Positions 1 to 64,000 of a stretch of 64,000 bases of DNA are shown piece after piece. This stretch comes from Inhella proteolytica (lineage in GTDB: Bacteria > Pseudomonadota > Gammaproteobacteria > Burkholderiales > Burkholderiaceae_C). Where the stretch lies: contig NZ_JAEDAK010000002.1 in NCBI RefSeq assembly GCF_016093275.1, positions 186,001 through 250,000 of the forward strand, read 5' to 3'. A program made the position numbers and the translations under genes. How positions within the stretch are numbered: position 1 is the first letter of the stretch; each line of letters begins with the position of its first letter. The notes under the pieces are model-generated. The model saw only the letters and a program-made list of their open reading frames with translations, was not told the DNA's origin and ran no database searches.

Positions 1-603
1 CAACACCCCGCCGCGCTGGCGAACTGGGTCGGGCCCCAGCTGCCAGCCGATCGGCCCTTCGTGCTGCTCGGCGAATCGTTCTCGGGGCCGGTGGCCATCC
101 TTCTGGCCGCAGCCGCGCCGCCCGGCTTGCAGGGCCTGGTGCTGTGCGCCAGCTTTGCGCGCAAGCCCTCGCGGCTGCCCGCGGCCCTCGCACCGCTGGC
201 CAAGGTCTTGGCCCAGCTACCGCGGCCAACCTGGGCGGTGAGCGCCGCGCTGCTCGGCCCGCATGCCACGCCGGCGCTGCGGGAACGCCTGACTGGCGCG
301 CTTGCCCAGTTGCCGCCGGCCGTGCTGGCGGCCCGGCTTCAGGCGGTGCTGCACGGCGATGTGCGCGCCGCGCTGCGCCAGACCCGTTTGCCCTTGCTCC
401 TGCTCGAAGCCCAACACGACCGCCTGGTACCGGCACGCTGCCAGCGCGAACTGCTGGCCCTGCGGCCCGACGCCGAGCGGGTCGCGTTCGCGGCGCCGCA
501 CCTGCTGCTGCAGTGCGCGCCCCAGGCGGCCGCGCAGGCCTTGCTGGCCTTTGTCGACCGACTCGTCAGCCCTTGCGCAGCCGCACAAAGCGCCGCGCGC
601 TGA
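1..603 (+). CDS. Alpha/beta hydrolase, 5'-truncated by window edge
   Basis: The frame is open from base 1, so the start lies outside the window; 200 residues are visible. The nucleophile elbow G-E-S-F-S-G falls near visible residues 24-29, a candidate acid is the Asp in EAQHDRLV, and a candidate base is the His in AAPHLLLQ close to the C terminus. This is the catalytic triad order of the alpha/beta hydrolase fold (esterase, lipase or thioesterase type). No signal peptide can be judged because the N terminus is missing. The substrate is unknown. The last 38 bases overlap the end of the convergent methyltransferase gene. Confidence 0.8.
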   Translation, partial: QHPAALANWVGPQLPADRPFVLLGESFSGPVAILLAAAAPPGLQGLVLCASFARKPSRLPAALAPLAKVLAQLPRPTWAVSAALLGPHATPALRERLTGALAQLPPAVLAARLQAVLHGDVRAALRQTRLPLLLLEAQHDRLVPARCQRELLALRPDAERVAFAAPHLLLQCAPQAAAQALLAFVDRLVSPCAAAQSAAR

Positions 604-1339
604 GGCCGGGCTCAAAAGGCGCCCCGCTCTCGTCCGAGGCCTCGGCTTCGAACTCCCAGCCCGGCAGCTCCGCCCAGGGCGCGGCCTCGGGGGCAAAGGC
701 CTGCCAGTGCCAGCTGCGCTCGCCCTGGTCGATCAATTGTTCGCCCAATTGCTCGCCCAGACGCTGCTCGAAGCGCCAGTGGGTGCACCAGCCCTCGGCG
801 TCCGATCCCTGCAGCCGGGTTTCCATGCGCAGGCGGCTCGCGCCGATGGGGAGCTCGGTGTAGAGCTGCCAATCACCGGCCTGGCGCTGCGGGCTGCGCA
901 CCGGCAGCTCCAGCACCAGGCGGCCGCCCGGGCGCAACTGGCGCCAGGCCCAGGTCAGCAGGCCGTGGCGGGCGGCAGGGGCCAGCAGGTGCAGCAGACT
1001 GAAGGCGCAGGCCAGGTGCACGGGCTCGGGCAGGTCCGGGGTGTCCGCGGCGGCGACCCAGGGCAGGGGCGTCAGCCGCGCCTGGGCTTGGGGCGGCTGC
1101 AGCTGCCACTGCGCCAGCAGCACGGTACGCATGTCGGCGTCGGGCTCCAGCGCCCAGACGGGGTGGCCCGCGGCGGCCAGGCGCTGGGCCAGCAGGCCCA
1201 GGCCGGTGCCGATCTCCAGCACCGCCGCACCCGGGCTGAGCAGGCTGTGCAGCGCGTCGAAGCTCTTCTGGGCGCGGGCCCCATCGGCCACGGCAATGAA
1301 GAAGCGCGCCAGGCCGGCGCTGTAGGGAGAGTCGGACAT
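566..1339 (-). CDS. Class I SAM-dependent methyltransferase
   Basis: A 257-residue protein with the SAM-binding glycine motif EIGTGLG at residues 42-48, an acidic residue closing strand 2 (ALEPDAD), and a post-motif segment RPGGRLVLELP. This is a Rossmann-fold methyltransferase of the class I type. The N terminus (MSDSPYSAGLARFF) and the length resemble stand-alone small-molecule methyltransferases, but the substrate cannot be read from sequence. The ATG lies 15 nt after the stop of the upstream solute-binding protein gene on the same strand, so the two may be co-transcribed. The 3' end overlaps the convergent hydrolase by 38 nt. Confidence 0.8.
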   Translation of the reverse strand: MSDSPYSAGLARFFIAVADGARAQKSFDALHSLLSPGAAVLEIGTGLGLLAQRLAAAGHPVWALEPDADMRTVLLAQWQLQPPQAQARLTPLPWVAAADTPDLPEPVHLACAFSLLHLLAPAARHGLLTWAWRQLRPGGRLVLELPVRSPQRQAGDWQLYTELPIGASRLRMETRLQGSDAEGWCTHWRFEQRLGEQLGEQLIDQGERSWHWQAFAPEAAPWAELPGWEFEAEASDESGAPFEPGLSARRFVRLRKG

Positions 1340-1354
1340 GGGCAGGGGTTGAGC

Positions 1355-2110
1355 TCAGCTGGCCGCACCATAGCGCGCCAGGATGCGCGCGATCTCGCCC
1401 TCGTCGCGCAGCGTCTGCAGGGCGGCCAGGATGGCGCGCGCATCACGCGGCGAGCTGCTGGGCACGCCGCAGTGGGAGGCCGAAGGCTGCACCAGCAGGC
1501 TCCAACCGGCCAGCTGATGTTCCGAGGCGCTGCGCCGGTACCAGGCCCAGACCTGCGGGCTGACCACCGCGTAGTCGCTGCGCTTGCGCGACAGCTTTTC
1601 CAGCGCCTGGATCTGCGAGAAGGCGTCCTCGCGCAGCAGCCGGCCGTTCTCGAAGCGCGCCTGCAGCGTCGGGTACTGGTAGGCGCGCACGGTGCCGATG
1701 CGCTGGCCGTCGTCCAGTTCGTCGAGGCTGCGCGGCACGGGGCTATCGCGGTGGCCCACCAGGCGGTCCGAGGTATCAAACAGCGGCGGGCTCCATTGGT
1801 AGAGGCTGGGGTCGGGCACCCAGCTGCGGTCCAGTCCGCAGCGCAGATCGGTCTCGCGATCGACCTCGCTGAAATGGCCCTTGGTGGGCAGCAGGCGCAC
1901 GAAGCGCAGGCGCCAGCCCAGGCGCTGTGCCACGGCCTGGGCCAGGTCGTGGTGGATGCCTTCCACCACGGTCTGCCCCTCCCAGCGGCCCCAGGGCAGG
2001 CTCCAGCTGCCGCTGGCGGCCATGCGCAGTTCGGGCGCTTCCTGCGCCTGGGCGGCTTGGCCAAAGACTCCCAACACCCCCATCCAGGCCCAGCACCAAC
2101 GACCGAACAT
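1355..2110 (-). CDS. Periplasmic solute-binding protein, family 3 type (downstream paralogue)
   Basis: A 251-residue protein with an N-terminal signal peptide ending near QAAQAQEA. The ATG at 2110 was chosen over in-frame upstream codons because it sits directly before the signal peptide and after a GGGG-rich Shine-Dalgarno-like stretch. The body looks like a bilobed family 3 periplasmic binding protein: a strand starting ELRMA, a middle DTSDRLVGH segment, and YAVVSPQ before the last helices. It is clearly paralogous to the gene immediately upstream (shared SWSLPWG, DTSD, YAVVSPQ and SSPRDA blocks). No ABC permease or ATPase gene is nearby, so it may bind a ligand for another transporter or act as a sensor-like protein. 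Ligand unknown. Confidence 0.75.
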   Translation of the reverse strand: MFGRWCWAWMGVLGVFGQAAQAQEAPELRMAASGSWSLPWGRWEGQTVVEGIHHDLAQAVAQRLGWRLRFVRLLPTKGHFSEVDRETDLRCGLDRSWVPDPSLYQWSPPLFDTSDRLVGHRDSPVPRSLDELDDGQRIGTVRAYQYPTLQARFENGRLLREDAFSQIQALEKLSRKRSDYAVVSPQVWAWYRRSASEHQLAGWSLLVQPSASHCGVPSSSPRDARAILAALQTLRDEGEIARILARYGAAS

Positions 2111-2203
2111 CCCAACCCCGTGACAAACCGCAAGGCTGGCGAGGCTAGCGCACGGCCGGGCGTGGGCGCCGCCAGACGGCGGCAATTCCACACGGCAGCG
2201 CGT

Positions 2204-2959
2204 TCAGCGCGCGCTGTAGCTGCTCAGGATGCGCGCGAGTTCGCCCTCGCGCTGCAGCGCGTGCACGGCGTCGAGGATCTGCGCGGCGTCGCGCGGGCTG
2301 CTCTGCGGCACGGCGCAGTAGAAGGCCGACTGCTGCACGGTGACGCGCCACTCGGCCGGCAGCGACTGCGGGTTGTGGCGCAGAAACCAGCCCAGCGCCT
2401 GCGGGCTGACGACGGCGTAGTCGGTGCGCTTGCGGGTCAGCTTCTCCAGCACGCGGGCCTGGTCGGGGGCGTCGTCGCGCTTGAGCTGGCCGGCCGCGAA
2501 GCGCGCCTCCAGCGTGGGGTAGCGGTAGCCCCCCACGGCGCCCACGCGGCTGCCACTGGGCAGTTCGCTGAGGCTGCGCACCGGCAGCGCATCGCTGTGC
2601 CCGATCAGCAGGTCCGAGGTGTCGAACAGCGGCTCGCTCCAGTGGTAGGCCTCGGGGCGGCGTGTCCAGCTCGGGTCGATGCCGCAGTGCAGGTCGGTGT
2701 GGCGGTCGAGCTCGCTGCGGTCGCCCTTGCTGGCCGGCAGCAGCACGTAGCGCAACTTCCAGCCCAGGCGGCGCGCCACCGCCAGCGCCACATCGTGCTG
2801 AATGCCGCCGCTCACGCGCGTGCCTTCGAGCTTGCCCCAGGGCAGGCTCCAGGTGCTGGTGAAGGCCATGCGCAGTTCGTCCTCGGCCGCGGCCTCGGGG
2901 CCCGCCCAGGCTGCGGCCACGGCCGCCAGCATCGCCACCACCCCGAGCAGTACCCGCAT
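2204..2959 (-). CDS. Periplasmic solute-binding protein, family 3 type (upstream paralogue)
   Basis: A 251-residue protein with signal peptide MRVLLGVVAMLAAVAAAWAG. The ATG at 2959 follows a GGGGGTG Shine-Dalgarno-like sequence, and the signal peptide begins exactly there. The mature part carries the same blocks as its downstream neighbour (SWSLPWGKLEG, DTSDLLIGH, YAVVSPQALGW, SSPRDAAQIL), so the pair arose by tandem duplication. The fold looks like the family 3 solute-binding class, often amino-acid binders, but no ligand can be assigned. It diverges from the DUF2167 gene across a 123-bp intergenic region. No transporter partners are visible in the window. Confidence 0.75.
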   Translation of the reverse strand: MRVLLGVVAMLAAVAAAWAGPEAAAEDELRMAFTSTWSLPWGKLEGTRVSGGIQHDVALAVARRLGWKLRYVLLPASKGDRSELDRHTDLHCGIDPSWTRRPEAYHWSEPLFDTSDLLIGHSDALPVRSLSELPSGSRVGAVGGYRYPTLEARFAAGQLKRDDAPDQARVLEKLTRKRTDYAVVSPQALGWFLRHNPQSLPAEWRVTVQQSAFYCAVPQSSPRDAAQILDAVHALQREGELARILSSYSAR

Positions 2960-3082
2960 CGCACCCCCACGGCTTGTTCCCGCCCGAGCGTAGCGCCCTG
3001 CGCCCGCCCCGCACTCCGGGGAATCCCAGCACCGGCGGCTGTGCGATCCTCGCCGGCTCACACATCAAGGGAGGAGAACATC

Positions 3083-3940
3083 ATGTGGAAGCAAATTGCC
3101 GGCGCTGCCGCGCTCGCCCTGGCCAGCTGGGCCGCACAGGCCCAGGGGACCCCGGCCGAGGCCGCCAGCAGCGCCGCCAACGCCGAGCAGGAACTGGGGC
3201 GCCAGATCAGCGCGCTGGGCTGGCTCAAGCCCGGCACGAGCGGTTCGGTGGCCAACAAGGCCGCCTTCAAGGCCAGCGAGAAGTACACCTTCCTGGGCAC
3301 GGCCGACACCGACAAGTTCCTGCAGCTCAACGGCAACCCGCCGCCGGGCGACGCCTACACGATCGCGCCCGTGCAGGGCAGCTGGTTCGGCATCCTCAGC
3401 TTTGCCGACGAGGGCTACATCAAGGACGACGAGCAGATCGACGCGGCAGCCCTGCTCAAGCAGCTCAAGGAGCAGAACGTCGCCAGCAACGAGCGCAAGC
3501 GCCAGCAGGGCTACCCGACGATGACGCTGGAAGGCTGGGCCATCCCGCCGCGCTACGACAGCAGCAGCAAGCGCCTCGAATGGGGCACCCGCTTCATCAG
3601 CGACGCCGACAAGCAGCCCGTCGTCAACGTCTCCACCCGCATCCTGGGCCGCAGCGGCTACACCTCGGCGGTGCTGGTGACCTCCCCGGCCACGCTGGAC
3701 GCCGACCTGGCCGACTTTAAGAGCGCGCTGAAGGACTACGACTACGTCAGCGGCGAGAAGTACAGCGAGTGGAAGCAGGGCGACAAGGTGGCCGCCATCG
3801 GCCTCGGTGCCCTGGTGGTGGGCGGCGCAGCCGCCGTGGCCAGCAGCAAGGGCGGGCTCAAGGGCATCCTGCTGGCCATCGCGGCCGGTGCCGCGGCCCT
3901 CTGGACCGGCATCAAAAAGCTCTTCGGCCGGAAGTCCTGA
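3083..3940 (+). CDS. DUF2167 family membrane-anchored protein
   Basis: A 285-residue protein with a cleavable signal peptide (MWKQIAGAAALALASWAAQAQ), a large periplasmic domain with the hallmark DUF2167 blocks (SWFGILSFADEGYIKDDE, EGWAIPPRYD near the middle, NVSTRILGRSGY), and a C-terminal hydrophobic region of about 40 residues (two short helices) ending in a basic tail GIKKLFGRKS. It is probably anchored in the inner membrane with the main domain outside the cytoplasm. The start is supported by an excellent GGAGGAG ribosome-binding site 6-8 nt upstream. The biochemical function of DUF2167 is unknown. The next gene starts 8 nt downstream, so the two form an operon. Confidence 0.88.
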   Translation: MWKQIAGAAALALASWAAQAQGTPAEAASSAANAEQELGRQISALGWLKPGTSGSVANKAAFKASEKYTFLGTADTDKFLQLNGNPPPGDAYTIAPVQGSWFGILSFADEGYIKDDEQIDAAALLKQLKEQNVASNERKRQQGYPTMTLEGWAIPPRYDSSSKRLEWGTRFISDADKQPVVNVSTRILGRSGYTSAVLVTSPATLDADLADFKSALKDYDYVSGEKYSEWKQGDKVAAIGLGALVVGGAAAVASSKGGLKGILLAIAAGAAALWTGIKKLFGRKS

Positions 3941-3948
3941 GCCCCTGA

Positions 3949-4689
3949 ATGGTGCGCGAGCTGGCACTGTTCTGGCTGGTGCTGCTGGGCTTCCTGGTGG
4001 TGGACAGCTGCCTGCTGCTGACCCCGGGCGGCGAAGCCCTGCGCCTGGATGCGCGCGGTCGGCCGCGCTACCGGCCGGGCCTGCGCCTGCAGCTGCTGCG
4101 GCGTGAATCGGCGTGGATGAACCCGCTCAACCCCTGGGACCGGCTGCTGCCCACGCCGCTGGCTCTGGGTGCGCTGGCACCGGGCCAGCCGGCGCGCGAG
4201 CGCCAGCGGCTGCGGGCCTTGCTGCGCGCCGTGGCGCCCCTGCATGCACTGGCGCTCGTGTACCTGCTGGGCCTGGGCCTGCTGGGGCTGCTGTCCTGGC
4301 GGGCACACGCCGGCCTGGTGCTGGCGGCCCTGCTCAGCCTGCACCTGCTGCTGTGGAGCCTGAGCGCGGGCCTGGTGCTGTGGCGCCGCGCGCCCCTGGG
4401 CCTGACGGGCGGCCAGGCGGCCGCCCTGCTGTTCGAGGCCCTGCTGGTGCCGGCCTACACGCTGAACCTGGGCAAGCGCCTGCTGCGCCGCCACCCCAGC
4501 AGCCTGCCCGCGCTGGGCCTGGGCCTGCACGAATGGCGTGCGCTGCGCCGCCGCGACCCCGCGGCCGCCCAGCTGCTGGCCGTGCAACTGCGCGGCCGGC
4601 TGGAAGAGCTGGAGCAGGAGGGCGCCGCCGGCGCCCAGCTGGCCTGGCTGCAGCAGGCACGCCAGCGCCTGCGCGCCCCTACTTCTTGA
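3949..4689 (+). CDS. Hypothetical multi-pass membrane protein paired with DUF2167
   Basis: A 246-residue leucine-rich protein I do not recognise. A first membrane helix spans about residues 5-25, two more lie around residues 95-140 (PLHALALVYLLGLGLLGLL, then LVLAALLSLHLLLWSL), and a fourth hydrophobic stretch follows near 155-165. The C-terminal quarter is charged and probably helical (GRLEELEQEG). It lies 8 nt after the DUF2167 gene on the same strand, suggesting a joint function at the cell envelope. Its last 11 bases overlap the convergent acyltransferase gene. Codon use is as GC-rich as its surroundings. Confidence 0.65.
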   Translation: MVRELALFWLVLLGFLVVDSCLLLTPGGEALRLDARGRPRYRPGLRLQLLRRESAWMNPLNPWDRLLPTPLALGALAPGQPARERQRLRALLRAVAPLHALALVYLLGLGLLGLLSWRAHAGLVLAALLSLHLLLWSLSAGLVLWRRAPLGLTGGQAAALLFEALLVPAYTLNLGKRLLRRHPSSLPALGLGLHEWRALRRRDPAAAQLLAVQLRGRLEELEQEGAAGAQLAWLQQARQRLRAPTS

Positions 4690-5956
4690 AGGGGTTGCAC
4701 TCCGGCGCGTCGTCGTGGTGCGCGCGCAGCAGCAGGGGCTTGATGAGGCGGTTGAACAGGGGCTGGCGATGCCGCACCCACACCGTCAGCGCCTGCGGCT
4801 TGGCGCCCAGCCGGGCCTTGGGCTCCAGCGCGGTGCGGCCGAAGGAGAGTTCCGTGGCGCCGAGCGCGATGGCGTCGGCAATGCTGGCGTGCAGCAGGCG
4901 CAGGTACAGCGGCGCCGCGGCGGCGACCGCGCGGTCGAAGCCGATGTGATACGCCAGCGCCTGGCTTTCATCGCGCAGCGTGCAGATGAAACCCAGCAAC
5001 TGGCCCGCGGCGTCGAACAAGCCGCTGCAGCGCAGGCGCGCACCCGCGGCCTGCTGCAGCGCGTGGAAGTAGCCTGGGTGCAGGGTGAAGGGGCGCAGCG
5101 CCGCCTTGGCGTGCACCTGCAGGTAGAGCTCGTGCATGCGCGCGCCCAGCGGCGCGTCGGCCTCGAAGGCGCGCAGTTGCAGGCCGGCGGCCTCGATGGG
5201 CTCGACGATCTGCTTCTTCACCGCACTGCGGTACTTGGAGGTCAGGCTGGCCAGATAAGCCGCGTGGTCGCGCCAGGCCGGGTCCAGCGTCAGCACCATG
5301 TTCGGTTCGGACTCGATCTGCCGGTAGCCGACCCGGCGCAGCAGCTCGATGCCCTGCGGCCGCTCCAGCGGCACGTCCTTGATCAGCACGAAGCCGGCCT
5401 GGCCGGCCAGCTTCTCGGCCCGGCGCAGCCGGTACAGCGCCTCGGCCACCGCGGGCCAGATCGAGGCAGGCTCGACATCCGCCGCCACGGCCACCGCGTG
5501 CTCGCCGTAGGTGAGCAGGTTGCCGCACACCAGCACGCGTTCCTGCAGGCGAGACGCCAGAGCCTGGCTGGGCTTGCGGGCCACGCGGCCAAGCAGACGG
5601 CGCAGCGGGCTGGCCTCATCGTCCGGGGTCTCGGGCAGGGGGCGCAGATCGGCCCCGGCCAGCGCCACCCACTGCAGCACCAGCGCCGCCACCGGTCCGT
5701 CGTCGTCGTGGATCAGCGCGTAGCGCGGCTCGATGTCATCGGGCGGCACCGCCTCCAGCAGGGCCAGGTAGTCGCGGCTGAAGAACCAGGACTGGCCGGC
5801 CACCACCGCGTCCCAGTCGGCCGGATTGAGCTGGGCGATGCGTTCGGCCAGGGCGATGCGGAAGCCCGAGGGCTGGCGCAGCGCGCGGGCCACGGTCTTG
5901 GCGGCGTGGCGCGCACGCTGGCGCGCCTTCAGGGCTTGGGTGATTTGGGTCAGCAT
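4679..5956 (-). CDS. FemAB/GNAT-like N-acyltransferase
   Basis: A 425-residue soluble protein starting MLTQITQALKARQRARHA. The C-terminal half resembles the acetyltransferase fold of FemAB/DUF482-type enzymes: LLGFICTLRDESQALAYHIGFDR, a long helix with YLRLLHASIADAIA, then ELSFGRTALEPKARLGAKP. The N-terminal half has the WFFSRDYLALLEA block seen in the same group. Members transfer acyl or aminoacyl groups in envelope or small-molecule biosynthesis; the substrate here is unknown. The ATG at 5956 was preferred over in-frame codons further upstream, which would add about 70 unrelated residues. A GNAT gene lies 37 nt upstream on the same strand. Confidence 0.65.
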   Translation of the reverse strand: MLTQITQALKARQRARHAAKTVARALRQPSGFRIALAERIAQLNPADWDAVVAGQSWFFSRDYLALLEAVPPDDIEPRYALIHDDDGPVAALVLQWVALAGADLRPLPETPDDEASPLRRLLGRVARKPSQALASRLQERVLVCGNLLTYGEHAVAVAADVEPASIWPAVAEALYRLRRAEKLAGQAGFVLIKDVPLERPQGIELLRRVGYRQIESEPNMVLTLDPAWRDHAAYLASLTSKYRSAVKKQIVEPIEAAGLQLRAFEADAPLGARMHELYLQVHAKAALRPFTLHPGYFHALQQAAGARLRCSGLFDAAGQLLGFICTLRDESQALAYHIGFDRAVAAAAPLYLRLLHASIADAIALGATELSFGRTALEPKARLGAKPQALTVWVRHRQPLFNRLIKPLLLRAHHDDAPECNPFKK

Positions 5957-5993
5957 GGATCGGGGCGGGTGGCCGGGGCCGGGAGTGTCGGGC

Positions 5994-6506
5994 TCAGAGC
6001 GCACGCTCCATGAAGCGCCAGCGGCCCTGGAAATGCACCGGCACCTCGGTCTCCGGGTACGGCGCGCGGTCCACGAAGCCGTGGCGCTCGTACAGGGCCT
6101 GGGCGGCGGCCATGAAGGGCGCGCTGTCCAGGCGCAGGGTGTGCAGGCCAAAGCTGCGCGCATCGGCCAGCAGGCGCTGCAGCAGGGCCTCGGCCAGGCC
6201 GCGGCCGCGCGCGGCGGGGCGCAGGTAGACGCGCTTGATCTCGCCCACGCCGGGTGTCAGCGTGCGCAGGCCGCCCATGCCCAAGGCTTCGCCGCCCTGC
6301 CACAGCAGATGGAAGCAGCCGCGCGGCGGCGGCTCGCCGCAGACCTTGTCCAGCGTGGCATCCACATACTGCTCGATCGAACGGCCGTTCACCTCGACCA
6401 GCGAGACCCCGAAGTGCGCCGCCAGCTGGGCGTCGATCCAGCCCATGTATTCGAGGTTGAGCGCGCGCAGCGGGCCGGGTTCGGCGGGGCGGAACTCGAT
6501 CGGCAT
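5994..6506 (-). CDS. GNAT family N-acetyltransferase
   Basis: A 170-residue protein with the GNAT acetyl-CoA pyrophosphate-binding signature RPAARGRGLAEALL (motif A, R-x-x-G-x-A type), preceded by the strand GVGEIKRVYL and followed by the motif B region ALYERHGFVDRAPYP. This is a single-domain acetyltransferase, with the substrate not predictable. The ATG overlaps the stop of the phosphofructokinase gene by one base (TGATG), which implies translational coupling to glycolytic pfkA. It is the middle gene of an apparent pfkA-GNAT-FemAB-like run on the minus strand. Confidence 0.85.
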   Translation of the reverse strand: MPIEFRPAEPGPLRALNLEYMGWIDAQLAAHFGVSLVEVNGRSIEQYVDATLDKVCGEPPPRGCFHLLWQGGEALGMGGLRTLTPGVGEIKRVYLRPAARGRGLAEALLQRLLADARSFGLHTLRLDSAPFMAAAQALYERHGFVDRAPYPETEVPVHFQGRWRFMERAL

Positions 6507-7546
6507 CACGCGCACACCACCGCGGCGCAGTCCAGCAGTTCGTGCCCGGGCGGCACGCAGCGCTGGCGTCCGGCCACGGCGCTCAGGGGCACACGCACGC
6601 AGCGGTCGCCCTGCAGGGCGATGGTGTGGCCGAAGGCGCGCTCGCGCAGGGCCTGGGCGGCGGCCACGCCGAAGCGGGTGGAGAGCACGCGGTCGAAGGC
6701 CGTGGGCGCGCCGCCGCGCTGCAGATGGCCGAGCAGGGTGGCGCGCACCTCGGTGCCCTGCTTGCCCAGGCGCTGGTCGAGCTCGTGCGTCAGCGCCTGG
6801 CCGATGCCGCCGAGCCGCGCCACGCCGCCCAGCTGCTGCCAATGCTGCGCACCGTCGGCCAGGGTGGCGCCCTCGGCCACGCAGACCAGGGCATGGCCCT
6901 GCTCGGCCACGCGGCGCTGCAGGCGTTCGGTCAGGGCGTCCAGGTGAAAGGGCTGCTCGGGCAGCAGGATGGCGTCGGCCCCGCCGGCCAGGCCGCCTTC
7001 CAGCGCGATCCAGCCGGCGTTGCGGCCCATGGTCTCCAGCACCATCACGCGGCCATGGCTGTGCGCGGTGGTCTTGAGGCGTGTGAGCGCATCGGCCACC
7101 ACGGCCACGGCGGAGTCGAAGCCGAAGCTGCGCTCGTTGTCGGCGATGTCGTTGTCGATCGTCTTGGGCACGCCGACGATGGGCAGGCCCAGGCGGGCAA
7201 AGCGGTCGGCGATGGTCAGGCTGCCGTCACCGCCGATGACCACCAGGGCCTCGATGCCATGGCGCTCGACCGTGGCCAGGGCCTCGGCCGAGGCGTCGCG
7301 GCCCTGCCAATCGAAGGGGTCGGCGCGGTTGTGCGTGCCCAGCACCGTGCCGCCCTCGTCCAGCAGGTCGCGCACGGCCGTGGGCCGCAGCGGCTGCAGG
7401 CGGTCTTCCACCAGGCCCCAGAAGCCGCGCTGGATGCCCAGCACCTCGGTGCGCGCATCGGCCTGGCACAGCGCCAGGGTGACGGCGCGGATCACCGCAT
7501 TCAGGCCGGGGCAGTCGCCCCCACCGGTCAAAACACCGACTTTCAT
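6506..7546 (-). CDS. pfkA: 6-phosphofructokinase
   Basis: A 346-residue PFK-A family enzyme that phosphorylates fructose 6-phosphate in glycolysis. Visible motifs are the nucleotide loop MKVGVLTGGGDCPGLN at the N terminus, IGGDGS at residues 104-109, and PKTIDND at 127-133 with the catalytic Asp131. GGDG (rather than GGDD) points to ATP use, whereas the Lys128 in PKTIDND is the residue typical of PPi-dependent and group III enzymes; the combination fits the ATP-using group III type. A good ribosome-binding site precedes the ATG. It overlaps a GNAT gene at its 3' end by one base, and a perfect palindrome lies between it and the divergent aldehyde dehydrogenase gene. Confidence 0.93.
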   Translation of the reverse strand: MKVGVLTGGGDCPGLNAVIRAVTLALCQADARTEVLGIQRGFWGLVEDRLQPLRPTAVRDLLDEGGTVLGTHNRADPFDWQGRDASAEALATVERHGIEALVVIGGDGSLTIADRFARLGLPIVGVPKTIDNDIADNERSFGFDSAVAVVADALTRLKTTAHSHGRVMVLETMGRNAGWIALEGGLAGGADAILLPEQPFHLDALTERLQRRVAEQGHALVCVAEGATLADGAQHWQQLGGVARLGGIGQALTHELDQRLGKQGTEVRATLLGHLQRGGAPTAFDRVLSTRFGVAAAQALRERAFGHTIALQGDRCVRVPLSAVAGRQRCVPPGHELLDCAAVVCA

Positions 7547-7573
7547 CAGATTCCTCCTTGCGGAGCCTCACTC

Positions 7574-7589
7574 TAGAGCCCCGGCTCTA
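7574..7589. promoter_or_regulatory. Perfect palindrome between pfkA and aldehyde dehydrogenase, candidate operator
   Basis: TAGAGCC-CC-GGCTCTA has two perfect 7-bp arms around a 2-bp centre. It lies 28 bp upstream of the pfkA start and about 70 bp upstream of the divergent dehydrogenase start, a natural position for a dimeric repressor or activator site. No T-tract follows on either strand, which argues against a terminator. The binding protein is unknown. Confidence 0.4.
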
Positions 7590-7660
7590 AGCACGGGCAA
7601 GTCCTTGGGGTGAGCATGGCCGATCGCCATTAGCCTGCGCCGACTTCTGCAGTACCCGCC

Positions 7661-9076
7661 ATGGACCACCAACTGAACGAACGCCTGCAATTGCTGCTCC
7701 AGCAGCAGCGTGCCGCCTTCCGGGCCGAGCCCTACCCCACCCTGGCCACGCGGCGCGACCGCCTGGAGCGCGTGCGCGCCCTGGTGCAGAAGCATGGCGA
7801 CGCTTTTGCCAAGGCGGTGGACGCGGACTTCGGCCACCGCAGCGTGCACGAAACGCGGCTGACCGAACTCTTCACCGCCGAGGCCGCGGTGAACCATGCG
7901 CTGCGCAACCTGGCCAGCTGGATGAAGGTGCGGCGCATCTCCACCGCCCTGCACTTCCTGCCCGGCCACAACCGCCTGATGCCGCAACCCCTGGGCGTGG
8001 TGGGCGTCATCTCGCCCTGGAACTACCCGATCTACCTGGCGCTCACGCCCGCCGTGGCCGCCATGGCCGCCGGCAACCGGGTGATCGTCAAGCCCAGCGA
8101 GCTGACGCCGCGCTGCTCCGAACTGCTGGCGCAGACGGTGGGCGAGTTCTTCGCTCCCGAAGAATTCCAGGTCGTGACCGGCGACGCCAAGATGGCTGCC
8201 GCCTTCGCGCGCCTGCCCTTTGACCACCTGTTCTTCACCGGCTCCACCGCCGTGGGCCGCCATGTGGCCCAGGCCGCCGCCGCGAACCTGACGCCGGTGA
8301 CGCTGGAGCTGGGCGGCAAGAGCCCGGTGATCGTGCTGAGCGACGCCAACCTGAGCGTCACCGCCGAGCGCCTGGCCTTTTCCAAGCTGCTGAACGCCGG
8401 CCAGACCTGCGTGGCGCCGGACTACATCCTGTGCCCGCGCCGCATGCTGCCCGAGCTGGCCAAGGCCATCCTGGCGGCCATGCGGCGCTTCTACCCGACG
8501 CTGGCCGACAACCCGGACTACAGCGCCATCGTCTCGCCCCGCCACCACCAGCGCCTGCTGGACCTGCTGGCCGAGGCCGAACAAGGCGGTGCCAAGCTGC
8601 TGCGCTCGCACGAGGAAGAGCTGGACCCGCACGAGCGCAAGCTCATGCCCACCCTGGTGCTGAACGCCGAACCCGAGATGGGCGTGATGCGCGAGGAGCT
8701 GTTCGGCCCCATCCTGCCCCTGCTGCCCTACGACAAGCTCGACCAGGCCATCCACATCGTGCAGCAGGGCGAGCGCCCGCTCGCGCTCTACATCTTTGGC
8801 CACGACGAGAAAGCGCAGCAGCGCATCCTGCGCGAAACGCATGCGGGCGGTGTCACCATCAACGACTGCATCTGGCACCTTGGGCAGGAAGACCAGCCCT
8901 TCGGCGGCGTGGGCGCCAGCGGCCAGGGCCACTACCACGGCGAGTGGGGCTTCCGCACCTTCTCGAAGGAGAAGCCGGTGTTCAGCAACCCCATGATGGC
9001 CGGCACGCGCCTGTTCTACCCGCCCTACGGCAAGGTGTTCGAGGGCCTGCTGGGCGTGCTGCGCAAGCTGTCCTGA
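7661..9076 (+). CDS. Coniferyl-aldehyde dehydrogenase type NAD(P)-dependent aldehyde dehydrogenase
   Basis: A 471-residue ALDH superfamily enzyme oxidising an aldehyde to its acid. Catalytic features are visible: Asn121 in SPWNYP, Glu216 in ELGGKSP, and nucleophilic Cys250 in NAGQTCVAPDY. The NAD-binding FTGSTAVGR segment lies at 192-200. The C-terminal part, with DCIWHLGQEDQPFGGVGASG, is typical of the CalB-like subgroup (coniferyl or medium/long-chain aldehyde dehydrogenases). No signal peptide is present, so it is cytoplasmic. Its stop overlaps the start of a Tat-signal gene by one base (TGATG), and a GMC oxidoreductase follows. The cluster probably oxidises an alcohol through aldehyde to acid. 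Confidence 0.9.
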   Translation: MDHQLNERLQLLLQQQRAAFRAEPYPTLATRRDRLERVRALVQKHGDAFAKAVDADFGHRSVHETRLTELFTAEAAVNHALRNLASWMKVRRISTALHFLPGHNRLMPQPLGVVGVISPWNYPIYLALTPAVAAMAAGNRVIVKPSELTPRCSELLAQTVGEFFAPEEFQVVTGDAKMAAAFARLPFDHLFFTGSTAVGRHVAQAAAANLTPVTLELGGKSPVIVLSDANLSVTAERLAFSKLLNAGQTCVAPDYILCPRRMLPELAKAILAAMRRFYPTLADNPDYSAIVSPRHHQRLLDLLAEAEQGGAKLLRSHEEELDPHERKLMPTLVLNAEPEMGVMREELFGPILPLLPYDKLDQAIHIVQQGERPLALYIFGHDEKAQQRILRETHAGGVTINDCIWHLGQEDQPFGGVGASGQGHYHGEWGFRTFSKEKPVFSNPMMAGTRLFYPPYGKVFEGLLGVLRKLS

Positions 9077-9570
9077 TGCAGCGCCGCTCCCTGCTGAAGC
9101 TGGGCCTGGGCGGCGCGGTGCTGCTGGGCCTGGCCGGCGGCATTGCCGCCTTCTGGACCCCGGGCCTGCAAGGCCCCAAGCTCACCCCCGCCGGCCGCCA
9201 GGCCATGGGGGCCGTGGCGCGCGCCGTGCTGGAAGGCGCGCTGCCGGCCGATGAGGCCGCGCTGAGCCGCCACCTGGACGAACTGGAAAAGCTCTTCGCC
9301 GGCCTGCCGCCGGCGGTGCAGGCCGAGCTGGAGCAGCTGATGGGCCTGATCGCCAACGGCCCCGGCCGCCTGGGTCTGCTGGGCATGGCCAAGCCCCTGC
9401 ACGAGCAGCCCCTGCCCGCGCTGAGCGCCGCGCTGCAAAGCCTGCGCCACAGCCGCCTGGCCTTGCGCCAGCAGGTGTACTTCGCGCTGCGCGACCTGAA
9501 CTGCGCGGCCTTCTACAGCCAGCCTTCCGCCTGGGCCACGATGGGCTACCCAGGCCCCCGAGAGATTTGA
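9076..9570 (+). CDS. Tat-signal small protein, partner of GMC oxidoreductase
   Basis: A 164-residue protein beginning MQRRSLLKLGLGG followed by a hydrophobic stretch: a twin-arginine-type signal of the RRxxLK form. The remainder is mostly helical (LDELEKLFAGLPPAVQAELEQLMGLI) and ends YSQPSAWATMGYPGP, which resembles the small-subunit or chaperone-like partners found next to GMC alcohol oxidases and gluconate dehydrogenases. It shares one base with the gene before it and one with the GMC gene after it, so all three are translated as a unit. Likely role: maturation or export partner of the GMC enzyme, which itself has no signal peptide. That role is an inference. Confidence 0.78.
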   Translation: MQRRSLLKLGLGGAVLLGLAGGIAAFWTPGLQGPKLTPAGRQAMGAVARAVLEGALPADEAALSRHLDELEKLFAGLPPAVQAELEQLMGLIANGPGRLGLLGMAKPLHEQPLPALSAALQSLRHSRLALRQQVYFALRDLNCAAFYSQPSAWATMGYPGPREI

Positions 9571-11189
9571 TGAGCTCCCTCCCCGATCCGATTCAAGAGG
9601 GCCTGGCGCGTGGCTGGCAAGTGCGTGGCGGCGAGCATGGCGCCCTGCCCGCCGAAGTAGCGGTGGACGTGGCCATCATCGGCAGCGGTGCCGGGGGCGG
9701 CATCACGGCCGAGATGCTGAGCAAGGCCGGTCTGAAGGTGCTGGTGATCGAGGAAGGCCCGCTGCGCAGCAGCCGCCATTTCCGCCAGCGCGAGGCCGAG
9801 GCCTACCCACAGCTGTACCAGGAATCGGCCGGCCGCAAGACGGCGGACAAGGGCATCACCATCCTGCAGGGCCGCTGCGTGGGCGGCAGCACCACGGTCA
9901 ACTGGACCAGCAGCTTCCGCACCCCCGCGGCCACGCTGGCGTACTGGCAGCAGCACTTCGGCCTGGGCGACTTCGGCCCGGAGCAGATGGCCCCCTGGTT
10001 CGCGCAGGCGGAACAGCGCCTGAACGTCAGCGACTGGCTGACCGCGCCGAACGCCAACAACACCGTGCTGGAGCGCGGCGCCAACAAGCTCGGTATCAAG
10101 ACCCCGCACATCCGCCGCAATGTGAAGGGCTGCTGGAACCTGGGCAGCTGCGGCATGGGCTGCCCGACCAACGCCAAGCAGTCCATGCTGGTGACCACCC
10201 TGCCCGCCGCCCTGGAGGCCGGCGCCCAGCTCTTCGTGCAGACGCGCGTGCAGCGTCTGCAACACGACGGCCAGACCATCCAGGCCCTGCACTGCGTCCC
10301 CGTCAGCCTGAACAGTGCCGCGCAGCCGGGCGCCTGCGTGATCAAGGCCCGGCATGTGGTGCTGGCCGGTGGCGCCATCAACTCGCCGGCGCTGCTGCTG
10401 CGCTCTCAGGCGCCCGACCCCCACGGCCTGCTGGGCCGGCGCACCTTCCTGCACCCCACCGTGGGCACCTCGGCGCAGTTCGACGAACGCATCGAGGGCT
10501 GGGCCGGCGCGCCGCAATCCATTTATTCCGACCACTACCTCGAGACCCAGGCCATCGACGGTGCCATCGGCTTCAAGCTGGAGGCGCCGCCGCTCTACCC
10601 CGTCATCATGGCCACCACCATGGCCGGCTTCGGGCCTGGCATGGCCCAGCAGCTGAAGGACTTCCCGCACACCCAGGTGCTGCTGGCCCTGCTGCGCGAC
10701 GGCTTCCACCCCGACGCCCCCGGCGGCCAGGTGCAGCTGCGCAGCGATGGCAGCCCGGTGCTGGACTACCCGCTCACCGCCACCCTGATGGACGGCGTGC
10801 GCCGCGCCTACCTGGCGATGGCCGAGATCCAGTTCGCGGCCGGCGCGCGGACGGTGCAACCCCTGCATGAGCAGGCCGCGCCCTACAAGAGCTGGGCCGA
10901 GGCCAAGGCCGCCATCCAGGCGCTGGACTACCGGCCGCTCAGCACCCGCGTGGTGAGCGCCCATGTGATGGGCGGCTGCAACCTGGCCGGCAACGAGCAG
11001 CTCGGCGTCTGCCGCCCGGACGGCAAGCACTGGCAGTTGCAGAACTTGAGCGTGCACGACGGCAGCCTCTTCCCCACCAGCATCGGCGCCAACCCGCAGC
11101 TCTCAATCTACGGCCTGGTGACGCGGCTGACCAGCGGCCTGGCGCAGCGCCTGACTGGACGCGCCGTGCAGCTCGCCGCGGCCGCTTGA
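9570..11189 (+). CDS. GMC family FAD-dependent oxidoreductase
   Basis: A 539-residue flavoprotein with the FAD dinucleotide-binding motif DVAIIGSGAGGG near residue 35, the second GMC element GRCVGGSTTVNW, the cysteine-rich segment NLGSCGMGCPTNAK typical of the long-chain alcohol oxidase and cholesterol-oxidase-like branch, and the C-terminal VSAHVMGGCNL ... HDGSLFPTSIGANPQLSIYG block carrying the active-site His region. I chose the ATG at 9570, which overlaps the previous stop (TGATG), rather than a TTG three bases upstream. Together with the Tat-signal protein and the aldehyde dehydrogenase it should oxidise a hydrophobic alcohol, probably delivering electrons to the respiratory chain (inferred). 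Confidence 0.9.
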   Translation: MSSLPDPIQEGLARGWQVRGGEHGALPAEVAVDVAIIGSGAGGGITAEMLSKAGLKVLVIEEGPLRSSRHFRQREAEAYPQLYQESAGRKTADKGITILQGRCVGGSTTVNWTSSFRTPAATLAYWQQHFGLGDFGPEQMAPWFAQAEQRLNVSDWLTAPNANNTVLERGANKLGIKTPHIRRNVKGCWNLGSCGMGCPTNAKQSMLVTTLPAALEAGAQLFVQTRVQRLQHDGQTIQALHCVPVSLNSAAQPGACVIKARHVVLAGGAINSPALLLRSQAPDPHGLLGRRTFLHPTVGTSAQFDERIEGWAGAPQSIYSDHYLETQAIDGAIGFKLEAPPLYPVIMATTMAGFGPGMAQQLKDFPHTQVLLALLRDGFHPDAPGGQVQLRSDGSPVLDYPLTATLMDGVRRAYLAMAEIQFAAGARTVQPLHEQAAPYKSWAEAKAAIQALDYRPLSTRVVSAHVMGGCNLAGNEQLGVCRPDGKHWQLQNLSVHDGSLFPTSIGANPQLSIYGLVTRLTSGLAQRLTGRAVQLAAAA

Positions 11190-11274
11190 TCAAGGGGCCT
11201 TACCCCCGAGCAAACGTCAGGCCGGCGGGCCGCCGGGCTCCCGCAGACTACGGCCCTCAAGCCCGTCTGCGCCC

Positions 11275-12759
11275 ATGAACTTCAACGACTACCGCCGCCA
11301 CGACGCCACCGCCCTGGCGGCCCTGGTGCAGGCCGGCAAGACCACGCCGCTGGACCTGCTGGTGACGGCCCTGACGCGTCTGCAGACCGTGCAGCCCAGG
11401 CTCAACCCGGTGGCGCGCCTGCTGGAAAAGGAAGCCGGCGCACAGATCGAAGCCGGCGTGCACGGGCCCTTTGCCGGCGTGCCCTTCCTGCTCAAGGACG
11501 CCGGCCACGACGTGCAGGGCGTGCCCACCAGCTACGGCAGCCGCGCCATTCGCACCCAGGCCGCGCAGGACAGCCACTACACCCAGCGCTGCCGCGGCGC
11601 CGGCCTGGTGATCTTCGGCAAGACCAACAGCCCGGAGCTGGCGCTGAAGGGCGTGACCGACCCGGCCGCCTACGGACGCACGTCCAACCCCTGGGACCCG
11701 GGCCGCACGCCGGGCGGCAGCAGCGGCGGCGCGGCCGCGGCGGTGGCCGCCGGCATCGTGCCCATGGCCGGTGGGGGGGACGGTGGCGGCTCCATCCGCA
11801 TTCCCGCCGCCTGCTGCGGCCTGGTGGGCCTACGCCCCTCGCGCGGGCGCATCTCGGAAGGCCCGGGCTTCGGCGAGGTCTGGCTTGGCTGCAACAGCCA
11901 GGGCGTGATCACCCGCTCGGTGCGCGACAGCGCCGCCATGCTGGACATCCTCTCCGGCCCCGAACCCGGCGACCCCTTCGTCATCGCCCCGCCGCCCGCC
12001 CCGTTTGCAGAGCTGGCGATGCAGGCACCGCGGCGCCTGAAGATCGGCTGGAGCACGGCCTCGCCCATCGGCACGGAAGTGCACCCCGAGGCAGTGGAGG
12101 CCGTGCAGCGCACGCTCACGCTGCTGCGCCGGCTCGGCCATGAGGTGACCGAGGCCGAGCCCGAAATCGACGGCGCGGCGCTGGCGCAGACCTTCCTGCA
12201 GATGTACTTCGCGCTCATCCCGGCCGCGATCGACCAGGCCGTGGCGCAGGGCGCGCGTGCGGCGGACTTCGAGCCGCTCACGCGCATCATGGCCACGCTG
12301 GGCCGCGGCCAGAGCGCCGCCCAGGTGGTGACGGTGCTGGACCAATGGAACGGCTTTGCACGTGCGCTCGGTCGCTACCACCAGCAGTTCGACCTTTACC
12401 TCACGCCCACGCTGGCCTCGCCCCCGGTGCCGCATGGCACCGGCGACCCACCCCCGCTGCAGATGATGGTGCTCAAGGCCCTGCGCGCCAGCGGCCTGCT
12501 CGGCCTGCTCTCCCGCCTGGGCCTGCTGGACGCCGCGGTGGCGCAGATCGCGCGCGACAACCTGCGCCATGTGCCCTTCACCCAGCTGGCCAATGTGACG
12601 GGCACCCCCGCCATCAGCCTGCCCCTGCACTGGACGACCGAAGGCCTGCCCCTGGGCGTGCAGTTCCATGGCCCGCATGGCAGCGAGGCCCTGCTGCTGC
12701 AGCTGGCGACCCAGCTGGAACAGGCCCAGCCCTGGTTCGAGCGCTTCCCGCGCGAATGA
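11275..12759 (+). CDS. Amidase signature family hydrolase
   Basis: A 494-residue amidase with the complete Ser-cisSer-Lys triad: Lys74 in FLLKDAG, the cis-Ser in GGSSGG at 147-152, and nucleophile Ser173 in GGGSIRIPA. This family hydrolyses amide bonds in compounds such as fatty-acid amides, aryl amides or glutamine-like donors; the C-terminal part (HVPFTQLANVTGTPAISLPL) matches the 6-aminohexanoate-cyclic-dimer/fatty-acid-amide branch better than GatA. No gatB or gatC is adjacent, which supports a catabolic role. No signal peptide. It begins 85 nt after the GMC gene and is followed by the next gene after 9 nt. Confidence 0.9.
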   Translation: MNFNDYRRHDATALAALVQAGKTTPLDLLVTALTRLQTVQPRLNPVARLLEKEAGAQIEAGVHGPFAGVPFLLKDAGHDVQGVPTSYGSRAIRTQAAQDSHYTQRCRGAGLVIFGKTNSPELALKGVTDPAAYGRTSNPWDPGRTPGGSSGGAAAAVAAGIVPMAGGGDGGGSIRIPAACCGLVGLRPSRGRISEGPGFGEVWLGCNSQGVITRSVRDSAAMLDILSGPEPGDPFVIAPPPAPFAELAMQAPRRLKIGWSTASPIGTEVHPEAVEAVQRTLTLLRRLGHEVTEAEPEIDGAALAQTFLQMYFALIPAAIDQAVAQGARAADFEPLTRIMATLGRGQSAAQVVTVLDQWNGFARALGRYHQQFDLYLTPTLASPPVPHGTGDPPPLQMMVLKALRASGLLGLLSRLGLLDAAVAQIARDNLRHVPFTQLANVTGTPAISLPLHWTTEGLPLGVQFHGPHGSEALLLQLATQLEQAQPWFERFPRE

Positions 12760-12768
12760 GAGGGTGAG

Positions 12769-13218
12769 ATGCAGCCCCTGCCCCCCGAGATCCAGCAACT
12801 GCTGCGCAACGGCCAGACCCTGGAAGCGATCAAGCGCCTGCGCGAGCTCACCGGCCTGGGCCTGAAGGAAGCCAAGGATGCGGTGGACGGCGGCCGCCTG
12901 CCCACCGCCGCCGCGCCGCGCCCGGCAGCCCAAGGGCCGGTGGGCGACGCCGTGCACCAGGCCTTGCAGCAGGGCCAGCTGATCGAGGCCATCCGCCGGC
13001 TGCGCGAGCAGCAGCCCGGGCTGGGGCTGAAAGAGGCCAAGGAGCGCATCGAGGCGCATCTGGCCCAGCACCCGGCGCTGAAGGCGCTGGCCGAGCAGGC
13101 CTATCTGGAGCGCCGCAACGCCACCCTGGCCACCCTGGGGCGCTGGGCCTTCACGGCGGCGCTGCTGGCGCTGGCCGCCTGGGCGGCCTGGCGTTTGCTG
13201 CGCCCGCCGCTGGACTGA
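12769..13218 (+). CDS. Membrane-anchored protein with two bL12-C-terminal-like repeats
   Basis: A 149-residue protein with two copies of a module resembling the C-terminal domain of ribosomal protein bL12: residues 16-42 (TLEAIKRLRELTGLGLKEAK...) and 70-97 (LIEAIRRLREQQPGLGLKEAK...). The GLGLKEAK core, which contacts translation factors in bL12, is intact in both. A proline/alanine linker (about 43-58) separates them, and residues 124-145 form a transmembrane helix with a short tail, so the repeats probably face the cytoplasm (topology inferred). It starts 9 nt after the amidase stop, in the same operon. Function unknown; interaction with translation factors or simply a helical protein-protein module are both possible. 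Confidence 0.75.
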   Translation: MQPLPPEIQQLLRNGQTLEAIKRLRELTGLGLKEAKDAVDGGRLPTAAAPRPAAQGPVGDAVHQALQQGQLIEAIRRLREQQPGLGLKEAKERIEAHLAQHPALKALAEQAYLERRNATLATLGRWAFTAALLALAAWAAWRLLRPPLD

Positions 13219-13241
13219 TCAGCGCCGCCGCGCGGCCCGGC

Positions 13242-13517
13242 TCAAGCTCTTGAGAGCCGCCAGCCCAGCGGCAGCACCATCAGGCCCAGCATCAGGGCGT
13301 AACCCAGCAGCTTGCCCTCGACGCCCCAGAGCGCCAAGGCGGCGATCTGCCCGAGCAGCGCCGCCGCCGCAGCCTCCCCCCACAGCCGCTTCCAGCCCGC
13401 CGCCCGCAGGGGCTGACGCCACACCAGGCCCTTGGCCAGCAGCACCAGTAGCGCCGCCACCGCCAGGGGCGCAGCAAGGAAATTGGCGAGATGCCAGAAC
13501 AAGGTCAAGAAGGACAT
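13242..13517 (-). CDS. Small hypothetical membrane protein divergent from hemA
   Basis: A 91-residue hydrophobic protein with about three membrane helices (residues 5-28, 48-64, 68-86) and few charged residues: a signal-anchor-like N terminus MSFLTLFWHLANFLAAPLAV, then AAAAALLGQIAALALWGV and LLGYALMLGLMVLPLGWRL. I do not recognise the family. Only 27 bp separate its ATG from the divergent hemA start, so the two promoters must overlap the coding regions. It converges on the bL12-like gene with a 23-bp gap. Coding status is supported by the consistent membrane topology and the tight intergenic spacing. Confidence 0.65.
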   Translation of the reverse strand: MSFLTLFWHLANFLAAPLAVAALLVLLAKGLVWRQPLRAAGWKRLWGEAAAAALLGQIAALALWGVEGKLLGYALMLGLMVLPLGWRLSRA

Positions 13518-13544
13518 GGGGTCAAAATTTTAGAATCCGCCCCA

Positions 13545-14822
13545 ATGCCCGTTTTCGCCCTCGGCCTCAATCACGCGTCCGCCCCCCTGGCGCTGCGTGA
13601 AAAGCTGGCCTTCAACCCCGATCAACTCGTGCCCCAGGTGCAGGCGCTGCAGCAGCGTCTGCAGGCCGCCGCCCCCATGGCAAAGGCCGAGGTGGCCCTG
13701 CTGTCCACCTGCAACCGCACCGAGCTCTATGTGGCTGGGCCCTCGGGCTTGGCCGAGGTGGCGCAGGGCTGGATGGCCGAGCGTGCCGGGCTGGAAAGCA
13801 GCACCCTCAGACCCCACACCTACGTGCAGCGCGACAGCGATGCCGCGCGTCATGCCTTTCGCGTGGCCTCGGGGCTGGACTCCATGGTGCTGGGCGAACC
13901 GCAAATCCTCGGCCAGTTCAAGCAGGCCGTGCGCGAGGCCGACGCCGCCGGCACGCTGGGCAGCACCCTGCACCAGCTGTTCCAGCGCAGCTTCCAGGTG
14001 GCCAAGGAGGTGCGCACCAGCACCGAGATCGGCGCCCACTCGATCTCCATGGCGGCAGCCGCCGTGCGCCTGGCCGCCCAGCTGTTCGAGGACTTGAAGC
14101 GCGTGCGGGTGCTGTGCATCGGTGCCGGCGAAATGATCCAGCTCGCCGCCACCCACTTCGCCGCCCAGCATCCGGCCGCCTTGGTGATTGCCAACCGCAC
14201 CGCCGCGCGCGCCGAGCAGTTGGCCCAGCACCTGGGCGGCGACACGATGCCGCTGGCCGAAGTCAGCACCCAGTTGCACCAGTTCGACGCCATCATCAGC
14301 TGCACCGCCAGCCAGCTGCCGCTGATCCTCAGGCCCATGGTGGAGCGCGCGCTGAAGGCGCGCCGCCGCCGCCCGATGTTCCTGGTGGACCTGGCCGTGC
14401 CACGCGACATCGAACCCGCCGTGGGCGAGTTGAACGACGCCTACCTCTACAGCGTGGACGACCTCTCCGCCCTGGTGCAGACCGCCGGCGAGAAGCGCCA
14501 GGCCGCCGTGGCCCAGGCCGAGGCCATCGTCGACCAAGGCGTGCAGGGCTTTGCGCAGTGGCTGGACCAGCGCCACTCGGTGCCGCTGATCCAAGCCCTG
14601 CAGCACCAGGTGGACGACTGGCGCCAGCAAGCGCTGGCGCGTGCGCGCCGCCAACTGCAGCGCGGCGAGGCCCCCGAGGCCGCGCTGGACGCCTTTGCCC
14701 ACCAGTTCAGCCACAAGCTGATGCATGGCCTGCTGGCCGAACTGCATGGCGCCCAGGGCGAGGAGCGCCGCCAGCTCGAGGCCTTGATCCAGCGCCTGTT
14801 TCTGCGCACCCACGAGCGATGA
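13545..14822 (+). CDS. hemA: Glutamyl-tRNA reductase
   Basis: A 425-residue enzyme reducing glutamyl-tRNA(Glu) to glutamate-1-semialdehyde, the first committed step of C5-pathway haem synthesis. It has the N-terminal GLNHASAPL motif, the catalytic cysteine at residue 56 in LLSTCNRTEL, GLDSMVLGEPQILGQ, the NADPH-binding segment RVLCIGAGEMIQLAA, and a C-terminal dimerisation helix. The ATG at 13545 is the position that puts the conserved GLNH motif at the usual distance from the N terminus; codons upstream would add an 18-residue tail. A TAGAAT hexamer lies only 9 nt before the ATG, so a very short leader is possible. An 79-bp hairpin-rich gap separates it from the next gene. Confidence 0.96.
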   Translation: MPVFALGLNHASAPLALREKLAFNPDQLVPQVQALQQRLQAAAPMAKAEVALLSTCNRTELYVAGPSGLAEVAQGWMAERAGLESSTLRPHTYVQRDSDAARHAFRVASGLDSMVLGEPQILGQFKQAVREADAAGTLGSTLHQLFQRSFQVAKEVRTSTEIGAHSISMAAAAVRLAAQLFEDLKRVRVLCIGAGEMIQLAATHFAAQHPAALVIANRTAARAEQLAQHLGGDTMPLAEVSTQLHQFDAIISCTASQLPLILRPMVERALKARRRRPMFLVDLAVPRDIEPAVGELNDAYLYSVDDLSALVQTAGEKRQAAVAQAEAIVDQGVQGFAQWLDQRHSVPLIQALQHQVDDWRQQALARARRQLQRGEAPEAALDAFAHQFSHKLMHGLLAELHGAQGEERRQLEALIQRLFLRTHER

Positions 14823-14857
14823 GCGCCCCCGCACGGCCGCTCCGAAGGGGGCGCGTT

Positions 14858-14888
14858 CCTCCCCTGGGGAGGTGGTCACGAAGTGACC
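14858..14888. repeat. Pair of adjacent perfect hairpins between hemA and the GNAT gene
   Basis: Two perfect inverted repeats lie one base apart: CCTCCCC-T-GGGGAGG (14858-14872) and GGTCAC-GAA-GTGACC (14874-14888). They sit in a 79-bp gap rich in CCGAAGG-type sequence, and together resemble dispersed intergenic repeats seen in Burkholderiales genomes (recollection, not searched). Without a following T-run they are not a classical terminator, although an RNA stem at this place could protect or separate the hemA and GNAT-prfA-prmC messages. Confidence 0.45.
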
Positions 14889-14901
14889 GGAAGGTCAACC
14901 A

Positions 14902-15378
14902 ATGAGCACCGTCTTCACGCTGGCGGTCGAATCGCCCCGCCAGCCGGCGGTGCGGGCGCTGATCGACGAGCTCGACGCCTACCAGATCCCGCTCTACCCG
15001 ATCGAGAGCCACCATGGCATCGACATCGAGGCCTTGTGTGCGCCCGAGGTGCACTTCCTGGTGGCGCGTGACGCCTCGGGCGAGGCACAAGCCTGCGGGG
15101 CGGTGCTCGTGGCCCCCGTGGATGGCGAGCCCGCGGGAGAGCTCAAGCGCATGTACGTGCGTCCCGCCCTGCGCGGCCAAGGCCTGGGGCGCCTGATCCT
15201 GCAGGCGCTGGAGCAGCATGCCCGCCAACAGGACGCGAAAAGGCTCTACCTGGAAACCGGTTGCCGCCAGCCCGAGGCCCTGGGCCTGTACGAGCGCGCC
15301 GGCTTTGTCCGCATCGGTCCCTTCGGGGCCTACGCCGAGGATCCCCTCTCGGTCTTCATGATGAAAGAGCTGGAGTGA
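14902..15378 (+). CDS. GNAT family N-acetyltransferase
   Basis: A 158-residue single-domain acetyltransferase. The acetyl-CoA-binding motif A is [14 protein letters not shown] following ELKRMYV, and the downstream [16 protein letters not shown] block is typical of the family. It resembles small-molecule or polyamine-type GNATs, but the substrate cannot be assigned. Its stop shares one base with the prfA start (TGATG), so it heads an operon with prfA and prmC. A double hairpin lies just upstream of its ATG. Confidence 0.87.
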
Positions 15379-16460
15379 TGCGCGATTCCCTGCGCCAGCA
15401 GTTCCAGCGCCTGGAACTGCGCCTGGCGGAACTTGACGCCCTGCTGGGCGACCCCAGCGTGCATGCCGACCCGCAACGCCTGCGCAAGCTCGGCAAGGAA
15501 CAGACCGAGGTGGGCGGCCTGGTGGCGCAATGGCGCCGCTTCCAGCAGCGCGAGGCCGACCGCGCCGCCGCGCAGGAGCTGCTGGACGACCCCGACATGG
15601 CCGAGATGGCCAGGGAGGAGATCGCCGCCGCCGACGCCGAGCTGGAGACCCTGCATCAGCAACTGCAGTTCGCCCTGTTGCCCAAGGATCCGGACGACGA
15701 GCGCCCCGCCCTGCTGGAAATCCGCGCCGGCACCGGCGGCGATGAATCCGCGCTGTTCGCCGGCGACCTGGCGCGCATGTACCTGCGCTTTTGCGAGCGC
15801 CAGGGCTGGCGCACCGAGATCATGAGCGCGAACGAGTCGGACCTCGGCGGCTACAAGGAAGTGGTGTTCCGCATCGAGGGCGACGGCGCTTACGGGCAGC
15901 TGAAGTTCGAGAGCGGCGGCCACCGCGTGCAGCGCGTGCCGGCCACCGAGTCGCAGGGCCGCATCCACACCAGCGCCTGCACCGTGGCCGTGCTGCCCGA
16001 CCCCGGCGAGGCCGCCGAGGTGGAGCTGAACCCGGCCGAGCTGCGCATCGACACCTTCCGCGCCAGCGGCGCCGGCGGCCAGCACGTCAACAAGACCGAT
16101 TCGGCCATCCGCATCACGCACCTGCCCACCGGCATCGTGGCGGAGTGCCAGGACGACCGCAGCCAGCACCGCAACAAGGCCAAGGCCATGGCGGTGCTGC
16201 TGGCGCGCCTGCGCGAGCGCGAGCGCATCGCCCGCGAAGCCAAGGAAGCCGCCACCCGCAAGAGCCTGGTGGGCACGGGCGACCGCAGCGACCGCATCCG
16301 CACCTACAACTTCCCGCAGGGCCGGCTGACCGACCACCGCATCAACTTGACGCTCTACAAGCTGGGCATGGTGATGGAGGGCGATCTGGACGAAGTCATC
16401 CGCGCCCTGCAGGCCGCCCAGGCCGCCGAGCAACTGGCCGAGCTGGAAGGTCGGCGGTGA
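15378..16460 (+). CDS. prfA: Peptide chain release factor 1
   Basis: A 360-residue class I release factor that recognises UAA and UAG and triggers peptidyl-tRNA hydrolysis. The universal GGQ motif is at residues 233-235 ([14 protein letters not shown]) and the codon-reading PAT tripeptide, specific for RF1, at 188-190 (RVPATESQG). RF2 would show SPF and a programmed frameshift, neither of which is present. The start overlaps the preceding stop by one base, and the stop overlaps the prmC GTG start. The GGQ glutamine is the expected substrate of PrmC, encoded next. Confidence 0.97.
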
Positions 16461-17278
16461 CCATTCAGGAGGCCCTGCAGCAGGCGGCCCGGCTGGGCAT
16501 CGCCCGCCTGGACGCGCAGCTGCTGCTGGCGCATTTGCTGGATCGCCCGCGCGAATGGCTGATCGCGCACGACACCGAGGCCCTGCCCTCCGAGCTGGCT
16601 CGGCAATACCTGGCACTCCTGCAGCAGCGCGCCGACGAGGTGCCCTTGGCCTATCTGACCGGTCAGAAGGAGTTCCACGGCCTGGAACTGAACGTCAACC
16701 GCGCGACCCTGGTGCCGCGCCCGGACACCGAAACCCTGGTGGACTGGGCGCTGGAACTGCTGCCGACCGAGGCCCCATGCACCGTGCTGGACCTGGGCAC
16801 CGGCAGCGGCTGCATTGCCCTGGCGCTGAAGGCCGCCCGGCCGCAGGCGCAGGTGAGCGCCGTGGACCGCAGCACCGCCGCCCTGGCCCAGGCGCGCACC
16901 AATGGCGAACGGCTGGGCCTGGCGGTTGCCTGGCACGAGGGCAGCTGGTTCGCCCCGCTGGTGGGGCAGCGCTTCGACCTCATCGTCTCCAACCCGCCCT
17001 ACATCCCCGCCGATGACCCGCACCTGGCCGCGCTGCGCCATGAACCGATCAGCGCCCTGGCGGCCGGGGCGGACGGCTTGGACGACCTGCGTTGGATCTG
17101 CGCCCAGGCCCCGCAGCACCTGAACCCCGGCGGCTGGCTGCTGCTGGAACATGGCTTCGACCAGGCCGATGCCGTGGCCGACCTGCTGCGCCAGGCCGGA
17201 TTTGCGCCGGCGCAACACCGGCTCGATCTGGCCGGCCACCGGCGCTGCACCGGCGCCCGCATTTCACTGGGTGCGTAA
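16457..17278 (+). CDS. prmC: Release factor glutamine N5-methyltransferase
   Basis: A 273-residue enzyme that methylates the Gln of the GGQ motif in RF1 and RF2. It has an N-terminal helical RF-binding domain (residues 1-75), the SAM motif [14 protein letters not shown] at 111-124, and the catalytic NPPY at 179-182. The start is a GTG overlapping the prfA stop by 4 nt (GTGA); starting there gives the standard length, and no ATG fits. The prfA-prmC pairing is a conserved bacterial operon, and the overlap implies coupled translation. Confidence 0.95.
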
Positions 17279-17365
17279 AGAAGTTTTCCTTCAGCGCATT
17301 TCAAGCGTCAGCGCGCAGCGGCAGCGCTAGAGTTGGCCAAACCAGAGCCAAACCGGGAGCCCGCC

Positions 17366-17899
17366 ATGCGCAACATCAGTCTTGCCTTGCTGCTCAGCTT
17401 TGCAGCCAGCGCCCAGGCCGCCGAAGGCCTGCGCCTGCCCGGTCTGGAGGAGACGCCCCGCTGGCAGGCGCGGGTGCAGTTGCTGTCCAGCGACGAGCTC
17501 AGCGGCACCCGTTTGCTCAGCGCCAGCCTGCTGGGCGACTACTACCTCAGCACACGCAGCCACGGCCTGCGGCTCAGCGGCGGACTGATGAGCGGGCCGA
17601 TGTCCTTGCTCGGCTCCGGTGCCGGCCTGGCCCTGGGCGGGCCACAAGCCATCTCGCTGGGCCAGCGCAGCCTGGCCGGCAGCACCAATGAATCCGCACT
17701 GCACCAGCCCTACGTGGGCATCGGCTACAGCAGCCAGGGCCTGGGCTGGGGTTTCTCGGCCGATCTGGGTGTGGCCATGCGCGGCGGCGCCGGCCTGAGC
17801 CTGCGCAACAGCGATGCCTTTGCCCAAAGCCTGGATCAATCGCTGCGCAGCCTGCAGTTCACGCCCCTGGTGCAGATGGGCCTGTTCTACCGTTTCTAG
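17366..17899 (+). CDS. Hypothetical outer-membrane-like secreted protein
   Basis: A 177-residue protein with signal peptide MRNISLALLLSFAASAQAAE. The mature part alternates polar and hydrophobic residues in short glycine-rich segments (LGDYYLSTRS, YVGIGYSSQGLGWGFSADLG) and ends LVQMGLFYRF, with a C-terminal aromatic as in outer-membrane beta-barrels inserted by BamA. The size would suit a small barrel of about 8 strands. Similar short Burkholderiales proteins are uncharacterised. It stands alone, 87 nt after prmC, and 45 nt before the glutaredoxin gene. No further function can be read. Confidence 0.65.
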   Translation: MRNISLALLLSFAASAQAAEGLRLPGLEETPRWQARVQLLSSDELSGTRLLSASLLGDYYLSTRSHGLRLSGGLMSGPMSLLGSGAGLALGGPQAISLGQRSLAGSTNESALHQPYVGIGYSSQGLGWGFSADLGVAMRGGAGLSLRNSDAFAQSLDQSLRSLQFTPLVQMGLFYRF

Positions 17900-17944
17900 A
17901 ATCCCCTGTTTGCCGCGCAACCCGTGCGGCGTGAGGACGAAACG

Positions 17945-18259
17945 ATGGATGCAGTGCAGCAGCGCATCGACGCCATGGTCAAGGGCCACCGCGTGATGCT
18001 GTTCATGAAGGGCTCGGCCCAGTTCCCGATGTGCGGTTTCTCCGGCCGCGCGGTGCAGATCCTCAAGGCCTGCGGCGTGCAGGACCTGGAGACCTTCAAT
18101 GTGCTGGAGGACCCCGAAGTGCGCCAGGGCATCAAGGACTACGCCAACTGGCCCACCATCCCCCAGCTCTATGTGAACGGGGAGTTCGTCGGCGGCTCGG
18201 ACATCATGATGGAGATGTACGAGTCCGGCGAGCTGCAGCAGCTGCTCACCCAGGCATGA
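17945..18259 (+). CDS. grxD: Monothiol glutaredoxin, Grx4 family
   Basis: A 104-residue CGFS-type glutaredoxin, a carrier of [2Fe-2S] clusters. The active site is C30-G-F-S in PMCGFSGRAVQIL, followed by WPTIPQLYVNGEFVGGSDIMMEM, the glutathione-binding TVP/TIP cis-proline region and GG-SD block. The single cysteine in the active site excludes dithiol reductase function. The start at 17945 has a GAGG Shine-Dalgarno 10 nt upstream. Its stop overlaps the ubiX start by 4 nt (ATGA). Confidence 0.96.
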   Translation: MDAVQQRIDAMVKGHRVMLFMKGSAQFPMCGFSGRAVQILKACGVQDLETFNVLEDPEVRQGIKDYANWPTIPQLYVNGEFVGGSDIMMEMYESGELQQLLTQA

Positions 18260-18825
18260 CGCAACGACTCGTCGTAGGCATCACCGGCGCCACCGGTGCG
18301 GCCTACGGCCTGGGCCTGCTGCGCCGCGCCCGCGCCTTGGGCGTACGCACGCATCTGATCGTCAGCCCGGCCGGTGTGCTCAACGCCCACCATGAGCTGG
18401 CCCTGAGCCGCGAACAACTGGAAGCCGAAGCCGACGAGGCCCACGCCCCTGGCGACGTGGGCGCCTGCGTGGCCAGCGGCAGCTTCGTCACCGATGCAAT
18501 GGTGGTGGCGCCTTGCTCGATGAAGACCCTCGCGTCAATCGCGCATGGCCTGTCGGACAACCTGCTGACCCGCGCCGCCGACGTCACGCTCAAGGAGCGC
18601 CGCCGTCTGATCCTGATGGTGCGCGAAACGCCTCTTAACCTGGCCCACCTGCGCAACATGACGGCCGTGACCGAGATGGGCGGCATCATCTTCCCGCCGC
18701 TGCCGGCCTTCTACCTGAAGCCCGATTCGGTGCAGGCACTGATCGATGAATCGGTGGAGCGCGTGCTGCAGCTGTGCGGCATCGGCGGCGCCCAACCGCA
18801 GGCCTGGCAGGGCCTGCGCAAATAG
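18256..18825 (+). CDS. ubiX: Flavin prenyltransferase UbiX
   Basis: A 189-residue enzyme that attaches a dimethylallyl unit to FMN, making the prenylated flavin cofactor of the UbiD decarboxylase in ubiquinone synthesis. Recognisable elements are GITGATGAAYGLGLL at the N terminus (FMN-binding), the internal MVVAPCSMKTLASIAHGLSDNL segment, and the C-terminal PLPAFYLKP signature. The ATG lies within the glutaredoxin stop (ATGA), so the two are co-translated. The convergent transglycosylase gene ends one base after its stop codon. Confidence 0.95.
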   Translation: MTQRLVVGITGATGAAYGLGLLRRARALGVRTHLIVSPAGVLNAHHELALSREQLEAEADEAHAPGDVGACVASGSFVTDAMVVAPCSMKTLASIAHGLSDNLLTRAADVTLKERRRLILMVRETPLNLAHLRNMTAVTEMGGIIFPPLPAFYLKPDSVQALIDESVERVLQLCGIGGAQPQAWQGLRK

Positions 18826-18826
18826 C

Positions 18827-19435
18827 TCAGCGCTCGCCGGGCATCAGCCACAGGCGGCGGCAGGCCAGCACCTTGTCCGGGTACTCGGCCCGCCCGCGGC
18901 TGCCGTTGTAGCGGCCCAGGGCCATGAAGAGGTCGCCCTTCTCGCGGTCCAGGTAGTGGCGCAGGATCACGCAGCCAAAGCGCAGATTGGTCTGCATGTG
19001 AAAGAGGCGCGAGACATGTCCGTCGCCAATCAGACGCGCCCAGAAGGGCATCACCTGCATGTAGCCGCGCGCACCCGCCACGCTGATGGCGTATTTGCGA
19101 AAGCCGCTTTCCACCTGAATCAGCCCCAGCACCAGGCTGGTCTCCAGCCCGGCGCGCCGGCTTTCGTACCAGACCGTCTGCAGAAACTCGATGCGCGTCT
19201 GCCCCTCGGGCATGCGCTTCTTCATCCGCTGGCTCATCTCGCCCAGCCAACGCAGGTAGACCAGCCGGGCCTCGATGTCATCGAACTGCGGCTTGGGCGG
19301 CGCCGCTTGGGCGATGGAGGCACTCAGGGCGGAGCGCACCGAATCGGCCAGCGGCTCTTCGACCTGGGCCCCGGCGCGGCTGCGCAGGGGCAGCAGCGCC
19401 AGCGCCGCCAGCGCCAGGCGACGCGTCGCGCTCAA
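18827..19435 (-). CDS. Lytic transglycosylase, SLT domain
   Basis: A 202-residue exported peptidoglycan-cleaving enzyme. The signal peptide is [24 protein letters not shown]; the SLT domain runs from about residue 75 with the catalytic Glu in LIQVESGFR, then [16 protein letters not shown] and [15 protein letters not shown]. The start is a TTG overlapping the proS stop by 4 nt (TTGA): it is the only start codon that leaves the signal peptide intact, the next Met being far inside the domain. It follows proS in the same transcript, an unusual but commonly conserved pairing in this group. Confidence 0.9.
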
Positions 19436-21174
19436 GCCTTCAGGCGGGCTTGCACCTGGGCCAGCAGCTCAGCGAGGGCCACATTGCTGGCCTGGGCATC
19501 ACGCCGGCCCTGCACTTCGGCCAGGCCTTCCTTGAGGCCGCGGTCGCCCAGCACCACGCGCAGCGGCACGCCCACGAGCTCCCAATCGGCAAACATCGCA
19601 CCCGGGCGCTCGCCGCGGTCATCCAGCAGCACGTCCACGCCGGCAGCCTTCAGCTCTTCATAGAGCTTCAGGGCCTGCTCGCGCACCAACTCGCTGCGGT
19701 CCATGCCGATCGGGCAGATCACCACTTCGAAAGGCGCCATGCTGACCGGCCAGATGATGCCGCGCTCGTCGTGCCCCTGCTCGATGGCTGCGCCCAGCAG
19801 GCGGGTCACGCCGATGCCGTAGCAGCCCATCTCGAAGTGGCGCGGCTTGCCGTCCTCAGCCAGGAAGGTGGCATTCATCGCCTCGGAGTACTTCTTGCCG
19901 AGGTAGAACACATGGCCGACCTCGATGCCGCGCTGAATGGCCAGCACGCCCTGGCCGTCCGGCGAGGGCTCGCCGGCCACGACATTGCGGATGTCGGCCA
20001 CCAGGTCGGGCTCGGGCAGGTCGCGGCCCCAGTTGGCACCGGTGTAGTGGTGGTCAAGCTGATTGGCACCGCAGACGAAGTCGCTCATCGCGGCCACGGT
20101 GCGGTCGGCGACGATCTTCACGCCCTTGATACCGATCGGCCCCAGGTAGCCCGGCTTGCAGCCGAAGGCGCCGTCAATTTCGCCCGCGGTGGCAAAGCGG
20201 AAGCCGCCCTTCAGCCCTTTGACCTTGCCGGCCTTGACTTCGTTGAGCTCGTGGTCGCCGCGGACCAGCAGCAACCAGATCTGCGTGCCAGTGACGACGC
20301 CCTTGTCATCCAGGGTGTCGGTGGCCAGCACCAGGCTCTTGACGGTCTGCGTCAGCGGCAGGCCCAGCAGGTCGGCCACATCCGCACAGGTGCTCTTGCC
20401 CGGCGTGGGCGTCAGTGTCAGCGCCTGACTGGCGGCACCACGCGGCGCGCTGGGCGCCAGCGCCTCGGCCAGTTCGATGTTGGCGGCGTAGCTGCTGGTC
20501 GGGCAGTAGACGATGGCGTCCTCGCCGGTTTCGGCGATGACCTGAAACTCATGCGAGCGATCGCCGCCAATCGCGCCGGTATCCGCGGCCACCGCGCGGT
20601 ACTCCAGGCCCAGGCGGTCAAAGATCTTGCAGTAGGCGCCGAACATGGCGTCGTAGCTCTTGCCGGCGGACTCCACATCACGGTCAAAGGAATAGGCGTC
20701 CTTCATCGTGAACTCGCGGCCGCGCATCAGGCCAAAACGGGGCCGGCGCTCGTCGCGGAACTTGGTCTGGATGTGATAGAGGTTCTTGGGCAGTTGCTTG
20801 TAGCTGCGCAGTTCCTGCCGGGCGACGTCGGTGATCACCTCTTCGCTGGTGGGCTGGATGATGAAGTCGCGACCATGGCGGTCCTTCACGCGCAGCAGCT
20901 CGGGGCCCATCTTGTCGAAGCGGCCGGTTTCCTGCCAGAGCTCGGCCGGCTGCACCACGGGCATCAGCATCTCGATGCTGCCGGCGCGGCCCATCTCCTC
21001 GCGGATGATGGCCTCCACCTTGCGGATCACGCGCAGACCCATGGGCATGTAGTTGTAGATGCCAGCGCCGAGTCGCTTGATCAGGCCGGCGCGCATCATC
21101 AGCTTGTGGCTGACGATCTCGGCGTCCGCGGGGGCTTCCTTGAGCGTGGAGATCAGGAACTGCGAGGCTTTCAT
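19432..21174 (-). CDS. proS: Prolyl-tRNA synthetase, bacterial type
   Basis: A 580-residue class II synthetase charging tRNA-Pro. Motif 1 and 2 regions are visible ([41 protein letters not shown]), followed by the editing (INS) insertion that removes misactivated alanine (about residues 225-410), then motif 3 ([14 protein letters not shown]) and the C-terminal anticodon-binding domain. The ATG at 21174 gives the canonical [13 protein letters not shown] start. A terminator-like hairpin lies 10-48 nt upstream in the leader, so attenuation is possible. The lytic transglycosylase gene overlaps its stop. Confidence 0.97.
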
Positions 21175-21183
21175 GGCGGGAAC

Positions 21184-21222
21184 TAAAAGCAAAAAGGGCC
21201 TGCCGCGCAACACAGCAAGCCC
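21184..21222 (-). terminator. Terminator-like hairpin in the proS leader, candidate attenuator
   Basis: Read on the minus strand, an 8-bp stem (GGGCTTGC pairing with GCAGGCCC, one G-U) with an 11-nt loop is followed by TTTTTGCTTTT, ending about 10 nt before the proS ATG. There is no gene upstream on this strand for it to terminate, because rppH diverges. The position therefore suggests premature termination control of proS. Sequence alone does not show which signal is sensed. Confidence 0.5.
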
Positions 21223-21313
21223 GCGTCAGACAAGGGGATTGAGGATTTCACTGCCCTGAGAGCCCCCCCATAGGGGTGCACAATCAAGACAGTTCAAAAA
21301 TTCGAGGTTGATT

Positions 21314-21955
21314 ATGCTCGACCGGGAAGGCTTCAGGCCCAACGTCGGCATCATCCTGCTCAACAACAAGAACCAGGTGTTCTGGGGCAAACGCATCCGG
21401 ACACACAGCTGGCAGTTTCCGCAAGGCGGCATCAAGCACGGAGAGACGCCTGAGCAGGCGATGTACCGGGAGCTCCACGAGGAAGTGGGGCTGACACGCG
21501 AGCATGTGCGCATCGTGGCGCGCACACGCGACTGGCTGCGCTATGAGGTGCCCGATCACTACATCCGGCGCGAGGCGCGCGGCCATTACAAGGGTCAGAA
21601 GCAGATCTGGTTCCTGCTGCAGCTGCTGGGCCACGACAGCGATCTGAACCTGCGCGCCACCGACCACCCCGAGTTCGACGCCTGGCGTTGGAACGAGTAC
21701 TGGGTGCCGCTGGAAGCCGTGATCGAGTTCAAGCGCGGCGTGTACGAATTGGCCCTGAACGAGTTGGCGCGCTTCCTGCCGCGCCAGCATCCGCACAACC
21801 GCTTCCTGCGAGGCGGGCTGCGCGCCCCGGTGCGCGGCGAAGCGGCACCGCGCTCGCCCTACGGCTCGGTGGCGCGATCCGCGCATGCGTTGGACGCCGC
21901 CGCGCAATCGGAAGGCACCTCGCCCCCGGAAGACGAAGCCACTACACCGCGCTGA
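21314..21955 (+). CDS. rppH: RNA pyrophosphohydrolase
   Basis: A 213-residue Nudix hydrolase that removes pyrophosphate from 5'-triphosphorylated mRNA to start decay. The N terminus [17 protein letters not shown] and [16 protein letters not shown] are characteristic of RppH, and the Nudix box spans residues 38-60 ([12 protein letters not shown] ... RELHEEVGL, with the catalytic REx2EE). The last 50 or so residues form a low-complexity tail not needed for catalysis. The ATG at 21314 was chosen over a TTG two codons earlier. The final 14 bases overlap the convergent proB gene. Confidence 0.95.
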
Positions 21956-23072
21956 GCACCAGGTTGTCGCGGTGGATCAGCTCCGGCTCGGCCACATAGC
22001 CGAGCAGGGCCTCGATCTCCTGGCTCCCGCGTCCGGCCAGCAGGCGCACCTCGGCCGCGGCGTAGTTCGCGAGACCGCGTGCGCATTCATTGCCCTGCGC
22101 ATCGAGCACGGCAATCACGTCGCCGCGGTGGAATTCGCCACTGACTTCGCGCACGCCCACGGGAAGCAGGCTGCGGCCCTCGCTGCGCAGCGCGCGCTGG
22201 GCCCCTTCATCCACCGTGACACGGCCACGCAACTGCAGGTGGTCCGCCATCCACTGCTTGCGCGCGGCCCGCTTGGGCAGATCGGCCTGGAGAGCGGTGC
22301 CGATCGCCTCACCGCGAGCCAGGCGCAGCAACACGTCCGGCTCGCGCCCATAGGCGATCACGGTGGCGGCGCCGCTGCGAGCAGCACGCTCGGCCGCCAA
22401 CACCTTGGTCAACATGCCACCGCGACCGATGGACGAGCCCGCGCCTCCCGCCATCTGCGCCAACGCCGGATCCCCCGCACGCGCGAACTGGATGAGCTGC
22501 GCCTCTGGGTTCTTGCGCGGGTCGGCCGAGTACAGGCCGCGCTGGTCCGTCAGGATCACCAAGGCATCGGCCTCGATCAGGTTGGTGACCAGCGCCCCGA
22601 GGGTGTCGTTGTCTCCGAACTTGATCTCGTCGTTGACGACGGTGTCGTTCTCGTTGATCACCGGCAACACCCGGTGCTGCAGCAGGGTCAGCAAGGTGCT
22701 GCGCGCATTGAGGTAGCGCTCCCGATCGGACAAGTCGGCATGGGTCAGCAAGACCTGGGCACTGGCACGGCCCAGCTCGCGCAGGCTGGTCTCGTAAATT
22801 TGCGCCAGGCCCATCTGCCCCACCGCCGCCGCCGCCTGGAGTGCATGCACCTCCTTGGGCCGCTCCCGCCAGCCCAAGCGCTTCATGCCTTCGGCAATGG
22901 CGCCACTGGAGACGATGAGCGCCTCAACCCCCTGCTCCGCCAACTCACTGAGCTGGCGGCACCAATCGGCAATCGCCTTGGCATCCACACCACGGCCCTC
23001 GTCCGTGACCAGGCTGGAGCCAATCTTGATGACGATGCGCCGGGCACCTTGCACAGGGGCAAAGGGGGTCAT
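21942..23072 (-). CDS. proB: Glutamate 5-kinase
   Basis: A 376-residue enzyme phosphorylating glutamate in the first step of proline synthesis. The amino-acid kinase domain shows [13 protein letters not shown] near the N terminus, [16 protein letters not shown], and [22 protein letters not shown]; a C-terminal PUA domain of about 100 residues follows (from [15 protein letters not shown]). The ATG overlaps the obgE stop by 4 nt (ATGA), giving the common proteobacterial obgE-proB pair. proA is not in the window. Confidence 0.96.
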
Positions 23073-24121
23073 GAATCGAAGCGGGGATCGGGCTCGGGGA
23101 TGGGGGCGTTCTTCTGCGCCGCCACGTACTCGTACAGATCGCGCAGCAAGGGTTCGCAGCCCTCGCGCGTCAGACCGGAGATGACATAGACCGGCCCTTT
23201 CCACTTGAAGCGTTTGAGAAAGTCCTTGACCTTCGCCTCCCGCTCCCCCGCGGGCACCATGTCGACCTTGTTGAGCACCAGCCAACGCGGCTTAGCGTGC
23301 AATTCGGGGTCGTACTTCTTCAGTTCGGCCACGATCGCCTTGGCCTCTGCGACCGGATCCACGCCCTCGTCCAGCGGGGCGAAATCCACCAGGTGCAGCA
23401 GGACCCGAGTGCGCTGCAGATGGCGCAGGAACTGATGGCCCAAGCCGGCACCCTCGGCTGCACCTTCGATCAGACCGGGAATGTCGGCCATCACGAAGCT
23501 CTTCTCCGGTGCAACGCGAACCACGCCCAGATTGGGATACAGCGTGGTGAACGGGTAGTCGGCAATCTTCGGCCGGGCGTTCGAGACCGCGGCAATGAGC
23601 GTGGATTTGCCCGCGTTGGGTTGCCCCAGCAGACCCACGTCGGCCAGCACACGCAGCTCCAACTTCAGCGTCTTGGCCTCACCCGGCCAGCCGGGCGTCT
23701 TCTGGCGCGGCGCGCGGTTGGTGCTGCTCTTGAAATGCAGGTTGCCAAAACCGCCATCCCCGCCTTTGGCCAGCAGCACCTTCTGATCCGGCTCCAGCAG
23801 CTCGGCCACGATCTCATCGGTTTCGACATCGCGCACGATCGTGCCAACCGGCATGCGCAACACGATGTCTTCGGCCGCGGCGCCATTGCAATCCGAACCA
23901 CGACCGGCTTCCCCATTGCGCGCCTCATGGCGGCGTGCGTAGCGGAAGTCGATGAGCGTGTTCAGGCTGCGATCGCCGATCGCGTACACGCTTCCCCCAC
24001 GCCCGCCGTCGCCCCCATCCGGCCCGCCGAAAGGGATGAACTTTTCGCGCCGAAAGCTGGCGCACCCCGAACCACCATTACCGGCGGCCACATCGATGGT
24101 GACTTCGTCTACAAACTTCAT
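23069..24121 (-). CDS. obgE: Obg family GTPase
   Basis: A 350-residue ribosome-associated GTPase involved in 50S subunit maturation and stress control. The glycine-rich OBG fold covers residues 1-159 ([17 protein letters not shown] ... [15 protein letters not shown]), followed by the G domain with the P-loop [12 protein letters not shown], switch [19 protein letters not shown] and NKVD. The glycine-rich acidic C-terminal tail of some homologues is reduced to [11 protein letters not shown]. The ATG at 24121 gives the standard N terminus. It lies 124 bp downstream of rpmA with a terminator-like hairpin between them. Confidence 0.97.
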
Positions 24122-24193
24122 GAGCCTCTCCCGGCTGCAGCCCGCCATCCTAGGCCAGGGCGCCGCAGCACCCGATCAAGAGAGCACTGCAGA

Positions 24194-24224
24194 AAATGAG
24201 AAGGCCCCGCGGTGCGGGGCCTTC
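24194..24224 (-). terminator. Intrinsic terminator between rpmA and obgE
   Basis: A perfect 11-bp stem, GAAGGCCCCGC with GCGGGGCCTTC, closes a 3-nt loop at 24200-24224, and on the minus strand it is followed by TCATTTT. It lies about 20 nt after the rpmA stop. Strong but with an imperfect U-tract, it probably lets only part of rplU-rpmA transcription reach obgE-proB. Confidence 0.7.
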
Positions 24225-24245
24225 TGATGGGTCAAACGCCGGGGC

Positions 24246-24503
24246 TCAGGCCGCGACGATCGACACCGTGTGACGGCCCAGTTCGCCCTTGACGGCGAAG
24301 CTGACATGGCCATCGGTGAGCGCGAACAAGGTGTGATCCTTGCCGATACCCACATTGGTGCCCGGGTGGAACTTGGTCCCACGCTGACGCACGATGATCG
24401 AGCCGGCGCTGACCATCTGGCCACCGAAGGCCTTCACACCCAGCATCTTGGGCTTGGAATCGCGGCCGTTTCGCGTCGAGCCGCCACCTTTTTTCTGTGC
24501 CAT
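24246..24503 (-). CDS. rpmA: 50S ribosomal protein bL27
   Basis: An 85-residue protein beginning [17 protein letters not shown] with the conserved [17 protein letters not shown] and [19 protein letters not shown] blocks of bL27, whose N-terminal tail reaches the peptidyl transferase centre. There is no N-terminal extension ahead of AQKKGG, so no Prp-type processing is needed. It follows rplU by 24 nt in the usual rplU-rpmA order and is followed by an intrinsic terminator. Confidence 0.98.
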
Positions 24504-24527
24504 TGCTGACTCCTAAGTGCTGACGGC

Positions 24528-24839
24528 TCAGCCGTTCACCGCGCTGATGTGCAGCTCGGTGTAAGTTTGACGATGACCTTGGCTCTTCTTGTAGTGCTTA
24601 CGACGACGCATCTTGAAGATGCGCACCTTGTCGTGCTTGCCATGAGCCACCACGGTAGCCTTGACCGTTGCACCCGTCACCAAGGGCGTGCCAACCTTGA
24701 GTTCGGCGCCATTGCCAACGGCAAGCACCTGGTCGATCACGATCTCTTGGCCAACGTCCGCAGCAATCTGTTCTACCTTGATCTTTTCGCCAGCAGCAAC
24801 CTTGTATTGCTTGCCACCGGTTTTTATGACCGCGTACAT
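24528..24839 (-). CDS. rplU: 50S ribosomal protein bL21
   Basis: A 103-residue protein starting [23 protein letters not shown] with the C-terminal [21 protein letters not shown] basic block typical of bL21, which binds 23S rRNA. It is the first gene of rplU-rpmA-obgE-proB and diverges from ispB across 185 bp. A GAGG Shine-Dalgarno sits 8 nt upstream of the ATG. Confidence 0.98.
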
Positions 24840-24987
24840 GTTTGACCTCTTTCAGAAATGCATGGCGCAGACGCGCCACTCCATGCCAACACGGCAAAGA
24901 GCCTGCTAGTCTAGCACAGCTGACCACGCCAGACACCGTCACAATGAGGCCGCCCGGAGCTCGCACAGTCCGGCGATAGCCTCTTTC

Positions 24988-24993
24988 TATAAT
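24988..24993 (+). promoter_or_regulatory. Consensus -10 box upstream of ispB
   Basis: A perfect TATAAT hexamer ends 31 nt before the GTG start of ispB, inside the 185-bp divergent region with rplU. No good TTGACA-like -35 is seen at 16-18 bp, so the promoter assignment rests on the -10 element and its position. Transcription would start around 25000. Confidence 0.5.
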
Positions 24994-25024
24994 CAAAAGT
25001 CCAAGCCGCCCCTCCGAGTACAGA

Positions 25025-26014
25025 GTGCAAGCCCAGATCAGCGCTGACGAACACGCCACCACATTGGAAGCCCTCAGCGCAGAAATGCAGGAAGTGGACC
25101 GCGTGATTGGGCGGCGCCTGCAGTCTGATGTCGCCCTGATCAATCAGATCTCCGGTTACATCGTGCACGCCGGCGGCAAGCGCATGCGCCCCAAGCTGTT
25201 GCTGATGTTCGCCAATGCCCTGGGCGACCCGGGCGGCCATCGACACGAATTGGCTGCGGTCGTGGAATTCATCCACACCGCCACCCTGCTGCACGACGAC
25301 GTGGTGGACGAGTCCGCCCTACGCCGGGGCAAGCAAACAGCAAACGCCTTGTTTGGCAACGCAGCGAGTGTCCTAGTGGGCGACTTCCTGTACTCGCGCG
25401 CCTTCCAGATGATGGTAGCCGTGAACCGCATGCGCGTTCTGGACGTGCTGGCCGAAGCCACGAATGTGATCGCTGAGGGAGAGGTACTCCAACTGCTCAA
25501 CGTGCACGACCCGGATACGACCGTGGAGCGCTATCTGCAGGTCATTCGCTACAAGACCGCCAAACTCTTTGAAGCGAGTGCACGCCTAGGCGCCCTGCTT
25601 TCTGACGCGCCTCGCGAACAGGAAGAGGCTGCGGCGCAGTACGGCCGCGCAATGGGAACCGCTTTCCAACTCGTTGATGACATCCTGGACTACGAAGGCG
25701 ACGCCATGACGCTCGGCAAGAACGTGGGGGATGACCTCAGAGAGGGCAAGCCAACACTCCCCATCTTGCTGGCGATGTCACGCTGCAGCGCAGCGGAGCG
25801 AGATCTGCTTCGGCAAGCCGTGCTCAACGGCGAAGAGGAAAAGCTCGCTCAAGTGGTTGAGATCGTCACCCGCAGCGGCTCCCTTGAAGCCACCCGCACG
25901 GTCGCTCGCCAAGAAGCTGGGCGCGCCGCGGACAGCTTGAACTTGTTGCCTCTTAACAAGTGGACAAAAAGTCTGCTAGAATTTTCGGCTCGGTCGGTAG
26001 ATAGATCTTCTTGA
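25025..26014 (+). CDS. ispB: All-trans octaprenyl/polyprenyl diphosphate synthase
   Basis: A 329-residue trans-prenyltransferase making the quinone side-chain precursor. The first aspartate-rich motif is in LLHDDVVDES and the second in LVDDILDYEGD; GGKRMRPKLLL and the YKTAKLFEAS segment are also typical. I chose the GTG at 25025 because it gives the N-terminal length of E. coli IspB up to the GGKR motif, whereas the first ATG lies 20 codons inside the first helix. The chain length, probably C40 for ubiquinone-8, is inferred from the family. The tRNA-Pro promoter lies inside its 3' end. Confidence 0.93.
   Translation: MQAQISADEHATTLEALSAEMQEVDRVIGRRLQSDVALINQISGYIVHAGGKRMRPKLLLMFANALGDPGGHRHELAAVVEFIHTATLLHDDVVDESALRRGKQTANALFGNAASVLVGDFLYSRAFQMMVAVNRMRVLDVLAEATNVIAEGEVLQLLNVHDPDTTVERYLQVIRYKTAKLFEASARLGALLSDAPREQEEAAAQYGRAMGTAFQLVDDILDYEGDAMTLGKNVGDDLREGKPTLPILLAMSRCSAAERDLLRQAVLNGEEEKLAQVVEIVTRSGSLEATRTVARQEAGRAADSLNLLPLNKWTKSLLEFSARSVDRSS
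25953..25982 (+). promoter_or_regulatory. Promoter for tRNA-Pro within the 3' end of ispB
   Basis: TTAACA (25953-25958) and TAGAAT (25977-25982) are separated by 18 bp, each differing from the sigma-70 consensus at one position. They lie about 73 bp before the mature tRNA 5' end. The leader between them would be trimmed by RNase P. Confidence 0.6.
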
Positions 26015-26054
26015 AACCGTCGGCCTGGGTGCAACGCCCAAGGTCAGACCGAAT

Positions 26055-26131
26055 CGGGGTGTAGCTTAGCCTGGTAGAGCGCTACGTTCGGGACGTAGAG
26101 GCCGGAGGTTCGAATCCTCTCACCCCGACCA
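26055..26131 (+). tRNA. tRNA-Pro, anticodon CGG
   Basis: A 77-nt cloverleaf with perfect 7-bp acceptor stem CGGGGTG/CACCCCG, discriminator A and genomically encoded CCA. The anticodon stem CTACG/CGTAG encloses the loop TTCGGGA, anticodon CGG at 26089-26091, reading CCG proline codons. The T loop contains TTCGAAT. It is a single tRNA gene between ispB and pilB with its own promoter. CCG is expected to be a heavily used proline codon in such a GC-rich genome. Confidence 0.97.
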
Positions 26132-26240
26132 AGATCCTTCTTTCTTGGTCAATTGCTTTCTGTAGCAGTCGGCGGCACATTGCGGCCTTGCTCCGGGTTT
26201 ACAGTGCGAAACGCTTTCGCCTGTGGCGCCCAGAGTAACC

Positions 26241-27965
26241 ATGCAAGCTGAGCAGCAAACTCCAGAACCCATCTCCCTACTGAGCGGCGCAGCGCGCGTG
26301 CTCGTGAACGCTGGGCGTCTTCAGGCGCGCGCAGCGGAAGATTTGGCCCGCCAGGCCAAGGAAAAGAAGACGACCTTCGTCTCGACGGCGGTTGGCGCTG
26401 GAGCCATTGGCGCCAGTGAATTGGCCTACACGCTGTCTCAGGTGCTGGCAATTCCACTGCTGGACCTGAATGCGATCGATCCGCAGCGACTGCCCAGGGA
26501 CATCCTGGAAGGCAAACTGGCTCAGCAATACCAGGTCGTAGCGCTGGCACGCCGCGGGAACCGCCTCACGATCGGAGGCGCCGATCCCACCGATCAAGAG
26601 GTCGTCGAGCGCATCAAGTTTGCATCGCAATTGCAGTGCGACTGGGTGATCGTCGAGCAAGACAAACTCGCCAAGTTCCTGCAGAACTCCAGCGCCTCGG
26701 CTTCGGAGACCTTGGACAGTTTGGCGGGTGCAGATTTCGATTTCGACATTGCCGAAGAGGACTCCGAAAAGAAGGAAGACGCCCAAGACATGGCGGAGGT
26801 GGAGGACGCACCGGTCGTGCGTTTCCTCCAGAAGATGCTGGTGGATGCAATCAACATGCGCGCGTCCGATCTGCATTTCGAGCCCTACGAATACCACTAT
26901 CGGGTCCGATTCCGTGTGGACGGCGAACTGCGAGAAATTACGCAGCCTCCGATTGCCATCAAGGACAAGCTGGCGTCCCGGATCAAGGTGATCTCGCGCA
27001 TGGATATCGCCGAGCGGCGGGTTCCTCAGGACGGCCGCATGAAATTGAAGTTCGGGGCCAAGGCGATTGATTTCCGTGTCAGCACCTTGCCCACGCTGTT
27101 CGGCGAAAAGATCGTGATTCGTATCTTGGATCCCTCTTCCGCGAAATTGGGCATTGATGCGCTGGGTTACGAGAAAACCGAAAAGGAGCGTCTGCTCCAT
27201 GCCGTGCATCGCCCTTACGGAATGATTTTGGTAACCGGCCCGACCGGTTCCGGCAAGACGGTGTCGCTCTACACCTGCCTGAACATCATGAATCAGCCGG
27301 GTGTAAACATTTCGACGGTGGAGGACCCGGCGGAAATCAACCTTCCCGGCGTGAATCAGGTGAATGTCAACGACAAGGCCGGATTGACTTTTGCGGCTGC
27401 CCTCAAGTCGTTCCTGCGACAGGATCCTGATGTCATCATGGTCGGCGAAATTCGAGATCTTGAAACTGCCGATATCGCGATCAAGGCCGCACAAACCGGT
27501 CACTTGGTGCTGTCAACCCTGCACACCAACGATGCGCCGACCACCCTGACGCGCCTGATGAACATGGGGGTTGCGCCGTTCAATATCGCATCCAGCGTCA
27601 TCCTCATCACTGCTCAACGTCTGGCGCGGCGCCTGTGTGAAAGCTGCAAACAGCCCGCGGAATACCCGATCGACGCCATGTTGAAGGCCGGGTACACCGA
27701 AGAGGAGTTGGATGGAAGTTGGAAGCCCTATCGCGCCGTCGGGTGCTCCGCTTGCAACGCGGGCTACAAGGGGCGCGTGGGCATCTATCAGGTCATGCCT
27801 ATCTCCGAGGAAACGCAGTCCATCATCCTGAATCAAGGCACGGCGCTAGACATCGCACGCCAAGGCCAGAAGGAAGGCGTGCGCGACTTGCGCCAAGCAG
27901 GCCTGCACAAAGTGAAGCTGGGCGTGACCTCTTTGGAAGAGGTGCTTTCGGCCACCAACGAATAG
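26241..27965 (+). CDS. pilB: Type IV pilus extension ATPase PilB
   Basis: A 574-residue hexameric motor ATPase driving pilin polymerisation. The N-terminal MshEN/N1 domain (about 1-170) is followed by the secretion ATPase core: Walker A GPTGSGKT, Asp box, Walker B DPDVIMVGEIRD, His box TGHLVLSTLHTNDA, and a zinc-binding tetracysteine (CESCKQP ... CSACNAGYKGR) characteristic of PilB and GspE, absent in PilT. The ATG at 26241 was preferred to an upstream GTG; neither has a strong ribosome-binding site. pilC and pilD follow in the classical pilBCD order. Confidence 0.97.
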   Translation: MQAEQQTPEPISLLSGAARVLVNAGRLQARAAEDLARQAKEKKTTFVSTAVGAGAIGASELAYTLSQVLAIPLLDLNAIDPQRLPRDILEGKLAQQYQVVALARRGNRLTIGGADPTDQEVVERIKFASQLQCDWVIVEQDKLAKFLQNSSASASETLDSLAGADFDFDIAEEDSEKKEDAQDMAEVEDAPVVRFLQKMLVDAINMRASDLHFEPYEYHYRVRFRVDGELREITQPPIAIKDKLASRIKVISRMDIAERRVPQDGRMKLKFGAKAIDFRVSTLPTLFGEKIVIRILDPSSAKLGIDALGYEKTEKERLLHAVHRPYGMILVTGPTGSGKTVSLYTCLNIMNQPGVNISTVEDPAEINLPGVNQVNVNDKAGLTFAAALKSFLRQDPDVIMVGEIRDLETADIAIKAAQTGHLVLSTLHTNDAPTTLTRLMNMGVAPFNIASSVILITAQRLARRLCESCKQPAEYPIDAMLKAGYTEEELDGSWKPYRAVGCSACNAGYKGRVGIYQVMPISEETQSIILNQGTALDIARQGQKEGVRDLRQAGLHKVKLGVTSLEEVLSATNE

Positions 27966-28010
27966 ACGTATCGCGGTCGCGACTGAACAAGAAGACTCAT
28001 TGGAGAACCG

Positions 28011-29231
28011 ATGGCAACGGCAGCACAGGCCCCGAAGACCGCAGAGCAGGTCTACGAATGGGAAGGCAAAGACCGGAACGGCAAGGTCGTACGGGGTGAG
28101 ACGCGCGCCGCTGGTGAAGCGGTGGTATCCGCACAGTTGCGGCGTCAAGGTGTCATGGTCACCAAGATCAAGAAGCGGCGCACCAGCGGCGGCTCGTCGA
28201 TCAAGCAAAAGGACATCGCGGTCTTCACGCGCCAACTCGCCACCATGATGCGCGCCGGTGTGCCGCTGCTGCAGTCCTTTGACATCGTGGCGCGCGGGTC
28301 GACCAACCCTCGTCTGACGAAACTGCTGAATGACATCCGGCAGGATGTGGAAACCGGCACCAGCCTCTCTGCCGCATTCCGTAAGCACCCCATTTACTTC
28401 GACGCCCTGTACTGCAACTTGGTCGAGGCGGGCGAAGCGGGCGGCATCTTGGAGGCGCTGCTGGAGCGCCTGGCGCTCTACCAGGAAAAAACAGTTGCCA
28501 TCAAAAACAAGATCAAGTCGGCGCTGACCTACCCCATTGCCGTGCTGGTAGTGGCCTTCGTGGTGGTGGCGGTCATCATGATCTTCGTGATTCCGGCCTT
28601 CAAGGAGGTGTTCACGTCCTTCGGCGCCGATCTGCCTGCGCCGACTTTGTTCGTGATTGCCATGTCCGAGTTCTTTGTGTCCTATTGGTGGCTGATCTTT
28701 GGCTCCATCGGCGGCGGCGTGTACTTCTTTCTGCAAACCTGGAAACGCAGCGAGAAGATGCAGAAGACCATGGATCGGCTGCTGCTGAGAGTGCCTGTCT
28801 TTGGCGACCTGCTCTACAAGTCTGCTGTCGCACGCTGGACCCGCACGCTCTCGACCATGTTTGCCGCGGGCGTGCCTCTCGTGGAAGCTTTGGATTCCGT
28901 GGGCGGGGCTTCGGGCAACGCCGTATTTGCAGAGGCAACGGAAAAGATCCAGCGCGAAGTTTCCACCGGCACCTCGCTGACGGCCTCCATGCAAGGCGTG
29001 GGCATTTTCCCCACCATGGTGCTGCAGATGTCCTCGATCGGCGAGGAGTCCGGCTCCCTTGATCACATGCTGGGAAAGGCCGCTGAGTTCTTCGAGGACG
29101 AAGTGGACGAGGCCGTGAAGGCGCTCTCCAGCCTGATGGAGCCTTTCATCATCGTGATCCTTGGCACCATCATCGGCGGCATCGTCGTGTCGATGTACCT
29201 GCCCATCTTCAAGCTCGGCCAGGTGGTCTGA
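28011..29231 (+). CDS. pilC: Type IV pilus inner-membrane platform protein PilC
   Basis: A 406-residue GspF/PilC family protein with two homologous cytoplasmic helical domains (about 70-190 and 275-395), each with the family pattern FTRQLATMMRAGVPLLQS and WTRTLSTMFAAGVPLVEA, and three transmembrane helices near 172-200, 220-245 and 378-400. It lies 45 nt after pilB and abuts pilD. It forms the platform turned by PilB. Confidence 0.97.
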   Translation: MATAAQAPKTAEQVYEWEGKDRNGKVVRGETRAAGEAVVSAQLRRQGVMVTKIKKRRTSGGSSIKQKDIAVFTRQLATMMRAGVPLLQSFDIVARGSTNPRLTKLLNDIRQDVETGTSLSAAFRKHPIYFDALYCNLVEAGEAGGILEALLERLALYQEKTVAIKNKIKSALTYPIAVLVVAFVVVAVIMIFVIPAFKEVFTSFGADLPAPTLFVIAMSEFFVSYWWLIFGSIGGGVYFFLQTWKRSEKMQKTMDRLLLRVPVFGDLLYKSAVARWTRTLSTMFAAGVPLVEALDSVGGASGNAVFAEATEKIQREVSTGTSLTASMQGVGIFPTMVLQMSSIGEESGSLDHMLGKAAEFFEDEVDEAVKALSSLMEPFIIVILGTIIGGIVVSMYLPIFKLGQVV

Positions 29232-30161
29232 GTGCAGATGGATTGGGAGCTGTTGCTGCAATGGTGGGCACTCGGAGTCCTTGGGCTTTGCGTCGGTAGT
29301 TTTCTCAATGTGGTGGCGCACCGTTTACCGCGCATGCTTGAGCGGCGGTGGCTGCTTGATGCGAGTTGGCAGCTGTCTGACTCCGAGGCTGTGCAGCGAG
29401 TGACTTCTTGGGATGCGACACAGGCCAAGGCACTTGCCGCCCAGGCGCATACGGCCGTGTCGGCGCTCGAAGCGGGGCCCACACTGAGTCTGGCGCGCCC
29501 ACGCTCGCGCTGCCCTCAGTGCGGGCATGTTCTGCGCTGGCATGAGAACTTGCCGCTGCTCGGTTGGCTGCGGCTGGGCGGCCGCTGCGCTGCCTGCAAG
29601 GGGCGCATTTCGATGCGCTATCCGCTTGTCGAACTGGGCTGCGGCCTGCTTTTTGCAGCCATTGGCTGGCGTTTCGGCGCCCAGCCGGTTGCCTTGCTGT
29701 GGTGCGTATTCGCCGCCACTTTGCTGGCAGCCTCGCTGGTCGACTGGGACACCACTTTGCTGCCGGACGACATCACCCTGCCCTTGCTGTGGGCCGGCTT
29801 GTTGGCCTCGTGGTGGGGCGTGACGCTTCCACTCCCGGATGCCGTGTTGGGTGCGGCCGCCGGCTACCTGTCACTTTGGAGCGTGTATTGGCTGTTCAAG
29901 CTGGCCACGGGCAAAGAAGGCATGGGTTACGGAGACTTCAAGCTGCTGGCCGCGCTGGGCGCCTGGTTGGGTCCGCACATGCTGCTGCCCATCATCCTGG
30001 GCGCATCGGCGCTGGGAGCGGTGGTCGGCATTGGCATGAAGGTGACCGGCGCTTTGCGTGAGGGTCGCTTCGTGCCTTTTGGCCCTTTCCTTGCCGGCGG
30101 CGGGTTGGTGGTGCTGTTGGCAGGTGCGCCGCGTGTGCTGGGCTGGATGGGCTGGGCCTGA
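29232..30161 (+). CDS. pilD: Prepilin peptidase and N-methyltransferase PilD
   Basis: A 309-residue integral membrane aspartyl protease that cleaves prepilin leaders after Gly and methylates the new N terminus. The zinc-binding cysteine pairs CPQC and CAAC flank the methyltransferase loop, and the two catalytic aspartates are in SLVDWDTTLLPDD and GMGYGDFKLLAA. About eight membrane helices. The frame begins with a GTG directly after the pilC stop; an ATG two codons later is an equally possible start. It should process the pilins encoded at 43-47 kb. Confidence 0.96.
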   Translation: MQMDWELLLQWWALGVLGLCVGSFLNVVAHRLPRMLERRWLLDASWQLSDSEAVQRVTSWDATQAKALAAQAHTAVSALEAGPTLSLARPRSRCPQCGHVLRWHENLPLLGWLRLGGRCAACKGRISMRYPLVELGCGLLFAAIGWRFGAQPVALLWCVFAATLLAASLVDWDTTLLPDDITLPLLWAGLLASWWGVTLPLPDAVLGAAAGYLSLWSVYWLFKLATGKEGMGYGDFKLLAALGAWLGPHMLLPIILGASALGAVVGIGMKVTGALREGRFVPFGPFLAGGGLVVLLAGAPRVLGWMGWA

Positions 30162-30173
30162 AGCGAAGCCAGC

Positions 30174-30797
30174 ATGCACATTGGGCTGACGGGCGGCATC
30201 GCCAGCGGCAAGAGCACGGTGGCGTCTTGGTGGAAAGCCCGGGGCGCACTCTTAGTCGACACCGACGCCTTGGCTCGGGAGCTGACGCAGGCCGGGGGTG
30301 AGGCACTGCCTGCCATCGTCCAACGCTTCGGTAGCTCGGTACTGCACCCCGAGCTCGGCCTGGATCGCGCGCAACTGCGGCAGCTGGTTCTGAGCCACGA
30401 AGGAGCGCGGCGTGATCTCGAGGCGATCCTTCATCCGCTCATTCAGGCGCGCGCGGCGGCGCAGGCCGCGCCAGCCCAGGCTGACGGCCGGCCGATCGTG
30501 TTCGACGTACCACTGCTGGTGGAAAGTCGCGCCTGGCGCTGCCAGGTGGATCGTGTGCTGCTGATTGACTGTGACGAAGCCGTGCAATTGCAGCGGGGCA
30601 GCGCCCGACCCGGTTGGACCGTGGCCCAGGTCCAGGCGATCATGGCGGCGCAGGCCAGCCGCGCGCAGCGCCGCGCGGCCGCCGACGCCACGTTGGACAA
30701 CAGCCGGCTCAGCCTGGAGCAACTGCACCAATCGTTGCAAGCAGTCGCCGTCCACTGGGGAATTCGCCAGTGGCCTGTGGAAGAATCGCGCCCCTGA
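30174..30797 (+). CDS. coaE: Dephospho-CoA kinase
   Basis: A 207-residue P-loop kinase for the last step of coenzyme A synthesis. The Walker A motif is GLTGGIASGKST at residues 4-15, followed by DTDALAREL, the LID-region arginine segment, and IVFDVPLLVES typical of CoaE. The pilD-coaE-zapD-yacG order is conserved in many beta- and gammaproteobacteria. It starts 12 nt after pilD. Confidence 0.96.
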   Translation: MHIGLTGGIASGKSTVASWWKARGALLVDTDALARELTQAGGEALPAIVQRFGSSVLHPELGLDRAQLRQLVLSHEGARRDLEAILHPLIQARAAAQAAPAQADGRPIVFDVPLLVESRAWRCQVDRVLLIDCDEAVQLQRGSARPGWTVAQVQAIMAAQASRAQRRAAADATLDNSRLSLEQLHQSLQAVAVHWGIRQWPVEESRP

Positions 30798-30811
30798 AAT
30801 CAGGGTCGGCT

Positions 30812-31564
30812 GTGCTGCTCTACGAGTTCCCTTTAAACGAAACCATCCGCACCCTGCTCCGGCTCGAACACCTGTTCGATCGCCTGGCTCAGCTGGCGGC
30901 ACGCGATTCCGCGCTTGACCACCACTTCGCTCTGACCACGCTGTTCGAGGTGGTGGAGGTGGCGGCGCGCTCCGACCTCAAGGGCGAACTGCTCAAGGAA
31001 CTCGAGCGCCACAAGCAGCAGCTCAATGCCTACCGGGGTAACCCAGCAGTGTCCGAAGAGGCCTTGCTGGCCGTATTGCGGCGCGTTGAAGACGCGATTG
31101 CTTCCTTGCAGGCCCTGCCGGGCAAGCCCGGCGCGTCGCTGGCCAGCTGCGAAATGCTGAGCGGCTTGCGCAGCCGCATTGCCGTCCCCGGCGGCACCTG
31201 TGAATTCGATCTGCCGGCGTACCACGCTTGGCAGCAGCTGCCACCCCAGATCCGCCAGCCGCAGCTGCTGGGTTGGATGGACTCCGTGCTGCCGGTGGCG
31301 CAGGCGGTCAGCCTGCTGCTGGAGCTGCTGCGCCAGACCGGTGTCCCTCAAAAAGTGGCGGCGCAGGGCGGGCAATTTCAGCAGACGCTGAACGCCAGCC
31401 GCTCGCACCAGTTGCTACGCTTGCGCATCGACCCCGCGCTGGGCCTGGTGCCAGAGATCAGCGGTCACCGGCTGATGGTTTCGATCCGCCTGCTGCGCGA
31501 GGAAGAAGGCCGTTGGCGCGCCGCCCGCGACGATGCCAGTTTTGAGCTGAGCCTGTGCACATGA
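30812..31564 (+). CDS. zapD: Cell division protein ZapD
   Basis: A 250-residue FtsZ-associated protein that bundles FtsZ filaments at the Z ring. The N terminus LLYEFPLNETIRTLLRLEHLF and the central TCEFDLPAYHAWQQLP and NASRSHQLLRLRID blocks are diagnostic of the family. The start is a GTG, the only start codon that keeps the conserved N terminus; a GTCGG/AGGG-like ribosome-binding site precedes it. Its stop overlaps the yacG ATG by 4 nt. Confidence 0.94.
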   Translation: MLLYEFPLNETIRTLLRLEHLFDRLAQLAARDSALDHHFALTTLFEVVEVAARSDLKGELLKELERHKQQLNAYRGNPAVSEEALLAVLRRVEDAIASLQALPGKPGASLASCEMLSGLRSRIAVPGGTCEFDLPAYHAWQQLPPQIRQPQLLGWMDSVLPVAQAVSLLLELLRQTGVPQKVAAQGGQFQQTLNASRSHQLLRLRIDPALGLVPEISGHRLMVSIRLLREEEGRWRAARDDASFELSLCT

Positions 31565-31761
31565 GCACTTCGCCGCCCACCCGCACGGTGCCCTGCCCAA
31601 CCTGCAGGCAACCGGCACTCTTCAGCCCTGAAAACCGCTGGCGCCCGTTTTGCAGCGTGCGCTGCCGCGAGATCGACCTCGGCGCCTGGGGCGATGAGCG
31701 CTTTCGTGTGCCAGCGGCGCCCAGTTCGGCCGACGAGGACGACGCGCTTCAGCCCGACTGA
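31561..31761 (+). CDS. yacG: DNA gyrase inhibitor YacG, zinc-binding
   Basis: A 66-residue protein with the four-cysteine zinc site C-P-T-C ... C-S-V-R-C (CPTCRQPALFSPENRWRPFCS) that binds GyrB in E. coli, followed by IDLGAWGDERFRVP. The size and motif are standard for YacG. It shares 4 nt with zapD, and its last 13 nt overlap the convergent HAD hydrolase gene. Confidence 0.94.
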   Translation: MSTSPPTRTVPCPTCRQPALFSPENRWRPFCSVRCREIDLGAWGDERFRVPAAPSSADEDDALQPD

Positions 31762-32375
31762 GTCAACAGGCCGCGCGCGAGCAGCTGCGTGCGAAGCGCC
31801 TCTGCGCTGGTGAACAGCTCTGCCTCCCAGCCGCAATGGCGCGCAGCCTCCACATTGACGGGGTGGTCGTCAATGAGCAGGCATTCGTGGGCCGGCCGGC
31901 CGAATCGCTGTGCCGCACGGGCGAACAGGGCCACGTCGGGCTTGCACAGGCGCTCGCGGCTGGAGAACACGCCGTCGGCGAACCACTGCCCCAACGGGTA
32001 GTTCGCCTCCAACCAGCTCACGAAGGGAGTGGGCATGTTGGAGAGAAACACAGGCCGGTGGCCCGCCCCACGCAGCTCCTGCACCAATGCCACCGTCTCG
32101 GGCTGGGGCACCAGCTCTTCGGGCACCGCGGCGAGCAGCGCTTCCATCTCTTCGGCCGCCCAGCCAGTGCGAATGCACACGGCTTCAATCAGCCCTGCCG
32201 CATCCAGCAGGCCTTGATCAAAATGGCCCCAGTCGCCCTGGTAGGACTGGAACAGGGCCTGCACCGTGGCCTCCAGCTCGGCGCCGGTGCGGGCTCGCTG
32301 AGGCCAAACCTTGGCCACAAGCCGGGCCGGCCGCCAGCGAAACACCACCCCTCCAAAGTCGAAAACCGGCAGCAT
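31749..32375 (-). CDS. HAD-IA hydrolase, YihX-like sugar phosphatase
   Basis: A 208-residue haloacid-dehalogenase-like phosphatase. Motif I is FDFGGVV, with nucleophile Asp6 but Gly at the usual second Asp position, as in the YihX alpha-D-glucose-1-phosphatase subgroup (DLGNV). Motif II is LSNMP, motif III CKPD, motif IV LIDDHPVN. The start overlaps the pgi stop by one base (TGATG), so it is co-translated with glucose-6-phosphate isomerase, which fits a role in hexose phosphate metabolism (inference). I chose ATG 32375 over the TTG one codon upstream. Confidence 0.85.
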   Translation of the reverse strand: MLPVFDFGGVVFRWRPARLVAKVWPQRARTGAELEATVQALFQSYQGDWGHFDQGLLDAAGLIEAVCIRTGWAAEEMEALLAAVPEELVPQPETVALVQELRGAGHRPVFLSNMPTPFVSWLEANYPLGQWFADGVFSSRERLCKPDVALFARAAQRFGRPAHECLLIDDHPVNVEAARHCGWEAELFTSAEALRTQLLARGLLTQSG

Positions 32376-33982
32376 CAAGCACGGACCCAGCGCAGCGCGG
32401 CGGCCGTCGAGCCGTCCAGCCCGTGCACATCGCCACTATCAAGCCGCGGCAGCAGCTGGCTGCACAAGGCTTTGCCGAGTTCAACGCCCCATTGGTCAAA
32501 GCTATTGATGCCCCATACCGCGCCGCTGACGAACACGCGGTGTTCGTACAGCGCAATCAGCGCCCCCAGGCTGTGCGCATCCAATTGCTCCAGCAAGATC
32601 AAGCTGCTCGGCCGGTTGCCTGGAAAGCTGCGGTGCCGTGCCAATGCATCTGCCGCCAGCTGCGGGTTGGCCGTGGGCGCCTTCTCGCCCAAGGCCTCAT
32701 CGAAACGCTTGCCCTGCATCAGTGCCTGCGCCTGCGCAATGCCATTGGCCAGGAGCTTGCGGTGCTGGTCCGCCAGGCGCGCCGCCAGCGCGGGCGGAGG
32801 CTGGAAGCCGTAGCGGGGCTGGCGCACCAGGATGAACTCCACCGGCACGGTCTCCGTCCCCTGATGCAGCATTTGGAAGTAGGCGTGCTGGCCGTTCGTG
32901 CCGGCCTCCCCCCAGACCACCGGCGAGGTGGCGAAGGTCAGTGGGTTGCCTTCACGATCGACGCACTTGCCATTGCTCTCCATCTCCAGTTGCTGCAAGT
33001 ACGCCGGTAGCCGCCGCAGCCCCTGGTGGTAGGGCGCCACCGAGCGGCTGGAAAAGCCCAGGAAGTTCCGGTACCAGACGTCCAGCAGGCCCATCAGCAC
33101 GGGCAGATTGCGCTCGGCCGGTGCTTCCGCGAAATGCCGATCCATGGCGTGCGCGCCCGCCAGCAGCGCACGGAAACGCTCTGCGCCGATGGCAATGGCC
33201 AGCGGCAGGCCAATCACCGACCAGAGCGAATAGCGACCGCCCACCCAGTCCCAGAATCCGAACACCGACTCGATGCCAAAGGCCTGCGCCGCCTCGCGGT
33301 TGCTGCTGGTTGCCGCGAAATGCCGCGCCAGTTCCGTTCCGCCGGCCGCCAGGAACCAGGCCTTGGCGGCCTCGGCATTGGCCAGCGTCTCCTGGGTGGT
33401 GAAGGTCTTGGATGCAACGATGAAGAGCGTGGTCTGCGGCTGCAATTGGGGCAGCACGGCGGCCAGGTCCTGACCGTCCACATTGGAAACAAAGTGCAGG
33501 CGCAAGTGCGGTGGCAAGTCGGCCTGGAGGGCCTGCACGGCCATGGCGGGCCCGAGATCGCTGCCGCCAATGCCGATGTGCACCACGTCGCGGATGCCAC
33601 TCGCCCGTACCTGCTCGGCAAAGCCCAGCATGCGCTCCAGCGCCTGTTGCACTTCGTCGTTGAATGGGGTCGGAGCACCCGCAGGCGCCCGCAAGGCCGT
33701 GTGCAGCACGGCGCGCCCTTCAGTGTTGTTGATGGCCTCACCTCGCAGCATGGCGTCGCGCTGTGCCAGCACCTCCGCCTGCTCGGCCAGGCGCAGCAGG
33801 CCGCTCCACACCGCCTCGTCCCACAGGTTCTTGGAGAGATCCACCCGCACACCCGCAGCCTCGAACTGCCAGCGCTGCGCGCGTGCGCTGTCCTGCTGAA
33901 AGGCCGCACGCAAATCGAGCGACCAGGACTCGCGCAGTTTCTGCAGTTCGCCCCAGGCAGGCAGCCGATCGGCGCGGGTCAT
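32375..33982 (-). CDS. pgi: Glucose-6-phosphate isomerase
   Basis: A 535-residue isomerase linking glucose 6-phosphate and fructose 6-phosphate. Diagnostic segments are VVHIGIGGSDLGPAM, the phosphate-binding ASKTFTTQET, the catalytic-Glu region MESNGK, and WGEAGTNGQHAYFQMLHQG. Length is standard for the bacterial long form. Its ATG overlaps the tal stop by one base and its stop overlaps the HAD gene start, giving a tal-pgi-HAD operon. The divergently located zwf lies about 3 kb away. Confidence 0.97.
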   Translation of the reverse strand: MTRADRLPAWGELQKLRESWSLDLRAAFQQDSARAQRWQFEAAGVRVDLSKNLWDEAVWSGLLRLAEQAEVLAQRDAMLRGEAINNTEGRAVLHTALRAPAGAPTPFNDEVQQALERMLGFAEQVRASGIRDVVHIGIGGSDLGPAMAVQALQADLPPHLRLHFVSNVDGQDLAAVLPQLQPQTTLFIVASKTFTTQETLANAEAAKAWFLAAGGTELARHFAATSSNREAAQAFGIESVFGFWDWVGGRYSLWSVIGLPLAIAIGAERFRALLAGAHAMDRHFAEAPAERNLPVLMGLLDVWYRNFLGFSSRSVAPYHQGLRRLPAYLQQLEMESNGKCVDREGNPLTFATSPVVWGEAGTNGQHAYFQMLHQGTETVPVEFILVRQPRYGFQPPPALAARLADQHRKLLANGIAQAQALMQGKRFDEALGEKAPTANPQLAADALARHRSFPGNRPSSLILLEQLDAHSLGALIALYEHRVFVSGAVWGINSFDQWGVELGKALCSQLLPRLDSGDVHGLDGSTAAALRWVRA

Positions 33983-34926
33983 CAACGCGCTCCTTCGATC
34001 AGGCGCTCCAGCTTGACCGCATCGGCCGCAAACAGGCGGATGCCCTCGGCGAGCTTCTCGGTTGCCATCGCGTCCTCGTTCAGTGCATAGCGGAAGCCCG
34101 CTTCGTCGAAGTGCACCGCGGGCTCCACCGCCTCCGGGCCGGCCTCAAGCTGACGCACCAGGGGCTGCTCCAGCGCCTGCAACTGCGCCAGCAGTTCGGG
34201 CGCGATGGTCAGCAGGTCGCACCCTGCCAAGGCCTGGATCTGCCCGACATTGCGGAAGCTCGCCCCCATGACCTCGGTGTCAATGCCGTGCTGCTTGAAG
34301 TAGCGGTAGATGCGGGCGACGGAACGCACCCCAGGGTCGTTGGCGCCCGCGTGTTCGGCTTCCACCCAGGCCGCACCGGCGCTCTTCTTGTACCAGTCGT
34401 AAATGCGCCCGACGAAGGGCGAGATCAACGTGATGCCCGCGGCACCGCAGGCCACCGCTTGGCAGAAGGCGAACAGCAGGGTCAGGTTGCAGTGGATGCC
34501 GTCGCGCTCCAGTTCCGCTGCAGCCTGGATGCCCTCCCAAGTCGACGCGATCTTGATGAGCACGCGATCGCGTCCAACTCCCTGTGCTTCATACAAACCC
34601 ATCAGATGGCGCGCGCGGGCGACGGTCGCCGCCCGGTCGAAGGACAGGCGCGCGTCCACCTCGGTCGACACCCGCCCGGGGATGTGCTTGAGGATTTCCA
34701 AGCCGAAACGCACCAGCACCTGATCGACCTGCTCGGCCATCGACGCGTCGCGATGCGCCGCCACCGTCTCACTCAGCAGCGGCGCGTACTCGGTCTGCTG
34801 CACCGCCTTCAGGATCAGCGAGGGATTGGTCGTGGCATCCCGCGGCGCGAACTGGGCGATCTGCAGGAAGTTGCCGGTGTCCGCCACCACGGTGGTGAAC
34901 TGCTTGAGTTGTTCCAACTGATTCAT
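33982..34926 (-). CDS. tal: Transaldolase, TalB type
   Basis: A 314-residue class I aldolase-type transaldolase of the non-oxidative pentose phosphate pathway. The Schiff-base lysine is Lys125 in [12 protein letters not shown], and [16 protein letters not shown] and the [15 protein letters not shown] segment are the standard signatures. The ATG at 34926 follows a CAAGGTTC-type leader; upstream codons would add an unrelated 15-residue tail. First gene of tal-pgi-HAD. Two palindromes lie upstream, between it and the divergent protease gene. Confidence 0.96.
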
Positions 34927-34999
34927 GCTGAACCTTGTGTTGAGGCAAAAGGGCCGGTGCGGGCCAGCCACGCGGCAGCGTGTAGCGGCGTCCTCGGCC

Positions 35000-35014
35000 G
35001 TAACGGGTTGTTAC
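35000..35014. promoter_or_regulatory. Inverted repeat GTAAC-N5-GTTAC in the tal/protease divergent region
   Basis: Perfect 5-bp arms, GTAAC and GTTAC, are separated by GGGTT. The site is 74 bp before tal and about 170 bp before the protease. It resembles the HexR half-site (GTAA/TTAC), but the arms are two bases further apart than in the consensus, so identity as a HexR site is doubtful. Confidence 0.3.
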
Positions 35015-35030
35015 TAACAGGGAAGGTCCC

Positions 35031-35046
35031 TCCCCATATTTGGGGA
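35031..35046. promoter_or_regulatory. Perfect palindrome TCCCCA-TATT-TGGGGA upstream of the protease
   Basis: Two perfect 6-bp arms around a 4-bp AT centre, about 140 bp before the subtilase ATG in a 258-bp divergent region. There is no U-tract on either strand, so an operator is more likely than a terminator. The binding protein is unknown. Confidence 0.35.
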
Positions 35047-35184
35047 GACGCCTTAGCCAAATGCGAAGCGAGGTTTCTAAAGTCACCCCCCACGCAAGGC
35101 GCAGTAACCGAATGTTCGGATGTGGCCGGCAGCCAGCGCGGGTCGTGCGACCCCATTCCTTCCTTCAGTTCGAAAGTGCGTTTC

Positions 35185-36750
35185 ATGAAGAGCTTGATCA
35201 AGACCCCGGTGCTGCAAACCCTGCTGACCCTTGCAGGCGTGCTGGTAGCCGCGGCACCGGCCCAGGCGGCCGCCCCCGAAAAGACCCGCGTGATTGTCGC
35301 CATGAAGCCGGGCGCTGCCGCCTCCTTGCGTTCCGCCGTGGCCGCCGCCAAGGGCGAAATCAAGCATGAAATCTTCGGCGCCGATGCCATGGCCATCGAA
35401 GTGCCTGTAACTGCCTTGAAGGGGCTGGAACACAACCCGAATGTGCTGTATGTCGAAGAAGACGTGAAGCGCTACCCCTTTGCCACCACCAGCCCCTCGA
35501 CCGGCACGCCCTATGCGCTGGGCCAGCAAGTACCCTACGGCATCAAGATGGTCCAAGCCGATCAGTTGAGCGACGACCTGGCCGGCAACCGCAAGGTCTG
35601 CATCATCGACTCGGGCTATGACCGTGCCCACGAAGACCTGGACAGCAGCGCCAACGTCACCGGCGAATACGACAGTGGCACCGGCTGGTGGTACACCGAC
35701 GAGAACCACCACGGCACCCACGTGGCGGGCACCATCGCCGCCGTCAACAACGCCGGCACAGGCGTGGTGGGCGTGAACGCCAACAAGAAGCTCAAGCTGC
35801 ACATCGTCAAGGTGTTCAGTGCCGCCGGCTGGGCCTATTCCTCCAGCCTGACCACCGCCGCCAACAAGTGCAAGGCCGCTGGCGCCAACATCATCAGCAT
35901 GTCGCTGGGCGGTGGCCGCTCCAGCAAGACCGAGCAGCGCGCCTTCGACTCGCTGTACTCCAGCGGCATCCTGTCGATCGCCGCGGCCGGCAACGATGGC
36001 AACACCGTGATCAGCTACCCCGCTGGCTACTCCAGCGTGGTGATGGTGGCCGCCATTGACGAAACCAAGCAGTGGGCCACCTTCTCCCAGTACAACAGCA
36101 AGGTGGAGCTGGCCGCGCCGGGCGTCTCCGTGCTCTCCACCGTGCCGATGAACAGCGGCCGCAGCTCGGCCCTGACCGTGGGCAGCAACACCTACGCGCC
36201 CGGCGGCATGGATGGCTCGCCGCTCGGCACGGCCACCGGCGCCCTGGCGAACTTTGGTTTGGGTGACACCGTCCAGGCCGGCGCCATGACGGGCAAGGTC
36301 TGCCTGATCCAGCGCGGCACCGTGGACTTCGCCACCAAGGTGTCGAACTGCAAGGCCAGCGGCGGCATTGGCGCAGTGGTCTACAACAACGCGGCAGGCG
36401 GCTTCGGCGGCACGCTGGGCACCACTGTGACGACCATCCCCTCGGTCACGGCTTCCGACACCGAAGGGGCCGCGATGCTGAACCAGCTGGGCCAGTCCGC
36501 CACGGTGGCGGTCACGCCTTCGCACTACGCCTTCTACGACGGCACCTCGATGGCCACGCCGCACGTCTCGGCCGTTGCCGCCCTGGTGTGGAGCCGCAAT
36601 CTGAACTGCACGGCGGCCCAGCTGCGCAGCTCGCTGACCAAGAGCGCCGAAGACCTCGGCACTGCCGGCCGCGACACCAAGTACGGCTTCGGTCTGGTGC
36701 GCGCCAAGGCGGCCGACGATCGCATCAAGAGCCTGGGCTGCGGCAACTAA
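35185..36750 (+). CDS. Secreted S8 family serine protease with PA domain
   Basis: A 521-residue subtilase. Layout: signal peptide 1-28 (ends PAQAAA), I9 inhibitor-type propeptide about 32-98 (TRVIVAMKPGAA ... VLYVEEDVK), catalytic domain with Asp142 (IIDSGYD), His176 (HHGTHVAG) and Ser455 (DGTSMATPH), and a protease-associated (PA) domain inserted at about 330-430 between His and Ser. It ends shortly after the catalytic domain, with no C-terminal secretion or cell-wall domain visible, so export is probably by Sec and then type II secretion (inferred). Followed by a strong terminator. Stand-alone transcription unit. Confidence 0.93.
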   Translation: MKSLIKTPVLQTLLTLAGVLVAAAPAQAAAPEKTRVIVAMKPGAAASLRSAVAAAKGEIKHEIFGADAMAIEVPVTALKGLEHNPNVLYVEEDVKRYPFATTSPSTGTPYALGQQVPYGIKMVQADQLSDDLAGNRKVCIIDSGYDRAHEDLDSSANVTGEYDSGTGWWYTDENHHGTHVAGTIAAVNNAGTGVVGVNANKKLKLHIVKVFSAAGWAYSSSLTTAANKCKAAGANIISMSLGGGRSSKTEQRAFDSLYSSGILSIAAAGNDGNTVISYPAGYSSVVMVAAIDETKQWATFSQYNSKVELAAPGVSVLSTVPMNSGRSSALTVGSNTYAPGGMDGSPLGTATGALANFGLGDTVQAGAMTGKVCLIQRGTVDFATKVSNCKASGGIGAVVYNNAAGGFGGTLGTTVTTIPSVTASDTEGAAMLNQLGQSATVAVTPSHYAFYDGTSMATPHVSAVAALVWSRNLNCTAAQLRSSLTKSAEDLGTAGRDTKYGFGLVRAKAADDRIKSLGCGN

Positions 36751-36770
36751 ACCAAGCTTCCGCCCCATCG

Positions 36771-36799
36771 AAGCCCCGCCTCCGCGGGGCTTTTTTTTT
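36771..36799 (+). terminator. Intrinsic terminator after the subtilase gene
   Basis: An AGCCCCGC/GCGGGGCT stem of 8 bp with loop CTCC is followed by an uninterrupted run of nine T residues, 20 nt after the protease stop. This is a textbook rho-independent terminator and separates the protease from the zwf promoter. Confidence 0.9.
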
Positions 36800-36843
36800 G
36801 GCGAATGCTGGGTTCGCCCCAGCCCGGCAGGGCGCGCCACGCG

Positions 36844-36872
36844 TTGACCGCACGAAGAAACCAATGCATCAT
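36844..36872 (+). promoter_or_regulatory. Candidate sigma-70 promoter for zwf-hexR
   Basis: TTGACC (36844-36849) and CATCAT (36867-36872) are spaced by 17 bp. The -35 element matches 5 of 6 and the -10 element 4 of 6 consensus positions. Start of transcription would be about 36879, inside the HexR-like operator. Confidence 0.45.
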
Positions 36873-36878
36873 CCAATT

Positions 36879-36893
36879 GGTAACTAAATTACA
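36879..36893 (+). promoter_or_regulatory. HexR-like operator upstream of zwf
   Basis: GGTAAC-TAA-ATTACA matches the published HexR palindrome TGTAATTAAATTACA at 13 of 15 positions, with the GTAA and TTAC cores at the correct 5-bp spacing. It lies 10 bp before the zwf ATG, at the predicted transcription start, and the second gene of the operon encodes HexR itself. Repression of zwf-hexR relieved by the Entner-Doudoroff intermediate KDPG would be expected from what is known of HexR. Confidence 0.7.
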
Positions 36894-36902
36894 TGTTCGA
36901 CC

Positions 36903-38357
36903 ATGTCCTTTGACCTTGTCTTCTTCGGCGGCACCGGCGATCTCACCTGGCGCAAATTGATGCCTGCGTTGTTCCAGGCCTTCCGGCACGGCAAGCTGCC
37001 CGGCGGGGCGCGCATCCTGGCGGTCGCGCGCGACGAGCAAAGTGACGACCAGTACCGAGACTGGCTGCGCGAGCGCTTCAAAGAGGTGGAGGGCGCCAAG
37101 CGCCCCAGCCAGGAAGAGTTCGAGCGCTTTGCAGCCCTGGTGTTCTACCGCCGCATGGACCTGAGCCAAGCCGAGCACTACGGGCATCTCAAGCAGTGGC
37201 TGGCCGAACGCCCCGAGGAGCCGGCCGACACGGTGGTGTTCTACCTGGCCACCAGTCCGCACTTGTTCACGCAGATCTGCGAACAGCTGGGGGCCGCCGG
37301 CCTGAACCACGAGCGCGTGCGGGTGGTGCTGGAGAAGCCGCTCGGCCACGATCTCAAGAGCGCCCAGCAGATCAACCGTGTGGTGCGCTCGGTGTTCGAC
37401 GAGGCCCAGGCATTCCGCATCGACCACTACCTCGGCAAACCCTCGGTGCAGAACCTGATGGCCTTGCGCTTCGGCAACGCCTTCTTCGAGCCGCTCTGGC
37501 GTCGCGAGAGCATTGCCAACATCCAGATCACGCTGGCCGAGTCGCTCGGCGTCGGCACCCGGGGCCCCTTCTACGACGGCACCGGCGCGCTGCGCGACAT
37601 GATCCAGAACCATGCGCTGCAGTTGCTGACGATGCTGGCCATGGAGCCACCGGCCAGCAACGACGCCGACGCAATCCGCGACGAAAAGCTCAAGGTTCTG
37701 CGCGCGCTCAAGCCTTTCACGCCCGAGACCGTGGCGCGCGATGTGGTGCGCGGCCAGTACCGCGCCGGCAATGCGGATGGCAAGGCGGTGCCGGCCTATC
37801 TGGACGAGGGCAAGGTGCCGGCGGACAGCCGGACCGAGACCTTCGTGGCGCTGCGCACGGAGATCCAAAACTGGCGCTGGGCCGGCGTGCCCTTCTACCT
37901 GCGCACCGGCAAGCGCCTGGCCGCGCGCGATGCCCAGATCGTCGTCAACTTCCGCCAAGTACCGCACGCCATCTTTCCCGGCAAGCCACGCGCGAACCGG
38001 CTGATCATCAAGCTGCAGCCCGAGGACGGGTTGGAGCTGCAGTTGCTCGCCGCCAAGGGCAGCGCGCACGGCGAAACCCTGGCCCCCGTTTCGCTGGACC
38101 TGGACTTCGACAAGGCATTCGCCGCCAACCGCGTGGGCGCGTACGAGCGCCTGCTGCTCGATGCCATTGCCGGTCGCCTGAACCTGTTCGTGCGCAGTGA
38201 CGAGCAAGAGCAGGCCTGGCGCTGGGTCGAACCCATCCTGGATGCCTGGGCCCGCGAGGAAGAAGGCCCGCGTCCCTACACCGCCGGCAGCTGGGGGCCC
38301 GCAGCCGCCAGCGCACTGGTGGCGCGCGAGGGCTTCACCTGGCCCGAGGAGGTCTGA
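36903..38357 (+). CDS. zwf: Glucose-6-phosphate 1-dehydrogenase
   Basis: A 484-residue dehydrogenase oxidising glucose 6-phosphate to 6-phosphogluconolactone, at the entry of the oxidative pentose phosphate and Entner-Doudoroff routes. The nucleotide fingerprint FGGTGDLTWRKL lies at residues 8-19, the substrate site FRIDHYLGKPSVQN includes catalytic-region His175, and RGPFYDGTGALRDMIQNH is also family-typical. The ATG immediately follows a HexR-like operator. Its stop overlaps the hexR ATG by one base (TGATG). Confidence 0.97.
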   Translation: MSFDLVFFGGTGDLTWRKLMPALFQAFRHGKLPGGARILAVARDEQSDDQYRDWLRERFKEVEGAKRPSQEEFERFAALVFYRRMDLSQAEHYGHLKQWLAERPEEPADTVVFYLATSPHLFTQICEQLGAAGLNHERVRVVLEKPLGHDLKSAQQINRVVRSVFDEAQAFRIDHYLGKPSVQNLMALRFGNAFFEPLWRRESIANIQITLAESLGVGTRGPFYDGTGALRDMIQNHALQLLTMLAMEPPASNDADAIRDEKLKVLRALKPFTPETVARDVVRGQYRAGNADGKAVPAYLDEGKVPADSRTETFVALRTEIQNWRWAGVPFYLRTGKRLAARDAQIVVNFRQVPHAIFPGKPRANRLIIKLQPEDGLELQLLAAKGSAHGETLAPVSLDLDFDKAFAANRVGAYERLLLDAIAGRLNLFVRSDEQEQAWRWVEPILDAWAREEEGPRPYTAGSWGPAAASALVAREGFTWPEEV

Positions 38358-39226
38358 TGAGTTCGCTGCTGGAACGCATCAAGGCGGCCCTGCCCGCCTT
38401 GCCCCCAGCCGAGCAACGCGTGGCCAAGCTGCTGTTGGTCGATCCACGCGCCTTCGCCAGCCTGCCCGTCAGCGAGCTGGCCGACCGGGCCGAAGTTTCC
38501 AAGCCCACAGTGGTGCGCTTTTGCCGCAGCGTGGGTTACGACGGCCTGGCCGACTTCAAGCTCAAGCTAGCCGGTAGCGTGAACGAGGGCGTGCCCTTTG
38601 TGCATCGGGCCGTGGAGGTCGACGACAAGCCGGCCGATCTGATCGTCAAGGTGGTGGACAACGCCGTGGCGGCCTTACTGCACTACCGCAACGATGCCAG
38701 TGGCCATGCGGTCGAGCGCGCCATCCAGGCGCTCTGCCATGCCGGTGAGAACGGCCGCCGCATCGAGTTCTGGGGCGTGGGCAATTCCGGCATCGTCGCG
38801 CAGGACGCACACCACAAGTTCTTTCGCCTCGGGGTGCACAGCGGCTGGTGCTCGGACGGCCACGTGCTCTTGATGAGCGCAACCATGATGGGAGCCGGTG
38901 ACTGCGCCGTGCTGTTCTCCAACTCAGGGCGCAGCCGCGACCTGCTGGACGCAGCCGAGACGGCTCGCAAGAAGGGCGCCACGCTCATCATCCTGACCGC
39001 GAGCGGCTCGCCGCTGGCGCAGATCGGACAGTCAGCCGGTCAGGTTCTGCTGGCCGTGGACCACCCGGAAGACTTCGAGCGCTACAGCCCCATGGTGTCG
39101 CGCCTGCTGCAGTTGGTAGCCGTGGACATCCTGACGACCGGTGTTGCCCTGCGCATGGGCGATCGCTTGCGCCCGGTGCTGCAGGAAATCAAGCGCAATC
39201 TGCGCAGCAAACGCTACGCCAGCTGA
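38357..39226 (+). CDS. hexR: RpiR family transcriptional regulator HexR
   Basis: A 289-residue repressor with an N-terminal RpiR helix-turn-helix domain (about 1-80; ELADRAEVSKPTVVRFCRSVGYDG) and a SIS sugar-phosphate-binding domain (about 125-255; IEFWGVGNSGIVAQD, VLFSNSGRSRDLLDAAE). HexR orthologues sense KDPG and control central carbon genes. Position directly after zwf with coupled translation, and the operator in front of the operon, support the name and suggest autoregulation. Its 3' end overlaps convergent mlaB by 13 nt. Confidence 0.92.
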   Translation: MSSLLERIKAALPALPPAEQRVAKLLLVDPRAFASLPVSELADRAEVSKPTVVRFCRSVGYDGLADFKLKLAGSVNEGVPFVHRAVEVDDKPADLIVKVVDNAVAALLHYRNDASGHAVERAIQALCHAGENGRRIEFWGVGNSGIVAQDAHHKFFRLGVHSGWCSDGHVLLMSATMMGAGDCAVLFSNSGRSRDLLDAAETARKKGATLIILTASGSPLAQIGQSAGQVLLAVDHPEDFERYSPMVSRLLQLVAVDILTTGVALRMGDRLRPVLQEIKRNLRSKRYAS

Positions 39227-39537
39227 GCCTCGCGGGCGGAGGGCCAAAGCAGGTCTTCCACCCCGTAAAGCCGCGCCAGGTCCCGAAGCAGAACCGGCGC
39301 GTCCAGCACCGTCAGGCTCAGGCCATGCTGGCGGCAGACGCGAGCGCAGCCCAACAAGAGGCTAAGCGCCGAGGAGTCGAACTCCTTCAGCTCGGCCGCA
39401 CTGAGCCGGACCTCCTGGCCCGCGCCGGCCACCACGCCGGCCGCTTCAGCACTCAGGCTGGCCTGCCACTGCCGCCAAAGGCTTGCCGCCTGGGGCAGCA
39501 GAACGGAAGCCGGCAAGCGCAGCGAACTCCCGGACAT
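39214..39537 (-). CDS. mlaB: MlaB, STAS-domain component of the Mla transporter
   Basis: A 107-residue STAS domain protein (LSAAELKEFDSSALSLLLGCARVCRQHGL is the conserved central helix-strand segment with the regulatory DSS site). In the MlaFEDB complex it binds the ATPase MlaF. It is the last gene of the operon, 3 nt after mlaC, and overlaps hexR by 13 nt. MlaB is poorly conserved, so the name rests mainly on the STAS fold and position. Confidence 0.87.
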   Translation of the reverse strand: MSGSSLRLPASVLLPQAASLWRQWQASLSAEAAGVVAGAGQEVRLSAAELKEFDSSALSLLLGCARVCRQHGLSLTVLDAPVLLRDLARLYGVEDLLWPSAREAQLA

Positions 39538-39540
39538 CGA

Positions 39541-40185
39541 TCAGCCCTTCGAGTTGGCCGCCAGGGCCTTGGCGTTGCGCTCGGTCAGGGTCTTGATCAA
39601 GCCGTCAATGCCGGAGGCCGAAATTTCTTGCGCGAAGCTGGTGCGGTATTGGTCGCCCAGCCAGATGCCCAGCACATTCATGTCGTAGATCATCCAGCCC
39701 TTTTCGGCCTTCTCGAGGCGGTAGTCGAGTTGGATGGGGTCGCCCTTGCCACGCACCTGGGTCTTGACCACCACCTCGGTCTCTTCCGGAGCCAGCTTCA
39801 GCGGCTTGAAGGCCAGCTGATGGTCCTTCACCTGCGACAGCGCGCCGGCATAGGTCCGCATCAACAGGGTGCGGAACTCCTTCTGCAGCTTGTCTTGCTG
39901 CTCCGGCGTGGCCTGACGCCAGTAGCGGCCTACCGCCGTTTGTGTCACGCGGCGGAAGTTCACGTAGGGCATGACCTTGGACTCGACCAGCGCCTGGATG
40001 CGACCCATGTCACCGGCCTGGATGGCCTTGTCGGCCTTGACGGCCTCCAGCATGTCGACCGAGAGCTCCTTGACCAAGCCGTCGGGTGTGCTGTTGTCAG
40101 CCGCCCAGGCAGGCAGTGCCGGCAAAGCCAGCGTCAGCGAGAGCAGCAGGCTTTGGATCCAAAGACGACGTTGATTATTAGACAT
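39541..40185 (-). CDS. mlaC: Periplasmic phospholipid shuttle MlaC
   Basis: A 214-residue periplasmic protein carrying phospholipid between the outer-membrane MlaA and the inner-membrane MlaFEDB complex. Signal peptide about residues 1-28 (ends LPAWAADN); the mature domain shows VMPYVNFRRVTQTAVGRYWRQAT, GWMIYDMNVLGIWLGDQYRTSF and a C-terminal helix. The ATG at 40185 has an AAGGGA ribosome-binding site 8 nt upstream, so it was preferred over an in-frame start 8 codons earlier. Confidence 0.94.
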   Translation of the reverse strand: MSNNQRRLWIQSLLLSLTLALPALPAWAADNSTPDGLVKELSVDMLEAVKADKAIQAGDMGRIQALVESKVMPYVNFRRVTQTAVGRYWRQATPEQQDKLQKEFRTLLMRTYAGALSQVKDHQLAFKPLKLAPEETEVVVKTQVRGKGDPIQLDYRLEKAEKGWMIYDMNVLGIWLGDQYRTSFAQEISASGIDGLIKTLTERNAKALAANSKG

Positions 40186-40258
40186 TCGAATTCCCTTCGT
40201 GGCCCGCAATCGGGCCGGCGGTCAACGGTTCAGGCGCTTGCCGGGTGGACAAGCCCCA

Positions 40259-41005
40259 TCAGGGCGCGCTTGCGGCGGGCTTGGATGGCGAGGGCACGAC
40301 CTCGAACTCGTCATCCTCTGCCGACTTGGCCCGCTTCTTCATGTTGGCGCGCTGCAAATAGGCTTCGCGGAAGAAGGTGTACTTGTCGAGCGCAATGCCT
40401 TCGACCAGTTCCCCAGCCTGCAGGAAGCTGGCGCGTACGCTGATGAGCTCCAGTGCGGTCGCAGCCAGTTGGCTATTCGCGCCGTCAAACCAGACGGACG
40501 AGCGGGCCAGCCGGTCAATCGGCAGGGCCGCGGTGTCGCGCACGGTTGAAGGCCCGAGCAAGGGCAGGACCAAGTAGGGCCCACGCCCCACGCCCCAAGC
40601 ACCCAGAGTCTGCGCAAAATTCTGGCTGCGCTTTTCCAGGCCGGCCTCGCCGGCCAGATCGATCAGACCCGCCAGACCCAGCGTGGAATTGAACATGAAG
40701 CGCGCGCCCTGCTCCACGCTGTAGCGGAACTCGCCCTGCAGCAACCAGTTCACGGCCGACCAGACGTCCCCCAGATTGCCAAAGAAGTTGCTGACTGCGA
40801 TCCGCGCCGGCTCCGGCACCACTTCCTGGTACGCGCGCGCCGCCGGCTTGACGGCCGCCTCGTCGATCACGTCATTGAACGCGAACACGCGACGGTTGAA
40901 GCCCTCCCAGGGATCCTTGGGATGCGGCTGTGCGCCGGGCGGCAGCGGCGCAGCGCAGGCACTCAGCGCCACGCACACCGCCGCAATTTGCAGGCGGGCC
41001 TTCAT
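40259..41005 (-). CDS. mlaA: Outer-membrane lipoprotein MlaA (VacJ)
   Basis: A 248-residue lipoprotein with lipobox LSAC near residue 17. The mature domain begins DPWEGFNRRVFAFNDVIDEAAVKP, typical of VacJ, and contains NLGDVWSAVNWLLQG, FNSTLGLAGLIDLA and GPYLVLPLLGPSTVRD. It removes mislocalised phospholipid from the outer leaflet. The C-terminal tail (about 225-248) is acidic and basic low-complexity sequence. Its ATG overlaps the mlaD stop by 4 nt; mlaC follows after a 73-nt gap. Confidence 0.95.
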   Translation of the reverse strand: MKARLQIAAVCVALSACAAPLPPGAQPHPKDPWEGFNRRVFAFNDVIDEAAVKPAARAYQEVVPEPARIAVSNFFGNLGDVWSAVNWLLQGEFRYSVEQGARFMFNSTLGLAGLIDLAGEAGLEKRSQNFAQTLGAWGVGRGPYLVLPLLGPSTVRDTAALPIDRLARSSVWFDGANSQLAATALELISVRASFLQAGELVEGIALDKYTFFREAYLQRANMKKRAKSAEDDEFEVVPSPSKPAASAP

Positions 41006-41478
41006 GGCTTCTCGGCAGCCGGCGGCTCGGCAGCCTTGCTGTACAGGAACTGGCCGATCAGGTTCTCCAGCACCACGGCCGACTGGGTCTGCTTGACCAC
41101 ATCGCCGGACACCAGCAGCTTCTCGTCGCCGCCCGGCTCCAGGCCGATGTATTGATCACCCAGCAAACCGGCGGTCAGGATCTTGGCCGAGGTATCGCGC
41201 GGGAACTCGTACTGGCGCTGAATGTCCATCGTCACCACCCCCTGGTAGGTCTTGGGGTCCAGGCTGATGCTGGTGACGCGGCCGATCACCACGCCGGCCG
41301 AGCGCACCGGTGCGCGCGCCTTGAGACCGCCGATGTTGTCGAAGCGGGCCGTCAGGCGGTAGGTCTCACCATTCTGAAAGCTGGTGAGATTGGCCGCCTT
41401 GAGCGAGACAAACAGCAGAGCCAACAGACCGGCCAGCACGAAGAGTCCGACCAGGATTTCAATATTGCGTTTGGTCAT
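41002..41478 (-). CDS. mlaD: MlaD, MCE-domain substrate-binding subunit
   Basis: A 158-residue protein with an N-terminal membrane anchor (NIEILVGLFVLAGLLALLFVSL) and one MCE domain (YRLTARFDNIGGLKARAPVRSAGVVIG ... LLGDQYIGLEPG). MCE proteins form hexameric rings channelling lipid through the periplasm. It is short, with a single MCE domain and small tail, as expected for MlaD. It overlaps mlaA by 4 nt and starts 34 nt after mlaE. Confidence 0.95.
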   Translation of the reverse strand: MTKRNIEILVGLFVLAGLLALLFVSLKAANLTSFQNGETYRLTARFDNIGGLKARAPVRSAGVVIGRVTSISLDPKTYQGVVTMDIQRQYEFPRDTSAKILTAGLLGDQYIGLEPGGDEKLLVSGDVVKQTQSAVVLENLIGQFLYSKAAEPPAAEKP

Positions 41479-41512
41479 AGGGTTGTGTAAACGCAGTGCA
41501 GAGACCCGCCCG

Positions 41513-42298
41513 TCAGCGGGGGGTCGTGAACATCAGGGCGGTCAGGATGAAGTCCATACCCAGAACCGCCAGCGAGGAAATCACCACCGTGCGTGTGGTG
41601 GCGTAGGCCACGCCTTCCGGCGTCGCCTGGGTTTCATAACCCTGATAGAGCGCAACGGCACTGCAGATGACGCCGAACACGAAGCTTTTGACGACGCCAT
41701 TGCCCAAATCGCGCCAGACGTCGACGCCGTTCTGCTGGATCGACCAGAAATTGCCAGGGTCGATGCCGATCAATCCCACCGCCACCAGCCATGCCCCCAG
41801 GATGCCGATGGCCGAGAACAAGATGGCCAAGAGGGGCATGGACACCATGCCCGCAATGAAGCGTGGCGCCAGGATGCGTTGCCGCGGATCGATGGCCATC
41901 AACTCCAGCGCGGCAATCTGTTCGCCTGCCTTCATGAGGCCGATCTCGGCAGTCAGCGAGGTGCCGGCACGCCCGGCAAACAGAAGGGCCGTCACCACCG
42001 GACCCAACTCGCGCACCAGGCTGAGGTTGACGACCAGGCCCAGGGACTCCGCCGCACCGTAAGTCACCAGCGCGTAATACATCTGCAGCGCCAGCACGAA
42101 ACCGACCGCCATGCCCGAGGCCAGGATGATGAGCAGGGACCGGTTGCCGATCGCATGCATCTGCGTCACCACCAGGCTAAAGCGCCGCAGGGATCGCGGC
42201 ACCGCAGCCAACAGGCCAGCAAAAAAGAACGCGGCACGGCCCCAGCCGCCCAGTGTGGCCAAGGTGCGCGCACCCAGCGAGGCCAGCAGCTCGGTCAT
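41513..42298 (-). CDS. mlaE: MlaE, permease of the Mla ABC transporter
   Basis: A 261-residue membrane protein of the MlaE/permease family with five to six helices. Conserved blocks include MAVGFVLALQMYYALVTYGA, VRELGPVVTALLFAGRAGTSLTAEIG, MKAGEQIAALELMAIDP and the PLLAILFSAIGILGAW helix. It works with MlaF, MlaD and MlaB. Its ATG overlaps the mlaF stop by 4 nt. Confidence 0.96.
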   Translation of the reverse strand: MTELLASLGARTLATLGGWGRAAFFFAGLLAAVPRSLRRFSLVVTQMHAIGNRSLLIILASGMAVGFVLALQMYYALVTYGAAESLGLVVNLSLVRELGPVVTALLFAGRAGTSLTAEIGLMKAGEQIAALELMAIDPRQRILAPRFIAGMVSMPLLAILFSAIGILGAWLVAVGLIGIDPGNFWSIQQNGVDVWRDLGNGVVKSFVFGVICSAVALYQGYETQATPEGVAYATTRTVVISSLAVLGMDFILTALMFTTPR

Positions 42299-43161
42299 GC
42301 GCGCTCCCCTTGCGAAACCAAGCCGTAGTCCTGCAAGGGCTGCGGTGCCGGGTAATGGAATTTCACCGGGCCGTCCGGCTCGCCACGGACGAACTGCCGG
42401 ACTTCGGGATCGGTGGAGGCCATCATCTCGGCCGGTGTGCCCTGGGCCACGATGCGCCCCCCTTCCGCCATCAGCACCACCCAGTCACTGATGGCCATGC
42501 ATTCGGGCACGTCGTGCGAAATCAGCAGGGAGGTTGCGCCGGTCACATCATTCAGGGTCCGGATGAGCTTGGCAGCCACGCCCATCGATATCAAATCCAG
42601 CCCGGCGAAGGGCTCGTCATACATGATGAGCTCGGGGTCCAGCGCAATGGCGCGCGCCAGCGCGATGCGCCGCGCCATGCCACCGGAGACCTCGCTGATG
42701 CGCAAACTGGCGGCACCCCGCAGGCCCACGGCGTTCAACTTCATCAGCACCAGATCGCGGATCATGGCCTCGGGAAGATCGGTCATCTCCCGCAGAGGGA
42801 AGGCCACGTTGTCAAACACGCTGAGGTCGGTGAACAGCGCACCGAACTGAAACAGCATGCCCAGGCGCCGACGGAGTCGGTACAGCTGCTCGCGGTTGTG
42901 GATATCAATGACCTCGCCATCGAAGACAACCCGACCCTGGCTCGGCGCATGAACCCCGCCGATCAACCGAAGTAGCGTGGTCTTGCCGCAGCCGGAGTTG
43001 CCGAGCACCGCGGTCACCTTGCCACGCTCGAAGCGCAGGCTGAGATCCTTGAGGATGGTGCGGCTGCTGTCGTAGCCGAAAGTGACGCGATCGATCTCGA
43101 TCAGGGCAGCAGAGGACACGGGATGGACGGAACCTAAGGCCTGCGTTGAAAAGGCGCGCAT
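42295..43161 (-). CDS. mlaF: MlaF, ATP-binding protein of the Mla ABC transporter
   Basis: A 288-residue ABC ATPase. Walker A is GNSGCGKTT, the Q-loop MLFQFGALFTDLSV, the signature SEVSGGMARRIALARAIA (GGMARR is typical of MlaF), Walker B LIMYDEPFAGLD, switch LLISHDVPE. It energises lipid movement by MlaFEDB. Start is uncertain: ATG at 43161 has a GGGGTG element 10 nt upstream and is used here; ATG 43182 and GTG 43119 also keep the ATPase core. Confidence 0.93.
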   Translation of the reverse strand: MRAFSTQALGSVHPVSSAALIEIDRVTFGYDSSRTILKDLSLRFERGKVTAVLGNSGCGKTTLLRLIGGVHAPSQGRVVFDGEVIDIHNREQLYRLRRRLGMLFQFGALFTDLSVFDNVAFPLREMTDLPEAMIRDLVLMKLNAVGLRGAASLRISEVSGGMARRIALARAIALDPELIMYDEPFAGLDLISMGVAAKLIRTLNDVTGATSLLISHDVPECMAISDWVVLMAEGGRIVAQGTPAEMMASTDPEVRQFVRGEPDGPVKFHYPAPQPLQDYGLVSQGERA

Positions 43162-43389
43162 TGTGGCATGGCACCCCAGCATGACTACGGGATTGCCCGG
43201 ATTCCCACATGGCCTGCCGAAAGCGTGTCAAAGGGTGTCGACATGCTGACCGTTAAGGAGTTCACGGCCGCCACAAAGTGGGCGTGAATTGTTACGAATG
43301 CGAGCGACTTGCGTGATCGACGGTTTAAGTCTGGTGATCGGCGGCCTAGGCTGAAGAGGCCCCATTGAGAAAAATCTAGGCTCGTTTCA

Positions 43390-43845
43390 ATGGGCCTCTC
43401 CATGCACCGCTCTTGCCGCCCCTCACGCAGTCCCCTTGCACTCGGCTTCACCTTGATTGAAGTGATGGTCACCGTGGCAGTTGTCGCCATCCTAGGTGCA
43501 GTTGCCCTGCCTTCTTACCGGGACTATGTCACCCGCGGGCGGATTCCAGAAGCCACAGCGGGCTTGGCCGAGCGTCAGGTGCGCATGGAACAGTTTTTTC
43601 AGGACAACCGGACCTATGCAGGCGCTTTAGCCTGCACCGTCACTGCTGGCAAGTTCTTTACTTTTTCCTGCACCGCCGCATCGGCGACTGCATTTGAGCT
43701 GACCGCTACCGGCACTGGTTCCATGAGCGGCTTCACCTACACCGTCGATCAAGCCGGTACCAAAAAGACCACAGCCGTCCCGGCAGGATGGTCATTGCCC
43801 AGCCCGAACAACTGCTGGGTCACCAAGAAGGGGGGGCTGTGCTGA
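43390..43845 (+). CDS. Type IV pilin, PilE-like
   Basis: A 151-residue prepilin with leader ending ...PLALG, then FTLIEVMVTVAVVAIL: cleavage after Gly, Phe1, Glu5 and the hydrophobic N-terminal helix needed for assembly. Residues after the helix include PSYRDYVTRGRIPEATAGLAERQVRMEQFFQ and a C-terminal disulphide pair around CWVTKKGGLC. It is the first gene of a pilin-fimT-pilV-pilW-pilX-pilY1 cluster, so it may be the PilE-type minor pilin rather than the major subunit. Another in-frame ATG lies 4 codons inside. A 228-bp gap precedes it in which I see no clear promoter. Confidence 0.85.
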   Translation: MGLSMHRSCRPSRSPLALGFTLIEVMVTVAVVAILGAVALPSYRDYVTRGRIPEATAGLAERQVRMEQFFQDNRTYAGALACTVTAGKFFTFSCTAASATAFELTATGTGSMSGFTYTVDQAGTKKTTAVPAGWSLPSPNNCWVTKKGGLC

Positions 43846-44444
43846 TGCAGTCGGAGAAGGGCCTGACCCTCATTGAAGCCTTGGTGGGGCTGGTCATCGT
43901 GGCCATGATGTTCACCTTGGGCGGCCCAGCCTTCTCAGCCTGGATGGCCAATGCACGCATACGTGGCACCGCTGAAACCGTGTTGGCCGGGCTGCAGTTG
44001 GCACGAACCGAGGCCACCAGCCGCAATGCCCAGGTGCGCTTTCAATTGACGTCATCGCTGGACGACACATGCGTTCTGGCTGTGACCGGACCGAACTGGG
44101 TGGTCGATGTGGTGACCGCAGATGCGGCGGACAGCGTAGTGAGTCAGTGCGACGCCGCCGCTTCCGACACCGTTGCGCCTCATGTCCTGCAGAAGCATGC
44201 GGCCCAAGAAACACAAGGCGGCTCCGTCGTTACGTCAACTGCCGATTCCGTCATATTCAACGGCATGGGCCGATTGGTTGGCGGCCCTGCAGCCGCCACC
44301 ACCGTCACGATCACCGGCAGCAACCCGGCCAACTGCAAATCGCTGGGCGGCGAGTTGAATTGTCTGCAAGTACAAGTGAGTGCAGCAGGTCAGATCCGTA
44401 TGTGCAACCCAGTTTTCGCCACCGGCAGTGTGCAGGCTTGCTGA
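43845..44444 (+). CDS. Minor pilin FimT/GspH-like
   Basis: A 199-residue prepilin with short leader MQSEKG, cleavage site G/LTLIEALVGL, Glu5 and the N-terminal helix. The C-terminal globular domain has three cysteines near the end of the chain, and the FimT/GspH family position in the cluster is as expected (fimU/fimT first among minor pilins). Its ATG overlaps the stop of the pilin gene by one base. Probably part of the pilus-priming tip complex with PilV, PilW and PilX. Confidence 0.88.
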   Translation: MQSEKGLTLIEALVGLVIVAMMFTLGGPAFSAWMANARIRGTAETVLAGLQLARTEATSRNAQVRFQLTSSLDDTCVLAVTGPNWVVDVVTADAADSVVSQCDAAASDTVAPHVLQKHAAQETQGGSVVTSTADSVIFNGMGRLVGGPAAATTVTITGSNPANCKSLGGELNCLQVQVSAAGQIRMCNPVFATGSVQAC

Positions 44445-44445
44445 A

Positions 44446-44949
44446 ATGAAGCGCAACGTAGCCTCTTCCTCCCGATCGGGCGCCCGCTCCGGCTTCATGT
44501 TGCTTGAAGCCCTGGTCGCTGTGCTGATCTTTTCACTCGGCGTACTGGGTCTGATCGCCCTGCAGTCCAAAGCCATCACCCAGTCTTCTCAAGCACAGTA
44601 CCGCTCGAGCGCGGCACAGCTGGCCAATGACTTGGTCAATCAGATGACCCTCACCGATCGCAGCAATGCGACGCTGAGCACTCAGTTTTCAAGCTCACCC
44701 TCTGGGGCCGCCTATCTGGCCTGGAAGGCTCGGGTTTTGGCCCAGTTGCCAGGGGCGTCCAGTACGCCGCCGACCGTCACCGTAACGGCCATCAATCCGC
44801 TGCCGACCATTTTGGGCTCAGGAACTGGACCAGCCGACCCCGCTTTGACTCCAAGCAGCAGGGTCACGATCCAACTGTTCTGGAAGCATCCCGCTGAGCC
44901 GGCCGCCTCTCCGGCGAACAAGCTCCAACTTGTCTCGGAGTTGAAATGA
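44446..44949 (+). CDS. pilV: Minor pilin PilV
   Basis: A 167-residue prepilin with leader MKRNVASSSRSGARSG and mature start FMLLEALVAVLIFSLGVLGLI, showing Glu5 and the GspI/PilV type second half. It follows fimT by one nucleotide and overlaps the pilW start by 4 nt (ATGA). I used the ATG at 44446 because the leader then contains the expected basic residues right before the cleavage site. Confidence 0.88.
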   Translation: MKRNVASSSRSGARSGFMLLEALVAVLIFSLGVLGLIALQSKAITQSSQAQYRSSAAQLANDLVNQMTLTDRSNATLSTQFSSSPSGAAYLAWKARVLAQLPGASSTPPTVTVTAINPLPTILGSGTGPADPALTPSSRVTIQLFWKHPAEPAASPANKLQLVSELK

Positions 44950-46019
44950 GTGCGCATATTCAGTTGCACCTGGGTGGACGCCAAAAGCACGTTGGCCTCA
45001 GCTTGGTTGAAGTGCTGGTCGGCATCGTGGTCGGCATGCTGGTCATCATCATCGTGATGCAGATGCTCAAGGTCGCTGAAGGGCAGCGCCGGACGGCCAC
45101 TGGCGGCGGTGATGCGCAGACGAGCGGCGCGATCGCGCTGACCCTGCTCCAGCAAGACCTGCAGCAGGTGGGCAACGGCTTCATGGACCAGAACGTATTG
45201 GGCTGCAACCTAACCTTGGACAACGGTCTCACCGTGAACAATTTGGGGCAGGCCACGATCAACCACCCGAGCATTCCAGCCGGCGACTCCGGTTCGGAGA
45301 CTTTGCTGGTTGTGTACGGTGACCCGTCGGGCGTGCATCTCGGCAACCGCATCAAGAACCATCCGACCCCGGCCGAATACCTGCCCGAAGCACCGCAAGC
45401 TTTCAGGCTGAATGAGTGGGTTGTCGCAGCGCCCGAAGTTCGCGTGAACCCCTGCGCCCTGTTCATGACACGTGTCACAACGAGCCCGGCGACACCGACG
45501 TCCGTGGTCGGCGTTCAGGCGGGCATCGTCAACGCCCAACGAGGATTTCTATTCAATCTGGGCCTGAATCCGATTGTTCGCGCTTATGCGGTGCGGTCGG
45601 GACAGCTCACGGCCTGTGACTTCCGCACGGCCAACTGCACCTCAAACGCTCCGGCCAATTGGCCGCCGGTAGCTGAAGGCATCGTGGCATTACGCGCCTT
45701 GTATTTGCGGGATACCAGCATCCCTGCCGACGGAGTGCCCGACACAACGAATACCACCACCCCGGTTGACGCCGATGGCTGGCGCAGGATTCGGGGCATC
45801 CGGATGGTTCTCGTCGCCCGCAGCGGTCAGTTGGAAAAAGAAGAGGTCACCGACGTTGCGGGGGGCGCTCCGGCTCCGACATGGAGCGCCGCAGCCTCCG
45901 CTCCGATTTCCATTCCCGGCAGCGACTGGAAGCGATTCCGTTACCGAAGCTTCGAAGCGGCGATTCCTTTCGCCAACGTGCCGGTCGAATTGCCGGACGG
46001 CGATTGGCCACCTGTCTGA
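44946..46019 (+). CDS. pilW: Minor pilin PilW
   Basis: A 357-residue prepilin; leader ends KHVG and the mature chain begins LSLVEVLVGIVVGMLVIIIVMQM with Glu5. The large C-terminal domain (about 330 residues) is typical of PilW/GspJ-like minor pilins. It overlaps pilV by 4 nt and precedes pilX by 48 nt. Role: part of the tip complex that initiates pilus assembly together with PilV, PilX and PilY1. Confidence 0.9.
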   Translation: MSAHIQLHLGGRQKHVGLSLVEVLVGIVVGMLVIIIVMQMLKVAEGQRRTATGGGDAQTSGAIALTLLQQDLQQVGNGFMDQNVLGCNLTLDNGLTVNNLGQATINHPSIPAGDSGSETLLVVYGDPSGVHLGNRIKNHPTPAEYLPEAPQAFRLNEWVVAAPEVRVNPCALFMTRVTTSPATPTSVVGVQAGIVNAQRGFLFNLGLNPIVRAYAVRSGQLTACDFRTANCTSNAPANWPPVAEGIVALRALYLRDTSIPADGVPDTTNTTTPVDADGWRRIRGIRMVLVARSGQLEKEEVTDVAGGAPAPTWSAAASAPISIPGSDWKRFRYRSFEAAIPFANVPVELPDGDWPPV

Positions 46020-46067
46020 TACGCACCCCTTCGCTCGCGCCAATACCGCCTGTCGCCTCGGATCAAC

Positions 46068-46733
46068 ATGCCCAGAATCACACCCACCCGCCCGCCACTT
46101 GGCAATCAACACGGCCTCGTACTCGTGCTGGCGTTGATCGCCCTGGTTGCGCTGTCGCTCGCGGCAGTCGGCCTGATGCGCACGATGCTGGCCACGAACC
46201 AGGTCGCCGGCAACCTCGCCTTTCAGCAAAGCGCAGCACAGGCAGCGCAAGTGGGCGTCGAGACCGCCATGGCCTGGCTGGATCAGCAAGCGCGCGCGTT
46301 CACCGAAGTGGTCCCGGCCTCAGGCGCACTGCCAGCGCAGCTCGGTCAGGCGAATCGGTTGAGCAATCACATCCTCAAGGGCGCCTCAGAACCGATCGCT
46401 TACCGCGCCACGCGACAAGACCCGATCCCTGGCCAAAGCTGGGAGGCGTTCTGGGCCGTTCAAAAGGCGGCCAATTTCGTCAATGAGCTTCCGCCGGACG
46501 CAAATGGCAACAAGGTCAGTTACTTGATTCACCGACTTTGCGTCAATCAAGGCAAGAGAGAAAGCATGGGCTCCAACTGCGAGTTGGCGCCATACCGAAA
46601 AGTGGATGAGCGAGGGTCCATGTCAAGCCCAACCGGCATACCCGCGGCACGTGAGGCACTTTACCGCATAACCGTCCGAGTCGAAGGCCCCAGAAATGCA
46701 GTGAGCTTCACTCAGACCATTATTTCGATCTAA
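46068..46733 (+). CDS. pilX: Minor pilin PilX
   Basis: A 221-residue prepilin-like protein; leader ends GNQHG and the hydrophobic helix begins LVLVLALIALVALSLAAVGL, lacking Glu5, as usual for the GspK/PilX position at the tip. The C-terminal domain has NKVSYLIHRLCVNQGKRESM and a YRITVRVEGP strand. The pilY1 start overlaps its stop by one base, so PilX and PilY1 are likely made together. Confidence 0.9.
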   Translation: MPRITPTRPPLGNQHGLVLVLALIALVALSLAAVGLMRTMLATNQVAGNLAFQQSAAQAAQVGVETAMAWLDQQARAFTEVVPASGALPAQLGQANRLSNHILKGASEPIAYRATRQDPIPGQSWEAFWAVQKAANFVNELPPDANGNKVSYLIHRLCVNQGKRESMGSNCELAPYRKVDERGSMSSPTGIPAAREALYRITVRVEGPRNAVSFTQTIISI

Positions 46734-49700
46734 TGAATGCGCGAGGAACCATGAAGTACTCCACACAGTTCAATTTCGCCGCGAAATCAATCGCCCTGAC
46801 TTCCCTTCTGACGGCAGGCATTACCGCGATGGTAATTGCTGCCCCTGCGGATTTATCTAAGAGCCCGCTGGCAACCTCGTCATCCACGTCGATCAAGTCG
46901 AATCTGGTTTTCATCCTGGATGACTCTGGATCCATGGCCTGGGATTTCATGCCGGACCAGATCATGTACAACGCCAGCAACAACCTGTTGCAACACTGCA
47001 GATCTGCCGGCCCAAGCGGTAGTGGAGCGAGTTTCAGCCCGGGTACCTTCGCTGCAGATTGCTGCAAGGACAGCTCCTTGAACGATGCTTGCTACGGCAT
47101 CAATGGCCATTCCTCTCGCCGGATGCTGCCACCGCTGCTCGCCTCCGATTTCAACGGCGTTGCCTACAATCCGAATATTCGCTACAGCCCCCCGCTCAAG
47201 TACGACGGAAGCTCGTATCCATCGATGGACTCAGCCCAAACCAGCGGCTGGACAAACGTGAAGAATGATGGATTTGGAGTACAGAGCACAGGGGACACCG
47301 ATCTCACGACAGAATTCCCGGACATGATTTGGTGCCCGAGCAGTTCATCGCCAGACAGTGACTGTGTGCGAGACAAGAACTACGTATTACCCGGAAAGAT
47401 CGGCGCCGTCACCTACAACGTGAAGCGCGCGAAATTCGCAACAGGAACGGCGCAAAAATTCGCCAAGGGAACACCCGACAACATCAGCACCGAGACTCGA
47501 AATGTTGGCCCTCACTATTACAAGATAGTGACTGGAGAGTACTGCAGCTCAATTGACCTTCGCGACTGCGCAATCCAGGCAGGCCCAACAGCAGACAAGA
47601 GCTATCCAGCCCCAGTGCGCTGGTGCAAGACCGAGAGCGCCGCGGCCAAGCTAACGCCAACAACTGGTGATTGCAGAGCTGTTCGAACCGCAGATTTCCC
47701 TTATGCACGATATCCGGGCCGCTACGGAGCAGCCGGCAACTTCCCGGGTTCGTTCGAGCGAGTTGATATTGTCACCACAACAAGCAGTTATCCGAAATCA
47801 GTTGCGCGCACCGATTGCGCAGGCGCGACATGCACCTATGCAGAGGAGATGACCAATTTCGCCAACTGGTGGGCGTACTACCGGACCCGCATGCAGCTGA
47901 TGAAGACAGCTAGTTCGCGTGCGTTTCAACCGGTGGGCAACAACTACCGGCTTGGCTACTTCACTCTCAATCGCAATGCCACCGGCGACTTCTTGAATCT
48001 CGACACCTTCGAGAGCACTCACAAGTCAAATTGGTACAGCCAGCTATTTGCAGCCAAACCGAGCTCCGGCACACCGCTGCGTCAGGCCCTCAGTGTCGCC
48101 GGGCGTCTCTATGCCGGCCGCCTGAATGGCACCAGCATTGACGGAGTGACCGTCAAAGAGCCCATGGAGTATTCCTGTCAGAAGAACTTTGCCCTACTCT
48201 CGACCGATGGATATTGGAACGGCTCAGCTGGCGTCAAAGTCGACGGTAGCAGCGCAATTGGAGAGCTGGACTCGAGTCTGACGGCGCCGAAGAAGGACGG
48301 CGTACCGCAATCCAATAGCTTAGCGGACACCGCTTACTATTACTTCAGTACTGATTTGCGGCATGACGACGGTAGCGCAGCTGCCACTGCCTACTGCAAG
48401 AATTCCAGTAACGGCCAGGATCTGTGCGGGAATAGCAGCAACCCCGCCAAGGTTCCCCATGAAAAACAGAACATGCAGCTGTTTTCTCTGGGCTTAGGCC
48501 TGCCGGGGAACATGCAGTACATCCCAAACTATCTGTCCGCCAACACGGGTGACTACCATGCCATCAAGCAGGAATTGGCCGCCGACCCCGGTAACGGGAT
48601 CTGCTCTTGGCAGAGTTCTGGCACCTGCACCTGGCCCAAACCTGAAGCCGACAAGCCATCCGCAATTGACGACCTTTGGCATGCTGCAGTGAATACTGAT
48701 GGGCTCTATTTCAGCGCCAAAGATCCCGACTCATTGTTTGCAGGCCTGCGCTCAGCCCTTATCGCCATCGACAAGAAGGCCGGGGCTTCTGCCGCCGCGA
48801 CCACCAGCAACCCCAACGTGACGGCTGGTGATAATCAAATTTTCGTTTCCAACTATGTCACAGGCGAATGGTCAGGCGATGTCAAGAGTCACCGGATCGA
48901 TGTGAACACCGGTGATGTTGACACAGCAAACAGCGATTGGTCCGCGAAGGCCTGGCTTGATGCCAATGCAGCCAGCCGAACGATTTACATGTTTTCTTCG
49001 GCGGCAGCCAATAAGCTCAAGAGCTTCTCTTGGGCATCACTCAGCGGCACTGAGCAAGCCTACTTTTCCACCCCGTACATCAGCTCGGGAGCCAATCCTC
49101 TTTCTCAATTCTGTGTATCTGGCCCTTATTGCCTAAGCACGACAGATCAAGCAGCCGCCTCTGGAGCCGCACTTGTGAACTTCCTGAAAGGGGACCGCAG
49201 CAACGAAGGTCAACTGACTGAGGTCAACAAGTACTTCCGTGCGCGGGCCAGCGTACTTGGCGACGTGGTGCATTCAGAGGGCGTCTACGTCAAGACCTCT
49301 CGCCGGGGCTACACGGACACGGGATATACCGCACACCGCGCGGCGATGCTGAGCCGCGCCGGAATGCTGTACTTCGGCGCTAATGACGGAGCGCTGCACG
49401 CACTCGATGCCGCAACCGGCGCAGAGCGTTGGGCCTTTATTCCTACCGCCGTATTGCCCAAGCTTTACACACTGGCTGACAAAGAGTACGCCACCAAGCA
49501 CGAATACTTCGTCAATGCCACGCCGGTCATTGCCGACATCAAGATTGGCAGCAATTGGCGGACCATTCTGGTCAGCGGCTTGGGCCAGGGCGGTCGTTCG
49601 TACTTTGCGCTGGACATTACCGATCCACTCAACCCCAAGGCGCTTTGGGAATTCACGCACAACAACCTTGGGTACACGCTTGGCAAAGCTGAGATCGGCA

Positions 49701-50725
49701 AGCTTGCTGACGGCACTTGGACCGTGTTCCTGCCCTCCGGCTACAACAATGTGAGCCCGGGCGACGGGAAAGGCTATGTCTTCGCCGTGGATGCCGCGAC
49801 TGGAAATCTCATCACCAGCGCCACCGTTTCCACAAACTCGGGCAGCGTCTCGACCCCGAGCAATTTGGGACACATCCGCGCTTGGATGGATGACGGCTTC
49901 AGTGACGCTACGGTGGCGCGCCTGTACGGAGGCGACACCGATGGCAATGTGTGGCGATTTGATGTCAACAACAACGTGGGGGCGCCGGGCGTAGAGGCAC
50001 AGTTGCTGGCCACGCTCAAGAATGACGCCAACGTGGTCCAACCCGTCACATCGCGACCGGAACTGGGCTTGGTCAACAAGACCCACGTCATGGTCTATGT
50101 CGGCACGGGCCGGTACCTCGGCGTGTCCGACATTCCGGACACTCAGATCGGCTCAATCTATGGCATCAAGGACCGCTTGACTGATCAAAGTTATGGCAAT
50201 CCACGCAGTGCCATGACTCTGCCGGCCTTTGTCAAGCAGACCCTTGGCACCACCACCGCTTGCCCGCCTGGGTCGGAAGGCCTTTGCTCCCCCGGCGATC
50301 TGATGCGTACGACGATCAATCCTCTGCCGGTTGACCTCGCGGTGAAGGGCGGCTGGTATGTGGATCTGCTGGTTTCCGGAGAGCGCGTGCATACAGATAT
50401 GCGCTTGGTGCGAGGCACACTTGCGGTGAATTCGGGTATCCCAGACACCAGTGGCGCCTGCAAGGCCGGTGGCACGGGTTGGATCAATTACATCGACTAC
50501 GCAACCGGGGCGACTGTTGGCGCCTTCCTTGGTAATGCCATCCCAACCGCGCCAACGATCACGCTCGTCGGTTCCGACCTTTGGGACTTCACGGTGATGC
50601 CAGGCGGAGGCGGCGGCGGCCCCGGCGGAAAGTGCCCCGGTGGCATTTGCAAGACCCCCCCGCCGAACGATGACGCCCCAACCCCTGCTCGCCGCCTGCG
50701 CTGGCGCAACCTGCTGACCGATTGA
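46733..50725 (+). CDS. pilY1: Type IV pilus tip adhesin PilY1
   Basis: A 1330-residue exported protein. It has a signal peptide in the first 37 residues, a von Willebrand A-like region with the MIDAS-type motif DDSGS at 63-67 (LVFILDDSGSMAW), a cysteine-rich central region, and a C-terminal beta-propeller (PilY1 domain) with GTGRYLG-type blades and the calcium-loop-like GGDTDGNVWRFD near residue 1066. The tail is glycine-rich (GGGGGGPGG) then basic. PilY1 sits at the pilus tip and is needed for assembly, adhesion and twitching in other species. Codon usage is less GC-extreme than in flanking genes. A strong bidirectional terminator follows. Confidence 0.94.
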   Translation: MNARGTMKYSTQFNFAAKSIALTSLLTAGITAMVIAAPADLSKSPLATSSSTSIKSNLVFILDDSGSMAWDFMPDQIMYNASNNLLQHCRSAGPSGSGASFSPGTFAADCCKDSSLNDACYGINGHSSRRMLPPLLASDFNGVAYNPNIRYSPPLKYDGSSYPSMDSAQTSGWTNVKNDGFGVQSTGDTDLTTEFPDMIWCPSSSSPDSDCVRDKNYVLPGKIGAVTYNVKRAKFATGTAQKFAKGTPDNISTETRNVGPHYYKIVTGEYCSSIDLRDCAIQAGPTADKSYPAPVRWCKTESAAAKLTPTTGDCRAVRTADFPYARYPGRYGAAGNFPGSFERVDIVTTTSSYPKSVARTDCAGATCTYAEEMTNFANWWAYYRTRMQLMKTASSRAFQPVGNNYRLGYFTLNRNATGDFLNLDTFESTHKSNWYSQLFAAKPSSGTPLRQALSVAGRLYAGRLNGTSIDGVTVKEPMEYSCQKNFALLSTDGYWNGSAGVKVDGSSAIGELDSSLTAPKKDGVPQSNSLADTAYYYFSTDLRHDDGSAAATAYCKNSSNGQDLCGNSSNPAKVPHEKQNMQLFSLGLGLPGNMQYIPNYLSANTGDYHAIKQELAADPGNGICSWQSSGTCTWPKPEADKPSAIDDLWHAAVNTDGLYFSAKDPDSLFAGLRSALIAIDKKAGASAAATTSNPNVTAGDNQIFVSNYVTGEWSGDVKSHRIDVNTGDVDTANSDWSAKAWLDANAASRTIYMFSSAAANKLKSFSWASLSGTEQAYFSTPYISSGANPLSQFCVSGPYCLSTTDQAAASGAALVNFLKGDRSNEGQLTEVNKYFRARASVLGDVVHSEGVYVKTSRRGYTDTGYTAHRAAMLSRAGMLYFGANDGALHALDAATGAERWAFIPTAVLPKLYTLADKEYATKHEYFVNATPVIADIKIGSNWRTILVSGLGQGGRSYFALDITDPLNPKALWEFTHNNLGYTLGKAEIGKLADGTWTVFLPSGYNNVSPGDGKGYVFAVDAATGNLITSATVSTNSGSVSTPSNLGHIRAWMDDGFSDATVARLYGGDTDGNVWRFDVNNNVGAPGVEAQLLATLKNDANVVQPVTSRPELGLVNKTHVMVYVGTGRYLGVSDIPDTQIGSIYGIKDRLTDQSYGNPRSAMTLPAFVKQTLGTTTACPPGSEGLCSPGDLMRTTINPLPVDLAVKGGWYVDLLVSGERVHTDMRLVRGTLAVNSGIPDTSGACKAGGTGWINYIDYATGATVGAFLGNAIPTAPTITLVGSDLWDFTVMPGGGGGGPGGKCPGGICKTPPPNDDAPTPARRLRWRNLLTD

Positions 50726-50738
50726 CTGAATGCCTAGA

Positions 50739-50775
50739 AAAACGCCCGCCGATTCCATAAATCGGCGGGCGTTTT
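50739..50775. terminator. Bidirectional terminator between pilY1 and gltD
   Basis: A perfect 15-bp stem, AAAACGCCCGCCGAT and its complement, closes a 7-nt loop at 50754-50760. It is flanked by A-rich sequence on the left and TTTTCTTT on the right, so it ends transcripts of pilY1 on the plus strand and of gltD on the minus strand. Confidence 0.92.
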
Positions 50776-50787
50776 CTTTAGGCTCAA

Positions 50788-52275
50788 TCAGCGTGGCAAG
50801 CTTGATAACCCCATCAGGAATTGGTCCACCGCCTGCGCGGCCTGACGCCCCTCGCGAATCGCCCACACCACCAAGCTCTGCCCCCGCCGCATGTCACCCG
50901 CGGCAAAGACTTTCGGGACGTTGGTGGCATAGCCGCCGCTGGCGTCGGTTCCTGCGTGGGCATTGCCCCGGGCATCGCGCTGCACATTGAAGGCATCCAG
51001 CACCGAGGCCACCGGGGCGGTGAAGCCCATGGCGAGCAGCACCAAGTCGGCCTTCCATTCCTTTTCGCTCCCGGGCACTTCCTTGAACTTGCCGCCCTGC
51101 CATTCCAGTTGGACGGTGGTCAGGCTCTTGATGCGCCCCTTGTCCTTGCCGGTGCCCGGATTGAAGGACTTGGTGGCGATGGAGAAGACGCGCTCGCAGC
51201 CTTCCTCGTGGCTGGAGCTGCTGCGCAGTTTGATCGGCCAGTAGGGCCAGGTCAGCGGGCGGTTCTCCACTTCCGGCGGCTGGGGCATCAGCTCGAACTG
51301 GGTGACGGACGCGGCGCCGTGACGATTGCTGGTGCCCACACAGTCGCTGCCGGTGTCACCGCCGCCGATCACAATCACATGCTTGCCGTCGGCACGCAGC
51401 TGGTCCTTGAGCTTGTCGCCCGCATTGACCTTGTTCTGCTGCGGCAGGAACTCCATGGCGAAGTGCACGCCCTCCAGTTCGCGGCCGGGCACGGGCAGGT
51501 CGCGCGGGGTCTCGGCACCGCCGGCCAGCAGCACGGCGTCAAATTCCGCCTGCAGCTGGGCTGCCGTCACCACGGTGGTGGCGTCGTTGGTGATCTTGGC
51601 GGCCGGGCCATCCTTGGGCAGCTCACCCACCAGGGTATTGACACGGAACTCCACGCCTTCGGCCTGCATCTGAGCCACGCGGCGGTCGATGTGGGACTTC
51701 TCCATCTTGAAGTCGGGAATGCCGTAGCGCAGCAGGCCCCCGATGCGGCTGTTCTTCTCGAACACCGTGACGCTGTGGCCGGCACGCGCCAGCTGTTGCG
51801 CCGCGGCGAGACCGGCCGGGCCGGAGCCGACGACCGCCACCTTCTTGCCGGTCTTCTGTGCCGGCGGCTGGGGCTGCACCCAGCCTTCCGCCCAAGCGCG
51901 GTCGATGATCGCGTGCTCGATCGACTTGATGCCGACCGCATCGCCGTTGACATTCAGAGTGCAGGCCGCCTCGCAGGGGGCCGGGCACACACGGCCGGTG
52001 AACTCCGGAAAGTTGTTGGTGCTGTGAAGCACCTCAATGGCCTGCTGCCACTGTTGGCGGTACACCAGGTCGTTGAAGTCCGGAATGATGTTGTTGACCG
52101 GACAGCCGTTGTTGCAGAAGGGGGTGCCGCAGTCCATGCAGCGCGCGGCTTGGGTCCTGCTGTCTTCGGCCGAGAGGCCAATGACGAATTCCTTCCAGTT
52201 CTTGAGGCGCACCTTGACGGGCTCGTAGCCCTCTTCCAGGCGCTCGTACTCCATGAAGCCGGTGACTTTTCCCAT
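50788..52275 (-). CDS. gltD: Glutamate synthase small subunit
   Basis: A 495-residue flavoprotein oxidising NADPH for glutamate synthase. The N-terminal domain holds cysteine motifs for two 4Fe-4S clusters ([29 protein letters not shown]), then FAD-binding [14 protein letters not shown] and NADPH-binding [13 protein letters not shown]. The ATGXXXAGD-like end [21 protein letters not shown] is also present. It follows gltB after 20 nt and ends at a bidirectional terminator. Confidence 0.97.
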
Positions 52276-52295
52276 GATTGCTTTCCTTGACTCGC

Positions 52296-57080
<4,785 letters not shown>

Positions 57081-57144
57081 GGGCTACTCCAGCTCGGGAC
57101 TGCCCGAAGCCTAGCGCGAAGCGGCCCGTAACCTCTCGGAAACA

Positions 57145-57159
57145 AATTAGGGTCAGAGT
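57145..57159 (+). repeat. Left inverted repeat of transposase unit
   Basis: AATTAGGGTCAGAGT; 12 of 15 bases match the reverse complement of the repeat at 57914-57928. It sits 65 bp upstream of the gltB start. Confidence 0.55.
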
Positions 57160-57167
57160 GCATAACA

Positions 57168-57190
57168 GAAGCCGACAAGTCAGGCTTCGT
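57168..57190 (+). repeat. Hairpin overlapping the transposase stop, with T-run on the plus strand
   Basis: GAAGCC and GGCTTC arms 9 nt apart (57168-57173 and 57183-57188), followed on the plus strand by GTTTTTT. The arm at 57183-57188 lies in the last codons of the transposase. REP-associated transposases are found with small palindromes, so this may be a recognised structure, or a weak terminator for antisense transcription. Evidence for either is limited. Confidence 0.35.
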
Positions 57191-57896
57191 TTTTTATTGG
57201 GGACATAGTAGGTTGTCGACGCGGTCGTCCGACTGGCCGCGGAACCAGCGGACGCTCGGTCTGCGCCGCCATGGCCCGCGCACCCGCAGGAGTCAGCAAC
57301 GGCCACCCGCTGTGGACTTGCTTACGAATTCGCTCCAGGAGCGCCGGCGGCACCCCTTCTGCCAGACCTTGCCGGTGGCGAAGCTCGCGCTCAAATGGCG
57401 TATTGCCCATGGCCCAATAGCAAGGGTGCTCACTGATCAGCGCATCGCGGCGCAGGCCGAGGTGATGAGCCGCGCTACTCCAGGGGTAGTTCATCGCCAG
57501 TTCGCACAAGCCCGCGCGCACCGGTTGCAACTCGACGTACCGGAGCAGCATCTCAAAATATGGCCCGTCTTCCGCCAGCATGGTGCGAAACCGCCCTTCC
57601 CAGAGCGTGCCGGTGCGAGCATGCCGCCGATTGAAATATGCGACATAGCGCCGGCCCAGTGTCTGCATGGCCCGGGCCAAGCTGTCTTCGGACTGGGGTG
57701 TCACCAGCAGATGGACGTGGTTGTCCATCAAGACATAGGCATGCACCCGCACGCCATGCAAGCGTGTGGCCTCGCGCAGAGCCGTCAGGTACTGCAGTCG
57801 GTCTTCATCGTCGTGGAACACGATCAGCCGGTTGTTGCCGCGCTGCAGCACGTGATGCAGCGCACCGGGGACGATCAGACGGGCTTGGCGTGCCAT
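57180..57896 (-). CDS. REP-associated tyrosine transposase-like protein
   Basis: A 238-residue Y1 transposase-family protein (IS200/TnpA-like HUH endonuclease fold). The metal-binding His-hydrophobic-His is H60-V-H62 in LMDNHVHLLVT, and the candidate nucleophilic tyrosine follows in GRRYVAYFNRRHARTG, ahead of WEGRFRTML. YVELQPVRAGL and WSSAAHHLG blocks mark the REP-associated subgroup. The C-terminal 50 residues are basic and proline-rich (PRPVGRPRRQ). The start at MARQARL is preferred over an in-frame ATG 10 codons earlier. It appears intact. Confidence 0.85.
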   Translation of the reverse strand: MARQARLIVPGALHHVLQRGNNRLIVFHDDEDRLQYLTALREATRLHGVRVHAYVLMDNHVHLLVTPQSEDSLARAMQTLGRRYVAYFNRRHARTGTLWEGRFRTMLAEDGPYFEMLLRYVELQPVRAGLCELAMNYPWSSAAHHLGLRRDALISEHPCYWAMGNTPFERELRHRQGLAEGVPPALLERIRKQVHSGWPLLTPAGARAMAAQTERPLVPRPVGRPRRQPTMSPIKNEA

Positions 57897-57913
57897 TTTC
57901 GGAGGCCTTGTTG

Positions 57914-57928
57914 ACTCTGGCCCCATTT
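57914..57928 (-). repeat. Right inverted repeat of transposase unit
   Basis: ACTCTGGCCCCATTT, the imperfect inverse of the repeat at 57145-57159. It lies 17 bp downstream of the dgt stop and just upstream of the transposase start codon. Confidence 0.5.
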
Positions 57929-57944
57929 TGGAGCCGAGCAGGAC

Positions 57945-59078
57945 TCACGCCGCTTCGAACAAGCGCTCCCCCGTCAACCGCTGATGCTCCCGCACCGCAA
58001 ACCGGTCTGTCATGCCTGCCAAGTAGTCCGCCACAGCGCGCGCGGGTTCCGCTTCCCGCGCCTCCGGCACGCCAGTTTGCAGATAGATGGCGAACAAGTC
58101 CGCCAAGAGTTTCTGGGCCAGGACGCGCTGGGATTCGACTTGCGGATGCCGGTACAGGCGCGCAAAGAGGAACCGCTTCAGGTCTCTCAGTTGCCCAGCG
58201 ACCTCCGCGCTGTAGCCAACGAGCATAGGCGCCGCCCGCACATCGTCGACCGTCAGCACGCCTGCAGATTGCAAGCGCTGCTGCGTCGCCAGCACCAAGT
58301 CCTGGACGCCTGTGCGCAAAAGCCGTCGCAGGGTGGTGTACAGCAGCACCCGCGAACTGAGTGGACCCTTCTGCTCGCTCTCCACCTGGCGCACCAGCTC
58401 CGCCAGGAAAGGCTGCTCCAGCCAATCCTCAGCATTCAGCAAACCGGAGCGCACACCGTCATCGACATCGTGGGCGCAGTACGCAAGCTCATCTGCCAAG
58501 TTGCACAGTTGCGCCTCCAGGCTAGGCTGCCGCCCCGCCAGGAAGCGCGCGGCGACACCACCCGGTTCTTGCGCATCCAGCAGCTGGGCATTCTGGGCAC
58601 TGCAGTGCTTGAGAATGCCCTCGCGTGTTTCAAAGCAAAGGTTCAAACCAGGAAACTCGGCGTACCGGCGCTCAAGCCAGTCCACCACCCTCAAGCTTTG
58701 AAGGTTGTGCTCGAAGCCTCCATGCGTGGCCATGCATGCGTTCAGCGTGTCCTGGCCAGCATGACCAAACGGTGTGTGTCCGAGATCGTGCGCCAGCGCA
58801 ATGGCCTCGGTCAGATCCTCATTCAGTTGGAGGTTCCTAGCCATCGAACGTGCGAGCTGAGCCACTTCCAGCGAATGTGTCAGGCGCGTTCGAAACAAGT
58901 CCCCTTCATGATTCAGAAAGACCTGCGTCTTGTAGACCAAGCGCCTGAACGCCGAACAGTGGACGATTCGATCCCGATCGCGCTGGAAGTCGTCACGATC
59001 CCAAGCTGCCTGTTCGGCGACTCGGCGGCCCCGCGTGTGCTGCGGGTTGCATGCGTAGGACGCCCAGCCGGTGCTCAC
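57945..59078 (-). CDS. dgt: Deoxyguanosinetriphosphate triphosphohydrolase
   Basis: A 377-residue HD-domain enzyme hydrolysing dGTP (and often other dNTPs) to the nucleoside and tripolyphosphate. The metal-binding HD motif is in ALAHDLGHTPFGHAG, preceded by FRTRLTHSLEVAQLARS, and the later ELAYCAHDVDDGVRSGL contributes the last ligand. The start is a GTG that overlaps the aroB stop by 4 nt (GTGA); no ATG fits. The N-terminal DRDRIVHCSAFRRLVYKTQV block is family-typical. Last gene of the aroK-aroB-dgt run. Confidence 0.93.
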   Translation of the reverse strand: MSTGWASYACNPQHTRGRRVAEQAAWDRDDFQRDRDRIVHCSAFRRLVYKTQVFLNHEGDLFRTRLTHSLEVAQLARSMARNLQLNEDLTEAIALAHDLGHTPFGHAGQDTLNACMATHGGFEHNLQSLRVVDWLERRYAEFPGLNLCFETREGILKHCSAQNAQLLDAQEPGGVAARFLAGRQPSLEAQLCNLADELAYCAHDVDDGVRSGLLNAEDWLEQPFLAELVRQVESEQKGPLSSRVLLYTTLRRLLRTGVQDLVLATQQRLQSAGVLTVDDVRAAPMLVGYSAEVAGQLRDLKRFLFARLYRHPQVESQRVLAQKLLADLFAIYLQTGVPEAREAEPARAVADYLAGMTDRFAVREHQRLTGERLFEAA

Positions 59079-60223
59079 TTTGTGACGGAAGCGCTGTGAC
59101 TCGCGATCGCCTCCAACGCCAGGGCGTCAGGTGCCACCTGCAGGCAGGCCTGGCCCAGCACGGGAATCAAAACATACCGGATAGATCCCGCCGCAGCCTT
59201 TTTGTCACCTCGCATAAGTTGCAGGAACCGCTCCGGATCCAGGTACGGCGCGCGAACAGGAAGCTGGGCCCGCTCCAGGAGAGACTTCAAGCGCTGCAGC
59301 AACTGTGAATCGAGGCCGAGCGCACGAACCGAGAGTTCTGTCGCCATCAACATGCCCAAAGCCACCGCCTCACCATGCAGCAGGGCTCCGTAGCCTAGGC
59401 CGGCTTCCAAGGCATGGCCAAAGGTATGGCCGAAATTCAAAATGGCCCGGACACCACCCTCTCGCTCATCCGCAGCAACGACGGCCGCCTTGATCTCACA
59501 GGCGCGCCGCACCGCGGTCATCAGCGCTGTGTGGTCACGCGCCATCAGCGCATCCATATTGCGCTCCAACCAAGCAAAGAACGCAGGGTCAGCCACCGGT
59601 CCGTATTTGATGACCTCGGCAAGCCCTGCGCTGTATTCCCGCGCTGGCAAGGTACCTAGCACATCAAGGTCGGCCCACACCGCCTGGGGCTGGTGGAAGG
59701 CGCCAACCAAGTTTTTGCCCTGCGGCAGATTGATACCCGTCTTGCCGCCCACCGAGGAATCAACCTGGGCTAGGAGCGTCGTGGGGACCTGCACAAAGCA
59801 CACCCCCCGCATGTAAATCGCCGCCGCAAACCCGGTCAAATCGCCAATCACGCCACCGCCCAGGGCAAACAACACCACATCCCGGTCCGCACCCAAGTCA
59901 GCCAACTTTCCCAAGATGGCTTGCAGACTGCTCCACTCCTTAGCCACTTCGCCATCTGGAGCGACGTGCAATTCAACTGCAGCAAACCTGGTGCGAAGCG
60001 CGCTGATCAGGCGTGATGAGTACAGCGGCGCTACAACCGGATTGCTGATCACAACAGCAAGCCGCCCACCCAACTGAGCTTCAGCCAAACAGCCAAGCCA
60101 ATCTAGTTGCCCGATATGGATTGGGTAACTCCGATCTCCTAGATCGATGCTTAAAGCGTGCGGGGGAGGGGAGCCGGCTTCAAAGGCCTGGATCTCCAAC
60201 GCGAATGGTGCTCTTGAGCTCAT
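59075..60223 (-). CDS. aroB: 3-dehydroquinate synthase
   Basis: A 382-residue NAD- and metal-dependent enzyme, the second step of the shikimate pathway. ALGGGVIGDLTGFAAAIYMRG, VPTTLLAQVDSSVGGKTGIN and the metal-binding histidines of NFGHTFGHALE with downstream LLHGEAVALGM are visible. The protein has about 22 extra N-terminal residues before the usual SIDLGDRSYPIHIG start; the overlap with the aroK stop (ATGA) supports that longer start and no other start codon lies nearby. Confidence 0.95.
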   Translation of the reverse strand: MSSRAPFALEIQAFEAGSPPPHALSIDLGDRSYPIHIGQLDWLGCLAEAQLGGRLAVVISNPVVAPLYSSRLISALRTRFAAVELHVAPDGEVAKEWSSLQAILGKLADLGADRDVVLFALGGGVIGDLTGFAAAIYMRGVCFVQVPTTLLAQVDSSVGGKTGINLPQGKNLVGAFHQPQAVWADLDVLGTLPAREYSAGLAEVIKYGPVADPAFFAWLERNMDALMARDHTALMTAVRRACEIKAAVVAADEREGGVRAILNFGHTFGHALEAGLGYGALLHGEAVALGMLMATELSVRALGLDSQLLQRLKSLLERAQLPVRAPYLDPERFLQLMRGDKKAAAGSIRYVLIPVLGQACLQVAPDALALEAIASHSASVTK

Positions 60224-60762
60224 GCGCCCAGTCTATTCGGCGGCGCAACGTGCCCACCGAGCTCTAACTGCATGCAAATCCAGTGGACGAGACCCCAGAT
60301 CGTCGGCCTGTTGGCATCGACGACATAGTGCGCGGTCTGCCGGTACAAGGGATCGCGCACCGCTGAAAGCTCCCGGAGCTTTCGCAATGCATCAACCCCC
60401 TGCAACAAAGGACGTTTGCTGTCGTGCCTCAGCCGGCGTGCGAGTTCCTCGGGCGTACTGCGCAAGTAGAAGACCAAGCAGCGCTTGCGCAGCAGCTCTC
60501 GATTCTCCTGCCGCAGCACGATCCCGCCTCCCGTCGCTAAAACCAAGGGGCCGGAGCGCTCGACCTGCTCTCGAAGTACCCGGGCCTCCACATCGCGGAA
60601 GGCTGGTTCTCCGCAGCTTTCAAAGTACTCGCGGATGGGACACCTCAGCCGAGACTCAATTACAGAGTCGGTGTCGTCGGTATCCCATCCGTAATGCTGG
60701 CCGAGTAGGCGGGCCACACTGGATTTGCCACTGCCGGGCAAACCCACGAGGCCAATGATCAC
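60220..60762 (-). CDS. aroK: Shikimate kinase
   Basis: A 180-residue P-loop kinase phosphorylating shikimate. Walker A is GLPGSGKSS, the shikimate-binding region has DTDDTDSVIE and the GEPAFRDVE arginine, and LATGGGIVLRQENRELL and the LID segment follow. The start is a GTG overlapping the stop of the Ig-like lipoprotein gene by 4 nt (GTGA), so the kinase is translationally coupled to the unusual upstream gene. aroB overlaps its stop. Confidence 0.95.
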   Translation of the reverse strand: MIIGLVGLPGSGKSSVARLLGQHYGWDTDDTDSVIESRLRCPIREYFESCGEPAFRDVEARVLREQVERSGPLVLATGGGIVLRQENRELLRKRCLVFYLRSTPEELARRLRHDSKRPLLQGVDALRKLRELSAVRDPLYRQTAHYVVDANRPTIWGLVHWICMQLELGGHVAPPNRLGA

Positions 60763-62912
60763 GGGCAGGTAGTCGGAGAGGCCGATTGATATGCAGCAGC
60801 GTCAGACTCAAGTCTCAGAGACACAGTGGCGCCGCTTTGCAGGCCACTAGGAGACTTGAGCTTGAAGAAGATTGAGCCTTGACTAGTGATCGGATCAAAC
60901 TCATAAATCACACTGCCAGCGCTGGGCTGATCCGTACTCGGGATGGGGCTTCCGGCCACCACCCGGACGGACAGCCCCGCTGTACCCTCGACTTCAAGTG
61001 TAGTGCCAGCCGCCATCGGGTTAAACGCTACCGGGTTGGCATCCGAGAGCACGATTGAAACGCTTCCGCGTCGGGCGCTCGTGATCAACTGTGTCCCATG
61101 CACATTGATAAAGGGCAGCTTCACCGGTTTATCACTGGGCTCATAGCTGATAAGGAGATCCCTTACCCCTGGGCAGCTTCCAACCGCTTTCACAAGCGAG
61201 TCATTTGGAGCGGATGTTCCCCATACCGGGGACGCCTCGGAGGTTGAGAGGATGGTCTGCATTGCGCGACGAACATATGCTTTGCCGTCACCGAAACTTT
61301 GTGTACAAGTTCCTGGCCGTGAAGGCATGCTGCGATCCAAATCAAGCAATGATGAACTCGACAATTTACAAGCTAGCGATCCCGTAAATCCAAGAGAAAT
61401 AAATTGGTCCTCAACCACATTAAATCCGGTCTGCGTCCCGGGGTCGAAGTTCAACAAACGGTCTACAAAGGCGTCGCCGAGATCTTGATACGGCTCACCT
61501 GCCGTATATACGTTATCCCCATTGCTATCAAGGAATGACTTCTCGCCCAAAGCGTAGGCCAACAGAGTTACACGCCCATCAAGAGGCCTCGGATTGCTGC
61601 TAACGTAGTTAGCTGAAGTCCGGGATATACCGTTAACCATTGTGGTCTGACGCGTCGCCTCCACCTGACCGCTCTCAGTTACGAAGTTAATAGCCGTACC
61701 ATTGGGTACCGGGTTACCCATTCGGTCAGACGCTATTACATTGAATATATTAGTCGTTCCGTCGCGATTGTAACCTTCGATATTCAAAGTCTGCGCGGAA
61801 AGCGAGAAGTTTAGCTGAGAGGGCAATCCAACAGCGATTGCCAGGCTACTGGAAACTGTGGAAATGGTGCTGCTGCTGAGGGTGGCCTTAACTCGAACCG
61901 GCGTGGGCACTGTACCGGAATTGACACGCACGATAACTTCCCCATTCGAGTCAGTCTTCTTGGTTACCTTTCCACTTCCTCCATCAACAAGCAGACCACC
62001 GGCAAGTGTCGTTGGCTCCAATTCCACAAGACGCTCAGGAACGCCGTTACCATTTGCGTCTACGACTTTGAACTTGACGTTCGAGTTTTCCACGTAGCCG
62101 CTGCCCTTTAGGTAGATAGTTTCCGGGCTAGCAGATACGAAACTAATGCTCGAAACAGCAGGCGAAGTGAGCCCGATATTAAGGCTGGCCGTCAGGCTGG
62201 TGCCGGTGACAACGACCTGCAAGGCATCTGACGCCGCCACCGCTCCACAACCGTTGTCGCGGTAGGTAAAGACCGCGCGGCCCGTCGTTGTTGTCAAGTT
62301 CGCAGGCGTCAAGGTGGCCTTGCCGTTCACGACGCAACTGGACGTCGCCGCAACGTTGACGGGTGAACCCGCGGTAATGCCCGCCAACTGCACGGTCAAG
62401 CTCGTCTGCCCGTATGCCGCAAGCGTGGACACATCGCTCGTGAAGCTGCCGATGGTCACATTGGTTGCGGTCATCTGAAAGCCGGTGCTCCCGCTGTACT
62501 CGACATCGTTGACCTTCACCTTTGCCACCACAGTGTCAGCCCCTGTAGCGGATGTGGTATTCGGGGCCACCTGCACGGTCGCAACGCCGTTCGCATCGGT
62601 CAAGGCGGAGGGCGCGCTGAAGCTACCCATGCCGAGGGTGGTACTAAAGCCAACGACTACACCCGGCAAGCCGGCACCGGCCTTGTTCTTGACCGTAACC
62701 GTGACGGTCGCAGGGCTGACTGAGGTGACCGTACTGCTTGAGAGAGTAACGCCGACGTTCACTGCAGCCGTCGGAACTCCATTACCGCCGCCTCCGGTGA
62801 CAGGCGTACCGGCCGTGCCACCACCACCACCACAGGCAGCAACGGCGAGCAGCATAAGCAGAGAGCCTACGAATCGTAAGCCGCGCTCAGACTTGGAAAT
62901 CATTTTCCACAT
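60759..62912 (-). CDS. Ig-like-domain surface lipoprotein between pilQ and aroK
   Basis: A 717-residue lipoprotein I do not recognise by name. Signal peptide with lipobox AVAAC, Cys27; then a glycine/threonine-rich linker (28-50) and about four bacterial Ig-like domains of the invasin/Big_1 type (about 52-147, 151-247, 258-360, 374-460), each with the pattern VTVKN-x-GAGLPG or VVDANGNGVPE followed by TDANG or TDSNGE. An EF-hand-like loop DSNGDNVYTAGE lies at 462-473 and two or more cysteine pairs are present. The C-terminal 230 residues form no domain I recognise. It starts 29 nt after pilQ and overlaps aroK by 4 nt. Probably an exported adhesin-like or pilus-linked protein (inference). Confidence 0.75.
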   Translation of the reverse strand: MWKMISKSERGLRFVGSLLMLLAVAACGGGGGTAGTPVTGGGGNGVPTAAVNVGVTLSSSTVTSVSPATVTVTVKNKAGAGLPGVVVGFSTTLGMGSFSAPSALTDANGVATVQVAPNTTSATGADTVVAKVKVNDVEYSGSTGFQMTATNVTIGSFTSDVSTLAAYGQTSLTVQLAGITAGSPVNVAATSSCVVNGKATLTPANLTTTTGRAVFTYRDNGCGAVAASDALQVVVTGTSLTASLNIGLTSPAVSSISFVSASPETIYLKGSGYVENSNVKFKVVDANGNGVPERLVELEPTTLAGGLLVDGGSGKVTKKTDSNGEVIVRVNSGTVPTPVRVKATLSSSTISTVSSSLAIAVGLPSQLNFSLSAQTLNIEGYNRDGTTNIFNVIASDRMGNPVPNGTAINFVTESGQVEATRQTTMVNGISRTSANYVSSNPRPLDGRVTLLAYALGEKSFLDSNGDNVYTAGEPYQDLGDAFVDRLLNFDPGTQTGFNVVEDQFISLGFTGSLACKLSSSSLLDLDRSMPSRPGTCTQSFGDGKAYVRRAMQTILSTSEASPVWGTSAPNDSLVKAVGSCPGVRDLLISYEPSDKPVKLPFINVHGTQLITSARRGSVSIVLSDANPVAFNPMAAGTTLEVEGTAGLSVRVVAGSPIPSTDQPSAGSVIYEFDPITSQGSIFFKLKSPSGLQSGATVSLRLESDAAAYQSASPTTCP

Positions 62913-62941
62913 ACCTCTTACTCCATTCCCTTTCCTGCGAC

Positions 62942-64000
62942 TTAACGCAGACTGGCGCGCTCGCTGACAACCTTGGGTGTCAAGAAGATCAGCAATTCGG
63001 TCTTGTTAGCGATCCGAGACTTGTTCCGGAACAAGGCCCCCATGTAGGGAATATCGCCCAGGAGTGGCACCTTGTTGATGTTGTCTATCTCTTCCAGGGT
63101 GAAGATGCCACCAATCACTACGGTTCCACCATTTTCGACAAGCACTTGTGTCTTGACGTGCTTGTTATTGATCGCAAAGCCAGCAGGTGTCAGCACGCCG
63201 CGGCTATCCTTATTCACGTCGACGTCAAGAATCACATTACCTTCCGGCGTGATCTGCGGAGTGACCTCTAGCTTGAGGACAGCCTTCTTGAACGTAACGG
63301 CTGTCGCGCCATTCTGTGCCGACCCTAAATACGGGATCTCCTCCCCTTGCTCGATCAGCGCTTTGACCTGGTCCGCAGTGATCACGCGAGGACTTGAGAC
63401 AATCTTGCCTTTTCCGTCGGCTTCAAGCGCTGAAAGCTCCAGATTCAAGAACCGATTGGCCGTTGCACTGAAGAGCGTGGCGGCTATCGTTGCGGCCCCG
63501 ACACTGTTGATGGCTGTCGCCGGCAAATTAATAAATTGACTGTTCGTGAAGTCAACCTGAGGAGACTGATTTGTTTGATAACCTGACGCGGCATAGTTGC
63601 CACCAAATGACAGATAGTTGTTTCCGCCGACCGAGTAACCTGGAATACCTCCCTGCAGCCCCCGCATGTCGGTAGCACCCAATTTAACCCCGAGTGAACG
63701 GCCAAACTTATCGTCTGCCTCAACAATTCGAGCCTCAATCAGCACCTGTCGAATGGGCACATCAATCCTCTGCACCAAGCCTTGTATTTCTTCAAGCTTC
63801 GCGGGGATATCAGTGACGAACACCTGATTTGTGCGCGGTTCGGGATTCACACTACCGCGTGGAGACAAAACACGTGCTCCTTGTGCCGCGCCAGTACCGC
63901 TGGAGCCGGCGGAGCCTGCACCTGACAGCACCTTCACAACATCTTCGGCCTTGATGTAATTGAGTTGGAACGCCTGGGTGCGGGTAGGCTCAAGTTGGGC
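62942..64000 (-). CDS. pilQ: Type IV pilus secretin PilQ, C-terminal part (truncated by window edge)
   Basis: The frame is open to the right edge, so the start is outside the window; 352 residues are visible. They include the end of the N1/N-domain region (FQLNYIKAEDVV; NQVFVTDIPAKLEEIQGLVQRIDVP), then the secretin barrel domain with ILIEARIVEADD-type start (QVLIEARIVEADDKF), the SSPRVITADQVKALIEQGEEIPY block and VPLLGDIPYMGALFRN near the end. PilQ is the outer-membrane pore for type IV pili. The gene would belong to a pilMNOPQ operon extending rightwards. Confidence 0.96.
   Translation of the reverse strand, partial: AQLEPTRTQAFQLNYIKAEDVVKVLSGAGSAGSSGTGAAQGARVLSPRGSVNPEPRTNQVFVTDIPAKLEEIQGLVQRIDVPIRQVLIEARIVEADDKFGRSLGVKLGATDMRGLQGGIPGYSVGGNNYLSFGGNYAASGYQTNQSPQVDFTNSQFINLPATAINSVGAATIAATLFSATANRFLNLELSALEADGKGKIVSSPRVITADQVKALIEQGEEIPYLGSAQNGATAVTFKKAVLKLEVTPQITPEGNVILDVDVNKDSRGVLTPAGFAINNKHVKTQVLVENGGTVVIGGIFTLEEIDNINKVPLLGDIPYMGALFRNKSRIANKTELLIFLTPKVVSERASLR

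Follow-up and report, generated by a model that had tools for sequence, protein, structure and literature searches.

A tandem hairpin protein related to the factor-binding helices of bL12, with a probable C-terminal membrane anchor, in Inhella proteolytica

Results

Gene and immediate neighbours

The window, that is, the whole stretch of Inhella proteolytica DNA that was analysed (64,000 nucleotides), contains at 12769–13218 on the forward strand a gene (ATG start, stop codon included) for a protein of 149 amino acids, delimited from the list of open reading frames and the sequence. The product carries two hairpins of ribosomal-stalk type and, probably, a membrane helix, and is called the hairpin protein below. 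Directly upstream lies an accessory neighbour, an amidase family gene (PF01425; 11275–12759, forward strand; assigned by Pfam and synteny), the stop codon of which (12757–12759) is situated 9 nt ahead of the ATG of the hairpin gene. The intervening 9 nt (12760–12768, forward strand) hold a Shine–Dalgarno-like element read from the sequence (GAGGGTGAG), the placement of which suggests that translation of the hairpin gene is coupled to the amidase gene. A promoter scan of the hairpin gene returned zero sites, yet zero were also expected by chance.

The hairpin gene is followed by a gene for a hydrophobic protein of 91 amino acids (13242–13517, reverse strand), which had no match in Pfam or NCBIfam and is found beside hemA or the amidase gene in all five other genomes of the genus that were examined. 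This gene overlaps the start of hemA (13491–14822, forward strand; glutamyl-tRNA reductase by domain match) on the opposite strand.

Profile matches and predicted anatomy

For the hairpin protein as a whole, PF00542 (Ribosomal_L12, the bL12 C-terminal domain) gave 46.5 bits (E 4.7e-12; cut-off 25.9). The match falls into two stretches, and the best one spans profile positions 13–36 of 67 only. When the genome was searched in six frames with PF00542, the locus gave two separate matches (30.4 and 17.3 bits, the latter below the cut-off); the full-length bL12 of the same genome, located on another contig, gave 99.7 bits across positions 1–67. With TIGR00855, the bL12 equivalog, the hairpin protein reached 37.2 bits against a cut-off of 84.4. 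Identification of the 12769–13218 product as a second bL12 was rejected because the PF00542 matches are partial and the TIGR00855 score is far under the cut-off. The N-terminal dimerisation and uL10-binding domain of bL12 is absent: the first hairpin begins at residue 18, and no other Pfam family scored above its cut-off. No match was obtained to the EF-Ts core domain (PF00889) among families up to E 1, or to TS-N/UBA in Pfam. EAD11 (E 3.7e-4, below cut-off, residues 7–30 only) was taken as a side match. The protein was also matched by NF005269 (PRK06771; E 2.8e-12, 47.2 bits, below the cut-off of 90), and among 17 aligned relatives, 12 were matched by PF20593 (DUF6793) at E up to 1 (best 1.8e-7); a search of 60 genomes of the phylum gave no PF20593 match at E 0.01. 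Between the two repeats, identity is 54% across 35 aligned positions.

The structure was predicted with AlphaFold2 from a 17-protein alignment (mean pLDDT 92.0, pTM 0.56). Helices were predicted at residues 6–13, 17–28, 32–41, 60–67, 71–81, 87–100 and 102–144, and strands nowhere. Repeat 1 (residues 6–41, 12784–12891, forward strand) comprises the first three helices, with the bL12-like hairpin at 18–41; modelled alone from a 23-module alignment, it gave the same three helices (pLDDT 92.0). Repeat 2 (residues 60–100, 12946–13068, forward strand) comprises the next three, and its turn QQPGLGLKEAK has one additional residue (Pro). Each repeat is thus predicted to be a three-helix unit consisting of a short leading helix and a hairpin that matches alpha4–alpha5 of bL12. 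The preliminary description had claimed two repeats resembling the bL12 C-terminal domain: two PF00542 stretches are indeed present, but the likeness covers the helical hairpin only. A complete bL12 C-terminal fold, for which structure prediction had been proposed as the check, was not predicted; two complete domains in tandem were rejected, since no strands were predicted and the profile is covered only across the hairpin.

The repeats are joined by a Pro/Ala-rich linker, as had been described (residues 42–59, 12892–12945, forward strand). This linker diverges freely and is modelled with the lowest confidence in the protein (block means 76 and 73). A long helix (residues 102–144, 13072–13200, forward strand) forms the juxtamembrane part and the C-terminal anchor, with its core at 126–144 (13144–13200). 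This core is the best 19-residue membrane segment of the protein (Wimley–White octanol sum −8.2 kcal/mol; Kyte–Doolittle mean 1.49, just short of the cut-off of 1.6); the anchor of a homologue from the genus clears the Kyte–Doolittle cut-off at 1.78. A single C-terminal segment followed by a five-residue tail is the layout of a tail anchor, marginal on one scale, and the transmembrane helix announced after the repeats is probable.

Conservation and selection within the genus

A syntenic homologue was found in one of the five other genomes (G003), with 48% identity across 142 amino acids in one comparison and 52% in another. The shared gene order is ALDH, a Pfam-less protein, GMC, amidase, hairpin gene, 91-amino-acid protein, hemA, GNAT, prfA and prmC; ALDH, GMC, amidase, hemA, GNAT and prfA were assigned by domain match, and prmC is our own label. 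The hairpin gene is absent from the hemA region in the other four genomes (G001, G002, G004, G005), each of which gave bL12 as its sole match at E 0.01. The amidase gene is absent along with it from 10–11.5 kb around hemA in G001 and G002, as well as around hemA in G004 (just 3.6 kb upstream covered), and in G005 the amidase gene adjoins the gene for the 91-amino-acid protein, the hairpin gene being missing between them. The hairpin gene is dispensable within the genus, and the case for a functional operon with the amidase gene is weak.

Substitution rates were compared with G003, that is, for one genome pair and in short stretches, so that the pattern is rough: dN was 0.27 and dS 1.60 in repeat 1 (ratio about 0.17), 0.28 and 1.20 in repeat 2 (about 0.23), 0.82 and 2.28 in the linker, 0.82 and 0.58 in the juxtamembrane part, and 0.99 and 1.17 in the anchor. 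Both repeats look constrained, and the sequences of linker and anchor appear to drift; such a pattern would be expected if two binding heads sat on a tether that is free to change. These values bear on the idea that the gene is what remains of a bL12 duplication, degenerate or neutral and without function, which would suit a small, accessory gene missing at the locus in four of five other members of the genus. Given the apparent constraint on both repeats in the single pair compared, a leading helix and an anchor that are foreign to bL12, and the recurrence of the same architecture across several phyla (see below), this origin is considered highly improbable.

Kinship of the hairpin

A module profile was built from 23 modules of our choice. 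Against the sequences of the PDB, bL12 chains were the best 15 of the 24 matches listed (top 1dd3, E 5.5e-9), and the two alignments inspected fall on the hairpin; designed TPR proteins were also matched (2.8e-4). A single-sequence search of the PDB gave a weak match to EF-Ts (1aip, E 0.72), and the module profile was therefore compared with EF-Ts N-termini. EF-Ts was present in 26 of 26 genomes; 25 loci were returned, 18 of which were caught by our pattern. Comparison of the modules with these 18 N-termini by hhalign gave a score of 28.0 across 22 columns (probability 80.5, P 1.3e-5), which was reached by none of 400 column shuffles (best 18.3); EF-Ts windows from column 31 onward scored 17.8 or less. 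The bL12 profile scored 22.0 against EF-Ts, above all 400 shuffles (best 20.7). HU was tried as a look-alike hairpin with a control profile of nine sequences (the pattern having caught 9 of 30 HU loci) and was rejected as dissimilar by profile (score 14.2, probability 2.5, under the best of 200 shuffles at 18.5). Plain HMMER with the module profile listed one of the 25 EF-Ts loci; as Pfam had no TS-N/UBA match either, the link to EF-Ts rests on the profile–profile comparison.

The EF-Ts of the same genome reads VAELRARTDAPMMECKKAL (L180) and that of a genome of the same family VAELRAKTDAPMMECKKAL (L188). Most of the other 16 follow V-K-[ED]-L-R-x-x-[TS]-G-x-G-M, from which L180 and L188 differ at the lysine and at the G-x-G turn.

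Fold comparison with Foldseek returned nothing at E 0.001 or better; the hairpin of repeat 1 was superimposed on M. pneumoniae bL12 at 1.0 Å over 22 columns (Foldseek E 3.0). With VIA-align, bL12 was found at Z 2.1–3.0 (repeat 1 module on 1ctf: Z 3.0, rmsd 2.6, 36 residues) and an HU chain at Z 3.2. The module superposed best on a designed mini-binder and on eukaryotic 60S chains, unrelated three-helix proteins at Z 5.1–5.9, and these superpositions were taken as common three-helix geometry. Since unrelated proteins reach Z 5.9 and HU 3.2, fold scores alone are no proof of kinship with bL12, and it is the sequence profiles that carry the argument. EF-Ts and UBA are absent among the fold matches listed, from which neither can be excluded, and three helices are predicted per module.

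By computation, the hairpin is related to the factor-binding helices of bL12 and fits the hairpin profile of EF-Ts. The resemblance to bL12 noted earlier is thus significant in the PF00542, PDB and hhalign comparisons, and it lies in the factor-binding helices. An EF-Tu-binding motif common to bL12 and EF-Ts was reportedly described, to go by the title, by Wieden et al. in 2001. In an excerpt of one study, the bL12 C-terminal domain is stated to have on helices 4 and 5 a conserved site of positive charge, through which it binds IF2, EF-Tu, EF-G and RF3 (PMC6753160); in an excerpt of another, mutation sites in bL12 and EF-Tu are stated to have been picked by analogy with the EF-Ts/EF-Tu complex (PMC5770553). 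What the present profiles add is that detached, anchored hairpins fit the same bL12/EF-Ts profile.

Basic residues of the putative factor-binding site

Residue numbering and the single-residue roles at positions 69, 70, 73, 80 and 84 follow what we take to be the factor-binding positions of bL12. Both repeats in the window have I, K/R, R, L and K at these positions, and likewise most relatives. In total 75 modules were collected; one, cut short, could not be anchored, 74 were tabulated, and 29 lack the word KEAKDAVD, although they may still contain other search words such as KEAKERIE. In these 29, the R73 position is R in 28 (a column conditioned, like 68 and 83, by the anchor pattern, which requires A/T at 68, R/M at 73 and A/T/C/V at 83), 22 modules have K or R at K70, and at K84 there are 23 with K and one with R. 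The 29 modules are non-independent: near copies (L128/L129 and L051/L059/L064) were counted separately, and several modules were found by similarity to the 12769–13218 protein. Against a reading in which the hairpins grip a GTPase, the basic residues could instead be kept for hairpin stability.

Distribution and architectures

Some match at E 0.01 was obtained in 58 of 60 genomes of relatives. They returned 29 loci, 25 of which were bL12 by sequence check; the four others encode tandem (G003, G045) or single (G057, G018) hairpins. A PF00542 search of the class gave a match in 323 of 369 genomes and at least two matches, of whatever kind, in 37 (own genome included). At the level of the order, a match at E 1e-7 was found in 7 of 300 genomes, the own genome included; the other six, inspected by eye, were four tandems with a C-terminal hydrophobic end, one tandem with the hydrophobic end at the N-terminus and one single hairpin. 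Such a patchy, accessory distribution, together with a hairpin devoid of the ribosome-binding N-terminal domain, would be in keeping with a brake or decoy: once expressed, the protein would vie with ribosomal stalks for translation factors at the membrane and depress translation. EF-Tu and bL12 are present in great excess in each cell, and a decoy would therefore need high expression; this role is considered rather improbable.

A scan of named genomes, biased by its search pattern, left 80 loci from 134 relatives among the matches listed, 41 of which were non-bL12 by our reading. Among these matches listed, with the near copies L043/L048 counted separately, 31 of the 41 hairpin proteins have a membrane segment (Kyte–Doolittle mean at least 1.6), 15 have two modules, and 14 are both tandem and anchored. 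At the same Kyte–Doolittle cut-off, control neighbouring ORFs, which were chosen by length and include spurious ones, gave 102 of 382, and 22 of 129 for those shorter than 220 amino acids. The tandem anchored form occurs in Rhizobacter, Corallococcus, Anaerolineales, Paludisphaera and Nonomuraea, among others, and anchored hairpin proteins in Actinomycetota, Chloroflexota, Planctomycetota, Myxococcota, Acidobacteriota and others (phyla assigned by us). Anchoring is thus computed to be recurrent. The preliminary description had singled out the double, anchored form: both the tandem and the anchor are found, but with 14 of 41 in several phyla the form recurs and is far from unique.

In six proteins of Acidobacteria and Chloroflexi (L039, L052, L110, L066, L037, L050), a zinc ribbon, recognised by its cysteine pattern, is combined with one or two hairpins and a membrane segment, together with an NHL or PQQ_2 beta-propeller, which would be outside the cell if the hairpin is inside. 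In L131 (G204) and L036, tandem hairpins have a hydrophobic anchor at the N-terminus.

PADLOC gave no match for the hairpin gene, and a plasmid search gave none at E 1e-3; a phage search returned one unannotated record with a 37-residue match. Membership of a defence system or mobile element was rejected on these results. Three loci on viral contigs (L132:4764–5213, L133, L134) encode small proteins with single hairpins, two of the loci encoding the same protein; in PHROGs, all ten families listed are of unknown function, phrog_5819 being matched at E 2e-8. By this sequence likeness, phages may carry a factor-binding hairpin.

The genes around 46 loci were grouped into families. The largest (20 members at 20 loci) consists of the hairpin proteins themselves; one family is common to L043, L048 and L112, three are confined to three Nonomuraea loci, and 32 join just two loci. 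No translation gene recurs as a neighbour across the 46 loci among ORFs of at least 110 amino acids; short neighbour genes would be missed with this choice by length. These findings bear on a wider reading, in which the hairpin serves as a small helical module for interactions in general; of bL12 ancestry, it would now bind a non-translation partner, or its own copy, at the membrane. The hairpin occurs in very different proteins, together with zinc ribbons, TPRs or beta-propellers (PQQ_2, NHL) and with the anchor at either terminus, no translation neighbour recurs, and helical-hairpin geometry is commonplace; moreover, the hairpin lacks the sheet under which one of its faces lies in bL12, which would leave that face free to self-associate. 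Against this stand the basic, GTPase-facing positions, mostly kept even in modules without KEAKDAVD, and the EF-Ts match, which exceeds both the shuffles and HU. On account of the varied architectures and the want of a recurrent neighbour, a non-translation partner is nonetheless nearly as likely as a translation factor.

Discussion

Proposed mechanism

The reading that we favour, tentatively and at somewhat less than an even chance, is that the hairpin protein is a tail-anchored inner-membrane protein whose two cytosol-facing hairpins bind a translational GTPase, EF-Tu being the likeliest, and retain it at the membrane. In its favour stand the hairpin-restricted PF00542 match, the EF-Ts profile match, the basic positions that are kept, the lower dN/dS of both repeats and the larger share of membrane segments than among the control ORFs. 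Weighing against it are the missing complete bL12 fold, the low fold scores, the PDB match to designed TPR proteins, the lack of a recurrent translation neighbour and the dispensability of the gene in the genus. The cytosolic orientation is the one we infer from an anchor at the C-terminus and no N-terminal signal, and EF-Tu would be the most likely translation partner because bL12 and EF-Ts both use the hairpin for it. The hairpins would act as detached bL12/EF-Ts grips on the acidic outer helix of the GTPase, in the likeliest case helix D of EF-Tu. With its two modules joined by a flexible Pro/Ala linker, the protein might gain avidity or gather two factor molecules, an arrangement that may be likened to the several stalk arms on the ribosome. 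The purpose could be to supply ternary complex locally where membrane proteins are synthesised, or to withhold EF-Tu under stress.

Relation to known systems

With the bL12 C-terminal domain (PF00542/TIGR00855) the hairpin protein shares the alpha4–alpha5 helices, the TGLGLKEAK turn and the basic factor-binding positions. Unlike bL12, it has no beta strands, no third helix of the C-terminal domain and no N-terminal dimerisation domain, and it possesses an additional leading helix, two copies of the module and a membrane anchor. The N-terminal (TS-N) hairpin of EF-Ts is alike in the 22-column profile match (for example, the segment of L187 against AIKRLRELTGLGLKEAKDAV); unlike EF-Ts, the hairpin protein has no EF-Ts core domain and is not an exchange factor. 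Uncharacterised families with the hairpin are NF005269 and DUF6793 (PF20593), for which no function is described in the Pfam and NCBIfam libraries. Unnamed anchored hairpin proteins likewise combine one or two hairpins with a membrane segment; they differ in that the anchor is sometimes N-terminal and in that some have, in addition, a zinc ribbon or, past the membrane segment, a beta-propeller. The domain itself is known, and hairpin proteins already stand in family libraries as hypothetical (NF005269, DUF6793); no paper on anchored or tandem hairpin proteins was found in the openly licensed literature, by titles and abstract openings.

Significance

With these sequences filed by domain libraries as carriers of a ribosomal protein domain, a class of uncharacterised and mostly anchored proteins stays hidden. 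More broadly, the 24-residue hairpin of bL12 and EF-Ts might be a portable grip for translational GTPases, mounted singly or in tandem on membrane proteins across many phyla, some with a beta-propeller past the membrane segment, so that the membrane would be a site, off the ribosome, where translation factors are gathered or from which they are reported on; this generalisation is regarded as unlikely. As the hairpin is common to bL12, EF-Ts and the anchored proteins, a single small soluble fragment would suffice to test the idea. Should the hairpin have kept its grip on EF-Tu or a sister GTPase, it would give bacteria a means to place translation factors at the membrane or to withhold them there.
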